DNA of 45,418 nt from Phycisphaerales bacterium (GTDB lineage Bacteria; Planctomycetota; Phycisphaerae; UBA1845), in NCBI GenBank assembly GCA_003597935.1, contig QZJT01000012.1, positions 1-45,418 of the forward strand, in the 5' to 3' direction. Made by a program: the position numbers and the translations under genes. The notes under the pieces are model-generated. The model did not search any database and had not been told where the DNA came from. It saw nothing but the letters and a program-made list of their open reading frames with translations. Numbering within the stretch: position 1 is the stretch's first letter; every line of letters begins with the position of its first letter. This document shows positions 1-45,418 of this stretch, piece after piece.

Positions 1-488
1 TCGGGACCATCCGTGGACCCGTCAATCCGCCCCCACTCTACCACGAGCGGGGCGGAGATGTGTAGTACAACGAGGCATTCATGCCGGGAGGTCCGGCGGG
101 GCGTGATCGCACGGCTCCGCCGGGGATGCGATTCTCTGAGCAATTCCCGCCTTGAAAGGCGGGGCTCGGAGGGACAGCGCGCACGCTCGCGAGGACCCGC
201 CCGTCTTGAAAGGCGGGGCTCCGGGCCCGGGGCACACCCTCGCGTCGATCCACTTGCGTTGAAAGGCGGGGCTGTGAGTGTGGCACCGGCTTCCAGCCGG
301 TGGATCCCCGTATGAGTGCGGTTGCTCTGAGTGTGACACCGGGTAGGGCGCGTAACACAATAACATGGACAAGTACGTAGAATAACGGTATTCCGGGTTT
401 TGCAAGTCGCCGGGGGCAGCCTGTTGGGATCATTGGATGGGTTGCGGCGGTCTGCGGACATTGCGGATGATGTCGGGGACGCCGTACA
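1..488. repeat. Gene-free left edge with REP-type hairpins
   Basis: I see no convincing gene here. The stretch holds several short hairpins of the kind found throughout the window: GGCAT-TC-ATGCC at 74-85; CCCGCCTT-GA-AAGGCGGG at 146-163, followed by GGCTC; a copy with one G-T wobble at 201-216; a half-decayed copy near 255-272; and ACCGGCT-TCC-AGCCGGT at 285-301. The 302-488 part shows nothing recognisable. Confidence 0.6.
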
Positions 489-666
489 TTGCTTTTTGTC
501 AGGCGCGGGAGCATGGAGGCCGTCAGCGAACCGCGCGCGAAATGGAAAGTGCTCATGCCGCACCTGGATGAGCGTCAGCGACGACTGGTGGCGGCCGCGG
601 AGGCTCGGGTGCCACCCGGGCACTGGGTCGGCTGCGATGGTGCGTGGCGGCATGCGGCGCGGGTGA
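489..666 (+). pseudogene. Remnant of an ISAzo13-family transposase N-terminus
   Basis: The peptide starting near 511 reads EPRAKWKVLMPHLDERQRRL then VAAAEAR. From memory this matches the start of ISAzo13-type transposases (RAKYEALRPxLDERxRRLxAAAEAR). After AAEAR the similarity continues, if at all, only in the next frame (LG...GTGSAAMVRGGMRRG, stop at 664-666). That would mean a frameshift plus loss of the usual GGxxAVARATG segment. No DDE catalytic core follows. I read it as a decayed, truncated insertion sequence; chance similarity of a short GC-rich frame is possible. Confidence 0.4.
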
Positions 667-859
667 CGTGTGGTGGAAGTGGCGAGCGTGGCACGGTCTT
701 GCGAAGTAGGGCCGTGGCTCGCGTGGCAGGCGCAGACCACGCAGACGGCGAAGAACGCACAGTCTGCCGAGCCCGTTCACGGGCTGCCAGCGGCAGACCG
801 TGCCACCCGCGGCGGAGCGCGTGCGGGGACCCTTCGGCTTGCTGCCGAATCGTCAACCC

Positions 860-1258
860 TCATCTGATCCCGTACTGATTGAGCTTGCGATACAAGGTGC
901 GCAAACCCATCCCCAGCAGTTTCGCCGCCTTCTCCCGGTTGCCACCCATCATCCTCAGTGTTCCAGCGATATGAGTGCGTTCCACTTCCGCCATAGGCAT
1001 TCCCGGCCTGATTCGATCTTCGCTGCGTTCGACAGGTGCGGATTGCAACGGGCGAAGACGTTGCTGACATTCAGTCAGGCATTCTTCAATGCGTTTCAGC
1101 CTCTCATTGAGTAACGGGGCCCACGCCGAAACCAGGGACGCCACAGGCGGGCAATCCCATTGGCAGATGCGCTCGGCAGCAGCCCTGACGTCTTGCAGTG
1201 TAGCTTCAAGGGCCTCGATTGGATTCCCGGGTGCGTCACTCACCGGGTCGCCTCCCAT
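860..1258 (-). CDS. Small Fis-type helix-turn-helix DNA-binding protein
   Basis: This is a 132-residue protein. The last ~45 residues (MAEVERTHIAGTLRMMGGNR then EKAAKLLGMGLRTLYRKLNQYGI) are a typical Fis/HTH_8 domain, as found at the C-terminus of NtrC-type activators. No AAA+ or receiver domain is present. The first ~85 residues are predicted helical with three Cys and may dimerise. Binding to DNA is inferred from the family; targets are unknown. The start overlaps the end of a small upstream reading frame by 19 nt, and no Shine-Dalgarno is obvious, so translational coupling is possible. It could be a stand-alone nucleoid or regulator protein, or the surviving tail of an NtrC-like activator. 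Confidence 0.75.
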   Translation of the reverse strand: MGGDPVSDAPGNPIEALEATLQDVRAAAERICQWDCPPVASLVSAWAPLLNERLKRIEECLTECQQRLRPLQSAPVERSEDRIRPGMPMAEVERTHIAGTLRMMGGNREKAAKLLGMGLRTLYRKLNQYGIR

Positions 1259-1440
1259 TCACATTGTTGGCAACTGTAACGCGAGCAGTTGGAGACGCAA
1301 GGAACCACGACGAGGAATAAATCCCCCAGTAGGGGAGCGGGGCGAGTCACGCCGGTGCTCTTTGCCCGCCCGGAGGATCCTTTCTCGAAAACGCAGTCGG
1401 CCACCGGATCGTGGGTCGGCATTTGGAGCCGCGGACCCAT
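1240..1440 (-). CDS. Possible small Cys-containing protein upstream of the HTH gene
   Basis: This 66-codon frame starts at ATG (MGPRLQMPTHDPV) and ends in a Cys cluster (C-x3-C-x5-C-x2-C within CVSNCSRYSCQQCEWEATR). Its end overlaps the HTH start by 19 nt, which is the main reason to consider it real. The frame stays open well upstream, so a longer N-terminus using a TTG or GTG is possible. I recognise no family. It may be noncoding in this GC-rich DNA. Confidence 0.3.
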   Translation of the reverse strand: MGPRLQMPTHDPVADCVFEKGSSGRAKSTGVTRPAPLLGDLFLVVVPCVSNCSRYSCQQCEWEATR

Positions 1441-1896
1441 GAGGAAGACCTCATTGGGGATCGCCAATACGGTCTCCTTCGCATAGCGGTCATTGGCGAC
1501 CTCGTAGCGCGCTTCTCTGCGCGGGATGCGACGCCGGTCCTCGCCGATCACGGTATAGCCCGAGCGGTGATTGGCGTCGGCCCGGTTTCCCTGCCGCCCG
1601 TGTGCGGTCTGCGCGCGGCAGTCGCCGCACGCCGATTGGCGTGTGACGGAATCGGCGGCGCCCCTGGGACCGCCTGGCTCCAGCCCGGCGGCAGGGGAGA
1701 AAGGGGTCCCCCGTGTTGAGACCTTGCTCACTGGGAGGCTCCGCGCGGGCTGAAGCCACGCGGCTCGTTCGAAGAAGCCGCCGTTCCCGTCACACACGCC
1801 GCCGGACAACGCTCGGTTGACACTCGGCTTGCCGCTCACACAATGTGCTATCAATGAGGTGTCGCCGTCGTCGCGGCGGCGGCCAGGGCCGGCCGC
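1441..1896. other. Gene-free stretch with degenerate hairpin repeats
   Basis: No gene is recognised. The region includes CCGCCTGGCTCCAGCC-type sequence near 1670 and an imperfect GCGCGGGCTGAAGCCACGCGG repeat near 1743-1763. The second is a variant of the REP family in which the two stem arms no longer match fully. Weak frames are open on both strands, as expected for the composition. Confidence 0.5.
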
Positions 1897-2077
1897 GCCG
1901 GAGAAGTGAGTTGACCAACGAACCGCCGCGCGATTGCTGCGGGGAGTGGGTTGTGCCGGAGGGGGGGAGTTGACGAAGGAACTGCGGCGCGAGCGCAACA
2001 ACAGGCTGGTCGTGCCGGAGGGGGGAGTTGACGAACGAACTGCCGCGCGGGCGCAACGAGACGCTGGCCGTGCCGGA
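1897..2077 (+). repeat. 58-bp tandem repeat, about three copies
   Basis: GCCGGA followed by a GGAG-GAGTTGACGAACGAACTGC-like core recurs at 1897, 1955, 2014 and 2072, giving periods of 58, 59 and 58 bp. The copies are diverged, the first most. The last partial unit runs into the Shine-Dalgarno (GGAGAGGAGGAGG) of the exonuclease gene at 2095. Each unit contains TTGAC, which resembles a -35 box, but I see no matching -10 in each unit. Confidence 0.75.
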
Positions 2078-2094
2078 GAGGAGGAGGCCGTGAC

Positions 2095-3054
2095 ATGAGC
2101 GCCGGTATTGCTTCGCTTCCGCTCCGGGAGACGCCCGTCGCCGTCATCGACTTCGAGACCACCGGTCTGACGGCCGGCGTCGATCGCGTGATCGAGATAT
2201 CCGTCGTCCGCGTCGAGCCCGGGAACGAGCCGCGCCTGGTGCTGGATACGCTCGTCCATCCGCATCGGCGGGTCGCGGCCACCGAAATACACGGCATCAC
2301 CGACGCCGACGTTGAAAATGCGCCTTCCTTCCGGGATATCGTGGGGGAGGTCGTCACCGTTCTCGACGGCTGCGTCATCGCGGCCTACAACGTCTACTTC
2401 GACATCGCGTTCCTGAACTTCGAGCTGGCCAACGCCGGCGTGATGCACGACCCGCCGCATTTCTGCCTGATGTACATGCGGCCGCTGCTGGATCTGGGTC
2501 CGCGGTGCAGGCTGGAGGCCGCCTGTCAGCATTACGGGATCCAATACGGCTCGAGTCACGTGGCGGCCAACGACGCGATCGCGTCCGGCCGGCTCTTGCA
2601 GCGATACACTGACGAATTGCACGCGCGCGGACTTCGGACGTTCGGTGATCTCGCCCGACTGAAGAGCTACAAGTTCTTCAGGAGCTTTGCCAACGATCCC
2701 TTTCCGCCGCCGACGACGTGGGGGCTTGCGCGATGCCCGCGCCTGCGGTCGCGCGCCGGCTACGTGCCGTCGGCGGCGGCCGCTGAGGCGCAAAGCCCGA
2801 TCCGCCAGTACTGGGACGCGCTCAAGACCGTGCTGGCGGACCTGGATATCACCGATGACGAACTGAGGCACATTGTTGACGAAAGGAAGCGCCTGGGACT
2901 GGACGGAGAGCAGGTTCGTATGGTCCACGCACGCGCCTTTGCCGCTGCGATCGCTCAGTTCTGCAGCGACGAACGGCTGGACGACCAGGAGCTTGTCAAG
3001 CTGCGGCGGCTGCGCGAGTGTCTCTCACGGCTCGGGTGGGCGCCGGGCGAGTGA
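2095..3054 (+). CDS. DnaQ-like DEDDh 3'-5' exonuclease with helical C-terminal domain
   Basis: This 319-residue protein would remove nucleotides from DNA 3' ends in a two-metal reaction. Exo I is DFETTG (Asp19, Glu21), Exo II is NVYFD (Asp103) and Exo III is HVAANDA (His155, Asp160), so the DEDDh set is complete. The exonuclease domain spans about 13-175. Residues ~240-319 form a separate all-helical domain (DITDDELRHIVDERKRLGL...) that recalls TerB-like modules, though I am unsure of that. The ATG has a strong purine-rich ribosome site. It is followed 70 nt later by a GIY-YIG nuclease on the same strand. It is not an obvious replicative epsilon subunit, so a repair or processing role is more likely. 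Confidence 0.85.
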   Translation: MSAGIASLPLRETPVAVIDFETTGLTAGVDRVIEISVVRVEPGNEPRLVLDTLVHPHRRVAATEIHGITDADVENAPSFRDIVGEVVTVLDGCVIAAYNVYFDIAFLNFELANAGVMHDPPHFCLMYMRPLLDLGPRCRLEAACQHYGIQYGSSHVAANDAIASGRLLQRYTDELHARGLRTFGDLARLKSYKFFRSFANDPFPPPTTWGLARCPRLRSRAGYVPSAAAAEAQSPIRQYWDALKTVLADLDITDDELRHIVDERKRLGLDGEQVRMVHARAFAAAIAQFCSDERLDDQELVKLRRLRECLSRLGWAPGE

Positions 3055-3124
3055 ACCCGGCGGCTCAGCCGCGGGGGCGTGGCCGCGCATGCACCGACAT
3101 CCGCATCACGATGGAGATTGCCGC

Positions 3125-3877
3125 TTGAACGTGAAACAAACGCACCCAAAGGACCATGACGGCTCCTTCCCAGCCGAGGTCGTACGCCAGCTCAAGACGT
3201 ACGTCTATCGGCTGATCGATCCGCGCAACGGCGAGACGTTTTACGTCGGCAAGGGCAAGGGCAATCGCGTGTTCGCTCACGTTCGCGCGGACGTCGGCGG
3301 CGACGAGATCGACAACAAACTCCGGCGGATTCGCGAGATCCAGATGGCCGGCTTCGAGGTCAGCCACATCATTCATCGCCACGGCATGGATGACCGGACG
3401 GCGATGGAGGTGGAAGCGGCCTTGATCGACGCCTACCCGGGGTTGACCAACGTCATGGGCGGCGCCGGCAGCGGTGATTACGGCGTCATGCACGCCCGCG
3501 AGATCATCAACCGATACTGCGCCGAGCCGGCCACGTTCGTACACCGAGCGCTGCTCATCAACGTCAATCGCACCGCCCTTGAGACCTCGGTCTACGAAGC
3601 AACCCGGTACGCCTGGAAGATCAGCAGGGCCAAAGCCGAAAAGGCCGAGGTCGTGCTGGCGGTCTTTCGCGGCGTCATCGTCGGAGCGTTCGTCGCACGC
3701 CGCTGGTTGGAGGCGACGGAGGCCAATTTCCCCGGCCGCGAACCGGTGCCGGGGCGACTTGGATTCGAGGGCGATCCCGCGCCACAAGACATGATCCGTC
3801 AGTACGTCGGCAAGCGGATCCCGGATCAATACCGCCGTAAGGGTGCCGCGAACCCGATCAAGTACACCTGGAAATAG
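3125..3877 (+). CDS. GIY-YIG nuclease, LEM-3-like
   Basis: Residues near the N-terminus read TYVYRLIDPRNGETFYVGKG then KGNRVFAHVR. This is the YVY...FYVGKG form of the GIY-YIG motif (Tyr, Tyr, Arg further on), and the catalytic Glu is probably in MEVEAALIDAYP. The arrangement resembles the LEM-3-like branch, whose eukaryotic members cut DNA. I chose TTG at 3125 because GGAG lies 7 nt upstream; ATG at 3089 and GTG at 3131 are alternatives. The product is 250 residues. No other nuclease or DNA-binding domain is visible, and the C-terminal half is family-specific. It sits directly downstream of the DEDDh exonuclease. Confidence 0.8.
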   Translation: MNVKQTHPKDHDGSFPAEVVRQLKTYVYRLIDPRNGETFYVGKGKGNRVFAHVRADVGGDEIDNKLRRIREIQMAGFEVSHIIHRHGMDDRTAMEVEAALIDAYPGLTNVMGGAGSGDYGVMHAREIINRYCAEPATFVHRALLINVNRTALETSVYEATRYAWKISRAKAEKAEVVLAVFRGVIVGAFVARRWLEATEANFPGREPVPGRLGFEGDPAPQDMIRQYVGKRIPDQYRRKGAANPIKYTWK

Positions 3878-4066
3878 ACGTCCGATCGATCGGGCGGCCG
3901 GTTCAGGCGCCCGTGACGCGCGCGGTCTGGAGCCACGCCCCAATGAGGAACTTCGCGCGGGCCGACCTGTACGTGCCAACGGGCTTCAAGCCGCGCGGCT
4001 CGCTACCGGCGCATGACTGCACACGGGGATAGAGTGCTATTCACCGCGTCGGTAGCGTTGGGCGTT

Positions 4067-5530
4067 TCACTCCGCCCCCAGCCGGCGCGGCCAGTAGTCG
4101 GTCGGCGCCGGTCTGTCGCGGTCTTCGTCCGGGCGGATGTGCTGGTAGAGCGAGTCCTTCTCTTTGTCGTAGGCGATCCGCCCGTTAACGACGGTCCAGC
4201 GGACCAGCGTCATGTAGTGCAGGATGTCGCCGTCGGTGACGGCGAAGTCGGCGTCCTTGCCGACCTCGATCGAGCCGACGCGATGATCCACGCCGAGGAT
4301 GCGGGCGGCGTCGATGGTGACGGCCCTCAGGGCCGCATCCTGCGGCAGGCCGCCGCGGATGCCGAAAGCCGCCTCCATCGCCAGGTGCAACAGGTCGCGG
4401 CCGGCCACGCCCCAGGTGGTGATGGCCGTGTTGGAGGGCACGATCGCCAGCGGGACGCCGTGGGCGTGCAGAATGGCGGCGTTCTCGATCGAGGAGCCGT
4501 TCGGCCGGTTGTACCTCTCGTCGCGCGTGACGCGGTCGCGGGGCGTGACAATGGCGGAAACGCCCGCCCGCCCCAGTTGCGGCGCGACGGTCCAACCCTC
4601 CCAGGCGCCGCGGACGACGAGGTCGATGCCGTACTGCCGGGCCAGTTCGCACAGATCGAGGATGTCCTGCGCCCGGCTGGCGGAAGCGATAGCCACGGCC
4701 TCGTGCTTGAGGAGTTTCAGGTGCTGCTGGGCGGGGCCGCGGATCCACTTGTCGTCGGGCGCCTTGGCCTGCGGGTTCAGCTTCTTTTCCCGTTCGTACG
4801 TCTCGACGTCGCGCAGGTGCTGGCGGAGCTTGTCGAGAGAGTCGCGGAGCCGGCGGCGGGCGTCGGGGGAGCCGGTGCCGTAGCTGACGTTCACGAAGGC
4901 GTCGGTGCGGATGACGTGATCCTCGAGCGTGCCGTAGGTGACCTTGGCCACGGTGTTGCCGGCCAGCACGGTGGTCATGCCGCCCGCCAACGCCAGCGTG
5001 ACGTTCAGGCCGTAGACGTCGGTGTTGTCTTCGACCGGTTCGCGGCCGACGACGCCGCTGCTGCCGGCCGCCACCAGGCCGGGGTAGACGTGGAAACCCG
5101 AGGCGTCGAGCAATTCCGCTTCGTCAGGCACATCGAGGTCCGTGCCGATCGAGGCGATCTTGCCATTCTTGCAGAGAAGAGTGACGCCGCGCAGGTCGGG
5201 GCCGGTGACGGTGTGAACGACTCCGGCCTGGATGGCCAGGTATCGGTCGGGCTCTTCTTTTTCCTCGTCTTTGTCCTTCTCTTTCTGGTCGGCGTCCTCG
5301 TCGCCAGCCTGATCCGATCGGGCCGCGGGTTTCTCGGGGGGTTTGGGCTGCGGCTTGGGCGGGTCGGCGGCGAGTGTGAGGGCAGCGCTCAGCGTCAGGG
5401 CGAGAGCCAGGGCGAGCGCCGTGAGAAATGCCCCGGCGCGAGGGATGGGCCGACTCCAATCGGCATGGGCAATGAAGCGCGAGCGGCGAGCCGCGGGCTT
5501 CAGCCCGCGCGGAGTCTCCGCCTTCGACAT
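4067..5530 (-). CDS. Secreted amidohydrolase-fold protein lacking metal ligands (A1)
   Basis: Last of eight consecutive amidohydrolase-fold genes. The N-terminal beta-sandwich (GVTLLCKNGKIASIGTDLDV), barrel entry (HVYPGLVAAGS), MTTVLAG strand and the C-terminal VGSIEVGKDADFAV segment identify an imidazolonepropionase-like fold. The HxH after PGLV is missing (AAGSS), the strand-5 His is replaced (AIASASRAQDI) and no NTDAP-type Asp is seen, so catalysis is doubtful. A signal peptide (about 32-55) is followed by a K/E/D-rich spacer. ATG 5530 gives 487 residues, and residues 5-17 are encoded by a REP hairpin. A TTG at 5899 overlapping the stop of the upstream gene is the alternative, coupled start. 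Confidence 0.8.
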   Translation of the reverse strand: MSKAETPRGLKPAARRSRFIAHADWSRPIPRAGAFLTALALALALTLSAALTLAADPPKPQPKPPEKPAARSDQAGDEDADQKEKDKDEEKEEPDRYLAIQAGVVHTVTGPDLRGVTLLCKNGKIASIGTDLDVPDEAELLDASGFHVYPGLVAAGSSGVVGREPVEDNTDVYGLNVTLALAGGMTTVLAGNTVAKVTYGTLEDHVIRTDAFVNVSYGTGSPDARRRLRDSLDKLRQHLRDVETYEREKKLNPQAKAPDDKWIRGPAQQHLKLLKHEAVAIASASRAQDILDLCELARQYGIDLVVRGAWEGWTVAPQLGRAGVSAIVTPRDRVTRDERYNRPNGSSIENAAILHAHGVPLAIVPSNTAITTWGVAGRDLLHLAMEAAFGIRGGLPQDAALRAVTIDAARILGVDHRVGSIEVGKDADFAVTDGDILHYMTLVRWTVVNGRIAYDKEKDSLYQHIRPDEDRDRPAPTDYWPRRLGAE

Positions 5531-5895
5531 GGCGACAGGTCGCGCACGGTGATTCGGTGGCGACGCCTCCGCCGCCCCTGCCGGGGCGGAAGAGTTCAAG
5601 CGGCCGCCAACCACGGGTTGCGCGTCGCTCCACCGGTGGTGACGGTCCGGCGCCCCTCCGGGGCGGTCGGACGGGCGGGCGCGAGAAACAGCCGGTCGCG
5701 AAGCGCCGACAGACTCGGCAGCGCTGCTCCGTGCCGAAGCACCGCGCGGGCTGAAGCCCGCGGCTCGCTGGGCTGAGCCGGAGGCTCGGCGCGGGCTGAA
5801 GCCCGCGGCTCGATGGGCTGAGCCGGCAACACCGCGCGGGCTGAAGCCCGCGGCTCGCTGGCGGAGCCGGCGCGACGACGGTCGTGCGAACTGGC
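5531..5895 (-). repeat. Leader with three REP hairpins at 45-bp period
   Basis: Perfect GCGGGCT-GA-AGCCCGC hairpins lie at 5746-5761, 5791-5806 and 5836-5851, exactly 45 bp apart, each followed by GGCTCG. A fourth hairpin (5493-5508) lies just inside the A1 gene in the other orientation. The whole stretch is open in the A1 frame back to the TTG at 5899, so it is either untranslated leader or a low-complexity N-terminal extension. Confidence 0.8.
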
Positions 5896-7383
5896 TCAAT
5901 TTGATTCCCCCTTCCGGTCCCAGACGACTTCACCGCCGATCATCACGCGGGTGACGCGGCTTTCCGGCACCAGCGGATCGGTGTCGAAGAACACGATGTC
6001 CGCGTCCTTGCCCTTCTCGATGCTGCCCAGCGATTCGCCCAGCCCGACGGCCTGGGCGGGATGGAGCGTGACGGCCTTGAGCGCGGCCTGGCGGCTCAGC
6101 CCGGCGCGGACCAGGTCCGCGATCCGGCGGCGCATGCGATCGAACTCCGTCGGCCAGTCCGCCAGCGGCGCGAAGGCGACGGTGCAGCCGGACCGGACGA
6201 GGCGGTCGGCGACGTTGTACCGCACCACCGAGTCACGCAGGTAGTCGATCCGCGGCTCGATCACCACCCGGGCCTTGCGCTCGCCCAGATCGGCGATGAC
6301 GTGGTGGTAGTCCGTGCTGAAACCGCCGCCGAGGTAGTACTGATGAGCGATGTCCTCGTAGGGCTTCAGAACGTCGTCCAGATGACGCAGGTCGGAGGCA
6401 GCGCCGAGTTCGATCAGCGGCGGGACTTTCGCCTCCTTCTTGATCAGATCGACGAAGGGTTGATGGGCGGGGTCGATGGGCGGCGGCGTGAAGACGTCTT
6501 CCTTGGGTTCCTCCGCCTGGGAGTCATCTTTCTTTTCGGGCGGCGCGGCGAATCCTGCCGCGGCCGGTTGCACCGACGCCGGCGCGTCCGGCTCCGCCGT
6601 CGACGCACCGGCGGTCGGCTCGGCCGATGTGCCCCCCTCCGATTTGGGCGCCGGCTTGGGCGGGGGCTGTTGTTCCTGCTTCTTTTTCTCTTCCTCTTCC
6701 TTCTTCTTCGCCTCGGCCTTTTCCTTCTGCTTTTTCTCCCACTCCTGGCGGGCCTTGTCGACCTTCTCGATCTCCTTTTTGGCCTTCTCGAGCGCGCCGC
6801 GCAGGACGCTCTTGTCGCGTCCGGTGTCGTTGAAGGTCACGCGGAGGTAGGACGCATCCAGGATCAGCTCGGGGCCTTCCGGCCCACCAGTGCGATAGAC
6901 CGCCGCGACCCCCGTCGCGCCGGCGCCGTCCGGATAGAACGCCGCTGCGGTGAAGCCGCTTCTGAGCAGTTCGTCGAACTCGATCAGAGACGGGTACACC
7001 TCGTCGGCGGCGCGCAGGTCGCCGTGTACGCCGCGGCGGTTGTATCCGGGCAACTGGTACCGGCAGCGCGGGTGGACCATGCCGGGCATGACGGTCTCGT
7101 CCGCCGCGTCGATGACTTCAGCGCCGGCCGGAACCTCGACCTCCCGCCCCCCAACCAGCCGCACCTTACCGTCCACGATCACGACCGTGCCCGGGGCGTG
7201 CTCCTGGCCGGAAACGGTGATGACCCGCCCGGCCTTGATGACCACGAAGTGCTCGCCGTCGTCGTCGGCACGGACTTCAGTGACGGCCAGCGCGATCACG
7301 GCGCCGATGCACTGAAGAACGCCTCTGCGCGTCGTGAGCCTCCGGCGTCGCGGCCCCATCATTCGACATTCGTCATTCGACAT
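5896..7383 (-). CDS. Secreted amidohydrolase-fold protein with long K/E-rich insertion, ligands lost (A2)
   Basis: A 495-residue imidazolonepropionase-like fold. HFVVIKAGRVITVSG and GTVVIVDGKVRLVGG form the sandwich; LGSIEKGKDADIVF is the C-terminal signature. The HxH site reads PGMVHPRCRY, with one His out of register. The strand-5 position is LIELGAASD and the final Asp site is FAPLADWP, so no intact metal site is visible. Residues ~185-295 are a Lys/Glu then Pro/Ala-rich insertion, probably a charged helix plus linker. The signal begins TTRRGVLQCIGAVIALA and may be a Tat type (RR-x-x-L). ATG 7383 has GCAGGA 7 nt upstream and lies inside a 9-bp repeat. It belongs to the A8-A1 operon. Confidence 0.8.
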   Translation of the reverse strand: MSNDECRMMGPRRRRLTTRRGVLQCIGAVIALAVTEVRADDDGEHFVVIKAGRVITVSGQEHAPGTVVIVDGKVRLVGGREVEVPAGAEVIDAADETVMPGMVHPRCRYQLPGYNRRGVHGDLRAADEVYPSLIEFDELLRSGFTAAAFYPDGAGATGVAAVYRTGGPEGPELILDASYLRVTFNDTGRDKSVLRGALEKAKKEIEKVDKARQEWEKKQKEKAEAKKKEEEEKKKQEQQPPPKPAPKSEGGTSAEPTAGASTAEPDAPASVQPAAAGFAAPPEKKDDSQAEEPKEDVFTPPPIDPAHQPFVDLIKKEAKVPPLIELGAASDLRHLDDVLKPYEDIAHQYYLGGGFSTDYHHVIADLGERKARVVIEPRIDYLRDSVVRYNVADRLVRSGCTVAFAPLADWPTEFDRMRRRIADLVRAGLSRQAALKAVTLHPAQAVGLGESLGSIEKGKDADIVFFDTDPLVPESRVTRVMIGGEVVWDRKGESN

Positions 7384-7393
7384 TCGACATTCC
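7361..7393 (-). repeat. 9-bp GAATGTCGA tandem repeat at a start codon
   Basis: About 3.5 near-identical 9-mers (GAATGTCGA, one with GAC) read ECRMSNDECRM. They place several ATGs after one Shine-Dalgarno. The same unit occurs at 8780-8812 and as a single copy near 20805-20815 at the end of pyrG. Confidence 0.8.
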
Positions 7394-7532
7394 TGCTGCC
7401 AAGCACCGCGCGAACCGGTGCCATCCACCCTGCTGGATCACCATGCACGATTCCCGGCCAAATCGAAGCCGGCACGTCCGCGCGGGCTGAAGCCACGCGG
7501 CTCGCCGCCGGCGCCTGATCGCACACGACGAT

Positions 7533-8831
7533 TCAGAATCTCCGCTCCTTCGATGCATCGTAGACGGCCTTCCCGCCGATCACCGTCAGCTCACAGGCCG
7601 AGCGCGGATCGATCGGGTCGCCGGTCCACAGGCCGAAGTCCGCCTGCTTACCGACTTCGATCGAGCCGACGTCCTTTTCCAGCATCAGGGCCTCGGCCGG
7701 AATGATCGTCAGCCCGCGCAGCGCCTCGTAGGGTTTCCAGCCGTACCAGCAGGCCATCGCGGCCTGGTACGGCAATTCCTCCTCAGGGACAACGGGGGCG
7801 TCGGTGTTGATGCCGAGCGTCCGCACCCCGCCCTGCCACCAGCGGGCGGCGTTGCCGTTCATGCGGCGCTCGGTACGGTCGAAGTGGTACTGCCGCGGGC
7901 CGTTGATGGTGTAGGCGTCCGTCTCGTTGACCAGCGGGGCGATCTTGTATCCATCGAACGTGCAGTGGTCGAGCACGGTGCGCAGGCCGAGCCTGACCGT
8001 CAGCATGTCGATGGTGGTCATCATCACCTGGTATATCTGGGTGTGGACGCTGACGGGGAAGTCGCGTCGGAACAGGCCGCGGAACTCGTGCCAGATGGGA
8101 TCGTACTCAGGCTCGTCGGCGCGGTCGGGCTGCTGTTCGTAGGCTTCCCATTTCAGGTGATAGTCGCGGGCCTTCTCCAGCGTCTGCCGCGTGTTGTAGT
8201 TCATGAAGGTGCGGCCGACGCGGAACCAGTAGCGCTCCGGGTTGCCGGCCTGGGCGATCTTCAGCGAACCGGGCGACTTGACGACCATCTGGTCCACCGA
8301 TTCGCCGCCCATCTTGCTGAGCGTGCCGAACCCGCTGAGGTTGGTGCCGCTGCCGGGGATGAGCAGCACGGTGGTCACGCCCCCGGCGCGGCCCTGTTTG
8401 ACCAGTTCGCTTTCCGGCACGATGGTCTCGAGCGTGCGCAGGCCGGGGTTGGTCAGGTAGACCATGTCATTCAGATCGCGCAGCGAGCCGGCCGTGTGGT
8501 TGTGGGCGTCGACGAAGCCGGGCGTCAGCCAGTGATCGGGCATGTCGACGATGCGATAGTCCGACGGGATGTCCACCTCGGGCGCACGGCCGACTTTTTC
8601 GATCTTCCCGTCCCGCTCCAACACGACCGCGTTGTTGATGACGGTATCGGCGGCGTCCATCGTCACGACCTTGCCGACGCGATAGGCCGTGCCGGCAGGA
8701 TCGGCGGCGCGGGCGGGTGTCGCGGTCACGCCGGACGCGACGGTGAGCGCGATAGTCGTCATGAGCCATCGGGTGGTACATTCGACATTCGACATTCGAC
8801 ATTCGACATTCAAGTCGCCGCGACTGGTCAT
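7533..8831 (-). CDS. Secreted metal-dependent amidohydrolase with complete ligand set (A3)
   Basis: The only member of the cluster with a full imidazolonepropionase-type site: PGFVDAHNH (His110, His112), SVHTQ (His263), LDHCTF (His289) and GINTDAPV (Asp344). It should hydrolyse a cyclic amide or similar bond with one divalent metal; the substrate is not predictable. The family's usual LKWEAYEQ helix is present, and VGSIEVGKQADFGLW closes the fold. The signal peptide (LMTTIALTVASGVTATPARA) implies export. ATG 8831 overlaps the A4 stop as ATGA, so translation is coupled. Residues 8-18 come from a 9-bp repeat between that start and the signal peptide. Length is 432 residues. Being flanked by inactive paralogs suggests it is the catalytic member of a complex; this is inference. 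Confidence 0.88.
   Translation of the reverse strand: MTSRGDLNVECRMSNVECTTRWLMTTIALTVASGVTATPARAADPAGTAYRVGKVVTMDAADTVINNAVVLERDGKIEKVGRAPEVDIPSDYRIVDMPDHWLTPGFVDAHNHTAGSLRDLNDMVYLTNPGLRTLETIVPESELVKQGRAGGVTTVLLIPGSGTNLSGFGTLSKMGGESVDQMVVKSPGSLKIAQAGNPERYWFRVGRTFMNYNTRQTLEKARDYHLKWEAYEQQPDRADEPEYDPIWHEFRGLFRRDFPVSVHTQIYQVMMTTIDMLTVRLGLRTVLDHCTFDGYKIAPLVNETDAYTINGPRQYHFDRTERRMNGNAARWWQGGVRTLGINTDAPVVPEEELPYQAAMACWYGWKPYEALRGLTIIPAEALMLEKDVGSIEVGKQADFGLWTGDPIDPRSACELTVIGGKAVYDASKERRF
8780..8812 (-). repeat. 9-bp GAATGTCGA tandem repeat inside A3 N-terminus
   Basis: About 3.5 copies of the 9-mer encode NVECRMSNVE between the coupled start codon and the signal peptide of A3. The unit is the same as at 7361-7393. 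Confidence 0.85.
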
Positions 8832-11800
8832 TCCTCGCTCACCTCCTGCCCCGCCACCACCACGTGCGTGATGGAACTACCCGCCTCGAAGGGATGGCCG
8901 GTCAGGACCACCAGATCACCGTCCCTGCCCGGCGACAGCGTCCCGATGCGGTCGTCCAGCTTGAACATCCGGGCGGCATCCACCGTCAGGGCCGCCAGCG
9001 CCGCGTCCGCCGACAGGCCGCGCTCGACCGCGAAGCTCACCATCCGCCGCAGCGACCGCCCGCCGTCTTCCGCGTTGCTCTGGAACGCCACCGGCACGCC
9101 CGCGCGCGTCAGGTCCGCCGCCTGGAAGTAGGGGAGGTACTGACGCGTCTGCTGCACCGAAGGCGACACCGCCACGCCGGCTTCCTTTTCGACGATGCGT
9201 TCTGCCACCGCCGATGCCTCCTCGGCGTTCAGCAGAACGAGCGGCGCTTCGTACCGTTCCACGAACAGCTTCAGTACCGCCTCGATCTGGGCGGCCGTGC
9301 GAGCGTCGACCAGTGCAGGAATTCTCTTTTCCAACACCGCCCGCAACGGCTCCAGCGACTCATCCACCTTCGGCGGCAGCGGACGGCCGTCTTTGCCGCG
9401 CGTCTTCGTGCGGGCGACCTTGAACTCGACGTCCTTTTTCTCGACGCGGTCGGCGCTCATGTCGACCGAGATGCCCTGAAACGAGATCGTGCCGACGAAA
9501 TGATCGGGGCGGTCGAGCGTCGCCTCGAGTTGCGGATAGCCCATTCCGCCGGTATCGACTTCGATCTGCCCGGTGATCTTGTCGCCGGTCAGCGTGGCGA
9601 CGATCTTGTGCTCCATCGGCACCGGCGGGGAGATCACGCGGCCTTCGATTTCCGTTCCGGTCAGGCGCAGGGCCACCCGCCCGCTCATCGGCTCCGGCAG
9701 CGGCCCCCCCTTGACGGTGCCCTCCCAGATGCCGGTGATGGGATCGACGGCGCCGGCCTCGGGCGCCTTCTGATCCGCTGCTTTGGGCTTTGCTTCCGTG
9801 ACTTCACCCTTGTCCTTCTTCTCCTGCCACTCGGCCAGGTCCTTCTCGTATTTCTGCCATTTTTCGAGGTACGCTTTGGCCGCCTCCAGCCGCTTGCCGA
9901 CGGACTCGTCGAGCGTGCCGGGGTCCGCGTCGCGCAGGTCGAACGCCACCGCGGCCGTGCGTCGCACCACCCGCGCGTCGCGGTCAGCGCCGAACGTCTT
10001 GACCGCTGCGGCCTGCGACCCGTTGCGGTCGAAGCGATAGGGCGACAGCAGCACGGACGTGATCCCGGCCATCGCCAGCCGCACCTGCGGCTCGTCAGCG
10101 GCGCCCACGAGGTCCGCCGCGGTGACGTCGGGCGACGTGGCAGCGGTGTCGCCCTCGAAGGCGACGTGGTTGTTGACGTCGATGAAGCCGGGGCAGACGA
10201 ACCCGCTCGGGCCGGCGTCGATGAGGCGGGCATAGCGCGGCACGGGGACGTGACGTCCCACGGCGCGGATGCGGCCGTCCTCGATCAGCACGGCCCCGTC
10301 GCTCAAGTACTCGTCCGGGCCGAGCCAGATCGTTCCCGCCTTCACGACCAGGGCGCCCTCGGGCGGCGGCTCAAACGCGATCCGCCCGCCCACGTAAGCG
10401 CGGAGCACGTGGCTGGTCAGCTCCAGCGGCGGTCCGGACATGACAAGAAAGTCCGCGTCCTTGCCGACGGCCAGGCTGCCGACACGGTCTGCCACGCCGA
10501 GGATCTCAGCCGGCACGCGGGTGATGCCTTCGAGCACGCGACGCTCGTCCAGCCCCGCCTCCAGCGCCGCCACCGCCGCCAGCCGAAGGTGGGCGGTCGC
10601 CTGCCCGAAGGGCGACGCGATCGCCAGCGTGACGCCGTCGAGACTGTGCAGCGAGTCGTCCAAGGCATTCGGGTCGAAGCCGACGTTGCCGGCCGGGTAG
10701 GCGAACGGATCGCCCGCCCGATAGACCAGCGGCACGCGGTGCTCGCGCAGCACGCCGGCGACGCGATGCGCCTCCGCCCCGCCGACGACGTAGCCCGATC
10801 GACCCGACTTCTTCAGCCACAACACCGCCTGTTCGAGATCGGCGGCGCGCTGGGCGAAGATGCGCAGCGGGGTCTGACCTTCCCAGGCCGAATTGAGAGC
10901 GGCGCGGTGAATCGAGTATTCGCCGGCGGCGCCGGTGAGCGCCTCCTGGATCGCCTCATCCAGGGCCAACAGTTGATCCAGCCGCGACGCGGGCCGCTGG
11001 ATGCGCGCAGGGACGATGGCGATGTCGGACGAGGCCGGCTGGTTGTAGGTCACGAAGTCCGGCGGGTTGTAGACGAAGTCGCCCAGGTTGACGCACAGTT
11101 CGGAAGCGTCCTTGAGCACGCGTTCGTCCGGCCCGCCCGCCAGCTTGACCACCGCCCCCATGCCGGTCAGCAGCCGGTGGACGCCGGGATCGACGTAGGC
11201 GGTGGTGACGCCCTCCGCCAGCGTCGTCAGGTAATCGGCGTAGCGGTCAAAGCCGTCGACGGCACGGTACCGCGCGGCGACCGACTCATCGCCCGCATGG
11301 CCCCCCCCCACCAGCGACGCGGCAGCGACGAAGCCGGGGACGAGGACGCCGCCGCGGCCGTCCAGCACCCGCAGGTCCGCCGGAACGTCCAGCCCGCTGC
11401 CGACGGCGGCGATCTTCCCGTGGCGCACGATCAGCACGCCGTTTTCGATTATCCACGGGGCGGCCGGATCGACCGGCAGGATGGTGACGTTGCGGATGGC
11501 GAACGAGGGGCCGCCGGCGTGGGCGGCAGGCGCCGGCGCGGCCAGGATCGCCGCGGTGAACATCGCCACGGCCAGGATCGCCGCGGTGCGGGTCGCTCCG
11601 GCGTGGATCGCCTCGGCGTGGATCGCTGCGGCGCTCGCGAGTGCGACCTTCGCCGCGCGATCAAAGCGAGCCGCGGGCTTCCACCCGCGCGGACCCGATC
11701 GATTGGACGGAGCTTCGAATCGGACACCGCGGGGAACCTCTTGCGGAGCCTCCTCACCACGACGGAGCGCGACCTTCGCCGCATGAAAAAAGCGAGCCGC

Positions 11801-12130
11801 GGGCTTCAGCCCGCGCGTATTCTTCTCTTCGCCCGGAGGGCGGACGTGCGTAGCCAGGGGCTTGAGCCCCTGGGAGACGCCCCCCCCCAGTCCGCCGCCC
11901 GGAGGGCGGACGAAGCTCTCGTTGCGCACCTCGTCCGCCCTCCGGGCGGAATGTTCAAAACGACCGCCCACCAGGGACTGAAGTCCCTGGCTACGATCGT
12001 GCGCCCTCCGGGCGGAGGACAGGATCGCGGTGTTCCCCCGGGCGGCAGCGTGGGACAGCGTGTTCCCCCGGGCGGCAGAGTGGGACAGCGTGGTCCTGCG
12101 GGCGGCAGCGGCGGACGTCGTCGGCTTCAT
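8828..12130 (-). CDS. Two-domain secreted amidohydrolase-fold protein with inserted beta domain (A4)
   Basis: An 1100-codon frame with two amidohydrolase folds. Domain 1 (~208-585) has PGFVAAASLV in place of the HxH site, yet keeps GITRVPAEILGVADRVGSLA then VGKDADFLV. Domain 2 (~590-1100) has PGFIDVNNH (only the second His), a K/E helix (EKWQKYEKDLAEWQEKK), a ~100-residue beta-rich insertion (GIWEGTVKGG...DRVEK) that looks calycin-like, and DRIGTLSPGRDGDLVVL. Strand-5 His and the last Asp are missing in both. The signal-like stretch is near 181-205. ATG 12130 overlaps the A5 stop as ATGA, but residues 1-165 are largely repeat-encoded. The mature length matches two-domain paralogs; the true start is uncertain. 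Confidence 0.8.
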   Translation of the reverse strand: MKPTTSAAAARRTTLSHSAARGNTLSHAAARGNTAILSSARRAHDRSQGLQSLVGGRFEHSARRADEVRNESFVRPPGGGLGGGVSQGLKPLATHVRPPGEEKNTRGLKPAARFFHAAKVALRRGEEAPQEVPRGVRFEAPSNRSGPRGWKPAARFDRAAKVALASAAAIHAEAIHAGATRTAAILAVAMFTAAILAAPAPAAHAGGPSFAIRNVTILPVDPAAPWIIENGVLIVRHGKIAAVGSGLDVPADLRVLDGRGGVLVPGFVAAASLVGGGHAGDESVAARYRAVDGFDRYADYLTTLAEGVTTAYVDPGVHRLLTGMGAVVKLAGGPDERVLKDASELCVNLGDFVYNPPDFVTYNQPASSDIAIVPARIQRPASRLDQLLALDEAIQEALTGAAGEYSIHRAALNSAWEGQTPLRIFAQRAADLEQAVLWLKKSGRSGYVVGGAEAHRVAGVLREHRVPLVYRAGDPFAYPAGNVGFDPNALDDSLHSLDGVTLAIASPFGQATAHLRLAAVAALEAGLDERRVLEGITRVPAEILGVADRVGSLAVGKDADFLVMSGPPLELTSHVLRAYVGGRIAFEPPPEGALVVKAGTIWLGPDEYLSDGAVLIEDGRIRAVGRHVPVPRYARLIDAGPSGFVCPGFIDVNNHVAFEGDTAATSPDVTAADLVGAADEPQVRLAMAGITSVLLSPYRFDRNGSQAAAVKTFGADRDARVVRRTAAVAFDLRDADPGTLDESVGKRLEAAKAYLEKWQKYEKDLAEWQEKKDKGEVTEAKPKAADQKAPEAGAVDPITGIWEGTVKGGPLPEPMSGRVALRLTGTEIEGRVISPPVPMEHKIVATLTGDKITGQIEVDTGGMGYPQLEATLDRPDHFVGTISFQGISVDMSADRVEKKDVEFKVARTKTRGKDGRPLPPKVDESLEPLRAVLEKRIPALVDARTAAQIEAVLKLFVERYEAPLVLLNAEEASAVAERIVEKEAGVAVSPSVQQTRQYLPYFQAADLTRAGVPVAFQSNAEDGGRSLRRMVSFAVERGLSADAALAALTVDAARMFKLDDRIGTLSPGRDGDLVVLTGHPFEAGSSITHVVVAGQEVSEE
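11640..12112 (-). repeat. Repeat cluster in the A4 leader: five hairpins and a 30-bp triplet
   Basis: Perfect stems: GCGGGCT-TC-AGCCCGC at 11799-11814; CCAGGGGCT-TG-AGCCCCTGG at 11854-11873, preceded by GTAG; and CCAGGGACT-GA-AGTCCCTGG at 11971-11990, followed by CTAC. A partly decayed GCGGG/CCCGC copy is at 11673-11688. CCGCCC-GGA-GGGCGG-like short stems separate them. A ~48-bp segment (11643-11690) is repeated at 11769-11816, 126 bp away. A 30-bp unit containing TTCCCCCGGGCGGCAG recurs at 12031, 12061 and 12091. All lie in frame between the coupled A4 start and its signal peptide. Confidence 0.8.
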
Positions 12131-13677
12131 TCGCCTCCCTCCGCGCCGTCTCGATGAGCCGGCCTGCGGACGCCGGGGGGGGCGTCTTTCTTCTCGCCGG
12201 GCTTTTCACCCTGCGACTTGCCCCCGGAGGCGTCGCCTTGCGTCGCGTCCTTCCCGTTTCCGGCGGCGTCGGGTTTTGCAGCGGGATCCTCCTCGGCCTT
12301 CTTTTCCTTTTCGCCCTCGGCGGGCGGTTTTTTCTCGCCTTCCGGCTCCTCGCCCAGCAACTCGGCCAGACGCGGGTCCTTCGAGCGGTCGTAGGCCCGG
12401 ATGCCGTCGATGTAGACGTACTCGACCCACGAGTTGAAGTTGAGCGGATCGCCCGAGAGCACCACGACGTTGGCGGTCTTCCCCACTTCCAGCGAACCGA
12501 GCCGGTCGCCCAGGCCGATCGCCTCGGCCGGGTTCATCGTGATCGAACGCAGCGCCGCGTCGCGCGACAGCCCCTCGCGGACGCAGCGGGCGGCCTGGTA
12601 GTTGAGGTACCGCTCCGGCAGCGATGCGTCCGGCGACGGCTGCAAAGCGAACTTCACGCCCGCGTCGGCGAAGACCTTCGGCACGAACGTCTCGGTCAGC
12701 TTGCCGGTGAGAGGATCGCGTTCGCGGTAGACGAGTTCGTCATCGAGCACGACCGGACGGCCCGACGCCTTGATGTCGTCCACCGCCTTGAAACACTCCG
12801 GACCGAGCACCAGCACCGTGCGCTCCAGAAAGCCATGGTCGCGGGCGATCTTGATAGCCGGGGCCACGTCGGTGGCGGCGCCGGCATAGATCCAGGCGTC
12901 GATCTGGCCGCGCGTCAACTGGACCAGGTTGGCGTGAGCGTCGTCGTAGTCCGACGGCTCGATCAACTCCCGGCCGCGCTGGCGGGCTTCCTTGGGGCCG
13001 ACGTCGATCTTCTTTTCTTTCTTGCTCAGCTTTTCCTCATACTTCTGCTCCGCCAGCCGTTCCAGGTAATCGTCGAGTTCCAGGAACGCCTCGCGCAGGG
13101 TGGCCATCTGCAACATGCGGTCGAAGCCGCGCTTGGGCGACGTGCTGAGCTTGATCCCGACGCGTTCGGCGACGGTCATCTCGGCCAGGCTCAGGCCGAT
13201 CGGCCGCACGACGCGGGTGACGCCGCCGATGACGCAGTCGTTGCCCTGCACGACATGCACCGTGGTGATCCCGTCGCGCAGCGCGTTCTCGAAGAAGAGC
13301 CGCGACGGGTCGGTGGCGTCGTAGACGTCCAGGTAGGGCATGACCGGCAGGCTCTCGTTGGGCTGGTCGAGGCCGCGCCAGGAGTGCGGGTCGATCATGC
13401 CGGGGAAGAGTACCTTACCGCTGACGTCGACCTCCATGGCGTCGTAGGGGATCTTCACGTCCTTGCCGATGGCGGCGATCCGGCCGTGCTCGATCAGCAG
13501 CGTGCCGCGGTCCACGTCAGGACCGACCACGGGGATGATCCGCGCTCCCACCAGCGCCACCTTCTCCGGCGGCGCGGCGGCGGCGGACGCCACCGCGAGC
13601 AGCAAGGCCACGCAGGTCAGCAGGCGACGCGAAGCGCCGGCCCGGCGATAAGCGGCAATCCATTCGGGATGGTTCAT
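12127..13677 (-). CDS. Secreted amidohydrolase-fold protein with K/E-rich tail, ligands lost (A5)
   Basis: A 516-residue protein with an imidazolonepropionase-like fold. VALVGARIIPVVG and HGRIAAIGKDVKI form the sandwich; DRLGSLEVGKTANVVVLSGD is the closing signature. The HxH site is PGMIDPHSW, keeping one His. Strand 5 is DAWIYAGAATDVA without His, and the last site is ALQPSPDASLP. A Lys/Glu helix (KYEEKLSKKEKKIDVG) sits at the family insertion point. The last ~80 residues are a Lys/Glu/Pro/Gly-rich low-complexity tail, which could bind nucleic acid, anionic polymers or partners. The signal peptide is RRLLTCVALLLAVASAAAAP. ATG 13677 was chosen; the stop overlaps the A4 start (ATGA). Confidence 0.8.
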   Translation of the reverse strand: MNHPEWIAAYRRAGASRRLLTCVALLLAVASAAAAPPEKVALVGARIIPVVGPDVDRGTLLIEHGRIAAIGKDVKIPYDAMEVDVSGKVLFPGMIDPHSWRGLDQPNESLPVMPYLDVYDATDPSRLFFENALRDGITTVHVVQGNDCVIGGVTRVVRPIGLSLAEMTVAERVGIKLSTSPKRGFDRMLQMATLREAFLELDDYLERLAEQKYEEKLSKKEKKIDVGPKEARQRGRELIEPSDYDDAHANLVQLTRGQIDAWIYAGAATDVAPAIKIARDHGFLERTVLVLGPECFKAVDDIKASGRPVVLDDELVYRERDPLTGKLTETFVPKVFADAGVKFALQPSPDASLPERYLNYQAARCVREGLSRDAALRSITMNPAEAIGLGDRLGSLEVGKTANVVVLSGDPLNFNSWVEYVYIDGIRAYDRSKDPRLAELLGEEPEGEKKPPAEGEKEKKAEEDPAAKPDAAGNGKDATQGDASGGKSQGEKPGEKKDAPPGVRRPAHRDGAEGGE

Positions 13678-13695
13678 TCGCAGTTGTCCCTGTGG

Positions 13696-13866
13696 CACCG
13701 GTTTTCAACCGGTGTCCGTGTGGCACCGGTTTGCAACCGGTGTCTCCTGCAAACCGCCCGGCATGAATGCCGGGGCTCTGGGTTCGCCCGGCATGAATGC
13801 CGGGGCTCTGGGTCCGCCCGGCATGAATGCCGGGGCTCTGGGTGTGGCACCGCCTTCCAGCCGGTG
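13696..13866 (-). repeat. Compound hairpin array between A5 and A6
   Basis: Two CACCGGTT/AACCGGTG hairpins (13696-13714, 13724-13742) are followed by three CCCGGCAT-GA-ATGCCGGG hairpins at 13757, 13787 and 13817 (period 30, each followed by GGCTCTG). A decayed ACCGCCTTCCAGCCGGT copy closes the array at about 13849-13865. The A5/A6 gap is almost entirely repeat. Confidence 0.9.
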
Positions 13867-13884
13867 GAGTCGGCTCCGCGGCGA

Positions 13885-15498
13885 TCAACCACTGCGCCGA
13901 TCGAGCACGATCCGTCCGTTGACGATCACCACCACCGGCTTCGACGTCGCCTCCAGCGGCGCCCCGCTCCACAGAACCAGGTCGGCCTGTTTGCCGACCT
14001 CGACCGTTCCCAGCCGGTCCGCCAGACCCAGGATCTTCGCTGGCGCGGAGGTGACCAGCTTCAGCGCCTCCTGCGGCGGTACGCCGAAGCGCATCGCCAT
14101 CATCGCCTGTCGCGCGAGTCCATCTTCGTCGCGCCGGTCCTGCGCCGACAGCGCCGTCGGTATCCCAGCTTCCACCAGAGTCCGGATCGTGTGCAGACGG
14201 GCATCAGCGGTCTCGCCGGTCCACGCTCTGGGCGCGTCGGCCTCTTCGTAGATCGGGCCATAGATCACCGACAGCCCGCGCGACTTGAGCAACTCCACGC
14301 ACTTGTAGGCGTCGGTGGCCTCTTCCAGCGTGAAGGTGATCCCGAACTCATCCGCCATGCGGCAGGCGGTGGTGATGTCGTGTACCATGCGGGCCTGGAT
14401 CCGCAGTGGCGTAACACCGCTGCGGATGTCCTGCAGCGCCTGCATCGCCTCCTGCGGCGGCACGTCGGCGCCGTAAACGGGCATATCGCGGGCGTCGCGG
14501 TCGGCGTCGTGAAATGCCTTACGGAAGACCCAGGTCAGACCCATGCGGTTATTGGGCCGGCGCGAGAAGATCGTCACGTTGGAAAACCACGGCGGACGGT
14601 TATTGCCGCCGCGCCAGCTCGGTTCGCTGCCGATTACGGCCTTGACCGCGTCCTTGTGCGACACGACGCGCTCGTGGAGCGGCCCGCCGGTGTGGACGAT
14701 GGCGCCGGCCGAGCCGATCACCGAGGCCGGGTCGGGTGAGAGGAACACGGTGGTCACGCCCGCGTGCAGCAGGCGGTCGAAGTCCGGGCCGCGCAGATCG
14801 ACCGCGTCCAGCACGTCCGTGTGCGGGATGACCTCCGCCGACTGCTCCGCCCAGGAATAGTAGGGCCGCACACCGGCCTCGAACGGCGACGCCGCCCCCC
14901 CCCCGCACACCGGGCAGAGGACGTGGTCCTCGGCGTCCGGGTCGATGCCCGACCCATCCACGAACGTCGCGATGAACCGCGCGCGTTCCGCCGCCTCTGA
15001 GTCGATGGCAGAGCCATCGGCCGAACCGTGCGGCAGATAACCGCGTTCGGCCGCCGCGGCGCGTGGGTCGGTCCATCGTGCGAGGCGGTCATCCACGTCC
15101 GCGTGGGGCGCGCCGTGCGAATGCGACCGTCGTCGGCGTACGGCCGCGGTGATCCACTCTCCGAATGCCCGGCGGGGATCGGGCGGAGGCGTGGGCAACA
15201 GATCCACCGTTTCGACGACCGCGTTGGCGTCGATGAGACCGGGCGACACCGATCCGCCGTCGAGTTCAATGACAGTCGCCCCGGGCGGCGCGGCCACGTT
15301 CGGCCCCACGGCCGTGATCCTGCCGTCCTGCACCACCACGCTCGCATTCGTGAGCACGCGGCCGTCACCGACGTGTACGGCCGAAGACTGAATGACCAGC
15401 ACCTCTCCCCGAACGCCCGCTGGTGCAAAGGTCAGCACCAACAGCGCGGCACACAGCAATATCGCCCGCGGCTCGCTTGTGTCAGTATGGCTATTCAT
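13885..15498 (-). CDS. Secreted amidohydrolase-fold protein with CPVC insertion, ligands lost (A6)
   Basis: A 537-residue member of the array. VLVIQSSAVHVGDGRVL and DGRITAVGPNVAAP are the sandwich; LADRLGTVEVGKQADLVLWS is the C-terminal signature. The HxH site is PGLIDANAVVETV with no His. The strand-5 motif is LRIQARMVHDI and the last site ALSAQDRRDEDG, so the usual ligands are gone. An insertion (~80-165) contains a CPVCGGG half-knuckle, encoded in part by a run of ten G on the coding strand (14895-14904). The signal peptide is AILLCAALLVLTFAPAGVRG. ATG 15498 overlaps the A7 stop by 8 nt; ATG 15516 is possible. Slippage at the G run would frameshift the protein. Confidence 0.8.
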   Translation of the reverse strand: MNSHTDTSEPRAILLCAALLVLTFAPAGVRGEVLVIQSSAVHVGDGRVLTNASVVVQDGRITAVGPNVAAPPGATVIELDGGSVSPGLIDANAVVETVDLLPTPPPDPRRAFGEWITAAVRRRRSHSHGAPHADVDDRLARWTDPRAAAAERGYLPHGSADGSAIDSEAAERARFIATFVDGSGIDPDAEDHVLCPVCGGGAASPFEAGVRPYYSWAEQSAEVIPHTDVLDAVDLRGPDFDRLLHAGVTTVFLSPDPASVIGSAGAIVHTGGPLHERVVSHKDAVKAVIGSEPSWRGGNNRPPWFSNVTIFSRRPNNRMGLTWVFRKAFHDADRDARDMPVYGADVPPQEAMQALQDIRSGVTPLRIQARMVHDITTACRMADEFGITFTLEEATDAYKCVELLKSRGLSVIYGPIYEEADAPRAWTGETADARLHTIRTLVEAGIPTALSAQDRRDEDGLARQAMMAMRFGVPPQEALKLVTSAPAKILGLADRLGTVEVGKQADLVLWSGAPLEATSKPVVVIVNGRIVLDRRSG

Positions 15499-16681
15499 CG
15501 AACGCCCTCGCGTCATACACGCGCACTCCTTCCAGGTAGACTTCCAGCACGCGGCTGTCCGGGCGGAGCGGATCGCGGGAGAAGACGACGAAGTCCGCGA
15601 TCTTGCCGACTTCGATCGACCCGCGCGTGCCGTCCAGGCCCGCCGCCCGGGCGGCGTTGAGCGTCATCGCCCGCCGCGCTGCACCCGCGGACATGCCGTA
15701 GCGCGCCGCCAGCGCCGCGGTCGTGCGGAGAGAATCCCACGGCGCGGCGGGCAGTCGCGCACCGAATGCCACCTGCACTCCCGCCCTTTCCAGCTCACCG
15801 GCGCCGGCGAGCACGCGCGGCGGCATCGCGGCGGACAGGGGTCCGACGACCACCAGCGCGCCGGCAGCCCGCCCGGCAACTTCGCTGGCAACGTCGGCCG
15901 CTTCTGCGGTGTGTACCAGAACCGGCAGGCGTTCCATACCGGCCAGCAGGTCCAGCGCGCTGCTCACGTCAGCGGCGGACTCGCAGTACACCAGCCCCGG
16001 CAACGCTCCGGCCGCGTACTCCCGCAGCCGCTCGGCGCCGCCGCCGGCCTTCGCCTCGGCCAGCGCCCGGCGAAGCAGGTCGATCGCGCCCAGCCGCGAC
16101 GTCGGCGCCCGCGCGAATTCCAGGGCGCTGGCGCCGAGTACGAACACCAGCGGCCCGTCGTCGGCGATCAGCGAGGCCGTGCGGCGCGGGCCGATGCGGA
16201 CCGGCGCGGTCGTCCCCGCGATAATGTTGTTGAGATTGGGCCACAGGAGCGCGGACGTGTACCCCGCTTGAAGGGCGGCGGCGAAGTGCTCGTGATTCGC
16301 ATCGAGCGCGGTGCGGGCCGACAGCGCCGGGTCGAACGCCTCTGCGCGGGCCGTGTTGGTCCCGTAGACGCCCAGGTTGGACAGCACGTCGATCAGCCCC
16401 GGGCAGAGCACGGCGCCGTCGTCGAATCGGACGACATTCGCGCCGACATCACCGCCGGCGGCGTTGTCATCGCCTGCGGTCACTGACGCGATCCTGCCGT
16501 CCGACACGACAACCGAGGCAGCGCCGCTCAGCGAGCCGTCCGGCGCGAGGACACTCGTCGCCACGAACGTGGTAGCGTCCTCGACCGCCATGGCGGGCGA
16601 TGCCAGCAACAGCACCGCCGCCACCACTGCTGGTGCGGCCAGTCCCATCATCGAACGCGTCCCGTCAGTCCGTTGGTGCAT
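15491..16681 (-). CDS. Secreted amidohydrolase-fold protein, shortest of the array, ligands mostly lost (A7)
   Basis: A 396-residue protein without the K/E insertion. The signal peptide is MGLAAPAVVAAVLLLASPAMA. VVVSDGRIASVTAGDD and TRGSIEVGKIADFVVFSRDP mark the two halves of the sandwich. The HxH site reads PGLIDVLSNLGVYG. Strand 5 keeps one His (LPVLVHTAEAADV). The last site is VAFGARLPAAP, without Asp. A single His cannot make the normal site. ATG 16681 has GGAG 8 nt upstream. It overlaps A6 downstream and follows the hairpin array after A8. Confidence 0.8.
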   Translation of the reverse strand: MHQRTDGTRSMMGLAAPAVVAAVLLLASPAMAVEDATTFVATSVLAPDGSLSGAASVVVSDGRIASVTAGDDNAAGGDVGANVVRFDDGAVLCPGLIDVLSNLGVYGTNTARAEAFDPALSARTALDANHEHFAAALQAGYTSALLWPNLNNIIAGTTAPVRIGPRRTASLIADDGPLVFVLGASALEFARAPTSRLGAIDLLRRALAEAKAGGGAERLREYAAGALPGLVYCESAADVSSALDLLAGMERLPVLVHTAEAADVASEVAGRAAGALVVVGPLSAAMPPRVLAGAGELERAGVQVAFGARLPAAPWDSLRTTAALAARYGMSAGAARRAMTLNAARAAGLDGTRGSIEVGKIADFVVFSRDPLRPDSRVLEVYLEGVRVYDARAFDE

Positions 16682-16692
16682 CCATCAGACTC

Positions 16693-16915
16693 CACCGGAT
16701 ACAAACCGGTGCCACACCCAGAGCCCCGGCTTTCAAGCCGGGCGGGCCACCGGTTGCAAACCGGCGCCACACCCAGAGCCCCGGCTTTCAAGCCGGGCGA
16801 GCCACCGGTTGCAAACCGGCGCCACACTTCAGAGCCCCGGCTTTCAAGCCGGGCGGATCACCGGTTGAAAACCGGTGCCACACGGAATCACCGGTTACAA
16901 ACCGGTGCCACACCG
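16693..16915 (-). repeat. Alternating two-family hairpin array between A8 and A7
   Basis: Three CCCGGCTT-TC-AAGCCGGG hairpins (16725, 16780, 16836), each preceded by GAGCC, alternate with ACCGG/CCGGT-type hairpins (near 16693, 16748, 16803, 16859, 16889). The composite period is 55-56 bp. Some CCGGT arms have drifted to CCGGC. The array fills the gap between two coding regions. Confidence 0.9.
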
Positions 16916-16919
16916 GAAT

Positions 16920-18455
16920 CTACTCCCCGTCCTGGTAGACCAGCTTTCCGGCCACGTAGACGCGCTCCACCTTCGACGCCGGGTCGCCGGGGTCGCCGGT
17001 CCAGACCACCAGGTCCGCCTGCATGCCGGGGGTCAGGTGTCCGATGCGGCGGTCCAGGCCCAGCAGGTCGGCCGCGTCAATCGTCACCCGCCGCAGCGCG
17101 TCCTCGCCCGGGATCCAGGCCGCGGCCGCCTGGGCATTCACCAGCGTGAAGCGCGACAGCGCTGCGCTTCCGGCGCCGGTGCCGATGCCCCACTTCACGC
17201 CGGCCCGCGTCAGCGCCGCCGCCGTCTGCGGCGCGACGTTGCGCCAGGCCGGCCGGACGTCCACCGGCGACGTCTGCGCCTGACCCAGTACCACCGGCAC
17301 TCTCGCATCCGCCAGCGCCTGCGCCACCATCGCCGCCTCGGCGGCGCCTTCGATGACGATCTTAAGACCGAACTCGTCCGCCAGGCTCAACGCATTGAGA
17401 ATATCCGCGCTGCGATCCGCGCGGATGCGCACGGAGAACTCGCGATCGATCGCCTGCAACAACCGCTCTTTGGAGCGGTCGGGCTTGGGTTCCTCCGGCT
17501 TCTTGATCTCTTCTTCCTTCTTCTCCTTGTCGTTGGGCGGCTTGTCCGTTTTCGGCGGCTGGCCCTGGAAGCCGGCGGCCGCATCCGGCCCCTGGGCGGC
17601 GACCATCCCCGTCGGCTGAGCAGCGGCGGCGTCCGCCACGGGCGGTGAGCCCGCCACGGTCGGCGCATCGATCACGGCGGCGGCTGGTTTCCCCTTGCCG
17701 CCGCTTGGATCCTTCTGACCTTCCTTCGGGGGCTCCTTCTTCTCCGCTTCGGTCTTCTTCTCCTGCTCGGCTTCTTTTTCGGCCCGTTCCTTGAGCTTCT
17801 TTTCGTACTCCTTCAGCGCCTCTTCGTACTCTTCCTTTGCCGTGCGGTAATCGAGGGCGTCCTGAAATGCCTTGCGCACCGACCGATAAGTGTTCAGCCG
17901 CGCCGTCGCGGACCGTTCCGACGCAAGGTCGATGCAGAGTTCGTCGTCCCGCTCGATCTTCGCGCCGACGTCGCCTCCGACGCCGCGAGCGAGTTGGATC
18001 ACCGCGGCGCGGCCGTTGATCCCTGCGGCGCTGGCGGCGCTGAGGTACACCGTGGTCACGCCGTTGCGGAGGGCGTCGCGGAAGTCCTCGATGGCATAAC
18101 GATCGAAGGCGTCGAAAGCGTCGGCGGTCGCATCGCCGTTGGCGGCGCCGCCGGAGGTCATGCCGAGCGACGAGTGAGCGTCGATGATGCCGGGTGTGAC
18201 CGTCTTGCCGGCGGCATCAAATGTGCGGGCCAGAAGGGGCACGTCCACCTTCACGCCGACGTCCTCGATGACGCGGCCCTTGATGCGGATCGACCCGCGC
18301 TCGATCACCGGTCCATTCATGCGGATGATGCGGGCGTTCTGAATGACGACCGGCCGTTCGAGAAACTGCCCCGCGGCCGCCTGCGGCAGCAGGAGCAGGG
18401 CGAGGATCGCAGCGTCTCGTGAAGAGCGACAGGACTTCCTGGCTGGCAAGTTCAT
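16920..18455 (-). CDS. Secreted amidohydrolase-fold protein with ~125-residue charged insertion (A8)
   Basis: First gene of the array, 511 residues. The signal peptide is AAILALLLLPQAAAG. PVVIQNARIIRMNGPVIERG and RIGHLTPGMQADLVVWTGDP mark the sandwich. PGIIDAHSSLG keeps the first His (94) but has Ser at the second position. Strand 5 reads VRIRADRSADIL and the last site GIGTGAGSAAL, so the site is incomplete. Residues ~203-330 are a Lys/Glu coiled-coil-like helix followed by a Pro/Ala/Lys linker, at the position of the short KWEAYE helix of A3. ATG 18455 follows AGGTGGG. The 147-nt gap to pabA upstream could hold a promoter, but I see no clear one. Confidence 0.8.
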   Translation of the reverse strand: MNLPARKSCRSSRDAAILALLLLPQAAAGQFLERPVVIQNARIIRMNGPVIERGSIRIKGRVIEDVGVKVDVPLLARTFDAAGKTVTPGIIDAHSSLGMTSGGAANGDATADAFDAFDRYAIEDFRDALRNGVTTVYLSAASAAGINGRAAVIQLARGVGGDVGAKIERDDELCIDLASERSATARLNTYRSVRKAFQDALDYRTAKEEYEEALKEYEKKLKERAEKEAEQEKKTEAEKKEPPKEGQKDPSGGKGKPAAAVIDAPTVAGSPPVADAAAAQPTGMVAAQGPDAAAGFQGQPPKTDKPPNDKEKKEEEIKKPEEPKPDRSKERLLQAIDREFSVRIRADRSADILNALSLADEFGLKIVIEGAAEAAMVAQALADARVPVVLGQAQTSPVDVRPAWRNVAPQTAAALTRAGVKWGIGTGAGSAALSRFTLVNAQAAAAWIPGEDALRRVTIDAADLLGLDRRIGHLTPGMQADLVVWTGDPGDPASKVERVYVAGKLVYQDGE

Positions 18456-18602
18456 CCCACCTGGTCTATCGGCTTTGGGCCGGCCATCCGCGCCGGATGA
18501 CCACCGCTTCGCGCCATCGCACAACGGAATGCCCCACCCCGCGGTTGAGCGTCGTTCTGCACGTTGATCCGCAGACGCAATATAGCGTTCCGCCCGCGCC
18601 GG

Positions 18603-19385
18603 TCAAAACGCCCCGCGCCGGCCGCCGCCTATGCTCAGGCCGAGCCGTGCGGTGATCGCTGACGCTGGAGCGCCGCCCATGATCGGCCGGTCACGCGGGG
18701 GAACCTGGCCGCCACTGCACAGCGCACGGCCGGTCTGTTCGGAGCGGCCGGTCATGCGAAGGAAGTTGTCGGCCATCCGTCGTCCGTGCTCGGTCATGAA
18801 GCTCTCCGGGTGGAACTGCACTCCCTCCAGCAGCCGGGCGGGATCGCGGACGGCCATGAGTTCGCCGGCTTCAGACCACGCGGACGGCTCGAAGCCGGCC
18901 GGCAGGCGCCGCTCATCGGCGATCAGCGAGTGATAGCGCGCGGCCGTGAACGGGCTGGGGACGCCGGCGAAGATGCCGCGGCCGTCGTGGCGGATCAGGC
19001 TGGTTTTTCCGTGCATGACGCGGCCTGCGTGAACCACCGCTCCGCCGCGGGCGCTGACCATGCACTGGTGACCGAGGCAGACGCCCAGGATGGGTGTGCG
19101 GCCCTGGAAATGGCGGATGACGTCGATGCTCCTGCCGGCCTCCGCCGGCCCCCGCGGCCCCGGCGAAATCACGACGTGCGTAGGCGCCAGCTCGTCCAGA
19201 TCCACGACGCCGCTCCTGCGATCCATGGCGTCCGCCGCGTCGCTCCGGTCCGCTGTGTCCATGCCGTCCATTGAACAGCGGTCGCTGCGCACCACGCGGA
19301 TCGCCTCGCGCCCGATCAGCTCCGCAAAGAGCTGCACCAGGTTGTACGTGAACGAGTCGTAGTTATCGATGACCAAAAGGCGCAT
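18603..19385 (-). CDS. pabA: Glutamine amidotransferase, aminodeoxychorismate/anthranilate synthase component II
   Basis: A class I glutaminase that supplies ammonia to chorismate for folate (p-aminobenzoate) or tryptophan synthesis. MRLLVIDNYDSFTYNLVQ, GVCLGHQ (Cys103 nucleophile) and GVQFHPES (His192, Glu194) give the catalytic triad. PabA and TrpG cannot be told apart here, and no component I gene is adjacent. Residues ~38-57 are an unusual Met/Asp-rich insertion (SMDGMDTADRSDAADAMDRR), and ~45 extra residues follow the normal C-terminus. It lies 6 nt after the methyltransferase-like gene. Confidence 0.9.
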   Translation of the reverse strand: MRLLVIDNYDSFTYNLVQLFAELIGREAIRVVRSDRCSMDGMDTADRSDAADAMDRRSGVVDLDELAPTHVVISPGPRGPAEAGRSIDVIRHFQGRTPILGVCLGHQCMVSARGGAVVHAGRVMHGKTSLIRHDGRGIFAGVPSPFTAARYHSLIADERRLPAGFEPSAWSEAGELMAVRDPARLLEGVQFHPESFMTEHGRRMADNFLRMTGRSEQTGRALCSGGQVPPRDRPIMGGAPASAITARLGLSIGGGRRGAF

Positions 19386-19391
19386 GACCCA

Positions 19392-20045
19392 TCACCAGAT
19401 GCCGGGCAACAAGCGAAAACGCACGCGGGCCGCGTACTCGCGGTAGCCCTCCAGGTGCTCGTGCAGGAAGCGATCCTCGAGAATCGTGCGGCGGAGCAGC
19501 AGCGCGGCCGCGCCCAGCAACGGCAGCAGCGACCAGTACGAACCCATCAAGAGCGACCCGAACGGGAAACCGAGAATGCTCACCGCGTAGCCCGGGTGAC
19601 GGACGCAACTATACGGTCCGTCCGTGATCAGGTGGTGGCCGCGCTCGTGCTGGATCCGCACCACCGGCGAGAAGAACCGGTTGGTGCGGATCGTCCACAC
19701 GGCGGCCGCGAACATGCCCACCAGGCCGGCCGCGCCGCAAACGCGCACGCCGGTCGGGACCGCGCCGGACCAATGGAAGCGCCCCGCGTCCAACCCCGCG
19801 ACGACCAGATGGGCCGCCAGGAACGGGCTGACCCACGCCCGCAGATGCCGATCAACGCCGCCCGGACCGGGTCGCAGACGCTCACGCACCAGATCCGGGC
19901 CGATCACCCGCGGCAGGACGGCGAACGTCACGCCGATCAGCGCCACGTAAGCCCACAGCCAGGGCATGGACGGCGAACCCGCGCTGCCCAGCAGGATGCC
20001 GGCGACAGCCAGCAGGATTGCGATCGACGTCACCAGCGGACGCAT
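19392..20045 (-). CDS. Isoprenylcysteine carboxyl methyltransferase-like membrane protein
   Basis: A 217-residue integral membrane protein with about five hydrophobic segments. The C-terminal signature GPYSCVRHPGYAVSILG followed by EDRFLHEHLEGYREYAARV is the ICMT / phospholipid methyltransferase pattern (RHPxY, then E and Y residues that bind S-adenosylmethionine). Bacterial members methylate lipids, quinone-like compounds or unknown substrates. It is tightly packed between the UPF0173 hydrolase (10 nt) and pabA (6 nt), so it is probably co-transcribed. Confidence 0.8.
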   Translation of the reverse strand: MRPLVTSIAILLAVAGILLGSAGSPSMPWLWAYVALIGVTFAVLPRVIGPDLVRERLRPGPGGVDRHLRAWVSPFLAAHLVVAGLDAGRFHWSGAVPTGVRVCGAAGLVGMFAAAVWTIRTNRFFSPVVRIQHERGHHLITDGPYSCVRHPGYAVSILGFPFGSLLMGSYWSLLPLLGAAALLLRRTILEDRFLHEHLEGYREYAARVRFRLLPGIW

Positions 20046-20055
20046 CGTCGTTGCG

Positions 20056-20790
20056 CTACAACGTCAGACCGGCGGCCGACCAGTTCATCGCCTGGCCCAC
20101 CTCGGGAACCAGCAGCCGCCGCTTCAACTCCGCCGGCAGGGCGGTGCGGAACTCGTCGGCGGACTGAGCGAGGATCGGAAAGGTCTGGTAGTGGATCGGC
20201 ACGATCACGTCCGGTTTGAGCAGCTCCGCCGCGATGGCGGCGCCGGCCGCGCCCATCGTGAACAGGTCGCCGATGGGCAGTATTGCGATCTTCGGGTCCC
20301 ACAATCGACGGATGAGCGCCATGTCGCCGAACACGTCCGTGTCGCCAGCATGGTAGACCCGCGCCAGGCCCGGCGCGTCGATCACCAGCCCGTTCGGCAT
20401 GCCCGCGTAGATGGGGCCGTTCGGCCCCGACAGGGCGGACGAATGAAATGCCTTGGTCAGCGACACGCGAACGCCGTCGACCTGCTGCATGCCGCCCGTG
20501 TTCATGCCGCAGTAGTGGCCGGCGCCGATCGTGTGCTCCAGGGCGGCGCACAGGTCGTAGTTTCCCACGATCTTCGGATTGAACTGCCGGATCAGGCGTC
20601 CCACGTCGGCGACGTGGTCGAAGTGACCGTGGGTCAACAGAACCAGGTCGCACCGGTCGAGGGTCTTCAGCTCATCCGGGCAGGCGGGGTTCTCCGCCAG
20701 CCACGGGTCGATCATGATGACCCGGCCGTCCTCGAGCAGCAGCCGCACGGTGGAATGCCCGAACCAGGTGATGGTCGCGCTGGTCTTCAT
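20056..20790 (-). CDS. UPF0173-type metallo-beta-lactamase-fold hydrolase
   Basis: A 244-residue cytoplasmic protein. ITWFGHSTVRLL at the N-terminus, THGHFDH (HxHxDH zinc motif), YHAGDTDVFG (Asp ligand) and IPIHYQTFP-type end (VPIHYQTFP) match the UPF0173/YtkL family of metal-dependent hydrolases. The physiological substrate is not known. Its start codon directly abuts the pyrG stop (no gap), which suggests coupling. Confidence 0.85.
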   Translation of the reverse strand: MKTSATITWFGHSTVRLLLEDGRVIMIDPWLAENPACPDELKTLDRCDLVLLTHGHFDHVADVGRLIRQFNPKIVGNYDLCAALEHTIGAGHYCGMNTGGMQQVDGVRVSLTKAFHSSALSGPNGPIYAGMPNGLVIDAPGLARVYHAGDTDVFGDMALIRRLWDPKIAILPIGDLFTMGAAGAAIAAELLKPDVIVPIHYQTFPILAQSADEFRTALPAELKRRLLVPEVGQAMNWSAAGLTL

Positions 20791-22590
20791 CTAATCGCTC
20801 CCGGCCATTCGACATTCGCAGGCCCCCGCCGGCGCCGAATCCGCGGCCGCCGGGGGCGGATCGCCCGGCACGACGCCGCTTCTGATCAGCGACGCCCGCA
20901 CCAGACCCAGGAAAAACGGTGACGGATGGAGCGGCCGGCTGGTCAGCTCCGGATGGCTCTGGGTGGCGACGAAGAACGGGTGGGTCGACTCCGGCAATTC
21001 GAGCACCTGCACGATGGGCTGATTCGGCGCCCAGCCGGAAAAGACCAGCCCGCCGCTGGTGAGCCGGTCCAGGTACGCCGGGTTGACCTCCCAGCGGTGG
21101 CGGAAGCGCAGGCGCGTCTGCCGAGCGCCGCCGAAGAGGCGGGCGGCCAGGCTGCCGGGCTGGAGTTCCACGTCCTGCCCGCCGAGGCGCATGTTGCCGC
21201 CCAGGCTGACGATGTCCGCCTGCTCCGGCAGCAGGTCGATCACCGGGTGGGGGCAATCGCGGTCGATCTCGGTGCTGCTGGCGTGCTCCAGGCCGCAGAC
21301 GTGCCGCGCGTATTCGATGACCGCGATCTGCATGCCGTAGCACAGGCCCAGGTAGGGGATGCCGTTCTGGCGGGCGTAGCGCACGCACTCGATCTTGCCG
21401 TCCACGCCGCGCACGCCGAAGCCGCCGGGGATGATGATGCCGTGCAGGCCGGCCAGCCGCTCGGAGAGGTTGCTGGCGGTGAGGTCGGAGCTGTCCACCC
21501 AGTCGATGCGGACGCTGGCGCTGAACGTCGCTCCGGCGTGCTCCAGCGCCTGAATGACGCTGGCGTAGCTGTCGCGCAGGGCGGTGTACTTGCCGATGAC
21601 GCCGATCGTGATGGGGTAGCGGGCGTTGCGGAACCGCTTGATGTAGTCGTTCCAGGTCGCCCGTCGCTCTTCCTCGCGGACCGGGTCGACGCGTTCCGCC
21701 AGGCTGAGCAGTTCGATCACGGCCGCGTCGATGCCGGCCCCGCGCAGCATCTCCGGGATGACGTAGATGCTGTCGCAATCGTGCATCGAGAAAACCCGCG
21801 CCATCGGCACGTTGGCATAGAGCGCCAGTTTTTCTCTGGCCTTGGTCGTCACGGGGTTGTGGGCGCGGCAGGCGATGATGTGCGGGTGAATACCGGCGGC
21901 GTTCAGCAGCTTGAGGTTGAGCTGGGCGGCCTTGGACTTCTGCTCCCCCAGGGCGGGAGGCTCGATGACGTAGGTCAGAGCCACGAAGCAGAAGTTCTGC
22001 GACCCTTCCTCGTAGGCCATCTCGCGGACGGCTTCGATGAAGTAGGCGTTCTCGACGTCCCCCACGGTGCCGCCGATTTCGACGAACACCAGGTCCGCCT
22101 CGCTGGCCACCGCCAGTTCGCGCAGTCGCATCTTCACCTCGCCGGTGACGTGGGGGATCATCTGCACGTCGCGGCCCAGGTAGCGCCCCTGGCGCTCCTT
22201 CTCCAGCACGGTCGAGAAGATCTGGCCGCTGGTGGTGAAGTTGAGACGGGTGAGATCCTGGTCGAGCATGCGCTCGTAGGTGCCCAGGTCCATGTCGCAC
22301 TCCATGCCGTCGTCGAGGACGAAGACCTCGCCGTGGCGGTATGGATTGAGCGTGCCGCTGTCGCGGTTGAGATAGCCTTCCAGCTTGATGGGGGCGACGG
22401 TCAGGCCTTTGTCCTGCATGATGCAGGCCAGCGAACTGGAGAAGATGCCCTTGCCCAGGCCGCTCATGACGGTGCCGAAGACGACGACGTATTTCGTCCG
22501 CCCGGGGACGTAGCCGGTCGGCATGGGCGTGTAGAATTCCGTTTCGTCCGACGCGTTGGCCAGGGATGAGAGCATGTTGTCCGACGCCAT
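20791..22590 (-). CDS. pyrG: CTP synthase
   Basis: Converts UTP, ATP and glutamine to CTP. The synthetase domain has KYVVVFGTVMSGLGKGIFSS (P-loop at ~43-48), KLEGYLNRDSGTLNPYRHGE, EIGGTVGDVE and HNPVTTKAREK. The glutaminase domain has IIIPGGFGVRG and GLCYGMQIAVIEYAR (Cys nucleophile), and ends with ATQSHPELTSRP. At 599 residues it is longer than the usual ~545, with a ~34-residue N-terminal extension and an Ala/Pro-rich tail ending ACECRM, encoded by one copy of the 9-bp repeat. FGTVMSGLGKG differs from the common TGGVVSSLGKG and may mark a lineage. It shares an operon with kdsB, which consumes CTP. Confidence 0.95.
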   Translation of the reverse strand: MASDNMLSSLANASDETEFYTPMPTGYVPGRTKYVVVFGTVMSGLGKGIFSSSLACIMQDKGLTVAPIKLEGYLNRDSGTLNPYRHGEVFVLDDGMECDMDLGTYERMLDQDLTRLNFTTSGQIFSTVLEKERQGRYLGRDVQMIPHVTGEVKMRLRELAVASEADLVFVEIGGTVGDVENAYFIEAVREMAYEEGSQNFCFVALTYVIEPPALGEQKSKAAQLNLKLLNAAGIHPHIIACRAHNPVTTKAREKLALYANVPMARVFSMHDCDSIYVIPEMLRGAGIDAAVIELLSLAERVDPVREEERRATWNDYIKRFRNARYPITIGVIGKYTALRDSYASVIQALEHAGATFSASVRIDWVDSSDLTASNLSERLAGLHGIIIPGGFGVRGVDGKIECVRYARQNGIPYLGLCYGMQIAVIEYARHVCGLEHASSTEIDRDCPHPVIDLLPEQADIVSLGGNMRLGGQDVELQPGSLAARLFGGARQTRLRFRHRWEVNPAYLDRLTSGGLVFSGWAPNQPIVQVLELPESTHPFFVATQSHPELTSRPLHPSPFFLGLVRASLIRSGVVPGDPPPAAADSAPAGACECRMAGSD

Positions 22591-22611
22591 AGGCCTTCCG
22601 TTTCTGTGTAG

Positions 22612-22688
22612 CACCGGTCTTCAACCGGTGTCCGGTGTGGCACCGGCTTCTAACCGGTGTCCGGTGTGGCACCGGTTTCTAACCGGTG
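22612..22688 (-). repeat. Three CACCGG-type hairpins between kdsB and pyrG
   Basis: CACCGG...CCGGTG hairpins start at 22612, 22641 and 22670, exactly 29 bp apart. The turns (TCTTCAA, CTTCTAA, TTTCTAA) differ slightly. The last copy contains the kdsB stop codon (TAG at 22679-22681), so the repeat supplies the end of that gene. Confidence 0.9.
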
Positions 22689-23605
22689 TTCAGCACCGCG
22701 CTTCCGCCGCGTACACGGGCGACAAATGCCGCGTAATCCTCCGGCGTGTCGATGCCCGGCGGTTGCGGCGGCACCACCTCCACCGCCAGGGTCCGCCCTG
22801 ACTCGAGCCACGCCAACTGCTCCAGCGCTTCCGCCTTCGCCAGCGGCGACTCCGCAGCGGAACTGGTGATGGCCGCCAGCACCGCCGGTCGAAACGCGTA
22901 AACGCCCAGGTGCAGCAGCCAGCGCGATGGGTCCAGCACCGCCCCACGATCGCCGCGCGGGTACGGTAGCAAGCTCCGCGAGAAATACAGCGCGCGGCCG
23001 GCGGCGTCCAGCACGACCTTGACGCAGTTCGGGTCCTTGGGAGAGCCCGGCCCCTCTGCCGGCGAATCCGCCGGGAAAGGACAGGCGAGCGTGCCGATGT
23101 CGCACGGCGGAAGTGGCTGACCGACGCGCGGATCCGGCGTATTCATGCCGGGGTCCCCACCCGGAACCCCGGCCTCACGCGACCTCGCGAGCGCATCAGG
23201 ACGGGCCGAGCGGCAAGACCCCCGCGTGTCGACGCTGGAACGCCCGCAACGCTCCATGCGGGCCACCAGCCGATCCAACACGGCCGGGTCGAGTTCCGGT
23301 TCGTCGCCCTGCACGTTGAGCACCAGATCATCGTCGGCCAAGCCCATCCCGCCTGCAACTTCGGCCACCCGGCAGGTGCCGTTCGGATGATCCGCCCGCG
23401 TCAGACGCGCCTCCGCCCCGAAGGAAGCCACCGCGTCGGCGATGCGATCGTCATCGGTCGCGACGATGACGCGGTCGACGCGTTGCGCCCGGCGGACCTG
23501 CTCCCAGGTGTGCTGAATGAGCGGCTTTCCGGTGTCGGCGGCGAGCGGTTTGGCGGGAAATCGGGTCGAGGCGTACCGGGCAGGGATGACGGCGATCACT
23601 GCCAT
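22679..23605 (-). CDS. kdsB: 3-deoxy-manno-octulosonate cytidylyltransferase (CMP-Kdo synthetase)
   Basis: Activates Kdo with CTP for the inner core of lipopolysaccharide. MAVIAVIPARYASTRFPAKP, VIVATDDDRI, NGTCRVAEVA, LNVQGDEPE and ALYFSRSLLPYPR are the family motifs, followed by LGVYAFR and GIDTPEDY. The usual length is ~250; this one is 308. The excess is a Pro/Gly/Ser/Arg-rich insertion at ~121-167 (coordinates ~23105-23245), carrying a degenerate GGCGTATTCATGCCGG hairpin. The insertion sits between the ERC helix and the DIGTLACPF segment, a surface position in this family. GGGGGG lies about 8 nt before ATG 23605. It heads the minus-strand run. Confidence 0.92.
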   Translation of the reverse strand: MAVIAVIPARYASTRFPAKPLAADTGKPLIQHTWEQVRRAQRVDRVIVATDDDRIADAVASFGAEARLTRADHPNGTCRVAEVAGGMGLADDDLVLNVQGDEPELDPAVLDRLVARMERCGRSSVDTRGSCRSARPDALARSREAGVPGGDPGMNTPDPRVGQPLPPCDIGTLACPFPADSPAEGPGSPKDPNCVKVVLDAAGRALYFSRSLLPYPRGDRGAVLDPSRWLLHLGVYAFRPAVLAAITSSAAESPLAKAEALEQLAWLESGRTLAVEVVPPQPPGIDTPEDYAAFVARVRGGSAVLNTG

Positions 23606-23697
23606 CGTCCGGCCCCCCTTCGCGGACTGGTCCATCGTTCGTCTGGCACGTGTGGCTTATACCGCCGCGCGGTGAATTCGTCAAAGTCGGAACCCGC

Positions 23698-23752
23698 TTC
23701 CTTACGGGCGCGGTTCGGATTGGGCCGTTTCCTCATGGGCGCGGTTCGGATT
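23698..23752 (+). promoter_or_regulatory. 24-bp direct repeat at 31-bp spacing in a divergent intergenic region
   Basis: Two copies of TTCC-x-x-x-x-GGGCGCGGTTCGGATT (23698-23721 and 23729-23752; 22 of 24 positions identical) lie between divergent kdsB and the small secreted protein gene. A 31-bp period is about three helical turns, so both copies face the same side of the DNA. An operator pair is possible, but so is a simple duplication. Confidence 0.45.
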
Positions 23753-23848
23753 CGTGAAAGATGCCGCCGGTGGCCGCCAACACTCCATCGGAAGGCGGAC
23801 GAGGCGTCCGCCGCGTTTCGGAAGGAACTGAGTTTAAGGAGTTTGACC

Positions 23849-24274
23849 ATGTTCGATCACAAGACTTCATGGCACGTCGCCCTGGCGTGCCTCGCCGCCA
23901 CGGCCGCGGCGATTGGATACGGCCCGTCCGCCAGGGCCGCGGCGGATACCTGCCTGAACAGCGCGTGTACGTCGCTGGACGTGCCGCCGGATGAGGATGA
24001 CGACGCCGACCGGACGGACAGCAACCGGTGGTTGATACCGATCGACCCCGACCGGCCGATCGCCTCCAAGGAGTGCGTGTACAAGGTCACCGGCATCATC
24101 AAGAAGAAGAACTGCGACGAGTGCCCGAAAGTGGGAGACCTGGTGGCGTTCATCAAACCCCGCACGTGCAGCCGCGACAGCGATTGCCCGAACGAAACGA
24201 AGGGCTGGCTGAAAGGCTGCCACGGGCTGTTCAAGAAGTGCAAGGTCTCGCTGGAGTTCTATGACTGCATGTAG
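23849..24274 (+). CDS. Small secreted Cys-rich protein, unknown function
   Basis: A 141-residue protein with a clear Sec signal peptide (MFDHKTSWHVALACLAATAA... cleaved near ARAAA). The mature part has ten Cys in ~110 residues: CLNSAC, KEC, NCDEC, TCSRDSDC, GC, KC and a final DC. This suggests five disulphides or metal sites. The middle is acidic (PDEDDDADRTD). I recognise no family. ATG 23849 has AAGGAG 7 nt upstream. It is convergent with the secreted metalloprotease; both end in Lys/Cys-rich segments (FKKCKVSLEF here, FTGKCKRGGKVKGKL there), which may point to a shared secretion or anchoring context. Confidence 0.75.
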   Translation: MFDHKTSWHVALACLAATAAAIGYGPSARAAADTCLNSACTSLDVPPDEDDDADRTDSNRWLIPIDPDRPIASKECVYKVTGIIKKKNCDECPKVGDLVAFIKPRTCSRDSDCPNETKGWLKGCHGLFKKCKVSLEFYDCM

Positions 24275-24338
24275 GACGGCAGGACTTGCCGAACTCGTAA
24301 CTGGGAGCGCACCTAACGATGGGCGCTGGCAACATCAG

Positions 24339-24374
24339 ACACGCCCGCCCGGCAATCAAGCCGGACGGGCGTGT
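24339..24374. terminator. Strong hairpin between convergent genes
   Basis: ACACGCCCGCCCGGC (24339-24353) pairs with GCCGGACGGGCGTGT (24360-24374), 14 of 15 positions, around a 6-nt AATCAA loop. It lies midway between two convergent stop codons. There is no clear U tract on either side, so it may end transcription in a Rho-assisted way or protect both 3' ends. Confidence 0.65.
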
Positions 24375-24458
24375 CGTGTCGTGCGGCAGCGCGGTCCTCG
24401 CGAACCGTGCTGCCGGCTGCGCCAACAGCTCTTCCCGCCGCAGCCGCGCTGGAACGCA

Positions 24459-27308
24459 CTACGGGCAATTCGCCGGGATCGGCGGCACGCAATCCGGCGG
24501 ATCGATCAGCCGGATCTCGATGAAGCCCTGCCAACAGCACTCGCTGAACTTCGCCGTCTTGCCCCTGATCGTCGCCTTCACCGGTGACCCGTCGATCGAC
24601 ACCGTGATCGACTGACCCTGGTGGCTCGAGTTGGTCAGAACCAGTTTACCCTTGACCTTGCCGCCGCGCTTGCACTTTCCTGTGAACTTCTTGATCTCCT
24701 CGCAGCGGATCGGCTCACCCTCGCAGATGAACTGCTCGACGGCGAACTTGTCCACCGCCGCCTCGACCACGGATCCCTCGCCCAGGTCGGAGGCGGTGAA
24801 CCGCACCCGCACCTGATCGGTGGGCGTCACGAACTCCCCCACCCGGAAACTGTGCGTGAACCACCCGCCGCCGGCCTCTTGGCCGCCGGGGCCGACGATC
24901 TCCGCGGTGGTCCACGAGTTGCCGTCGTTGTTCGACACCGCCACCGTGAAGATGTCCTGGTTGGGGGCGTTGCCGAAGTTGTTGGAGTACCAGCGGGCGT
25001 AGCTGATGACCGCGTCGCCGCTGGACAGGTCGAGACGCGGCGAGATCAGGTGCGTCGTGCCGTCGTCCACGTCGGAGTTGCCCGGCCGGTTGGCGGTCAG
25101 GTAGCACTGGCCGGAGCCGTCGTAGTCGGTGGGCGGATCGCCGCGCACGCCGCCGCCGATCGGCACGCCGCGCTCCCAGGCGCCATCTGTGATGTTCTCG
25201 TTGGCCACGGACCAGCCCTTGTCAGTCTCAAAGTTGTCGGCGAACACTTCGAACAGTCCCGCAGCCGCTTCGAACGCCGTGTCGGGAGCATCGGCCGGAT
25301 CGGTCACCAGGTCGCCCTGGTCGGTTTCGGCGCTGAGGTAATACGCGACCGTCTTGCCGCACTCGACCGGCGGGATCGTGGCCTCGTAGAGCCGTCCGCC
25401 GAGGTTGGCCAGGGCCGCCGACTCGAACGGGTCGCCGTCGATGGCGTAGTGAATCCGCGGCGTGTCTGGATCCAGCACCGCCGCCAGGTCTTCGATGCGC
25501 ACGTCGAACGTCGTCGGAGTATCCGGCGTAAGGCTGTTCGGCCGGCCGTCGGGATAGCTGAAGCCCAGCAGCGACACCCGAGGTGCATCCATGTTGTGGG
25601 CGCCGAAGCCCTTGGCGATCTCTCGATAGTGCGGCGTGCCGTTCTCGAGGTTGCCGTCGTCGTCGTCCAGCACCAGGTAGTCGATGGTGATCTGCGGCGT
25701 AATGCTGTTGCCGCGGTGAACCAGCACGGCGTTGACCGCCAGGTTCGATAGGATTTCCAGGTAGTCGTCCGGCTCGGTGATGATGAGTTCCTCGCGCGTG
25801 CCCCACACGCAGGCCGACAGCAGCACGCCGCAGGCGTGTACCTCGCCGCTGCACGGATACTGAATGTCGCTGCGGGCGTCACGGATGCCGTTGTTGCACT
25901 GACCCACCCTGAAGCCAATACCCAGCCGCGGATCGTCCGCCATCAGCATGGCCAGCACGTCGCCCATTCCCTCGCCGTACTGTCCTTGGCCGCTGCCGCC
26001 GGTGGCGACCAGGTGATGACCATATTCATGGTAGACCACGCTGGAAAAGCCGGTGTTGTTGCAGTTGCCGCCCGAGGCGAAGAAGTTGATCGAGCCGCCG
26101 TTGTAAAAGGCATTGCACGTCTGGTTGAGATTCACGTTGATGGTGTAGTTCGTCTGGCTGGCGATGGTGGGGTAGTCGGGGTTCTGAACCAGGATGAAAT
26201 CGCGCACCAGGTTGGCGTGCAGATACGTATTCGTCAGCGCGCGGACGAACTCGCTGTTATTGGCGGCGTTGTGTAAAAAGTCGGCTGGGCCGGGCGGCGT
26301 GACCACGAGCACGAGGGCGTCATTGCCGCCCTGCTGCGGGACGGTGCGGAAGTACCGCCCGGCCACCTCGCTGTGGACCGTCACCGGGCTGTTGCCGCCG
26401 TGGGGGATAATGAAGTCGCCGTTGACATCGGCGATGGCGACGTTGCCGCCGTCGATGCTGACGCGGGCGTAGGGCAGGCCGGCGGCGGCTTCCTCGGCGC
26501 ACTCGTCGGCGCCGAAGCCCTGAGTGGCGTTGCCGCTGACGTTGCCGGTCACGTCGGTGTAGTAGATCAGGCTCTCCTCATACAACACCTGACCGTTGAG
26601 TGCGTCCACCAGGAAGAGCCAGCGGTTCTCGGTGGGATCCTGACCGTCGTCGCCGATGACCTGCCAGGCCAGCCGCGGTGTGACCTGCACGTCGTCGATG
26701 CCGGCCCAGATGACCGTTTCGGGCTGTGAGAAGTTCACCAGCGCCGGATGGAGCGATGTGATCTGTGTCGCGGCCGGGGCAAACGCCTCTTTGCCGTCGT
26801 CGACTGGAATCGCAAAGTCGCCCAGGTCGCGCAGGCTCGATGCCGCCAGCACCAGCGGGAAGCCGTTCACGTTGCGTGAGAGGATGCGAAGGTCCGCGCG
26901 GAAGACGGGGACGCCGTCCTTGAACTGCGAATAATAGACGAGCGTGAACTTGTAGGTCTCGCTGTCGGCGTCATACATGACGTCCTGGGTCGCGCGGCCG
27001 GTGGGGCCGATCGGCCGCAGGTCGTCAGCGGTCACGCCGAACATCTCGGCGTGCGCCGCGACGAACGTGTCGGCCGCGTCCTGCGGCGACGTCCCGAAGC
27101 CGAAAGGCGCGCCGTACACCCGCCCGATGCGCCCAGCGCCGACGTAAAAGCTCGATCCCGGGTACAGTTGCCGGAACTCGTACGCGGTTGGGGGGAGATC
27201 TTCGCTGGCGAAGGCCGTCGGAACGCAGCAGGCGCCCAGTATTAACACGGTGGGCGCGAGCCGGCGTGCCGCGATGCGCGCGAGGCGCCGACGATTCACG
27301 TTTGCCAT
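24459..27308 (-). CDS. Secreted HExxH zinc metalloprotease with FTP-type propeptide
   Basis: A 949-residue exported protease. The signal peptide ends near TAFASE. Residues ~40-230 resemble an FTP/PepSY-like propeptide (YEFRQLYPGSSFYVG; LVYYSQFKDGVPVFRADLRI). The catalytic motif HEYGHH is at 427-432, with GEGMGDVLAML after it supplying the third ligand Glu, as in gluzincins (M4/M36-like). Downstream are beta-sandwich modules (~650-900) with NNDGNSWTTAEIVGPGGQ, and a Cys/Lys-rich end (FTGKCKRGGKVKGKLVLTN; SECCWQGF). ATG 27308 was chosen because AGGAGG lies 7 nt upstream. A promoter is proposed ~215 nt upstream. The substrate is unknown. Confidence 0.85.
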   Translation of the reverse strand: MANVNRRRLARIAARRLAPTVLILGACCVPTAFASEDLPPTAYEFRQLYPGSSFYVGAGRIGRVYGAPFGFGTSPQDAADTFVAAHAEMFGVTADDLRPIGPTGRATQDVMYDADSETYKFTLVYYSQFKDGVPVFRADLRILSRNVNGFPLVLAASSLRDLGDFAIPVDDGKEAFAPAATQITSLHPALVNFSQPETVIWAGIDDVQVTPRLAWQVIGDDGQDPTENRWLFLVDALNGQVLYEESLIYYTDVTGNVSGNATQGFGADECAEEAAAGLPYARVSIDGGNVAIADVNGDFIIPHGGNSPVTVHSEVAGRYFRTVPQQGGNDALVLVVTPPGPADFLHNAANNSEFVRALTNTYLHANLVRDFILVQNPDYPTIASQTNYTINVNLNQTCNAFYNGGSINFFASGGNCNNTGFSSVVYHEYGHHLVATGGSGQGQYGEGMGDVLAMLMADDPRLGIGFRVGQCNNGIRDARSDIQYPCSGEVHACGVLLSACVWGTREELIITEPDDYLEILSNLAVNAVLVHRGNSITPQITIDYLVLDDDDGNLENGTPHYREIAKGFGAHNMDAPRVSLLGFSYPDGRPNSLTPDTPTTFDVRIEDLAAVLDPDTPRIHYAIDGDPFESAALANLGGRLYEATIPPVECGKTVAYYLSAETDQGDLVTDPADAPDTAFEAAAGLFEVFADNFETDKGWSVANENITDGAWERGVPIGGGVRGDPPTDYDGSGQCYLTANRPGNSDVDDGTTHLISPRLDLSSGDAVISYARWYSNNFGNAPNQDIFTVAVSNNDGNSWTTAEIVGPGGQEAGGGWFTHSFRVGEFVTPTDQVRVRFTASDLGEGSVVEAAVDKFAVEQFICEGEPIRCEEIKKFTGKCKRGGKVKGKLVLTNSSHQGQSITVSIDGSPVKATIRGKTAKFSECCWQGFIEIRLIDPPDCVPPIPANCP

Positions 27309-27788
27309 TGCCATTCCTCCTGCTCGGGATGAGGGACACGTCGGACTCGGCACCAGCTCCCGGCCGATGCGGACTGCACAAGACTCCCCTCGAACGACGG
27401 CCGCAAGGGCGGGCCCGTCCGGCAAGTTCGACCACGCCTGGCGTGATGAGGATGGACTTCCGGCGTCGAGCAGCCCGGCCCAGGAGTCGCCTCGCTCTCC
27501 GCGGAAGCTCACTTCTCCAAAGCCCGATGATAACGATCGCAGACCCCTGGGTAAAGCAAAAAAGGGCGTACGCCGGCTGCGGAATCGCGACTCGCCACGC
27601 ACGTGTACCGCGTTGGTCATTCGGCTGCGGCGGCACGCTGCAGCGCGCGTGGCACAAGCGTCTTCGGTGATCGTGGCGGGCACTGCGACTGTATCATTGT
27701 GCCCGAACAGGCCTCACGAGCGGGCCGTGTGGCTTCAGCCTGCGCATGGCTCGTCCCTGGGACGTCGTTACACATCGCCCACGGTCAT
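27309..27788. other. Intergenic region between protease and uppP
   Basis: No gene is recognised in these 480 bases. On the minus strand a promoter-like pair precedes a ~215-nt leader for the protease. GGCGTACGCC at about 27564-27573 is a perfect 10-bp palindrome followed on the minus strand by CTTTTTTGCTTT, which resembles a weak terminator for uppP or an operator. I could not fit a known riboswitch. Confidence 0.5.
27527..27555 (-). promoter_or_regulatory. Candidate promoter of the metalloprotease gene
   Basis: On the minus strand TTTACC (27555-27550) and TATCAT (27532-27527, 5 of 6 matches to TATAAT) are separated by 17 bp. This is a canonical sigma-70 layout in otherwise very GC-rich DNA. 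Confidence 0.4.
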
Positions 27789-28616
27789 TCAGCCGAAGAA
27801 AAGCACCGCCGCCGCCAGCGCCCAGCAGTACCAGGCGAAATAGTGCAGACGGGCGCGGCGGACGACGGCCAGCAGCAGCTTCAGCGCCACGTATCCCAGC
27901 GCGACCGAGATGAGCGTGCCGGCGGCGATGGCGGTCCAGGAAATCGTGGCCAACTCGGACGGCGCGAGTTGGGATGCGTCGCGAATCTTCAGCACGGCCG
28001 CGCCCGCAATGGCCGGAGCGGCGATCAGAAAGCTGAACTGGGCCGCCCAGCGCCGTTTGAGTCCCACAAACGTCGCTACGCAGATGGTCGAGCCGCTGCG
28101 CGAGATGCCGGGCAGAATCGCCAGCCCCTGGGCGAGGCCGACCGCCAGACCGCCCCACATCGTGAATCGCCGCCACCCGCGCCTCCCACGCGGCGCGACG
28201 GCCGTGGTGATCAAAAGCAATCCCGTCACCACCAGGCATGCCGCCACAACCCGCGGCCGGGCGAACATCCTCTCGAACTGGTGCTGGAACGGCAGACCGA
28301 TGGCAGCGGTCCCGGCGCTCGCGAGGATCGCAATGAACGCGAGCTGCACGGCGAACGGCCGGCCGACTCGCTCGCCCCGCAGCTCGGATACCAGCGTCTT
28401 CACGAACTCGCGGATCGGCCGCAAGAACACCAGAATCACCGCGACCAGCGTGCCCAGGTGTACGCACACGTCGAACAGCAGCATCTCGGGGGAATCGGGA
28501 TCGAGCTTCAACCAGTGCTGCATCAGCGCCAGGTGCCCGCTGCTGCTGACCGGCAGGAATTCCGTCAGCGCTTGCAGGATGCCCAGAATGACTGCCTTGG
28601 GAAGGTCGAGTGGCAT
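27789..28616 (-). CDS. uppP: Undecaprenyl-diphosphate phosphatase
   Basis: A 275-residue membrane enzyme of the BacA/UppP family that recycles the lipid carrier for cell-wall and polysaccharide synthesis. EFLPVSSSGHLALMQ and LPGISRSGSTICVATF are the two catalytic motifs, in re-entrant loops. About eight hydrophobic segments cover the rest. ATG 28616 is preferred over an upstream TTG at 28625. The first motif starts at residue ~19, as usual. It lies downstream of pheS on the same strand with a 230-nt gap containing its own promoter-like sequence, so it may be transcribed separately. Confidence 0.93.
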   Translation of the reverse strand: MPLDLPKAVILGILQALTEFLPVSSSGHLALMQHWLKLDPDSPEMLLFDVCVHLGTLVAVILVFLRPIREFVKTLVSELRGERVGRPFAVQLAFIAILASAGTAAIGLPFQHQFERMFARPRVVAACLVVTGLLLITTAVAPRGRRGWRRFTMWGGLAVGLAQGLAILPGISRSGSTICVATFVGLKRRWAAQFSFLIAAPAIAGAAVLKIRDASQLAPSELATISWTAIAAGTLISVALGYVALKLLLAVVRRARLHYFAWYCWALAAAVLFFG

Positions 28617-28625
28617 GGGCCGCAA

Positions 28626-28654
28626 AGAAGAGAGTGAGAGAATCAGAGAGTCAA
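28626..28654 (-). promoter_or_regulatory. Weak leaderless-type promoter of uppP
   Basis: On the minus strand TTGACT (28654-28649), a 17-bp spacer and TCTTCT (28631-28626) are followed 9 nt later by the ATG. The -35 is good (5 of 6), the -10 poor (3 of 6). The geometry matches the better cases at pheS and scpB, and no Shine-Dalgarno is visible. Confidence 0.3.
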
Positions 28655-28846
28655 GGAGTCAGGCAAGACTGCGGGCTTCACAGATGGTTCGCGTGATCCG
28701 GAATGTCATCGTGTCGGTGGTCGTGTCGGGGTGGCCCGCCGCTGCGCCGCGGGTTCAGATCCGCCGCGGAGCGACGGGCTACCCACGTTGGCTCACACCG
28801 GGATGCTACGTTACTCTCCGGGTACTACCTTCACTCGCTTCCTCCC

Positions 28847-29920
28847 TTACTCCCTCCCACCGAGCACCACACCGCTTAGCCGCGCTGCGCCGACGATCGG
28901 CCGGATGTCTCCCGAGTTGAGCACGCGGATGTCCTTGATGCCGTACTTCATCATCGCCAGACGCGTCAGACCCAGGCCGAAGGCGAAGCCGCTCCATTCG
29001 TCCGCGTCGATGCCGCCGGCCCGCAGGACGTTGGGGTGGACCATGCCGGCGGGCAGGATTTCGAGCCAGCCGCTGTGTTTGCAGGTGGGGCAGCCCTGGC
29101 CGCCGCAGATCTGGCAGTTCATGTCGATCTCGATGCCCGGCTCGACGAAGGGGAAATAGCCCGGCCGGGTCCGCACCTTCACCTCGCGGTGCATCACCTC
29201 GCTGAGCAGCGTCTGGGCCAGGGCGATCAGGTGGGCCAGGCTGATGTCGCGGTCGATCAGCAGCCCTTCCACCTGGTGGAACGTGGTCGCATGGGACGCG
29301 TCGACGGTCTCGTTGCGGAAGCAGCGGCCGGGCGCGATGATCCGCAGCGGCGGGCCGAACTTCTCCATCGAGCGGACCTGCACCGGCGAGGTCTGCGTCC
29401 GCAGGCACATCCCGCTGGCCAGCCAGAAGGTGTCCTGCACGTCGCGGGCGGGGTGATCGGCCGGGATGTTGAGGGCCTCGAAGTTGTAATACTCGGTCTC
29501 CATCTCCGGGCCGGCCTCGACGGTGAAACCCAGCCGCTGAAAGATGCGTTCGACCTCCCACTGCACGGCCGTGACCGGGTGGACCGACCCCAGCTTGCCG
29601 CGCCGCCCGGGCACGGTCGGGTCGAAGGTGTCGCCAGCCGCTGCGTCCGCGGCCCCTGCGGCGGCTTCCAGTTCGGCCTTGCGGGCGTTGATCAGTTCCT
29701 GAACCCGCCCCTTGGCGGCATTGACGATCTGCCCCACCTGACCGCGCTGCTCGGCCGGGTACTCGCGGATGTTGGCCAGCAGAGACCCCAGCGTGCCCTT
29801 CTTGCCCAGCACGCCGCTCTCGACCGCCCGCAGCACATCGACCGATCCGGCCGCGGCGGCCGCGGCGGCGGTCTTCGCCTCGATCTCGGCGATGGTCCTG
29901 TTGAGCGTCTCGACGTCCAT
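28847..29920 (-). CDS. pheS: Phenylalanine--tRNA ligase alpha subunit
   Basis: The class II synthetase catalytic subunit (357 residues) charges tRNA-Phe with PheT. An N-terminal coiled coil (~1-95) is followed by GPEMETEYYNFEALNIPADH, CFRNETVDASHATTFHQVEG and GFAFGLGLTRLAMMKYGI, the class II motifs. A CQICGGQGCPTCKHSGW segment has a four-Cys zinc-knuckle pattern. pheT is not next to it. A promoter with a -10 box ending 9 nt before ATG suggests a leaderless mRNA. Confidence 0.95.
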   Translation of the reverse strand: MDVETLNRTIAEIEAKTAAAAAAAGSVDVLRAVESGVLGKKGTLGSLLANIREYPAEQRGQVGQIVNAAKGRVQELINARKAELEAAAGAADAAAGDTFDPTVPGRRGKLGSVHPVTAVQWEVERIFQRLGFTVEAGPEMETEYYNFEALNIPADHPARDVQDTFWLASGMCLRTQTSPVQVRSMEKFGPPLRIIAPGRCFRNETVDASHATTFHQVEGLLIDRDISLAHLIALAQTLLSEVMHREVKVRTRPGYFPFVEPGIEIDMNCQICGGQGCPTCKHSGWLEILPAGMVHPNVLRAGGIDADEWSGFAFGLGLTRLAMMKYGIKDIRVLNSGDIRPIVGAARLSGVVLGGRE

Positions 29921-29929
29921 GTCGGGGGG

Positions 29930-29958
29930 AGGATAGGGCGAGCGGGGCGCAGACTCAA
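29930..29958 (-). promoter_or_regulatory. Leaderless-type promoter of pheS
   Basis: On the minus strand TTGAGT (29958-29953), 17 bp, and TATCCT (29935-29930), then 9 nt (CCCCCCGAC) to the ATG at 29920. There is no Shine-Dalgarno. Transcription would be expected to begin within a base or two of the start codon. Confidence 0.5.
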
Positions 29959-30020
29959 GCGGGTATTCAGGCTGTCTGGGGTAGCGCGAAACGTCCGCGG
30001 TCAGACGGTGCCAGCGAGCC

Positions 30021-30036
30021 GCGGGCTTCAGCCCGC
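30021..30036 (-). repeat. REP hairpin GCGGGCT-TC-AGCCCGC
   Basis: A perfect 7-bp stem with TC turn, preceded by GCGAGCC, upstream of pheS. A CAGGCTGGAGCCAGG repeat relative lies near 30091-30105. Confidence 0.85.
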
Positions 30037-30133
30037 GCGGAGTCTCCAGGCGGGCGCCCGTTCAAATCGGGAGTATCTTCTCCCTCGCCGCCAGGCTGGA
30101 GCCAGGCGGTCCCACGATGCGCCGCCGATCGGG

Positions 30134-30397
30134 TCACGCGTTCAGCGGACCCTCTTCGTCGGGCGAGCCTTCCAGATTCGCGACGAGCGCGGCGATCTCT
30201 TCGTTCATCTGCGCCCGCAGCTTCCGCCGCGCCGCCTTGTCCGCCGCCGCCTCCATCAGCGGCGCGTACTTTGCTCGCACCTCCTTGCGAATCCGCCGCG
30301 CCTCGTCGCGCCGCAAGCCGGGCAGGAAGCTGGGTTCGACGATCTCGGCGGATCGAGCCGCCTTCGAGCGGCCTTGCCATGCTTGGATCATCATCAT
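30134..30397 (-). CDS. Small charged helical protein, unknown function
   Basis: An 87-residue protein beginning MMMIQAWQGRSK. AAGAGG precedes three consecutive ATGs (30397, 30394, 30391); the last has the best spacing. The sequence is Arg/Ala/Glu-rich and predicted helical (RRDEARRIRKEVRAKYAPLM; KLRAQMNEEIAALVANL), with no signal peptide or Cys. I know no family. Good ribosome spacing and non-repetitive composition favour a real gene. Confidence 0.5.
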   Translation of the reverse strand: MMMIQAWQGRSKAARSAEIVEPSFLPGLRRDEARRIRKEVRAKYAPLMEAAADKAARRKLRAQMNEEIAALVANLEGSPDEEGPLNA

Positions 30398-30813
30398 TCC
30401 TCTTCGACGCATCGCCGTCATTCTATCCCGATTCCTCGGGCCTCGCCAAAAGCGCCGCGCATTCGGCCCCTCGGTCCGGCCTGCCCCATGACGCACACGG
30501 ACGCACCGACATCGCCGCCATATCTGTCTTGGTTTTCACGCCGGCCGTTCAAGGCCTGAGCGAGGTTGCGCACGTCCATGATCTCAGGCTGATTCTCAGA
30601 GCCCCCCCATCCGTCGCAGCCACAATCGTGCGGTGGGCGCATTCTTGGGACTGCACGATGCACGCCTGATGCCGCCATGCTGGTACCGCAATTGTCGCTT
30701 GTCAATCCGGTCGCCGTGCCGTCCCCGCGCTTGCCCGGTGCGCTCATCCCCTTAGCATGTCCGCATTGACGAACCGCCGTCCAACACCCATGCACTTCAG
30801 GAGACCCTGACTG
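30398..30813. other. Divergent intergenic region without recognised genes
   Basis: It lies between the small helical protein (minus) and the TlpA-like gene (plus), and should hold both promoters. I could not pick a convincing -35/-10 pair. No REP hairpin of the main families is present. Confidence 0.4.
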
Positions 30814-31359
30814 ATGGATCCCAACTCGACGTCCGTCCCCGTCCGAACCGGGCGCCGCCCGATTCGCAAGTCCGCTGCACGGGCCGCCGTAGCTGCGCTG
30901 GCGGTGTTCGTGTTCACGTTGCCGCTCGGCTGCGCCGTCGGGCGCGGGGACCGCGCTCCCGACTGGCAGCTTCGCGACACGCGCGGCAAACAGGTCGCGC
31001 TGCACGACTATACCGGGAAGGTCGTCCTGCTCGATTTCTGGGCGACGTGGTGCCCGCCGTGCGTGGCGGCCAGCCCCTCGGTGCAGCGGCTGCACGACCG
31101 GTTCGCCGGCCGCGGCTTCAGCGTGCTGGCCATCCATTTCGACGACAGCGGCGACCCGGCCGGCTACGCCCGTAAGCACGGGTATACGTTCCCGATCCTG
31201 GAATCCGGACGCGAGGTCGCCCGCCAGTACGGCGTGGACCGGATTCCGACGCTGGTCCTGGTCGATCGCGACGGCGTCGTGGCCCATCGGCAGACCGGCT
31301 TCTCGCCGGACGAGGAAGAGGAGTTGGCCGCGATCATCGAGCGCACGCTGGGCGGGTAA
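30814..31359 (+). CDS. TlpA-like thioredoxin-fold lipoprotein
   Basis: A 181-residue protein. A lipobox (FTLPLGC, Cys40) after an Arg-rich n-region and hydrophobic core predicts a lipid-anchored envelope protein. The redox domain follows: VVLLDFWATWCPPC with Cys80 and Cys83, and the cis-Pro in RIPTLVLVDRDG. It probably reduces or exchanges disulphides in envelope proteins or cytochrome apoproteins; the partner is unknown. AGGAG lies 10 nt before the ATG. Its stop directly abuts the mutS stop (31359/31360) in convergent orientation. Confidence 0.88.
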   Translation: MDPNSTSVPVRTGRRPIRKSAARAAVAALAVFVFTLPLGCAVGRGDRAPDWQLRDTRGKQVALHDYTGKVVLLDFWATWCPPCVAASPSVQRLHDRFAGRGFSVLAIHFDDSGDPAGYARKHGYTFPILESGREVARQYGVDRIPTLVLVDRDGVVAHRQTGFSPDEEEELAAIIERTLGG

Positions 31360-33993
31360 TCACACCCGATCGCGGAGTTCCTTCAACTTCGCCAGCGCCT
31401 GCATCGGCGTCACCTGGTCGAGATCCAGTTCGCGAAGCGCGACGATGATCTCCTCACCCGGATCCTTGAACAGTTCCAACTGCGGGTCGTTGCGCGTTTT
31501 CTTTTTTCGCAGCTTCGGGCCGTGCGACTCGCGCTGAAAGCCCTGCTGCAGTTCGGCCAGGATCTCCTCGCTGCGGCGCACGACCGGCCTGGGCACGCCG
31601 GCCAGGCGGGCGACGTGGACGCCGTAGCTCTTGTCGGCCGCGCCCTCGACGATGCGGTGCAGGAAGACGATCGCCGGCTCGCCCCCCCCCGACCCGCCGT
31701 CGTGGACCTCGCGCACGGCCACGTTGAAGTTCCGCACGCCGGCCAGCAACTCCGCCAGTTCCGTCAGCTCGTGATAATGGGTGGCGACCAGCGTGCGGCA
31801 GCCGATTCTGGTGGCAATGTGCTCGGTGATCGCCCACGCCAGCGACAGGCCGTCGAACGTGCTGGTGCCGCGGCCGAGTTCGTCCAGGACCACCAGCGAA
31901 TCGCGGGTGGCGTGGTGCAGGATGTTGGCCGCCTCGGTCATCTCGACCATGAACGTCGATTGACCCCGCATGATCTCGTCCGAAGCGCCCACGCGAGCAA
32001 AGATGCGGTCCACCAGCGAGAACGTCATGGCGGCAGCCGGCACGAACGCGCCGGTCTGGGCCAGCAGCGTCAACGCGGCGACCTGGCGGATGTAGGTGCT
32101 TTTTCCGGCCATGTTCGGACCAGTGATGACCAGCACGCGGTCGTCGCGCTCGCCGAAGACGGCGTCGTTGGGCACGAACGACTCGGCCAGAAGCTCGTCC
32201 AGCACCGGGTGCCGCCCGTCGCGGATGACCAGACCCCCCCCGGCGGCGATCTGGGGCCGCACGCACCGCCGCTGCACCGCCCACTCCGCCAGGCCGGCCG
32301 CGCAATCCACGCGGCCGATCGCCTGGGCCGCCCGCAGCAACGCCTGCGTGTGCTCGGCCACCTTGCGGCGGACCTCCTCGAACAGGTCATACTCGAGCTG
32401 GCACGCCCGCTCTTTGGCGGTCAGCACCTCGTCCTCGAACGCCTTCAACTCGTCAGTGATGTAGCGCTCGGCGTTCTTGACCGTCTGCCTCCGCACGTAG
32501 TGGGCGGGCACTTCGCCCTTGAACGCCCGCGAGACCTCGATGTAGTAGCCGAACACCCGGTTGTACGCGACCTTGAGGCCCGTGATGCCGGTCTCGTCGA
32601 TCTGCCGCTTCTGATAATCCGCCAGCCAGCTCTGGCCGTCGCGGCTGATGGCGTAGAGCCGGTCGAGTTCGGCGTGGTAGCCGTCGGCGATGATGCCGCC
32701 CTCGCGGACGGTCGGGGGCGCGTCGTCGCGGATGGCCGAGCGCAGCAGTTCGGCGATGTCGCTCAGCCCCTCCAGCCCCGCGGCCGCTTCCATCAGGAAC
32801 GCCGCCCGGCTTTCCCGCAGCATCGCGGCCAGCGGCGGCAGGGCGTCGAGCGTGCGGCCCAGCGCCTTGACGTCCCGCGGTGACGCCCGACCCAGCGACA
32901 CACGCGACGCGATCCGCTCGACGTCGGCCATGCCGCGCAGCAAGTCGCGCGCCTGGGACCGGGCGGCGTCGGTCTCGGCGAAATACGCGACCGCATCCTG
33001 CCGGGCGGTGATGGCGCCGGCGTCGCGCAGCGGCAGGGCCAGCCAGTGCCTCAGCATCCTCGCCCCCATCGGATGGACCGTCCGGTCCACCGCGGCCAGC
33101 AGGCTGCCCTCACGCCCCCCCCCGCGGATGGTCCGCGTCACCTCCAGCGCCAGCCAGGTGCTGTGGTCGATGCTCACGCAGGCATCGCTGGTGCGCCGGC
33201 CGATCGAGTGGATGTGCTCCAGCCCGGTCTTCTGCGTTTCCTGCAGGTAGTCGATGGCGCAGCCGGCGGCGCAGAGCGAGGCGTCCATGGCGGCGAAACC
33301 GAACCCCGCCAGCGTGGCCACGCCGAAGTGCTTCAGCAGCGCCTGCTCGGCGTTGTAGTCCGACAGCGAGAACTGCGGCCGGCGGCTGACCGCCGCCTGG
33401 GTCGCCTGTTCGACCTGAGCCGCGATCCTGGCGGCCGGTCCGTCGCGCTGATCGTCGATCAGGAGTTCGGCCGGCGCGAGCCTGACGAGTTCGTCCACCA
33501 GCCCCTCGGGCGCCAGCGTGACCACCTCGAACCGCCCGCTGACCAGTTCCACCGTCGCCAGGCCGGCTTCCTTCCCACGAAGGCACACGGCCGCCAGCAG
33601 ATTGTCTTCCTTTTCGTCGAGCAGCGACGCGTCGGTGAGCGTCCCGGCGGTGACGATCCGGGTCACGTCGCGCTTGACTACGCCTTTGGCCTGGCGGGCG
33701 TCTTCCAGTTGCTCCGAGATGGCGACCTTCCGTCCGGCGCCGACCAGCTTCGCCAGGTATTGCTCCAGCGCGTGATAGGGAATCCCCGCCAGCGGGATCG
33801 GGTTTCGTCCCTTGTCGCGGGTGGTCAGGGCGATGCCCAGCAGCCGCGAGCACTCGACCGCGTCTTCGAAGAACGTCTCGTAGAAGTCGCCCATACGGAA
33901 GAGCAGGATCGCGTCTCCGACGCGCTTTTTCTGCTCCACGTACTGACGCATGGCGGGCGTGAGTCTGGCGGCATCCGCATCCGCCGCGTTCAT
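31360..33993 (-). CDS. mutS: DNA mismatch repair protein MutS
   Basis: 877 residues from ATG 33993, the usual MutS length. LLFRMGDFYETFFEDA has the mismatch-reading Phe-x-Glu. ITGPNMAGKSTYIRQVA is Walker A and LVVLDELGRGTSTFDG is Walker B; THYHELTELAE follows. The frame does not stop upstream of ATG 33993: it continues through a 90-bp repeat array into a RAYT domain (to 35571), so gene finders may call one 1403-residue product. Coding-strand G runs of 9, 8 and 9 occur at 31682-31690, 32234-32241 and 33115-33123. No clear Shine-Dalgarno is seen at 33993. Confidence 0.92.
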   Translation of the reverse strand: MNAADADAARLTPAMRQYVEQKKRVGDAILLFRMGDFYETFFEDAVECSRLLGIALTTRDKGRNPIPLAGIPYHALEQYLAKLVGAGRKVAISEQLEDARQAKGVVKRDVTRIVTAGTLTDASLLDEKEDNLLAAVCLRGKEAGLATVELVSGRFEVVTLAPEGLVDELVRLAPAELLIDDQRDGPAARIAAQVEQATQAAVSRRPQFSLSDYNAEQALLKHFGVATLAGFGFAAMDASLCAAGCAIDYLQETQKTGLEHIHSIGRRTSDACVSIDHSTWLALEVTRTIRGGGREGSLLAAVDRTVHPMGARMLRHWLALPLRDAGAITARQDAVAYFAETDAARSQARDLLRGMADVERIASRVSLGRASPRDVKALGRTLDALPPLAAMLRESRAAFLMEAAAGLEGLSDIAELLRSAIRDDAPPTVREGGIIADGYHAELDRLYAISRDGQSWLADYQKRQIDETGITGLKVAYNRVFGYYIEVSRAFKGEVPAHYVRRQTVKNAERYITDELKAFEDEVLTAKERACQLEYDLFEEVRRKVAEHTQALLRAAQAIGRVDCAAGLAEWAVQRRCVRPQIAAGGGLVIRDGRHPVLDELLAESFVPNDAVFGERDDRVLVITGPNMAGKSTYIRQVAALTLLAQTGAFVPAAAMTFSLVDRIFARVGASDEIMRGQSTFMVEMTEAANILHHATRDSLVVLDELGRGTSTFDGLSLAWAITEHIATRIGCRTLVATHYHELTELAELLAGVRNFNVAVREVHDGGSGGGEPAIVFLHRIVEGAADKSYGVHVARLAGVPRPVVRRSEEILAELQQGFQRESHGPKLRKKKTRNDPQLELFKDPGEEIIVALRELDLDQVTPMQALAKLKELRDRV

Positions 33994-34020
33994 CGCGGGG
34001 TGTGCATTCGCCCCCTGAGC

Positions 34021-34038
34021 CCCGCCTTTCAAGGCGGG
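34021..34038 (-). repeat. REP hairpin CCCGCCTT-TC-AAGGCGGG
   Basis: A perfect 8-bp stem preceded by GAGC, between mutS and the large array. It has the same stem as the copy at 146-163. Confidence 0.85.
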
Positions 34039-34098
34039 AGTTTTTCCCGCGGGACGTTCTGTTGTTGATCCACGCTTCCAATGAGTCACATCTCCCCG

Positions 34099-34758
34099 CG
34101 CGGAACTCCCGGCATGAATGCCGGGGCTCGGGGGGGCGGGTTGCGGTTTGTCTGCGGTCGCTGCGGCGTCCGCACGAGGGTCGCCTTGCGCGGAACTCCC
34201 GGCATGAATGCCGGGGCTCGGGGGAGCGGGTTGCGGATTGTCTGCGGTCGCTGCGGCGTCCGCACGAGGGTCGCCTGGCGCGGAACTCCCGGCATGAATG
34301 CCGGGGCTCGGGGGGGCGGGTTGCGGCTTGTCTGCGGTCGCTGCGCCGTCCGCACGAGGGTCGCCTGGCGCGGAACTCCCGGCATGAATGCCGGGGCTCG
34401 GGGGGGCGGGTTGCGGTTTGTCTGTGGTCGCTGCAGCGTGCGCGCGGGGGTCGCCTGGCGCGGAACTCCCGGCATGAATGGCGGGGCTCGGGGGGGCGGG
34501 TTGCGGCTTGTCTGCGGCCGCTGCGGCGTCCGCACGAAGGTCGCCTGGCGCGGAACTCCCGGCATGAATGCCGGGGCTCGGGGGGGCGGGTTGCGGTTTG
34601 TCTGTGGTCGCTGCAGCGTGCGCGCGGGGGTCGCCTAGCGCAGAACTCCCGGCATGAATGCCGGGGCTCGGGGGAGCGGGTTGTGGTTTGTCTGCGATCG
34701 CTGCGGCGTGCGCGCGAGGGCCGCCTGGCGCGGAACTCCCGGCATGAATGCCGGGGCT
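34099..34758 (-). repeat. 90-bp x 8 tandem REP array
   Basis: CCCGGCAT-GA-ATGCCGGG occurs at 34108, 34198, 34288, 34378, 34468, 34558, 34648 and 34738, exactly 90 bp apart, with seven nearly identical ~72-bp spacers of two alternating flavours (GTCCGCACGAGGGTCGCC or GTGCGCGCGGGGGTCGCC). The fifth stem has one mismatch. In the minus frame shared with RAYT and MutS it encodes a 30-residue repeat beginning PGIHAGSSAPGDPR. It is open in several other frames too. Confidence 0.97.
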
Positions 34759-35571
34759 ATGAGATGCGCCGGTACGGCTGTCAGTACGTGGATGTGCCTG
34801 CTGAAAATTGTTGGGAACGGGGGCGTGAAACCCAAGCGACGCCAGCACGTACTCCTGGTTCCGCACGTAGTCCATCGCGTGTCCAATCGCCCCGGTGTTG
34901 GGCAGGAGCCTCTTCGATCCGCCTGAGGTCCACCAGGACCCCGATGCCTGCTTTCCGAACCGCTGGCCGAGCCGCCGAGCGGACACGCCCTTGAACAGTT
35001 GCAGCAGTCGAGGCCCTTCGATTTCGGGGGACGTGACGACGAGGTGAACGTGGTTCGCCATGACGGCCCCGATCCGGATGTCCAGGTCGTGCGTCTTGGC
35101 GACTTCGCAGAGCGCATCGGCGCACGCCTCAGCTTGGTCCTCCGTCAAGCGAACCGGCGGCCCCTGGAGTTTCCGAGCGGCGGCCGAGCGGCGCCACGGC
35201 AGGTCGGCATCATAAGTCTCGCCCGGTTGGTTGTGGATGATATAGCGGTCCCGGCCCACGGGGACATAGCCCACGAACCCCCGCTCATCTCCCGGCAACC
35301 AGTTGCCGCGCGTCGTCCACGTGAGCAGGTAGGTACCGCCGCGACCCCGTGCGGTCTTCTCACCGTCGCCATCATCAACAGAGTGCTTTTCGGAGCCCCG
35401 CCATTCATGGCGGGCGGTCTTCACGGCGTCGTCGTCGTTGCGATCGCCCGGAGCACATCGCGGAGGTTCACGCGTTACACGCCCGGCTTCCGCCCCGCAT
35501 GAATGCGGGGGCTCTGAGGCGGCGTCCGCCATCGCACGGGGTGGGATATCGTCCAACGGGCTGGTCATCAA
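34759..35571 (-). CDS. REP-associated tyrosine transposase (RAYT), open into mutS
   Basis: A Y1/IS200-like HUH enzyme expected to nick and join single-stranded DNA at REP hairpins. TYLLTWTTRGNWLPGDERGF is the RAYT opening motif, NHVHLVVTSP holds the metal-binding His-x-His (codons near 35044-35052), and HAMDYVRNQEYVL holds the candidate nucleophile Tyr (codon 34867-34869 or 34849-34851). The domain covers roughly 34800-35335. GTG 35424 is a plausible start; ATG 35571 is the longest. Hairpins at 35397 and 35493 are encoded in the N-terminus. No stop follows the domain: the frame enters the 90-bp array and MutS. The listed left boundary is the array edge, not a stop codon. Confidence 0.8.
35397..35414 (-). 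repeat. REP hairpin CCCGCCAT-TC-ATGGCGGG
   Basis: A perfect 8-bp stem preceded by GAGC, at the 5' part of the RAYT frame. Confidence 0.85.
35493..35510 (-). repeat. REP hairpin CCCCGCAT-GA-ATGCGGGG
   Basis: A perfect 8-bp stem followed by GGCTC on the plus strand, ~80 bp upstream of the previous hairpin. Together they bracket the RAYT with the array on the other side. Confidence 0.85.
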
Positions 35572-35586
35572 CTCCCTACCATACTG

Positions 35587-37071
35587 CTAACGCTCCGTCC
35601 GATCCAGCCGCTCGATGCAGCGGAACACCGCGTCGCGGGCGGCGGCCGCCCGCGGGTCGATGCCGATGCCCACCCGGGTGCGGTTGAGGACGTAGGCGAA
35701 GCCCAGCCGCCGCGACGGGTCGGCGAAGCCCAGCGAGCCGCCGGCGCCGGCCGCGCCGTAGGCACTGGAGTCGTCGCTGAACCGGAACGTGGACGTGGAC
35801 TTCATGAAACCCAGCGAATAGAGCGTATCCACCTTCAGCACCACGTCCTTCGCGCCCTTCGGCGGGACCTTCGCCGCAGCCGCCAGTTCCGCCAGCGTAT
35901 CGCGACGAATCCCCAGACTCACGGCGTGGGGACCCAATGCCCGCGGGGACGGATCACCCGGCGGCCGGGCCGGCGCCGATGCCTCACCTGCGTCCAGCAT
36001 GGGCTCCCCGGGTTGCCGGGCAATCCCGCCAGGCGCCGGATAGGCGTGGCCGCCGTTGGCAAAAGCGCCGTACATCGCGGCGATCGCCCGGGCGGTGCCG
36101 ATGCCGTTGGCGGCCGGGAATTCGACCGCGCGGTACTCGGGCGTATCGAAGTCGGCGAGCGAGTTCACGCGCGGGTTCGTCAGCGCCCGCCGGGGGATCG
36201 TGTGCGGCCACAGCATGGACCAGGCGAACTCGGGCGGGACGATGTCCAGGTGTCGGAAGACGTCCCAGATGTCAAACGGGATGACGTTCGCGACGCGCGA
36301 GCGATCGACGCTGTCCGGCAGGCCGACGTGGAACTCAACCTCCAGCGGGCCGGCGAGTTCTTCCCGCACGAATCGTCCGATGCTGCGGTGCTGCGGATCC
36401 ACGCGGCGGATCAGCTCGGCCTCGTACCAGCCCAGGCTCAAGGCGTGGTAGCCGTGCCGGGAACCGGGCGGCCACAGCGGCCGCTGGGCGGCGGCGATCC
36501 GAGCGACCGCGCTGCCGTCCGCGATCTTCCCCCAGTCCAGTCGCTCGTCGATCGCGCACAGGCCCGCCTGGTGGGCGAGCAACTGCCGCACGCTGATCGT
36601 ACCCTTACCGTGGGCGGCGAACTCGGGCCAGTAGCGGGCGACGGGGGCGTCGTAGTCCAGCCAGCCGCGCGAATGGGCCAGCGCCAGGGCCAGTCCGCAG
36701 ATGCCCTTGGTCGCCGAGAACACCATCACCATCGTGTCCGCGGTCCACGCGTCGCCGGTGCTCTGATCGCGCACGCCGCCCCACAGATCGACGACCAGCT
36801 CTCCGCGGTAGTAGGCCGCGCACGCAGCCCCGACCTCGCCACGACGGGCGAAGTTCTCCGCGAATGCCCCGCGCACCTCCTCGAAGCCGGGCGCGACGTA
36901 GCCGTGGACGATCGAGTGGTCGACGCCGCCCGTCCGCGGCGCCGTGCGGCATCCGGCCGCAGCGGACAGCAGCGCCGCCATCGTGCAGGTCACGGCCCAC
37001 CGGGCCGTGACCTGCCGTCCAGCGGCCACGTACGAGGTCCGGTTCGCGTTCCAACGATCCGTCCGGTACAC
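35587..37071 (-). CDS. Beta-lactamase-fold serine hydrolase lipoprotein
   Basis: A 494-codon frame of the class C / EstB-like serine hydrolase family (PF00144 type). The catalytic Ser-x-x-Lys is FSATKG (Ser119, Lys122); the Tyr motif is GYHALS (Tyr208); a GAGGSLGF segment replaces the KTG box. Members are esterases or peptidases more often than beta-lactamases. A lipobox (LLSAAAGC) near residue 41 predicts an envelope lipoprotein. The longest start is GTG 37071; a GTG inside the perfect hairpin at 36985-37015 gives a shorter signal. An Ala/Pro-rich insert lies near 365-385. Confidence 0.85.
   Translation of the reverse strand: MYRTDRWNANRTSYVAAGRQVTARWAVTCTMAALLSAAAGCRTAPRTGGVDHSIVHGYVAPGFEEVRGAFAENFARRGEVGAACAAYYRGELVVDLWGGVRDQSTGDAWTADTMVMVFSATKGICGLALALAHSRGWLDYDAPVARYWPEFAAHGKGTISVRQLLAHQAGLCAIDERLDWGKIADGSAVARIAAAQRPLWPPGSRHGYHALSLGWYEAELIRRVDPQHRSIGRFVREELAGPLEVEFHVGLPDSVDRSRVANVIPFDIWDVFRHLDIVPPEFAWSMLWPHTIPRRALTNPRVNSLADFDTPEYRAVEFPAANGIGTARAIAAMYGAFANGGHAYPAPGGIARQPGEPMLDAGEASAPARPPGDPSPRALGPHAVSLGIRRDTLAELAAAAKVPPKGAKDVVLKVDTLYSLGFMKSTSTFRFSDDSSAYGAAGAGGSLGFADPSRRLGFAYVLNRTRVGIGIDPRAAAARDAVFRCIERLDRTER
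36985..37015 (-). repeat. Perfect 14-bp hairpin at the 5' end of the serine hydrolase gene
   Basis: GCAGGTCACGGCCC (36985-36998) and GGGCCGTGACCTGC (37002-37015) pair perfectly around a 3-base loop. It does not follow the GAGCC-stem-TC plan of the REPs. On the mRNA it covers a possible GTG start. Confidence 0.85.
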
Positions 37072-37191
37072 ACAGTGACTCCACCGAGCGCGACGGGAGC
37101 ACGGCGCCCGTCGCTGTCGTCTTCACAGGACCAAGCGGCGTAGCGTATCTGCCTGCGCCGCGAACGCCATGCCGGGCGGCGCCCGGACCCG

Positions 37192-37209
37192 CCCGGCATG
37201 AATGCCGGG
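37192..37209 (+). repeat. REP hairpin CCCGGCAT-GA-ATGCCGGG
   Basis: A perfect 8-bp stem followed by GGCTCTGG, in the divergent gap before scpB. The same stem is in the 90-bp array. Confidence 0.85.
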
Positions 37210-37250
37210 GCTCTGGTGAGGCGCGGGAGTGCCGCGACGGTCCGGTCCTG

Positions 37251-37279
37251 TCGTCAGACACGACGCCGGCGATTAGAAT
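37251..37279 (+). promoter_or_regulatory. Leaderless-type promoter of scpB
   Basis: TCGTCA (37251-37256), 17 bp, and TAGAAT (37274-37279), then 8 nt to ATG 37288. There is no Shine-Dalgarno, so the mRNA is probably leaderless. Confidence 0.5.
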
Positions 37280-37287
37280 CCGCCGCC

Positions 37288-38196
37288 ATGAGCCGCAAGA
37301 AGGTTATCTCCCAGGAGCCGCAATGGGCCGGACAGGATTCGCTCGGTGAAGAGTTGCTGTCGCCGACCAACTCCGGCGGTCTCGACACCGATGATGGTTG
37401 GGCGACCCCACCCGGCGGTCCGCCTGAAGAGGACTGTGAGGAACACGGATTCTGCGAGGAGCACGAAGATCGCCCTGAGGGTGAACACCGCGAGGAGCAT
37501 GAGGTTTGCGAGGCGCACGAGGTTGGCCGGGAACTCGAGGTCCGCAACGACTGCGAGGAGCAAACACAGCGCGAGGAGCGGGGGGGCGAAGCAACCCTCG
37601 ACGCCGGCGGGAACATCACGGCCGAGTCCGTCATCGAGGCGATCCTCTTCGCCACCGACAAACCCATCCCCGCCCGCCGGCTGGCCCAACTGCTGGGCAT
37701 CGGCGACGGCAACGACGTCCGCCGCCACGTCGCCGCCCTCAACGAGCGGTACGAGCAGACCGGAGCGTCGTTCCGCATCGAGATGATCGCCAAGGGATTC
37801 CAGATGCTGACCCTCCCCGTCTTCGACCGGTGGATCGGCAAGCTGGTCAAGTCGCGCAAGGAGTCCCGCCTGTCGCCGGCCGCGCTGGAGACGCTGGCCG
37901 TGGTCGCCTACAAGCAGCCGGTGATGCGGGCCGAGATTGAGTCGATCCGCGGGGTGGCCGGTGGCGACGTGCTCGCCCGGCTGCGGGAGATGAAACTGGT
38001 GACGATCGTCGGCCGGGCCGAGGAGGTCGGCCGCCCGCTCCTGTACGGCACCACCAACCGCTTCCTGGAAGTCTTCGGGCTGTCGTCCCTGAAGGACCTG
38101 CCGCAGGTGGACGAACTCAAGCCGCCGGAGCCGCTGCTGAAGAAGCCGCGGCTGGTCGAAGAAGTCGCGGACGAGATCTCAGACGCCGACGGCTGA
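37288..38196 (+). CDS. scpB: Segregation and condensation protein B
   Basis: ScpB is the winged-helix partner of ScpA in the SMC condensin complex that compacts and segregates the chromosome. ITAESVIEAILFATDKPIPA opens the first winged helix; SPAALETLAVVAYKQPVMRA and RPLLYGTTNRFLEVFGL belong to the second. The 302-residue product has a ~105-residue N-terminal extension, very Glu/His/Arg-rich with four Cys (EEHGFCEEHEDRPEGEHREE), built from degenerate GCGAGGAGCACGAGG units. ScpA is not adjacent. The next gene starts 6 nt after the stop. Confidence 0.9.
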   Translation: MSRKKVISQEPQWAGQDSLGEELLSPTNSGGLDTDDGWATPPGGPPEEDCEEHGFCEEHEDRPEGEHREEHEVCEAHEVGRELEVRNDCEEQTQREERGGEATLDAGGNITAESVIEAILFATDKPIPARRLAQLLGIGDGNDVRRHVAALNERYEQTGASFRIEMIAKGFQMLTLPVFDRWIGKLVKSRKESRLSPAALETLAVVAYKQPVMRAEIESIRGVAGGDVLARLREMKLVTIVGRAEEVGRPLLYGTTNRFLEVFGLSSLKDLPQVDELKPPEPLLKKPRLVEEVADEISDADG

Positions 38197-38202
38197 ATCC
38201 GG

Positions 38203-39990
38203 ATGCGCGATTCCCATAACTGTGCGCCATCGCGCGCCGGCAGCGAGCCGCGGGCTTCAGCCCGCGCGGAGCCGGCGCCATCGGTGCGGCTACGGATCGC
38301 GCAGCGTCATATAGCCCGGGCAGATTGCCCGCACACACGGCAGGCGGAATCCGCGCAGGGTGATACGACCAAGGCCCGCGGGCCGGCGACCATCGCGCTG
38401 GCGACCATCTTCGCCCTGCTGGGATTGGTCCCGTGGCCGGGGTGCCGGACGCCGCTGGAACGGGCGGCGTGGCTGAACGACGGCAGCGTGCGTGTGCCCG
38501 ACGCGTTTGCCGTGCTCTTTCTCGTCGACGGCATGAGCGCCGACGTCACGGAGCGGCTGCTGAACGAGGGCAGGCTGCCGAACATCGAGCGCATTTTCGT
38601 TCGCGGCGGCGTCGTCGTCCGTAACGCCGTCGCCTCGATGCCGGGCGCGACTTACGCCAACACGGCATCCATCATCACCGGCCTCTTTCCCGGTCACCAC
38701 GGCATCCTCGGCAACCAGTGGTTCGATCCGTCCGATGGCACGTGGGGGGACTATCGACACGCGACGACGTATCTGGACGTCAACGATGATCTGGACGCGA
38801 CCACGATCTTCGATCTGCTCGGCGACGAGCTGACGGTCAACGTACAGGGTCACACGCACCGGGGGGCGACCGTCAACGAGCTTCATCTGGTGCGGTCCGG
38901 CTGGGACTGGGTGCTGAAGCGGTACTCGCAGGTCGACCAGCGGGTTGGCCGGGCAGCGCTGGATATTGCTGAGCACGCCCGTTGGGCCGGCCGCTGGCCG
39001 GCGCTGACCATGCTCTACTTCCCCGGCGTCGACGAGCACGCCCACCGTTTCGGCGCCGCCTCGCCGCAATACCAGCGGGCCATCATGGACGTGGACGAAG
39101 CCGTCGGACGCTTCACGTCCGACCTGCGGCGTCTGGGTCTGCTGGATCGCTGCTATCTCGTCCTCGTGTCCGATCATGGAATGACCACGGCGCAATCTCA
39201 CACAGACGTGGCCGCCTGGCTTCGCCGCTGCCGCGGATGGCGCGTGCGCGACCATCTGCCGGCGCTGGCGCGCTGGTTTGACGGCAGGATGCCGCTGCCC
39301 GGGGACGACGCGGTGTACATCGAGTCCGGCGGGCGCTGCGCCCACCTGCACCTTCGGGGACTGTCGGGATGGCGCCAGCGCGTCAGCACGGAGGTCATCG
39401 ACGCGGCCGTGCGCGGAAGCTGCGGCCGTCCGCCCATGACGAAGCTGCCCGGCGTCCACCTGGTCTGCGCCTGGCACGCAGAAGGCCAGGTAAGCGTGTA
39501 CACGCCCGCCGGCACGGCGTTACTGTCGCGGCGAGAAACGGACTTCGGCGCCGAGTACAGCGCTATCGTGACATCCGGCGACCCGCCGGCCGTGAGCAGC
39601 GCGTTGGGCTTGCCCGCCAGCCTGGCTCAGGGCGAGTGGCTCAGCGGCCGGGAGTGGCTCGCCCGCACGTCCGGCGGAGCGCACCCTGACCTGGTCCCCC
39701 AGATCGTCGAGATGTTCGCCTCGCGCCGGACCGGCGACGTGGTGCTGTTCGCCGATCAGGACGCGATGTTCCACCCCTGCTGGCGCGGCGGCCACGGTTC
39801 GACCTTCCGCGACGACATGCGCGTGCCCCTTTTCTTCAGCGGCCCGGACCTGCAGAAGGGTGTGCAGTTGCCGCTGGCCCGCAGCGTCGATGTCGCCCCG
39901 ACGTTGATGGACCTGCTGGGCCGGTCCGTCGACCCGGACCGCACACGTTTCGATGGCGAGAGTCTCGCACCGTTGCTTCGGCCTGACTGA
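38203..39990 (+). CDS. Alkaline phosphatase superfamily / nucleotide pyrophosphatase-like lipoprotein
   Basis: A type I phosphodiesterase-like enzyme (595 codons). LFLVDGMS gives the first metal Asp, MPGATYANTASIITGLFPGH the Thr nucleophile loop, YFPGVDEHAHRFG and VLVSDHGM further metal ligands, and GGHGSTFRDDMRVPLFF the last His. It probably hydrolyses phosphodiester or phosphate-monoester bonds in the envelope. A lipobox-like LVPWPGC follows IALATIFALLG. ATG 38203 lies 6 nt after scpB, but residues 12-25 are encoded by a REP hairpin, so GTG 38284 may be the real start. AP-superfamily members next to glycosyltransferases sometimes modify surface glycans; this is inference. Confidence 0.82.
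   Translation: MRDSHNCAPSRAGSEPRASARAEPAPSVRLRIAQRHIARADCPHTRQAESAQGDTTKARGPATIALATIFALLGLVPWPGCRTPLERAAWLNDGSVRVPDAFAVLFLVDGMSADVTERLLNEGRLPNIERIFVRGGVVVRNAVASMPGATYANTASIITGLFPGHHGILGNQWFDPSDGTWGDYRHATTYLDVNDDLDATTIFDLLGDELTVNVQGHTHRGATVNELHLVRSGWDWVLKRYSQVDQRVGRAALDIAEHARWAGRWPALTMLYFPGVDEHAHRFGAASPQYQRAIMDVDEAVGRFTSDLRRLGLLDRCYLVLVSDHGMTTAQSHTDVAAWLRRCRGWRVRDHLPALARWFDGRMPLPGDDAVYIESGGRCAHLHLRGLSGWRQRVSTEVIDAAVRGSCGRPPMTKLPGVHLVCAWHAEGQVSVYTPAGTALLSRRETDFGAEYSAIVTSGDPPAVSSALGLPASLAQGEWLSGREWLARTSGGAHPDLVPQIVEMFASRRTGDVVLFADQDAMFHPCWRGGHGSTFRDDMRVPLFFSGPDLQKGVQLPLARSVDVAPTLMDLLGRSVDPDRTRFDGESLAPLLRPD
38250..38265 (+). repeat. REP hairpin GCGGGCT-TC-AGCCCGC
   Basis: A perfect 7-bp stem preceded by GCGAGCC, just after the first possible start of the phosphatase gene. 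Confidence 0.85.
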
Positions 39991-40115
39991 GCCCGGCCGA
40001 CCGTCCATTCAGTCCATCCTCGCCCATCCCGTCCATCCAGCGCTGTTGGGCGCAGGCGCCCGCTTGCCCCGAGGCAAGCGAACCACACCGCGTGCGAGCG
40101 GACGGTCGCGCGGGC

Positions 40116-40124
40116 TGATACGAT
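40116..40124 (+). promoter_or_regulatory. Extended -10 box before the glycosyltransferase gene
   Basis: TGATACGAT (TGn plus TACGAT) ends 9 nt before ATG 40134. There is no good -35, consistent with an extended -10 promoter, and no Shine-Dalgarno. Confidence 0.4.
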
Positions 40125-40133
40125 GCGCCGACG

Positions 40134-41810
40134 ATGTCAACCGGATCCCGGAAGCCCGCGGCTTCGCGCCGACCGCTGCCACGCCTCCTCCAGAGAACAG
40201 CGCTGGGGGCCTGCGCGCTCGTGCTGATCCTGATGCGTTCACACGCCTTCGACCTGCCGCTGGAGACGGACGAGGCGAACTACGCCTACGTCGGGACGCG
40301 GCTGGCGGCCGGCGACCGCATGTACGTGGACGTGTGGGACCACCAGCCGCCGGGCGTATTCGTTCTGTTCGCCGCGACGGCGTGGGCGTTCGGGGATGCG
40401 CCGATCGTGTTCCGCTGGCTGGCAGTCGCGTTCTCTCTGGCAACGATGGTGATGATCTGGGCCATCCTGGATCGTCGCGGCACTCCGTGGGCAGCGCTGG
40501 CAGCGGCGCTGCTGTTCGCGCTGGCGTCCTCCGATCCCGGCACGGCCGGGGAGGGGTGCAACCGTGAGATCTTCATGGCGACGCTCATCGTCGGTGCGTG
40601 GTGGGCGGTCTTGCGCCGCCCCATCGTCCGGCGGCGCGACGTGCTGATCGCGGGCGTGATGCTGAGTCTGGCGTCGGTTCTCAAGACGGTGGTAGCCGTT
40701 CATTGGATCGCGCTGGCGGCGTGGCTGGTGATCGATGCGCTTCTCTTGCGGCGCGCGTCCGGCGGCTCGCTGGCGGCTCCCTCCGCGCGGGCTGAAGCCC
40801 GCGGCTCGGAGCGAGAGCCTGAGCCTGCAACCGGCGTTTCAGCCGTACCGGGCGTGCTCTGGCTGGCAGCCGGTCCGGCGCTGCTGTGGGGAAGCGTCTT
40901 TGCGTACTTCGCCCTGACGGATCGGTTGGACGCTTTTGTCGACGCGGTGTTCCGATTCAATCTCGGCTACAGCGATTCGGACACGGGGCGGCTGTCCCGC
41001 TTTGCCGCCTTTTTTCAGCCCGAACGGCATCCGTTCATCTTCGACAGCGCCCTGCCGATCTGGATCGCCGGCGCCGTCGCCCTCCTGCCGCTGGCGGCAG
41101 GCGCGATGCGCCAGGCCTCCCGGCGATTCGCGCTGGCCGTGGTCCTGCTGCTGGCCGCGAGTTACGTGGCCGTGTGCCTGCCGGCGCAGTTCTGGCCGCA
41201 CTACTACTACCTGATGATCCCGGCGCTCGTGCTGGCGATCGGCGCGGCTGCACACGCTGTCATGGAACAGAGGGGCGAGGGCCGGGCGCGTGCGACGCTA
41301 TCCGGCGCGGCGGTGGCGTTGATCCTGGCGCTGCTGTTCGTGACCCAGTGGCGGGAATACCTCTCACGCGACGGTCTGGACATCACGATCAAGCGCTACA
41401 ATACGCGCGATTACTGGGCGCAGGCGCACGGCCGGAACGTGGAAAGCGTCACCGATCCGGCCGACACGATCTTCGTCTTCGGCAACGACGCCGGCATCTA
41501 CTACTACGCGAAGCGGCGATGCGCGTCGCGCTTCACGATGGCCACCGGCCTGCGCAGCCGCTATCCCGACGCGGCCGCGCGGCAGGCGATCCTGCTCGAC
41601 GAACTGCGGAACAACCGCCCCCGACTGATTCTGGAGACCGGCGAGGCGCCTTTCCCAGGGTGGATCGAGTTCCTGCAGGAGCGTTACTACCCCGCCGGCG
41701 CGGACTTCCACGACAAGACCGGCGGGATCATCATGCCCGTCTGGTGCCGCAAGGACGCGCCCATCCGTCAGATCGACTGGAACTGGGACCGCAGCGAGGC
41801 CGTCAAGTGA
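40134..41810 (+). CDS. Family 39-type membrane glycosyltransferase
   Basis: A 558-residue polytopic protein of the ArnT/PMT-like GT39/GT83 group, which uses polyprenyl-phosphate sugars. The first periplasmic loop has LETDEANYAYVGTRLAAGD (Asp-Glu, catalytic) and DVWDHQPPGVF, a typical signature. About ten membrane segments run to ~residue 415, then a soluble C-terminal domain (ADTIFVFGNDAGIYYYAKRR). The acceptor is unknown. Residues ~216-226 (PSARAEARGSE), in a loop between membrane segments, are encoded by a perfect REP hairpin. It uses the carrier recycled by uppP elsewhere in the window. Confidence 0.85.
   Translation: MSTGSRKPAASRRPLPRLLQRTALGACALVLILMRSHAFDLPLETDEANYAYVGTRLAAGDRMYVDVWDHQPPGVFVLFAATAWAFGDAPIVFRWLAVAFSLATMVMIWAILDRRGTPWAALAAALLFALASSDPGTAGEGCNREIFMATLIVGAWWAVLRRPIVRRRDVLIAGVMLSLASVLKTVVAVHWIALAAWLVIDALLLRRASGGSLAAPSARAEARGSEREPEPATGVSAVPGVLWLAAGPALLWGSVFAYFALTDRLDAFVDAVFRFNLGYSDSDTGRLSRFAAFFQPERHPFIFDSALPIWIAGAVALLPLAAGAMRQASRRFALAVVLLLAASYVAVCLPAQFWPHYYYLMIPALVLAIGAAAHAVMEQRGEGRARATLSGAAVALILALLFVTQWREYLSRDGLDITIKRYNTRDYWAQAHGRNVESVTDPADTIFVFGNDAGIYYYAKRRCASRFTMATGLRSRYPDAAARQAILLDELRNNRPRLILETGEAPFPGWIEFLQERYYPAGADFHDKTGGIIMPVWCRKDAPIRQIDWNWDRSEAVK
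40787..40802 (+). repeat. REP hairpin inside the glycosyltransferase coding region
   Basis: GCGGGCT-GA-AGCCCGC followed by GGCTCGGAG, perfect stem, lying in frame within an otherwise intact gene. Confidence 0.95.
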
Positions 41811-41835
41811 CCGGATTCTGACCGGTCGCTAGGAT
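41807..41835 (+). promoter_or_regulatory. Leaderless-type promoter of birA
   Basis: GTGACC (41807-41812), 17 bp, and TAGGAT (41830-41835), then 7 nt to ATG 41843. The -35 overlaps the stop of the preceding gene. TGACCGG is repeated at 41808 and 41819, 11 bp apart, which could be an operator. Confidence 0.45.
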
Positions 41836-41842
41836 GTCGCCC

Positions 41843-42652
41843 ATGCACTCTGGACGGCTCGACGTCGATGCGATCCGGTCGCGGTTGAACACGCGGCGCA
41901 TCGGTCGCCGGATCGACTATTTCGACACCGTCGGCAGCACCAACGCGGAAGCGCTGGAACGCTGCGCCGGGTCGGACGCAGACGGGCTGGTCATCCTGGC
42001 GGACTGGCAGACGGCGGGCCGCGGACGCCTGGGCCGGTCATGGCACTCGCCCCGCGGCGGCAGCGTGATGCTCAGCGCGGTCGTGATCGACCGCTCGAAC
42101 CGTTTCCTCGGCGATCAGATATCCTTGATCGCGGCCGTCGCCGTACACGACGCCCTGGAGCAGGAGACGCACGTCAGCGTGGACATCAAGTGGCCCAACG
42201 ACCTGCTGATTCGGAACCGGAAAGTCGCGGGCATGTTGGTCGAATCCCGGCCAACGGATGAGGCCGTGGCCTTCGTCATCGGCATCGGCGTGAACTGCCT
42301 CCAGCATCCGGGACACTTTCCCGAGCCGATTCGACCTGTCGCGACGTCGCTGGACATGGAGTCGTCCCAACCGGTCGTGCGGGAGACGATCGTGACTTCT
42401 ATCCTGACGGAGTTGGACGAATGGCTGGCCGGAGATCCGTCGCCATCGGCCGAGAGCGTTCGAGAGGCATGGCTGGCGCGGGCGGCGCCGATGGGCGGTC
42501 GCGTCCACCTGTGGAGCCGCGGAAAGGAATACGCTGGATACGTCATCGACGTGGACCCCACCGGTGGACTGGTCGTCAACCTGGACCAGGGCGGCCGTTG
42601 CACGTTTCCGCCCGCCCACACTACCCCAGTTCATTCGCCGGCCCCTGAGTGA
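41843..42652 (+). CDS. birA: Biotin--[acetyl-CoA-carboxylase] ligase
   Basis: Activates biotin as biotinyl-AMP and attaches it to the biotin carrier protein. YFDTVGSTNAEA, GRGRLGRSWHSPRGG, KWPNDLLIRNRKVAGML and GIGVNCLQHP are the catalytic motifs; a small C-terminal SH3-like domain follows (GRVHLWSRGKEYAGYVIDVD). There is no N-terminal winged helix, so it should not act as a repressor. ATG 41834 overlaps the -10 box, so ATG 41843 is preferred. The next gene starts 3 nt after the stop. Confidence 0.92.
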   Translation: MHSGRLDVDAIRSRLNTRRIGRRIDYFDTVGSTNAEALERCAGSDADGLVILADWQTAGRGRLGRSWHSPRGGSVMLSAVVIDRSNRFLGDQISLIAAVAVHDALEQETHVSVDIKWPNDLLIRNRKVAGMLVESRPTDEAVAFVIGIGVNCLQHPGHFPEPIRPVATSLDMESSQPVVRETIVTSILTELDEWLAGDPSPSAESVREAWLARAAPMGGRVHLWSRGKEYAGYVIDVDPTGGLVVNLDQGGRCTFPPAHTTPVHSPAPE

Positions 42653-42655
42653 CAC

Positions 42656-44263
42656 GTGTCGAGGAGTCGATCCAAGAGCCGACGGTCGCGGGGACGAAGC
42701 CGTTCGCAGGTGCGGGCAGCGCGGCGTGCCGCCCGCGGGGCGCGCGGCCGGCAGCGCACGTCACCGCTGCTGCCGCCCGACCGCGAACTTCTGGAGCCGC
42801 GGCCGTCCGCTCGCACGGCGCCGCCGCCGCCGCGGCCCCGGCGAGCGCCGCTGCTGTCCACCTGGTGCGGAGCGGCGCTGGGCATCTCGACCGCGCTGCT
42901 GATCCGTGCCACGGCGGCCGCCACGGTGGGATCCTCGCCCGGCCGAACGGCGCAGCTCGCGTTCAGCGCTGCGCTCTGCGCCATGGCACTGGGCGTGGGC
43001 GCGCCGCGCCGCGTCACGGAATGGCTCGCCGAGTTCATCCGGTTCCTGCGCCCATCGGATCGGGCGGGCACGACGGATCCGCTGGCAGACGAACCACCGC
43101 CCCGTCGTGACCGCGCGCTGTATTGGCTGGTGGTGGCGGGCATCGCGCTGGCCGGTGGGATCGGGGCGGCGGCACTGATTCCGTGGGCCCCGCGTGTCGA
43201 AGAATTTCATCATCGTCTCCTGCGCGAGTACCTCTGGTCTGTGCTGACCTGGCCGGTGCTGACCTGGACCATGGCGGGGGCGAAACTGGCGCTGCCGATG
43301 TTCGCCGTGGGGCTGCTGATCCGCTGTCTGTGCAGACTGGGCACGGTCCAACCGTGGACGTTCGCCCCGATGGGCGGCCTGCTGGTGGGCGCGGCCGGGG
43401 GGGAATACGCCTGGCGCCTGGTCGCCGGACACGGGTACGCGACGGCCATCGCGGCGGCGACGGCATCGCTGCCGTTCTTCATCGTCGCCGCGGCCGCGGC
43501 CATCGTCGCCCGGCCGGTCCCCCACGGCACGACTGTTGCGGCCCCGGACGCCGAATCTGCCACGCCCGTGCTGGCGGAGCGCTGGGCCGTGCTCGTACAC
43601 ATGTGCATCATGGGGGCAGCGCTGGCCGCCTCGGCGCTGACCTTCACCGTGGTAAACGGGGACCGGCCCGCCGCTTCCATTCCGCTCGCTTGGGCCGGCT
43701 TTGGCTTCACCTTGCCGGCCCTGGCGGCGGGGATTGCGATCGGATACGTCGCATCGACGTTGCGGCTGGCGACCATCGTCGGCTTCGGACTGGCCTGCAC
43801 GGCCGCGGCGACCTCTACGGCGGCGCTGGTTCTGTTTCACGGCGACGGGCTTGAGCTGATCGGGTTGGGCACAGTCTTTCTTGCCGCCTTATCCTGCGCC
43901 ATGGCGTGGTGCTACGGCTGCGCGTCGCTGCTGGTCCGGTCGGGGCAGCCCGCCGTCGTGGCGGCCGCGCTGCTTTGGCGGACCTGCCTGTTGTTGTCCG
44001 GGTATGCCCTGCTCATCGGTCCGTTGGCGCATCGCTGGCTGGCGCCGCTGCACCTGCTGACGGGGATGGCACTGGTTCTGATCGCGCTGGGCGCCATCCT
44101 GGTGATGACTCAGCCCGTGCGCACCGAACAGACCCGCCGCGCCCGCATCGCCACCGCGCTGGCCGTCTCCGTCGTGCTGGCGATGACCTGGCCGCGCGTC
44201 TTCGGTTCACCGCCGCACACGGCCGAAGCGGGGCAGGGAGAGCGTACAGCCGATCCGGGCTGA
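42656..44263 (+). CDS. Polytopic membrane protein, unknown function
   Basis: 535 residues from GTG 42656, 3 nt after birA, so probably translationally coupled. The first ~65 residues are extremely Arg/Ser/Pro-rich (RSRSKSRRSRGRSRSQ), likely cytoplasmic. About eleven or twelve hydrophobic segments follow, with few charged residues inside. I recognise no transporter or enzyme motif. Cys is sparse. The frame ends shortly before the convergent MgtC-like gene, with a run of nine C near 44270 between them. Confidence 0.65.
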   Translation: MSRSRSKSRRSRGRSRSQVRAARRAARGARGRQRTSPLLPPDRELLEPRPSARTAPPPPRPRRAPLLSTWCGAALGISTALLIRATAAATVGSSPGRTAQLAFSAALCAMALGVGAPRRVTEWLAEFIRFLRPSDRAGTTDPLADEPPPRRDRALYWLVVAGIALAGGIGAAALIPWAPRVEEFHHRLLREYLWSVLTWPVLTWTMAGAKLALPMFAVGLLIRCLCRLGTVQPWTFAPMGGLLVGAAGGEYAWRLVAGHGYATAIAAATASLPFFIVAAAAAIVARPVPHGTTVAAPDAESATPVLAERWAVLVHMCIMGAALAASALTFTVVNGDRPAASIPLAWAGFGFTLPALAAGIAIGYVASTLRLATIVGFGLACTAAATSTAALVLFHGDGLELIGLGTVFLAALSCAMAWCYGCASLLVRSGQPAVVAAALLWRTCLLLSGYALLIGPLAHRWLAPLHLLTGMALVLIALGAILVMTQPVRTEQTRRARIATALAVSVVLAMTWPRVFGSPPHTAEAGQGERTADPG

Positions 44264-44300
44264 CGGCGACCCCCCCCCGGGGACCGATGCCGGTCGGACA

Positions 44301-45056
44301 TCAGGCTTCGGACTTCGCCGCCGGCGGCCCCTCGCGTCCGCTGCTGCGCTGGTCGCTGCCTGCCGTCCGGTCCGGCCGGATCTCCACCAGTCCTTCGACG
44401 TTGACGAGTTCGGTCAGCACCGCCCGATGGCGCTTGTGCAAGCGGCAGTAACGCAGCTCCATCACCTCCAGGCCCTCGTGCTCGCTGATGCTCCAGGCGG
44501 AGTCGGGGACGTCGAACGCATCGAGGTGGTGCGCGATGCGCACGCGCGTCTTGCCGCCCTCGGGGCGGTAGAACAGCCGGCACGTGGCGTGTTCACAGGG
44601 GGCGTCCACGCGGACTTCGACGCGCAGCACCACCGCGACGATGAAGACGACCACCAGCGTCAGCACCAGCCCGGCCAGTGCGTAGCCCGCCCCGATGACG
44701 ACGCCGATGGCGGCCACCGTCCAGATCGTCGCGCCGGTCGTCATGCCGACGACGGTCCCGCGGTCCCGGATGATGGCGCCCGCCCCCAGGAAGCCGACCC
44801 CCGTGACGATCTGGGCGGCGATGCGGGCCGGGTCCGAGCGTTCGCCGGCCATCAGGATCGACGCCAGCGTGAAGATGGTGCTGCCGACGCAGATGAGCAT
44901 CACCGTCCGCAGCCCGGCCGGCTTCTGCCGATACTCGCGGTCGATGCCCACGATCAGACCGCACAACAGCGCACAGAGCACCAGGATGACGTGGGCCCAG
45001 TGCCTGGGAAGAACGTCATGAAGGTTTCCAGCGTACGGCGTGATCAACTCGACCAT
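44301..45056 (-). CDS. MgtC/SapB-family membrane protein
   Basis: A 251-residue protein. ALLCGLIVGIDREYRQKPAG and RTVMLICVGSTIFTLAS, then GVGFLGAGAIIRDRGTVVGM and TTGATIWTVAAIGVVIG, are the family's conserved N-terminal membrane domain (four segments). A soluble C-terminal domain follows (~150-240). MgtC proteins are linked to magnesium limitation and ATP synthase control in some pathogens; the role here is unknown. ATG 45056 (MVEL) is chosen; ATG 45077 adds seven residues. Confidence 0.88.
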   Translation of the reverse strand: MVELITPYAGNLHDVLPRHWAHVILVLCALLCGLIVGIDREYRQKPAGLRTVMLICVGSTIFTLASILMAGERSDPARIAAQIVTGVGFLGAGAIIRDRGTVVGMTTGATIWTVAAIGVVIGAGYALAGLVLTLVVVFIVAVVLRVEVRVDAPCEHATCRLFYRPEGGKTRVRIAHHLDAFDVPDSAWSISEHEGLEVMELRYCRLHKRHRAVLTELVNVEGLVEIRPDRTAGSDQRSSGREGPPAAKSEA

Positions 45057-45193
45057 TCTTGGAAGGGCACCCCTCATGGCCCAAGATGCTCACCCGCAGG
45101 CGCAGGCTGTCAAGCGCGGGGCGCCGTGGTGGCGCCGGCCCGTGCCGTCCGCAAGTTGGGCGGGCGGTTGGGTGTCGAGGAGGGCCGGGGTAG

Positions 45194-45418
45194 CTCGCCG
45201 CTGCCCGGCGAGTCGACCCGCCCGGGACCGGCGAGCCACCCAGCGCTGCCGGCGCGCCGCGCAACGTCTATCGTACTACTAATGCCGGCGAGACGTGGGC
45301 GGAGATCTTCGGTGTAGGCTTGTTCAAGTTGCCGTTCGTACCGATCAGTTCCATCGCCCGCCACCCGGATCATCCCGACTGGTTATACGTCGGCACCGAC
45401 GTCGGCATCTTCGCCACC
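45194..45418 (+). pseudogene. Fragment of a BNR/sortilin-like beta-propeller protein at the window edge
   Basis: The frame reads NVYRTTNAGETWAEIFGVG then PISSIARHPDHPDWLYVGTD and VGIFAT at the last base. NxGxTW and YVGTDxGxF are typical of BNR/VPS10-like propeller repeats. No ATG, GTG or TTG occurs in frame between the stop at 45191 and NVYRTT, so either it is a 5'-truncated or frameshifted remnant, or the sequence contains an error. The right part runs off the window. Confidence 0.55.

Follow-up and report, generated by a model that had tools for sequence, protein, structure and literature searches.

Class 3 TnpAY1 REPtrons encode an HUH-Y1 protein found mainly in Planctomycetes, with an extended conserved N-terminus and high-copy flanking hairpins that carry a CnGA foot, and have been described as ordinary genes (PMC6006769). 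Palindromes can also reside inside genes: the palindromic elements of Rickettsia, like other REPs within genes, lie in frame and are translated as part of housekeeping genes, tRNA synthetase and repair genes among them (PMC10969869, PMC3733652), and are short and non-autonomous, contributing up to ~82 residues (PMC3733652). IStrons are mobile elements tolerated in important genes, from which they are spliced out (PMC4227781), and inteins are likewise tolerated and spliced out.

Here we describe a locus from a Phycisphaerales bacterium (GCA_003597935.1, contig QZJT01000012.1, 45,418 nucleotides; hereafter the window), in which a RAYT (Y1/HUH transposase), eight REP hairpins and a complete MutS form one open reading frame on the minus strand, from 35568 to 31360 (Table 1). 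The locus shares with class 3 REPtrons the HUH-Y1 core, the flanking high-copy hairpins and the CnGA foot, and with intragenic palindromic elements such as those of Rickettsia the presence of palindromes in frame within a conserved gene. Unlike the former, its RAYT is embedded in a host frame and possesses neither its own start nor its own stop; unlike the latter, it also nests a transposase domain with intact catalytic residues; and unlike IStrons and inteins, it showed no splicing element. In the open-access papers searched, which represent only a part of the literature, in-gene REPs are known, but no in-frame nested RAYT gene was found. The sequence comparisons below make it probable that a class 3 REPtron, inserted in frame where mutS encodes its variable N-terminal tail, is translated as part of MutS.

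Gene organisation and translation starts

An earlier note on this DNA had described RAYT, eight repeats and complete MutS as one stop-free frame of 1403 codons from TTG 35571, and this description holds, with the Pfam domains intact. The frame is open from 35586, limited upstream by a TAG at 35587, and closes with a stop codon at 31360-31362 on the minus strand. ATG 35568 adjoins TTG 35571, yields 1402 codons and is the better candidate for the start.

Table 1. Features of the RAYT-REP-MutS frame in the window.
Feature	Position	Strand	Evidence or remark
Single ORF: short N-terminal tail, REP1/REP2, RAYT, REP array, terminal REP, MutS	31360..35568 including stop codon	-	no in-frame stop
Shine-Dalgarno-like AGGGAG, 3 nt 5' of ATG 35568	35572..35577	-	anti-SD duplex -7.4 kcal/mol; short spacing
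Putative native MutS N-terminal tail (MTSPLDDIPPRAMADAAS), before inserted element	35515..35568	-	deduced from relatives' variable tails
REP1 hairpin, CAGA foot	35493..35510	-	sequence
REP2 hairpin, CGGA foot, opposite orientation	35397..35414	+	sequence
RAYT (Y1/HUH transposase) domain	34843..35334	-	no own start codon ≤30 codons upstream
HUH motif (HVH)	35044..35052	-	histidines invariant in alignments
Catalytic tyrosine (MDYVRNQ)	34867..34869	-	alignments
REP array of eight in-frame hairpins, spaced at exactly 90 bp; encoded unit SPGIHAGSSAPGDPRADAAATADKPQPAPP	34098..34758	-	
Terminal REP hairpin (CCCGCCTTTCAAGGCGGG), CTGA foot, orientation opposite to array	34021..34038	+	
Small REP-like hairpin CCGCG-ATGAA-CGCGG, loop contains Met 33993	33984..33998	-	sequence; anti-SD -2.4 kcal/mol
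MutS1 body, LTPAMRQY to C-terminus	31363..33963	-	Pfam, NCBIfam

We infer that 35568 is the native mutS start: in relatives, MutS carries a variable tail, often of 20-40 residues, ahead of LTPAMRQY. The gene upstream of mutS, checked to fix this start, is not syntenic in relatives and so gives the position no independent support. Because the RAYT is N-terminal in mutS, MutS could also initiate internally, possibly at GTG 34089, which has a strong Shine-Dalgarno-like sequence (-7.9 kcal/mol) at a spacing of just 2 nt, or at Met 33993, the start assumed in the earlier note, which has no Shine-Dalgarno sequence upstream (anti-SD -2.4 kcal/mol). Elsewhere in the window, a REP loop (37191-37209) provides the ATG of a mechanical ORF at 37198-38196 (N-terminus MNAGALVRRG), the true start of which therefore probably lies further downstream.

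Domains of the predicted protein

Pfam places Y1_Tnp (PF01797) at residues 142-216 of the window ORF (34.6 bits), and the RAYT scores 34.7 bits against NCBIfam REP_Tyr_transpos, under the cut-off of 80 bits. An AF2 model of the domain reached a pLDDT of 88, and its Foldseek matches were IS200 transposases and RAYT 4er8 (E about 1e-5). The HVH and YVRNQ motifs are kept in the window RAYT, and HUH and Tyr are also kept in nested RAYTs of other genes (see below); the Y-motif spacing is Y---Q in the clade of the window RAYT and Y----Q in the AlaRS-nested clade. MutS domains I-V are all present at residues 538-1342, and the ORF scores 953 bits against NCBIfam mutS1, far over the cut-off. The window protein thus shares with MutS1 (TIGR01070 / NF003810) the complete domain set, and differs from it by about 535 extra in-frame residues 5' of the conserved start.

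REP hairpins and the repeat array

The mutS frame runs without a stop through every one of these palindromes (REP1, REP2, the eight hairpins of the array and the terminal REP), which would accordingly be translated. The CnGA foot is present in 17/18 hairpins of this REP family in the window, against a background of 7.6%, and the genome holds 132 copies of the REP core; G016, the genome with the closest nested RAYT, has no copy of the exact window REP, so this comparison gave no evidence of REP-RAYT pairing across genomes. The array consists of seven full 30-residue units and a partial eighth. Examined for a sign of selection, its codons showed 13 synonymous differences and 14 non-synonymous ones, where a synonymous share of 0.27 is expected.

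Array periods inside host frames are such as 90, 93, 39, 42, 21, 24, 69 and 18 bp, whereas those outside host frames include 28, 29, 31, 32 and 55 bp; most in-frame arrays are divisible by three and arrays elsewhere often are not. An exception is a ValRS frame (L173:1152-1235, genome G038) with 8- and 16-bp repeats inside it. The earlier note had pointed to the divisibility of the 90-bp period by three and proposed an adjustable linker: the spacing is indeed exact and in frame, but we take it as a mark of selection against frameshifts more readily than of design.

Openness of the frame in the window alone

In dinucleotide shuffles, the RAYT-to-MutS linker stayed free of stops in ~31% of cases; by component, the figure was 96% for one array unit and 77% and 42% for the two unique parts. 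Multiplied by 1/3 for frame agreement, this gives a probability of ~0.10 for such a link under chance, judged on the window alone. An array unit is open in 5/6 frames, so that openness of the array says little. These figures, together with the Shine-Dalgarno-like sequence at GTG 34089, speak for a chance alignment in which a free-standing RAYT lies upstream of mutS in stop-free, GC-rich DNA and MutS is made from its own start at 33993 or 34089. Fortuitous open frames do occur: in one GC-rich locus (L177), a RAYT is joined by chance to the antisense reading of a different gene in an open frame of 1133 codons, and we rejected it as a nested RAYT despite its long frame. In the window, no ATG, GTG or TTG lies within 30 codons upstream of the RAYT, unlike in free-standing RAYTs, and a start at ATG 35568 gives the RAYT no stop. 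Furthermore, this genome also encodes three free-standing Y1 transposases, and their frames span just 205-286 aa.

Nested RAYTs in related genomes

A survey of relatives for RAYT-mutS adjacency, as proposed in the earlier note, returned no RAYT in the mutS loci read, and RAYT-MutS was found solely in the window's genome among 60. Homologues of the window RAYT in the same order were in many cases embedded in frames of 800-1700 codons (RAYT search). The hosts were PurH (5 genomes), ValRS (4), LeuRS (1), AlaRS (12, one of which has two RAYTs) and an MmeI-type enzyme (1), with G065 PurH, G011 PurH and G043 AlaRS identified from translation reading only; family searches showed host homology on both sides of the RAYT in all five kinds of host. 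In total, at least 24/100 genomes of this planctomycete order carry a nested RAYT. As a control, 101 genomes of the order were searched with Y1_Tnp, and none of the best 150 matches had a frame above 417 aa; in 118 other genomes of the phylum, the frames of 45/47 matches did not exceed 350 aa.

The same site in PurH is occupied by RAYTs from a second family (class-2-like, MPDHVHLLLTP) in five genomes. One of these is the genome of the window, which thus has two nested RAYTs from different families; the one in PurH (L146, G000:C140; PurH profile position 268/269) lies in a purH split by a contig end inside a repeat array. Several further loci were observed. One 1686-codon AlaRS frame (L152, G048:C11) holds two nested RAYTs at different sites, and purH of G083 (L150) encodes a REP-coded peptide without a RAYT at the PurH site, where the same-genus G059 has one. 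In a Planctomycetaceae genome (L084:4450-6165), a RAYT that retains its own ATG is followed by an in-frame EpmA-like class II synthetase domain. Unusually long synthetase frames of 1266 codons in G042 (C1:2949490-2952696) and G046 (C1:3680820-3684029) suggest further in-frame inserts. Outside the order, within the same phylum, a RAYT is nested in an adenine methyltransferase (L178, G180:C11) in a genome of 43% GC, and nesting is therefore not a high-GC artefact.

The same arrangement in unrelated essential genes cannot be chance. The suspicion in the earlier note that the frame could be fortuitous was thus reasonable on the window alone, but comparison with relatives makes a chance origin unlikely, and for the mutS locus we regard a free-standing RAYT beside an independently started MutS as an outside, if not negligible, prospect.

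Probable translation as one chain

G042 and G046 are single-contig genomes, 96-97% complete, and in both the sole full purH is interrupted, without stops; in the AlaRS-nested genomes examined, AlaRS is likewise single-copy and interrupted. As these are the only copies, the insert must be compatible with making these essential enzymes, and where the RAYT lies in the interior of its host (PurH, AlaRS, ValRS), the genetics leave hardly any alternative to translation as one chain. For mutS, such translation is likely.

Harmless-looking insertion in essential genes resembles that of inteins and IStrons, and would also be expected if the insert were removed from the RNA (as an IStron or intron) or from the protein (as an intein), leaving a normal MutS. 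An Rfam scan of eight sources, the window among them, returned no intron of group I or II, and Pfam scans showed solely Y1_Tnp and host domains, with no Hint/intein domain. The insert is frame-keeping and stop-free, which RNA splicing does not need, and its junctions are variable REP peptides instead of fixed splice residues; we therefore hold a spliced element to be very improbable. Nested RAYTs translated within their hosts would in effect be splice-less counterparts of inteins.

Dependence on the host frame, selection and ancestry

An ATG lies ≤15 codons upstream of the domain in 2/25 nested RAYTs versus 26/30 free-standing RAYTs (Fisher p = 2.4e-9), and the remaining 4/30 free-standing RAYTs have a GTG. 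Nested RAYTs have no stop of their own, whereas free-standing RAYTs end soon after the domain. Between G042 and G046, dN/dS was 0.13 for the RAYT in PurH and 0.12 for the C-terminal host part, and between the window RAYT and the MmeI-nested RAYT it was 0.18; nested RAYTs thus evolve under purifying selection. An AF2 model of a PurH-RAYT fusion, built from three sequences, had a pLDDT of 36.

In a quick RAYT tree, some branches of which are weakly supported, nested RAYTs group into a few clades, and a single clade can span several hosts: MutS and MmeI; PurH, ValRS and LeuRS; AlaRS and ValRS. Different hosts within one clade imply either frame-keeping moves between genes or independent entries by the same lineage. 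On balance, we lean towards several RAYT lineages of this order being frame-nested, i.e. having lost their own start and stop, translated only within unspliced host housekeeping proteins and moving between genes in frame.

Purifying selection on the RAYT, and the fact that RAYT and MutS both act on DNA, would also suit a functional fusion, in which the usefulness of the combination would explain why a REP nickase is tethered to the mismatch sensor, with the array as an adjustable linker, as the earlier note had envisaged for the read-through product. The same RAYT families are nested in AlaRS, ValRS, LeuRS, PurH and an MmeI-type restriction-modification enzyme, and RAYT-MutS is confined to a single genome among the 60, so we find such a purpose-built fusion hard to credit; MutS is probably one permissive host, because the same kind of element is found in all these genes. 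What stands of that proposal is the single RAYT-REP-MutS polypeptide, which is well, if indirectly, supported: in-frame nested RAYTs recur in unrelated genes, and no start lies just upstream of this RAYT. A full-length MutS of ~150 kDa is predicted to be made and functional.

Under the favoured reading, a class 3 REPtron (RAYT and REPs) would have entered the variable N-terminal tail of mutS in frame, and a single polypeptide would run from the mutS start at ATG 35568 to the mutS stop. The REPs would code for flexible linker peptides, and we propose that MutS and the small HUH domain would therefore each be able to fold. The element would obtain the promoter, start and stop of its host, which could neither lose nor frameshift it without harm to an important gene, a location that would benefit the element.

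Implications

If true, these findings would represent a new mode of transposase persistence, inside the frames of genes that the cell cannot lose, with promoter, start and stop borrowed from the host and REP-coded linkers that spare the host fold. The cases also show that essential enzymes, e.g. AlaRS and PurH, can accommodate an additional domain of foreign origin, about 160 residues long. Such proteins may be labelled transposases or pseudogenes, a warning for annotation. The question of how RAYTs and REPs persist and spread would also become directly testable.
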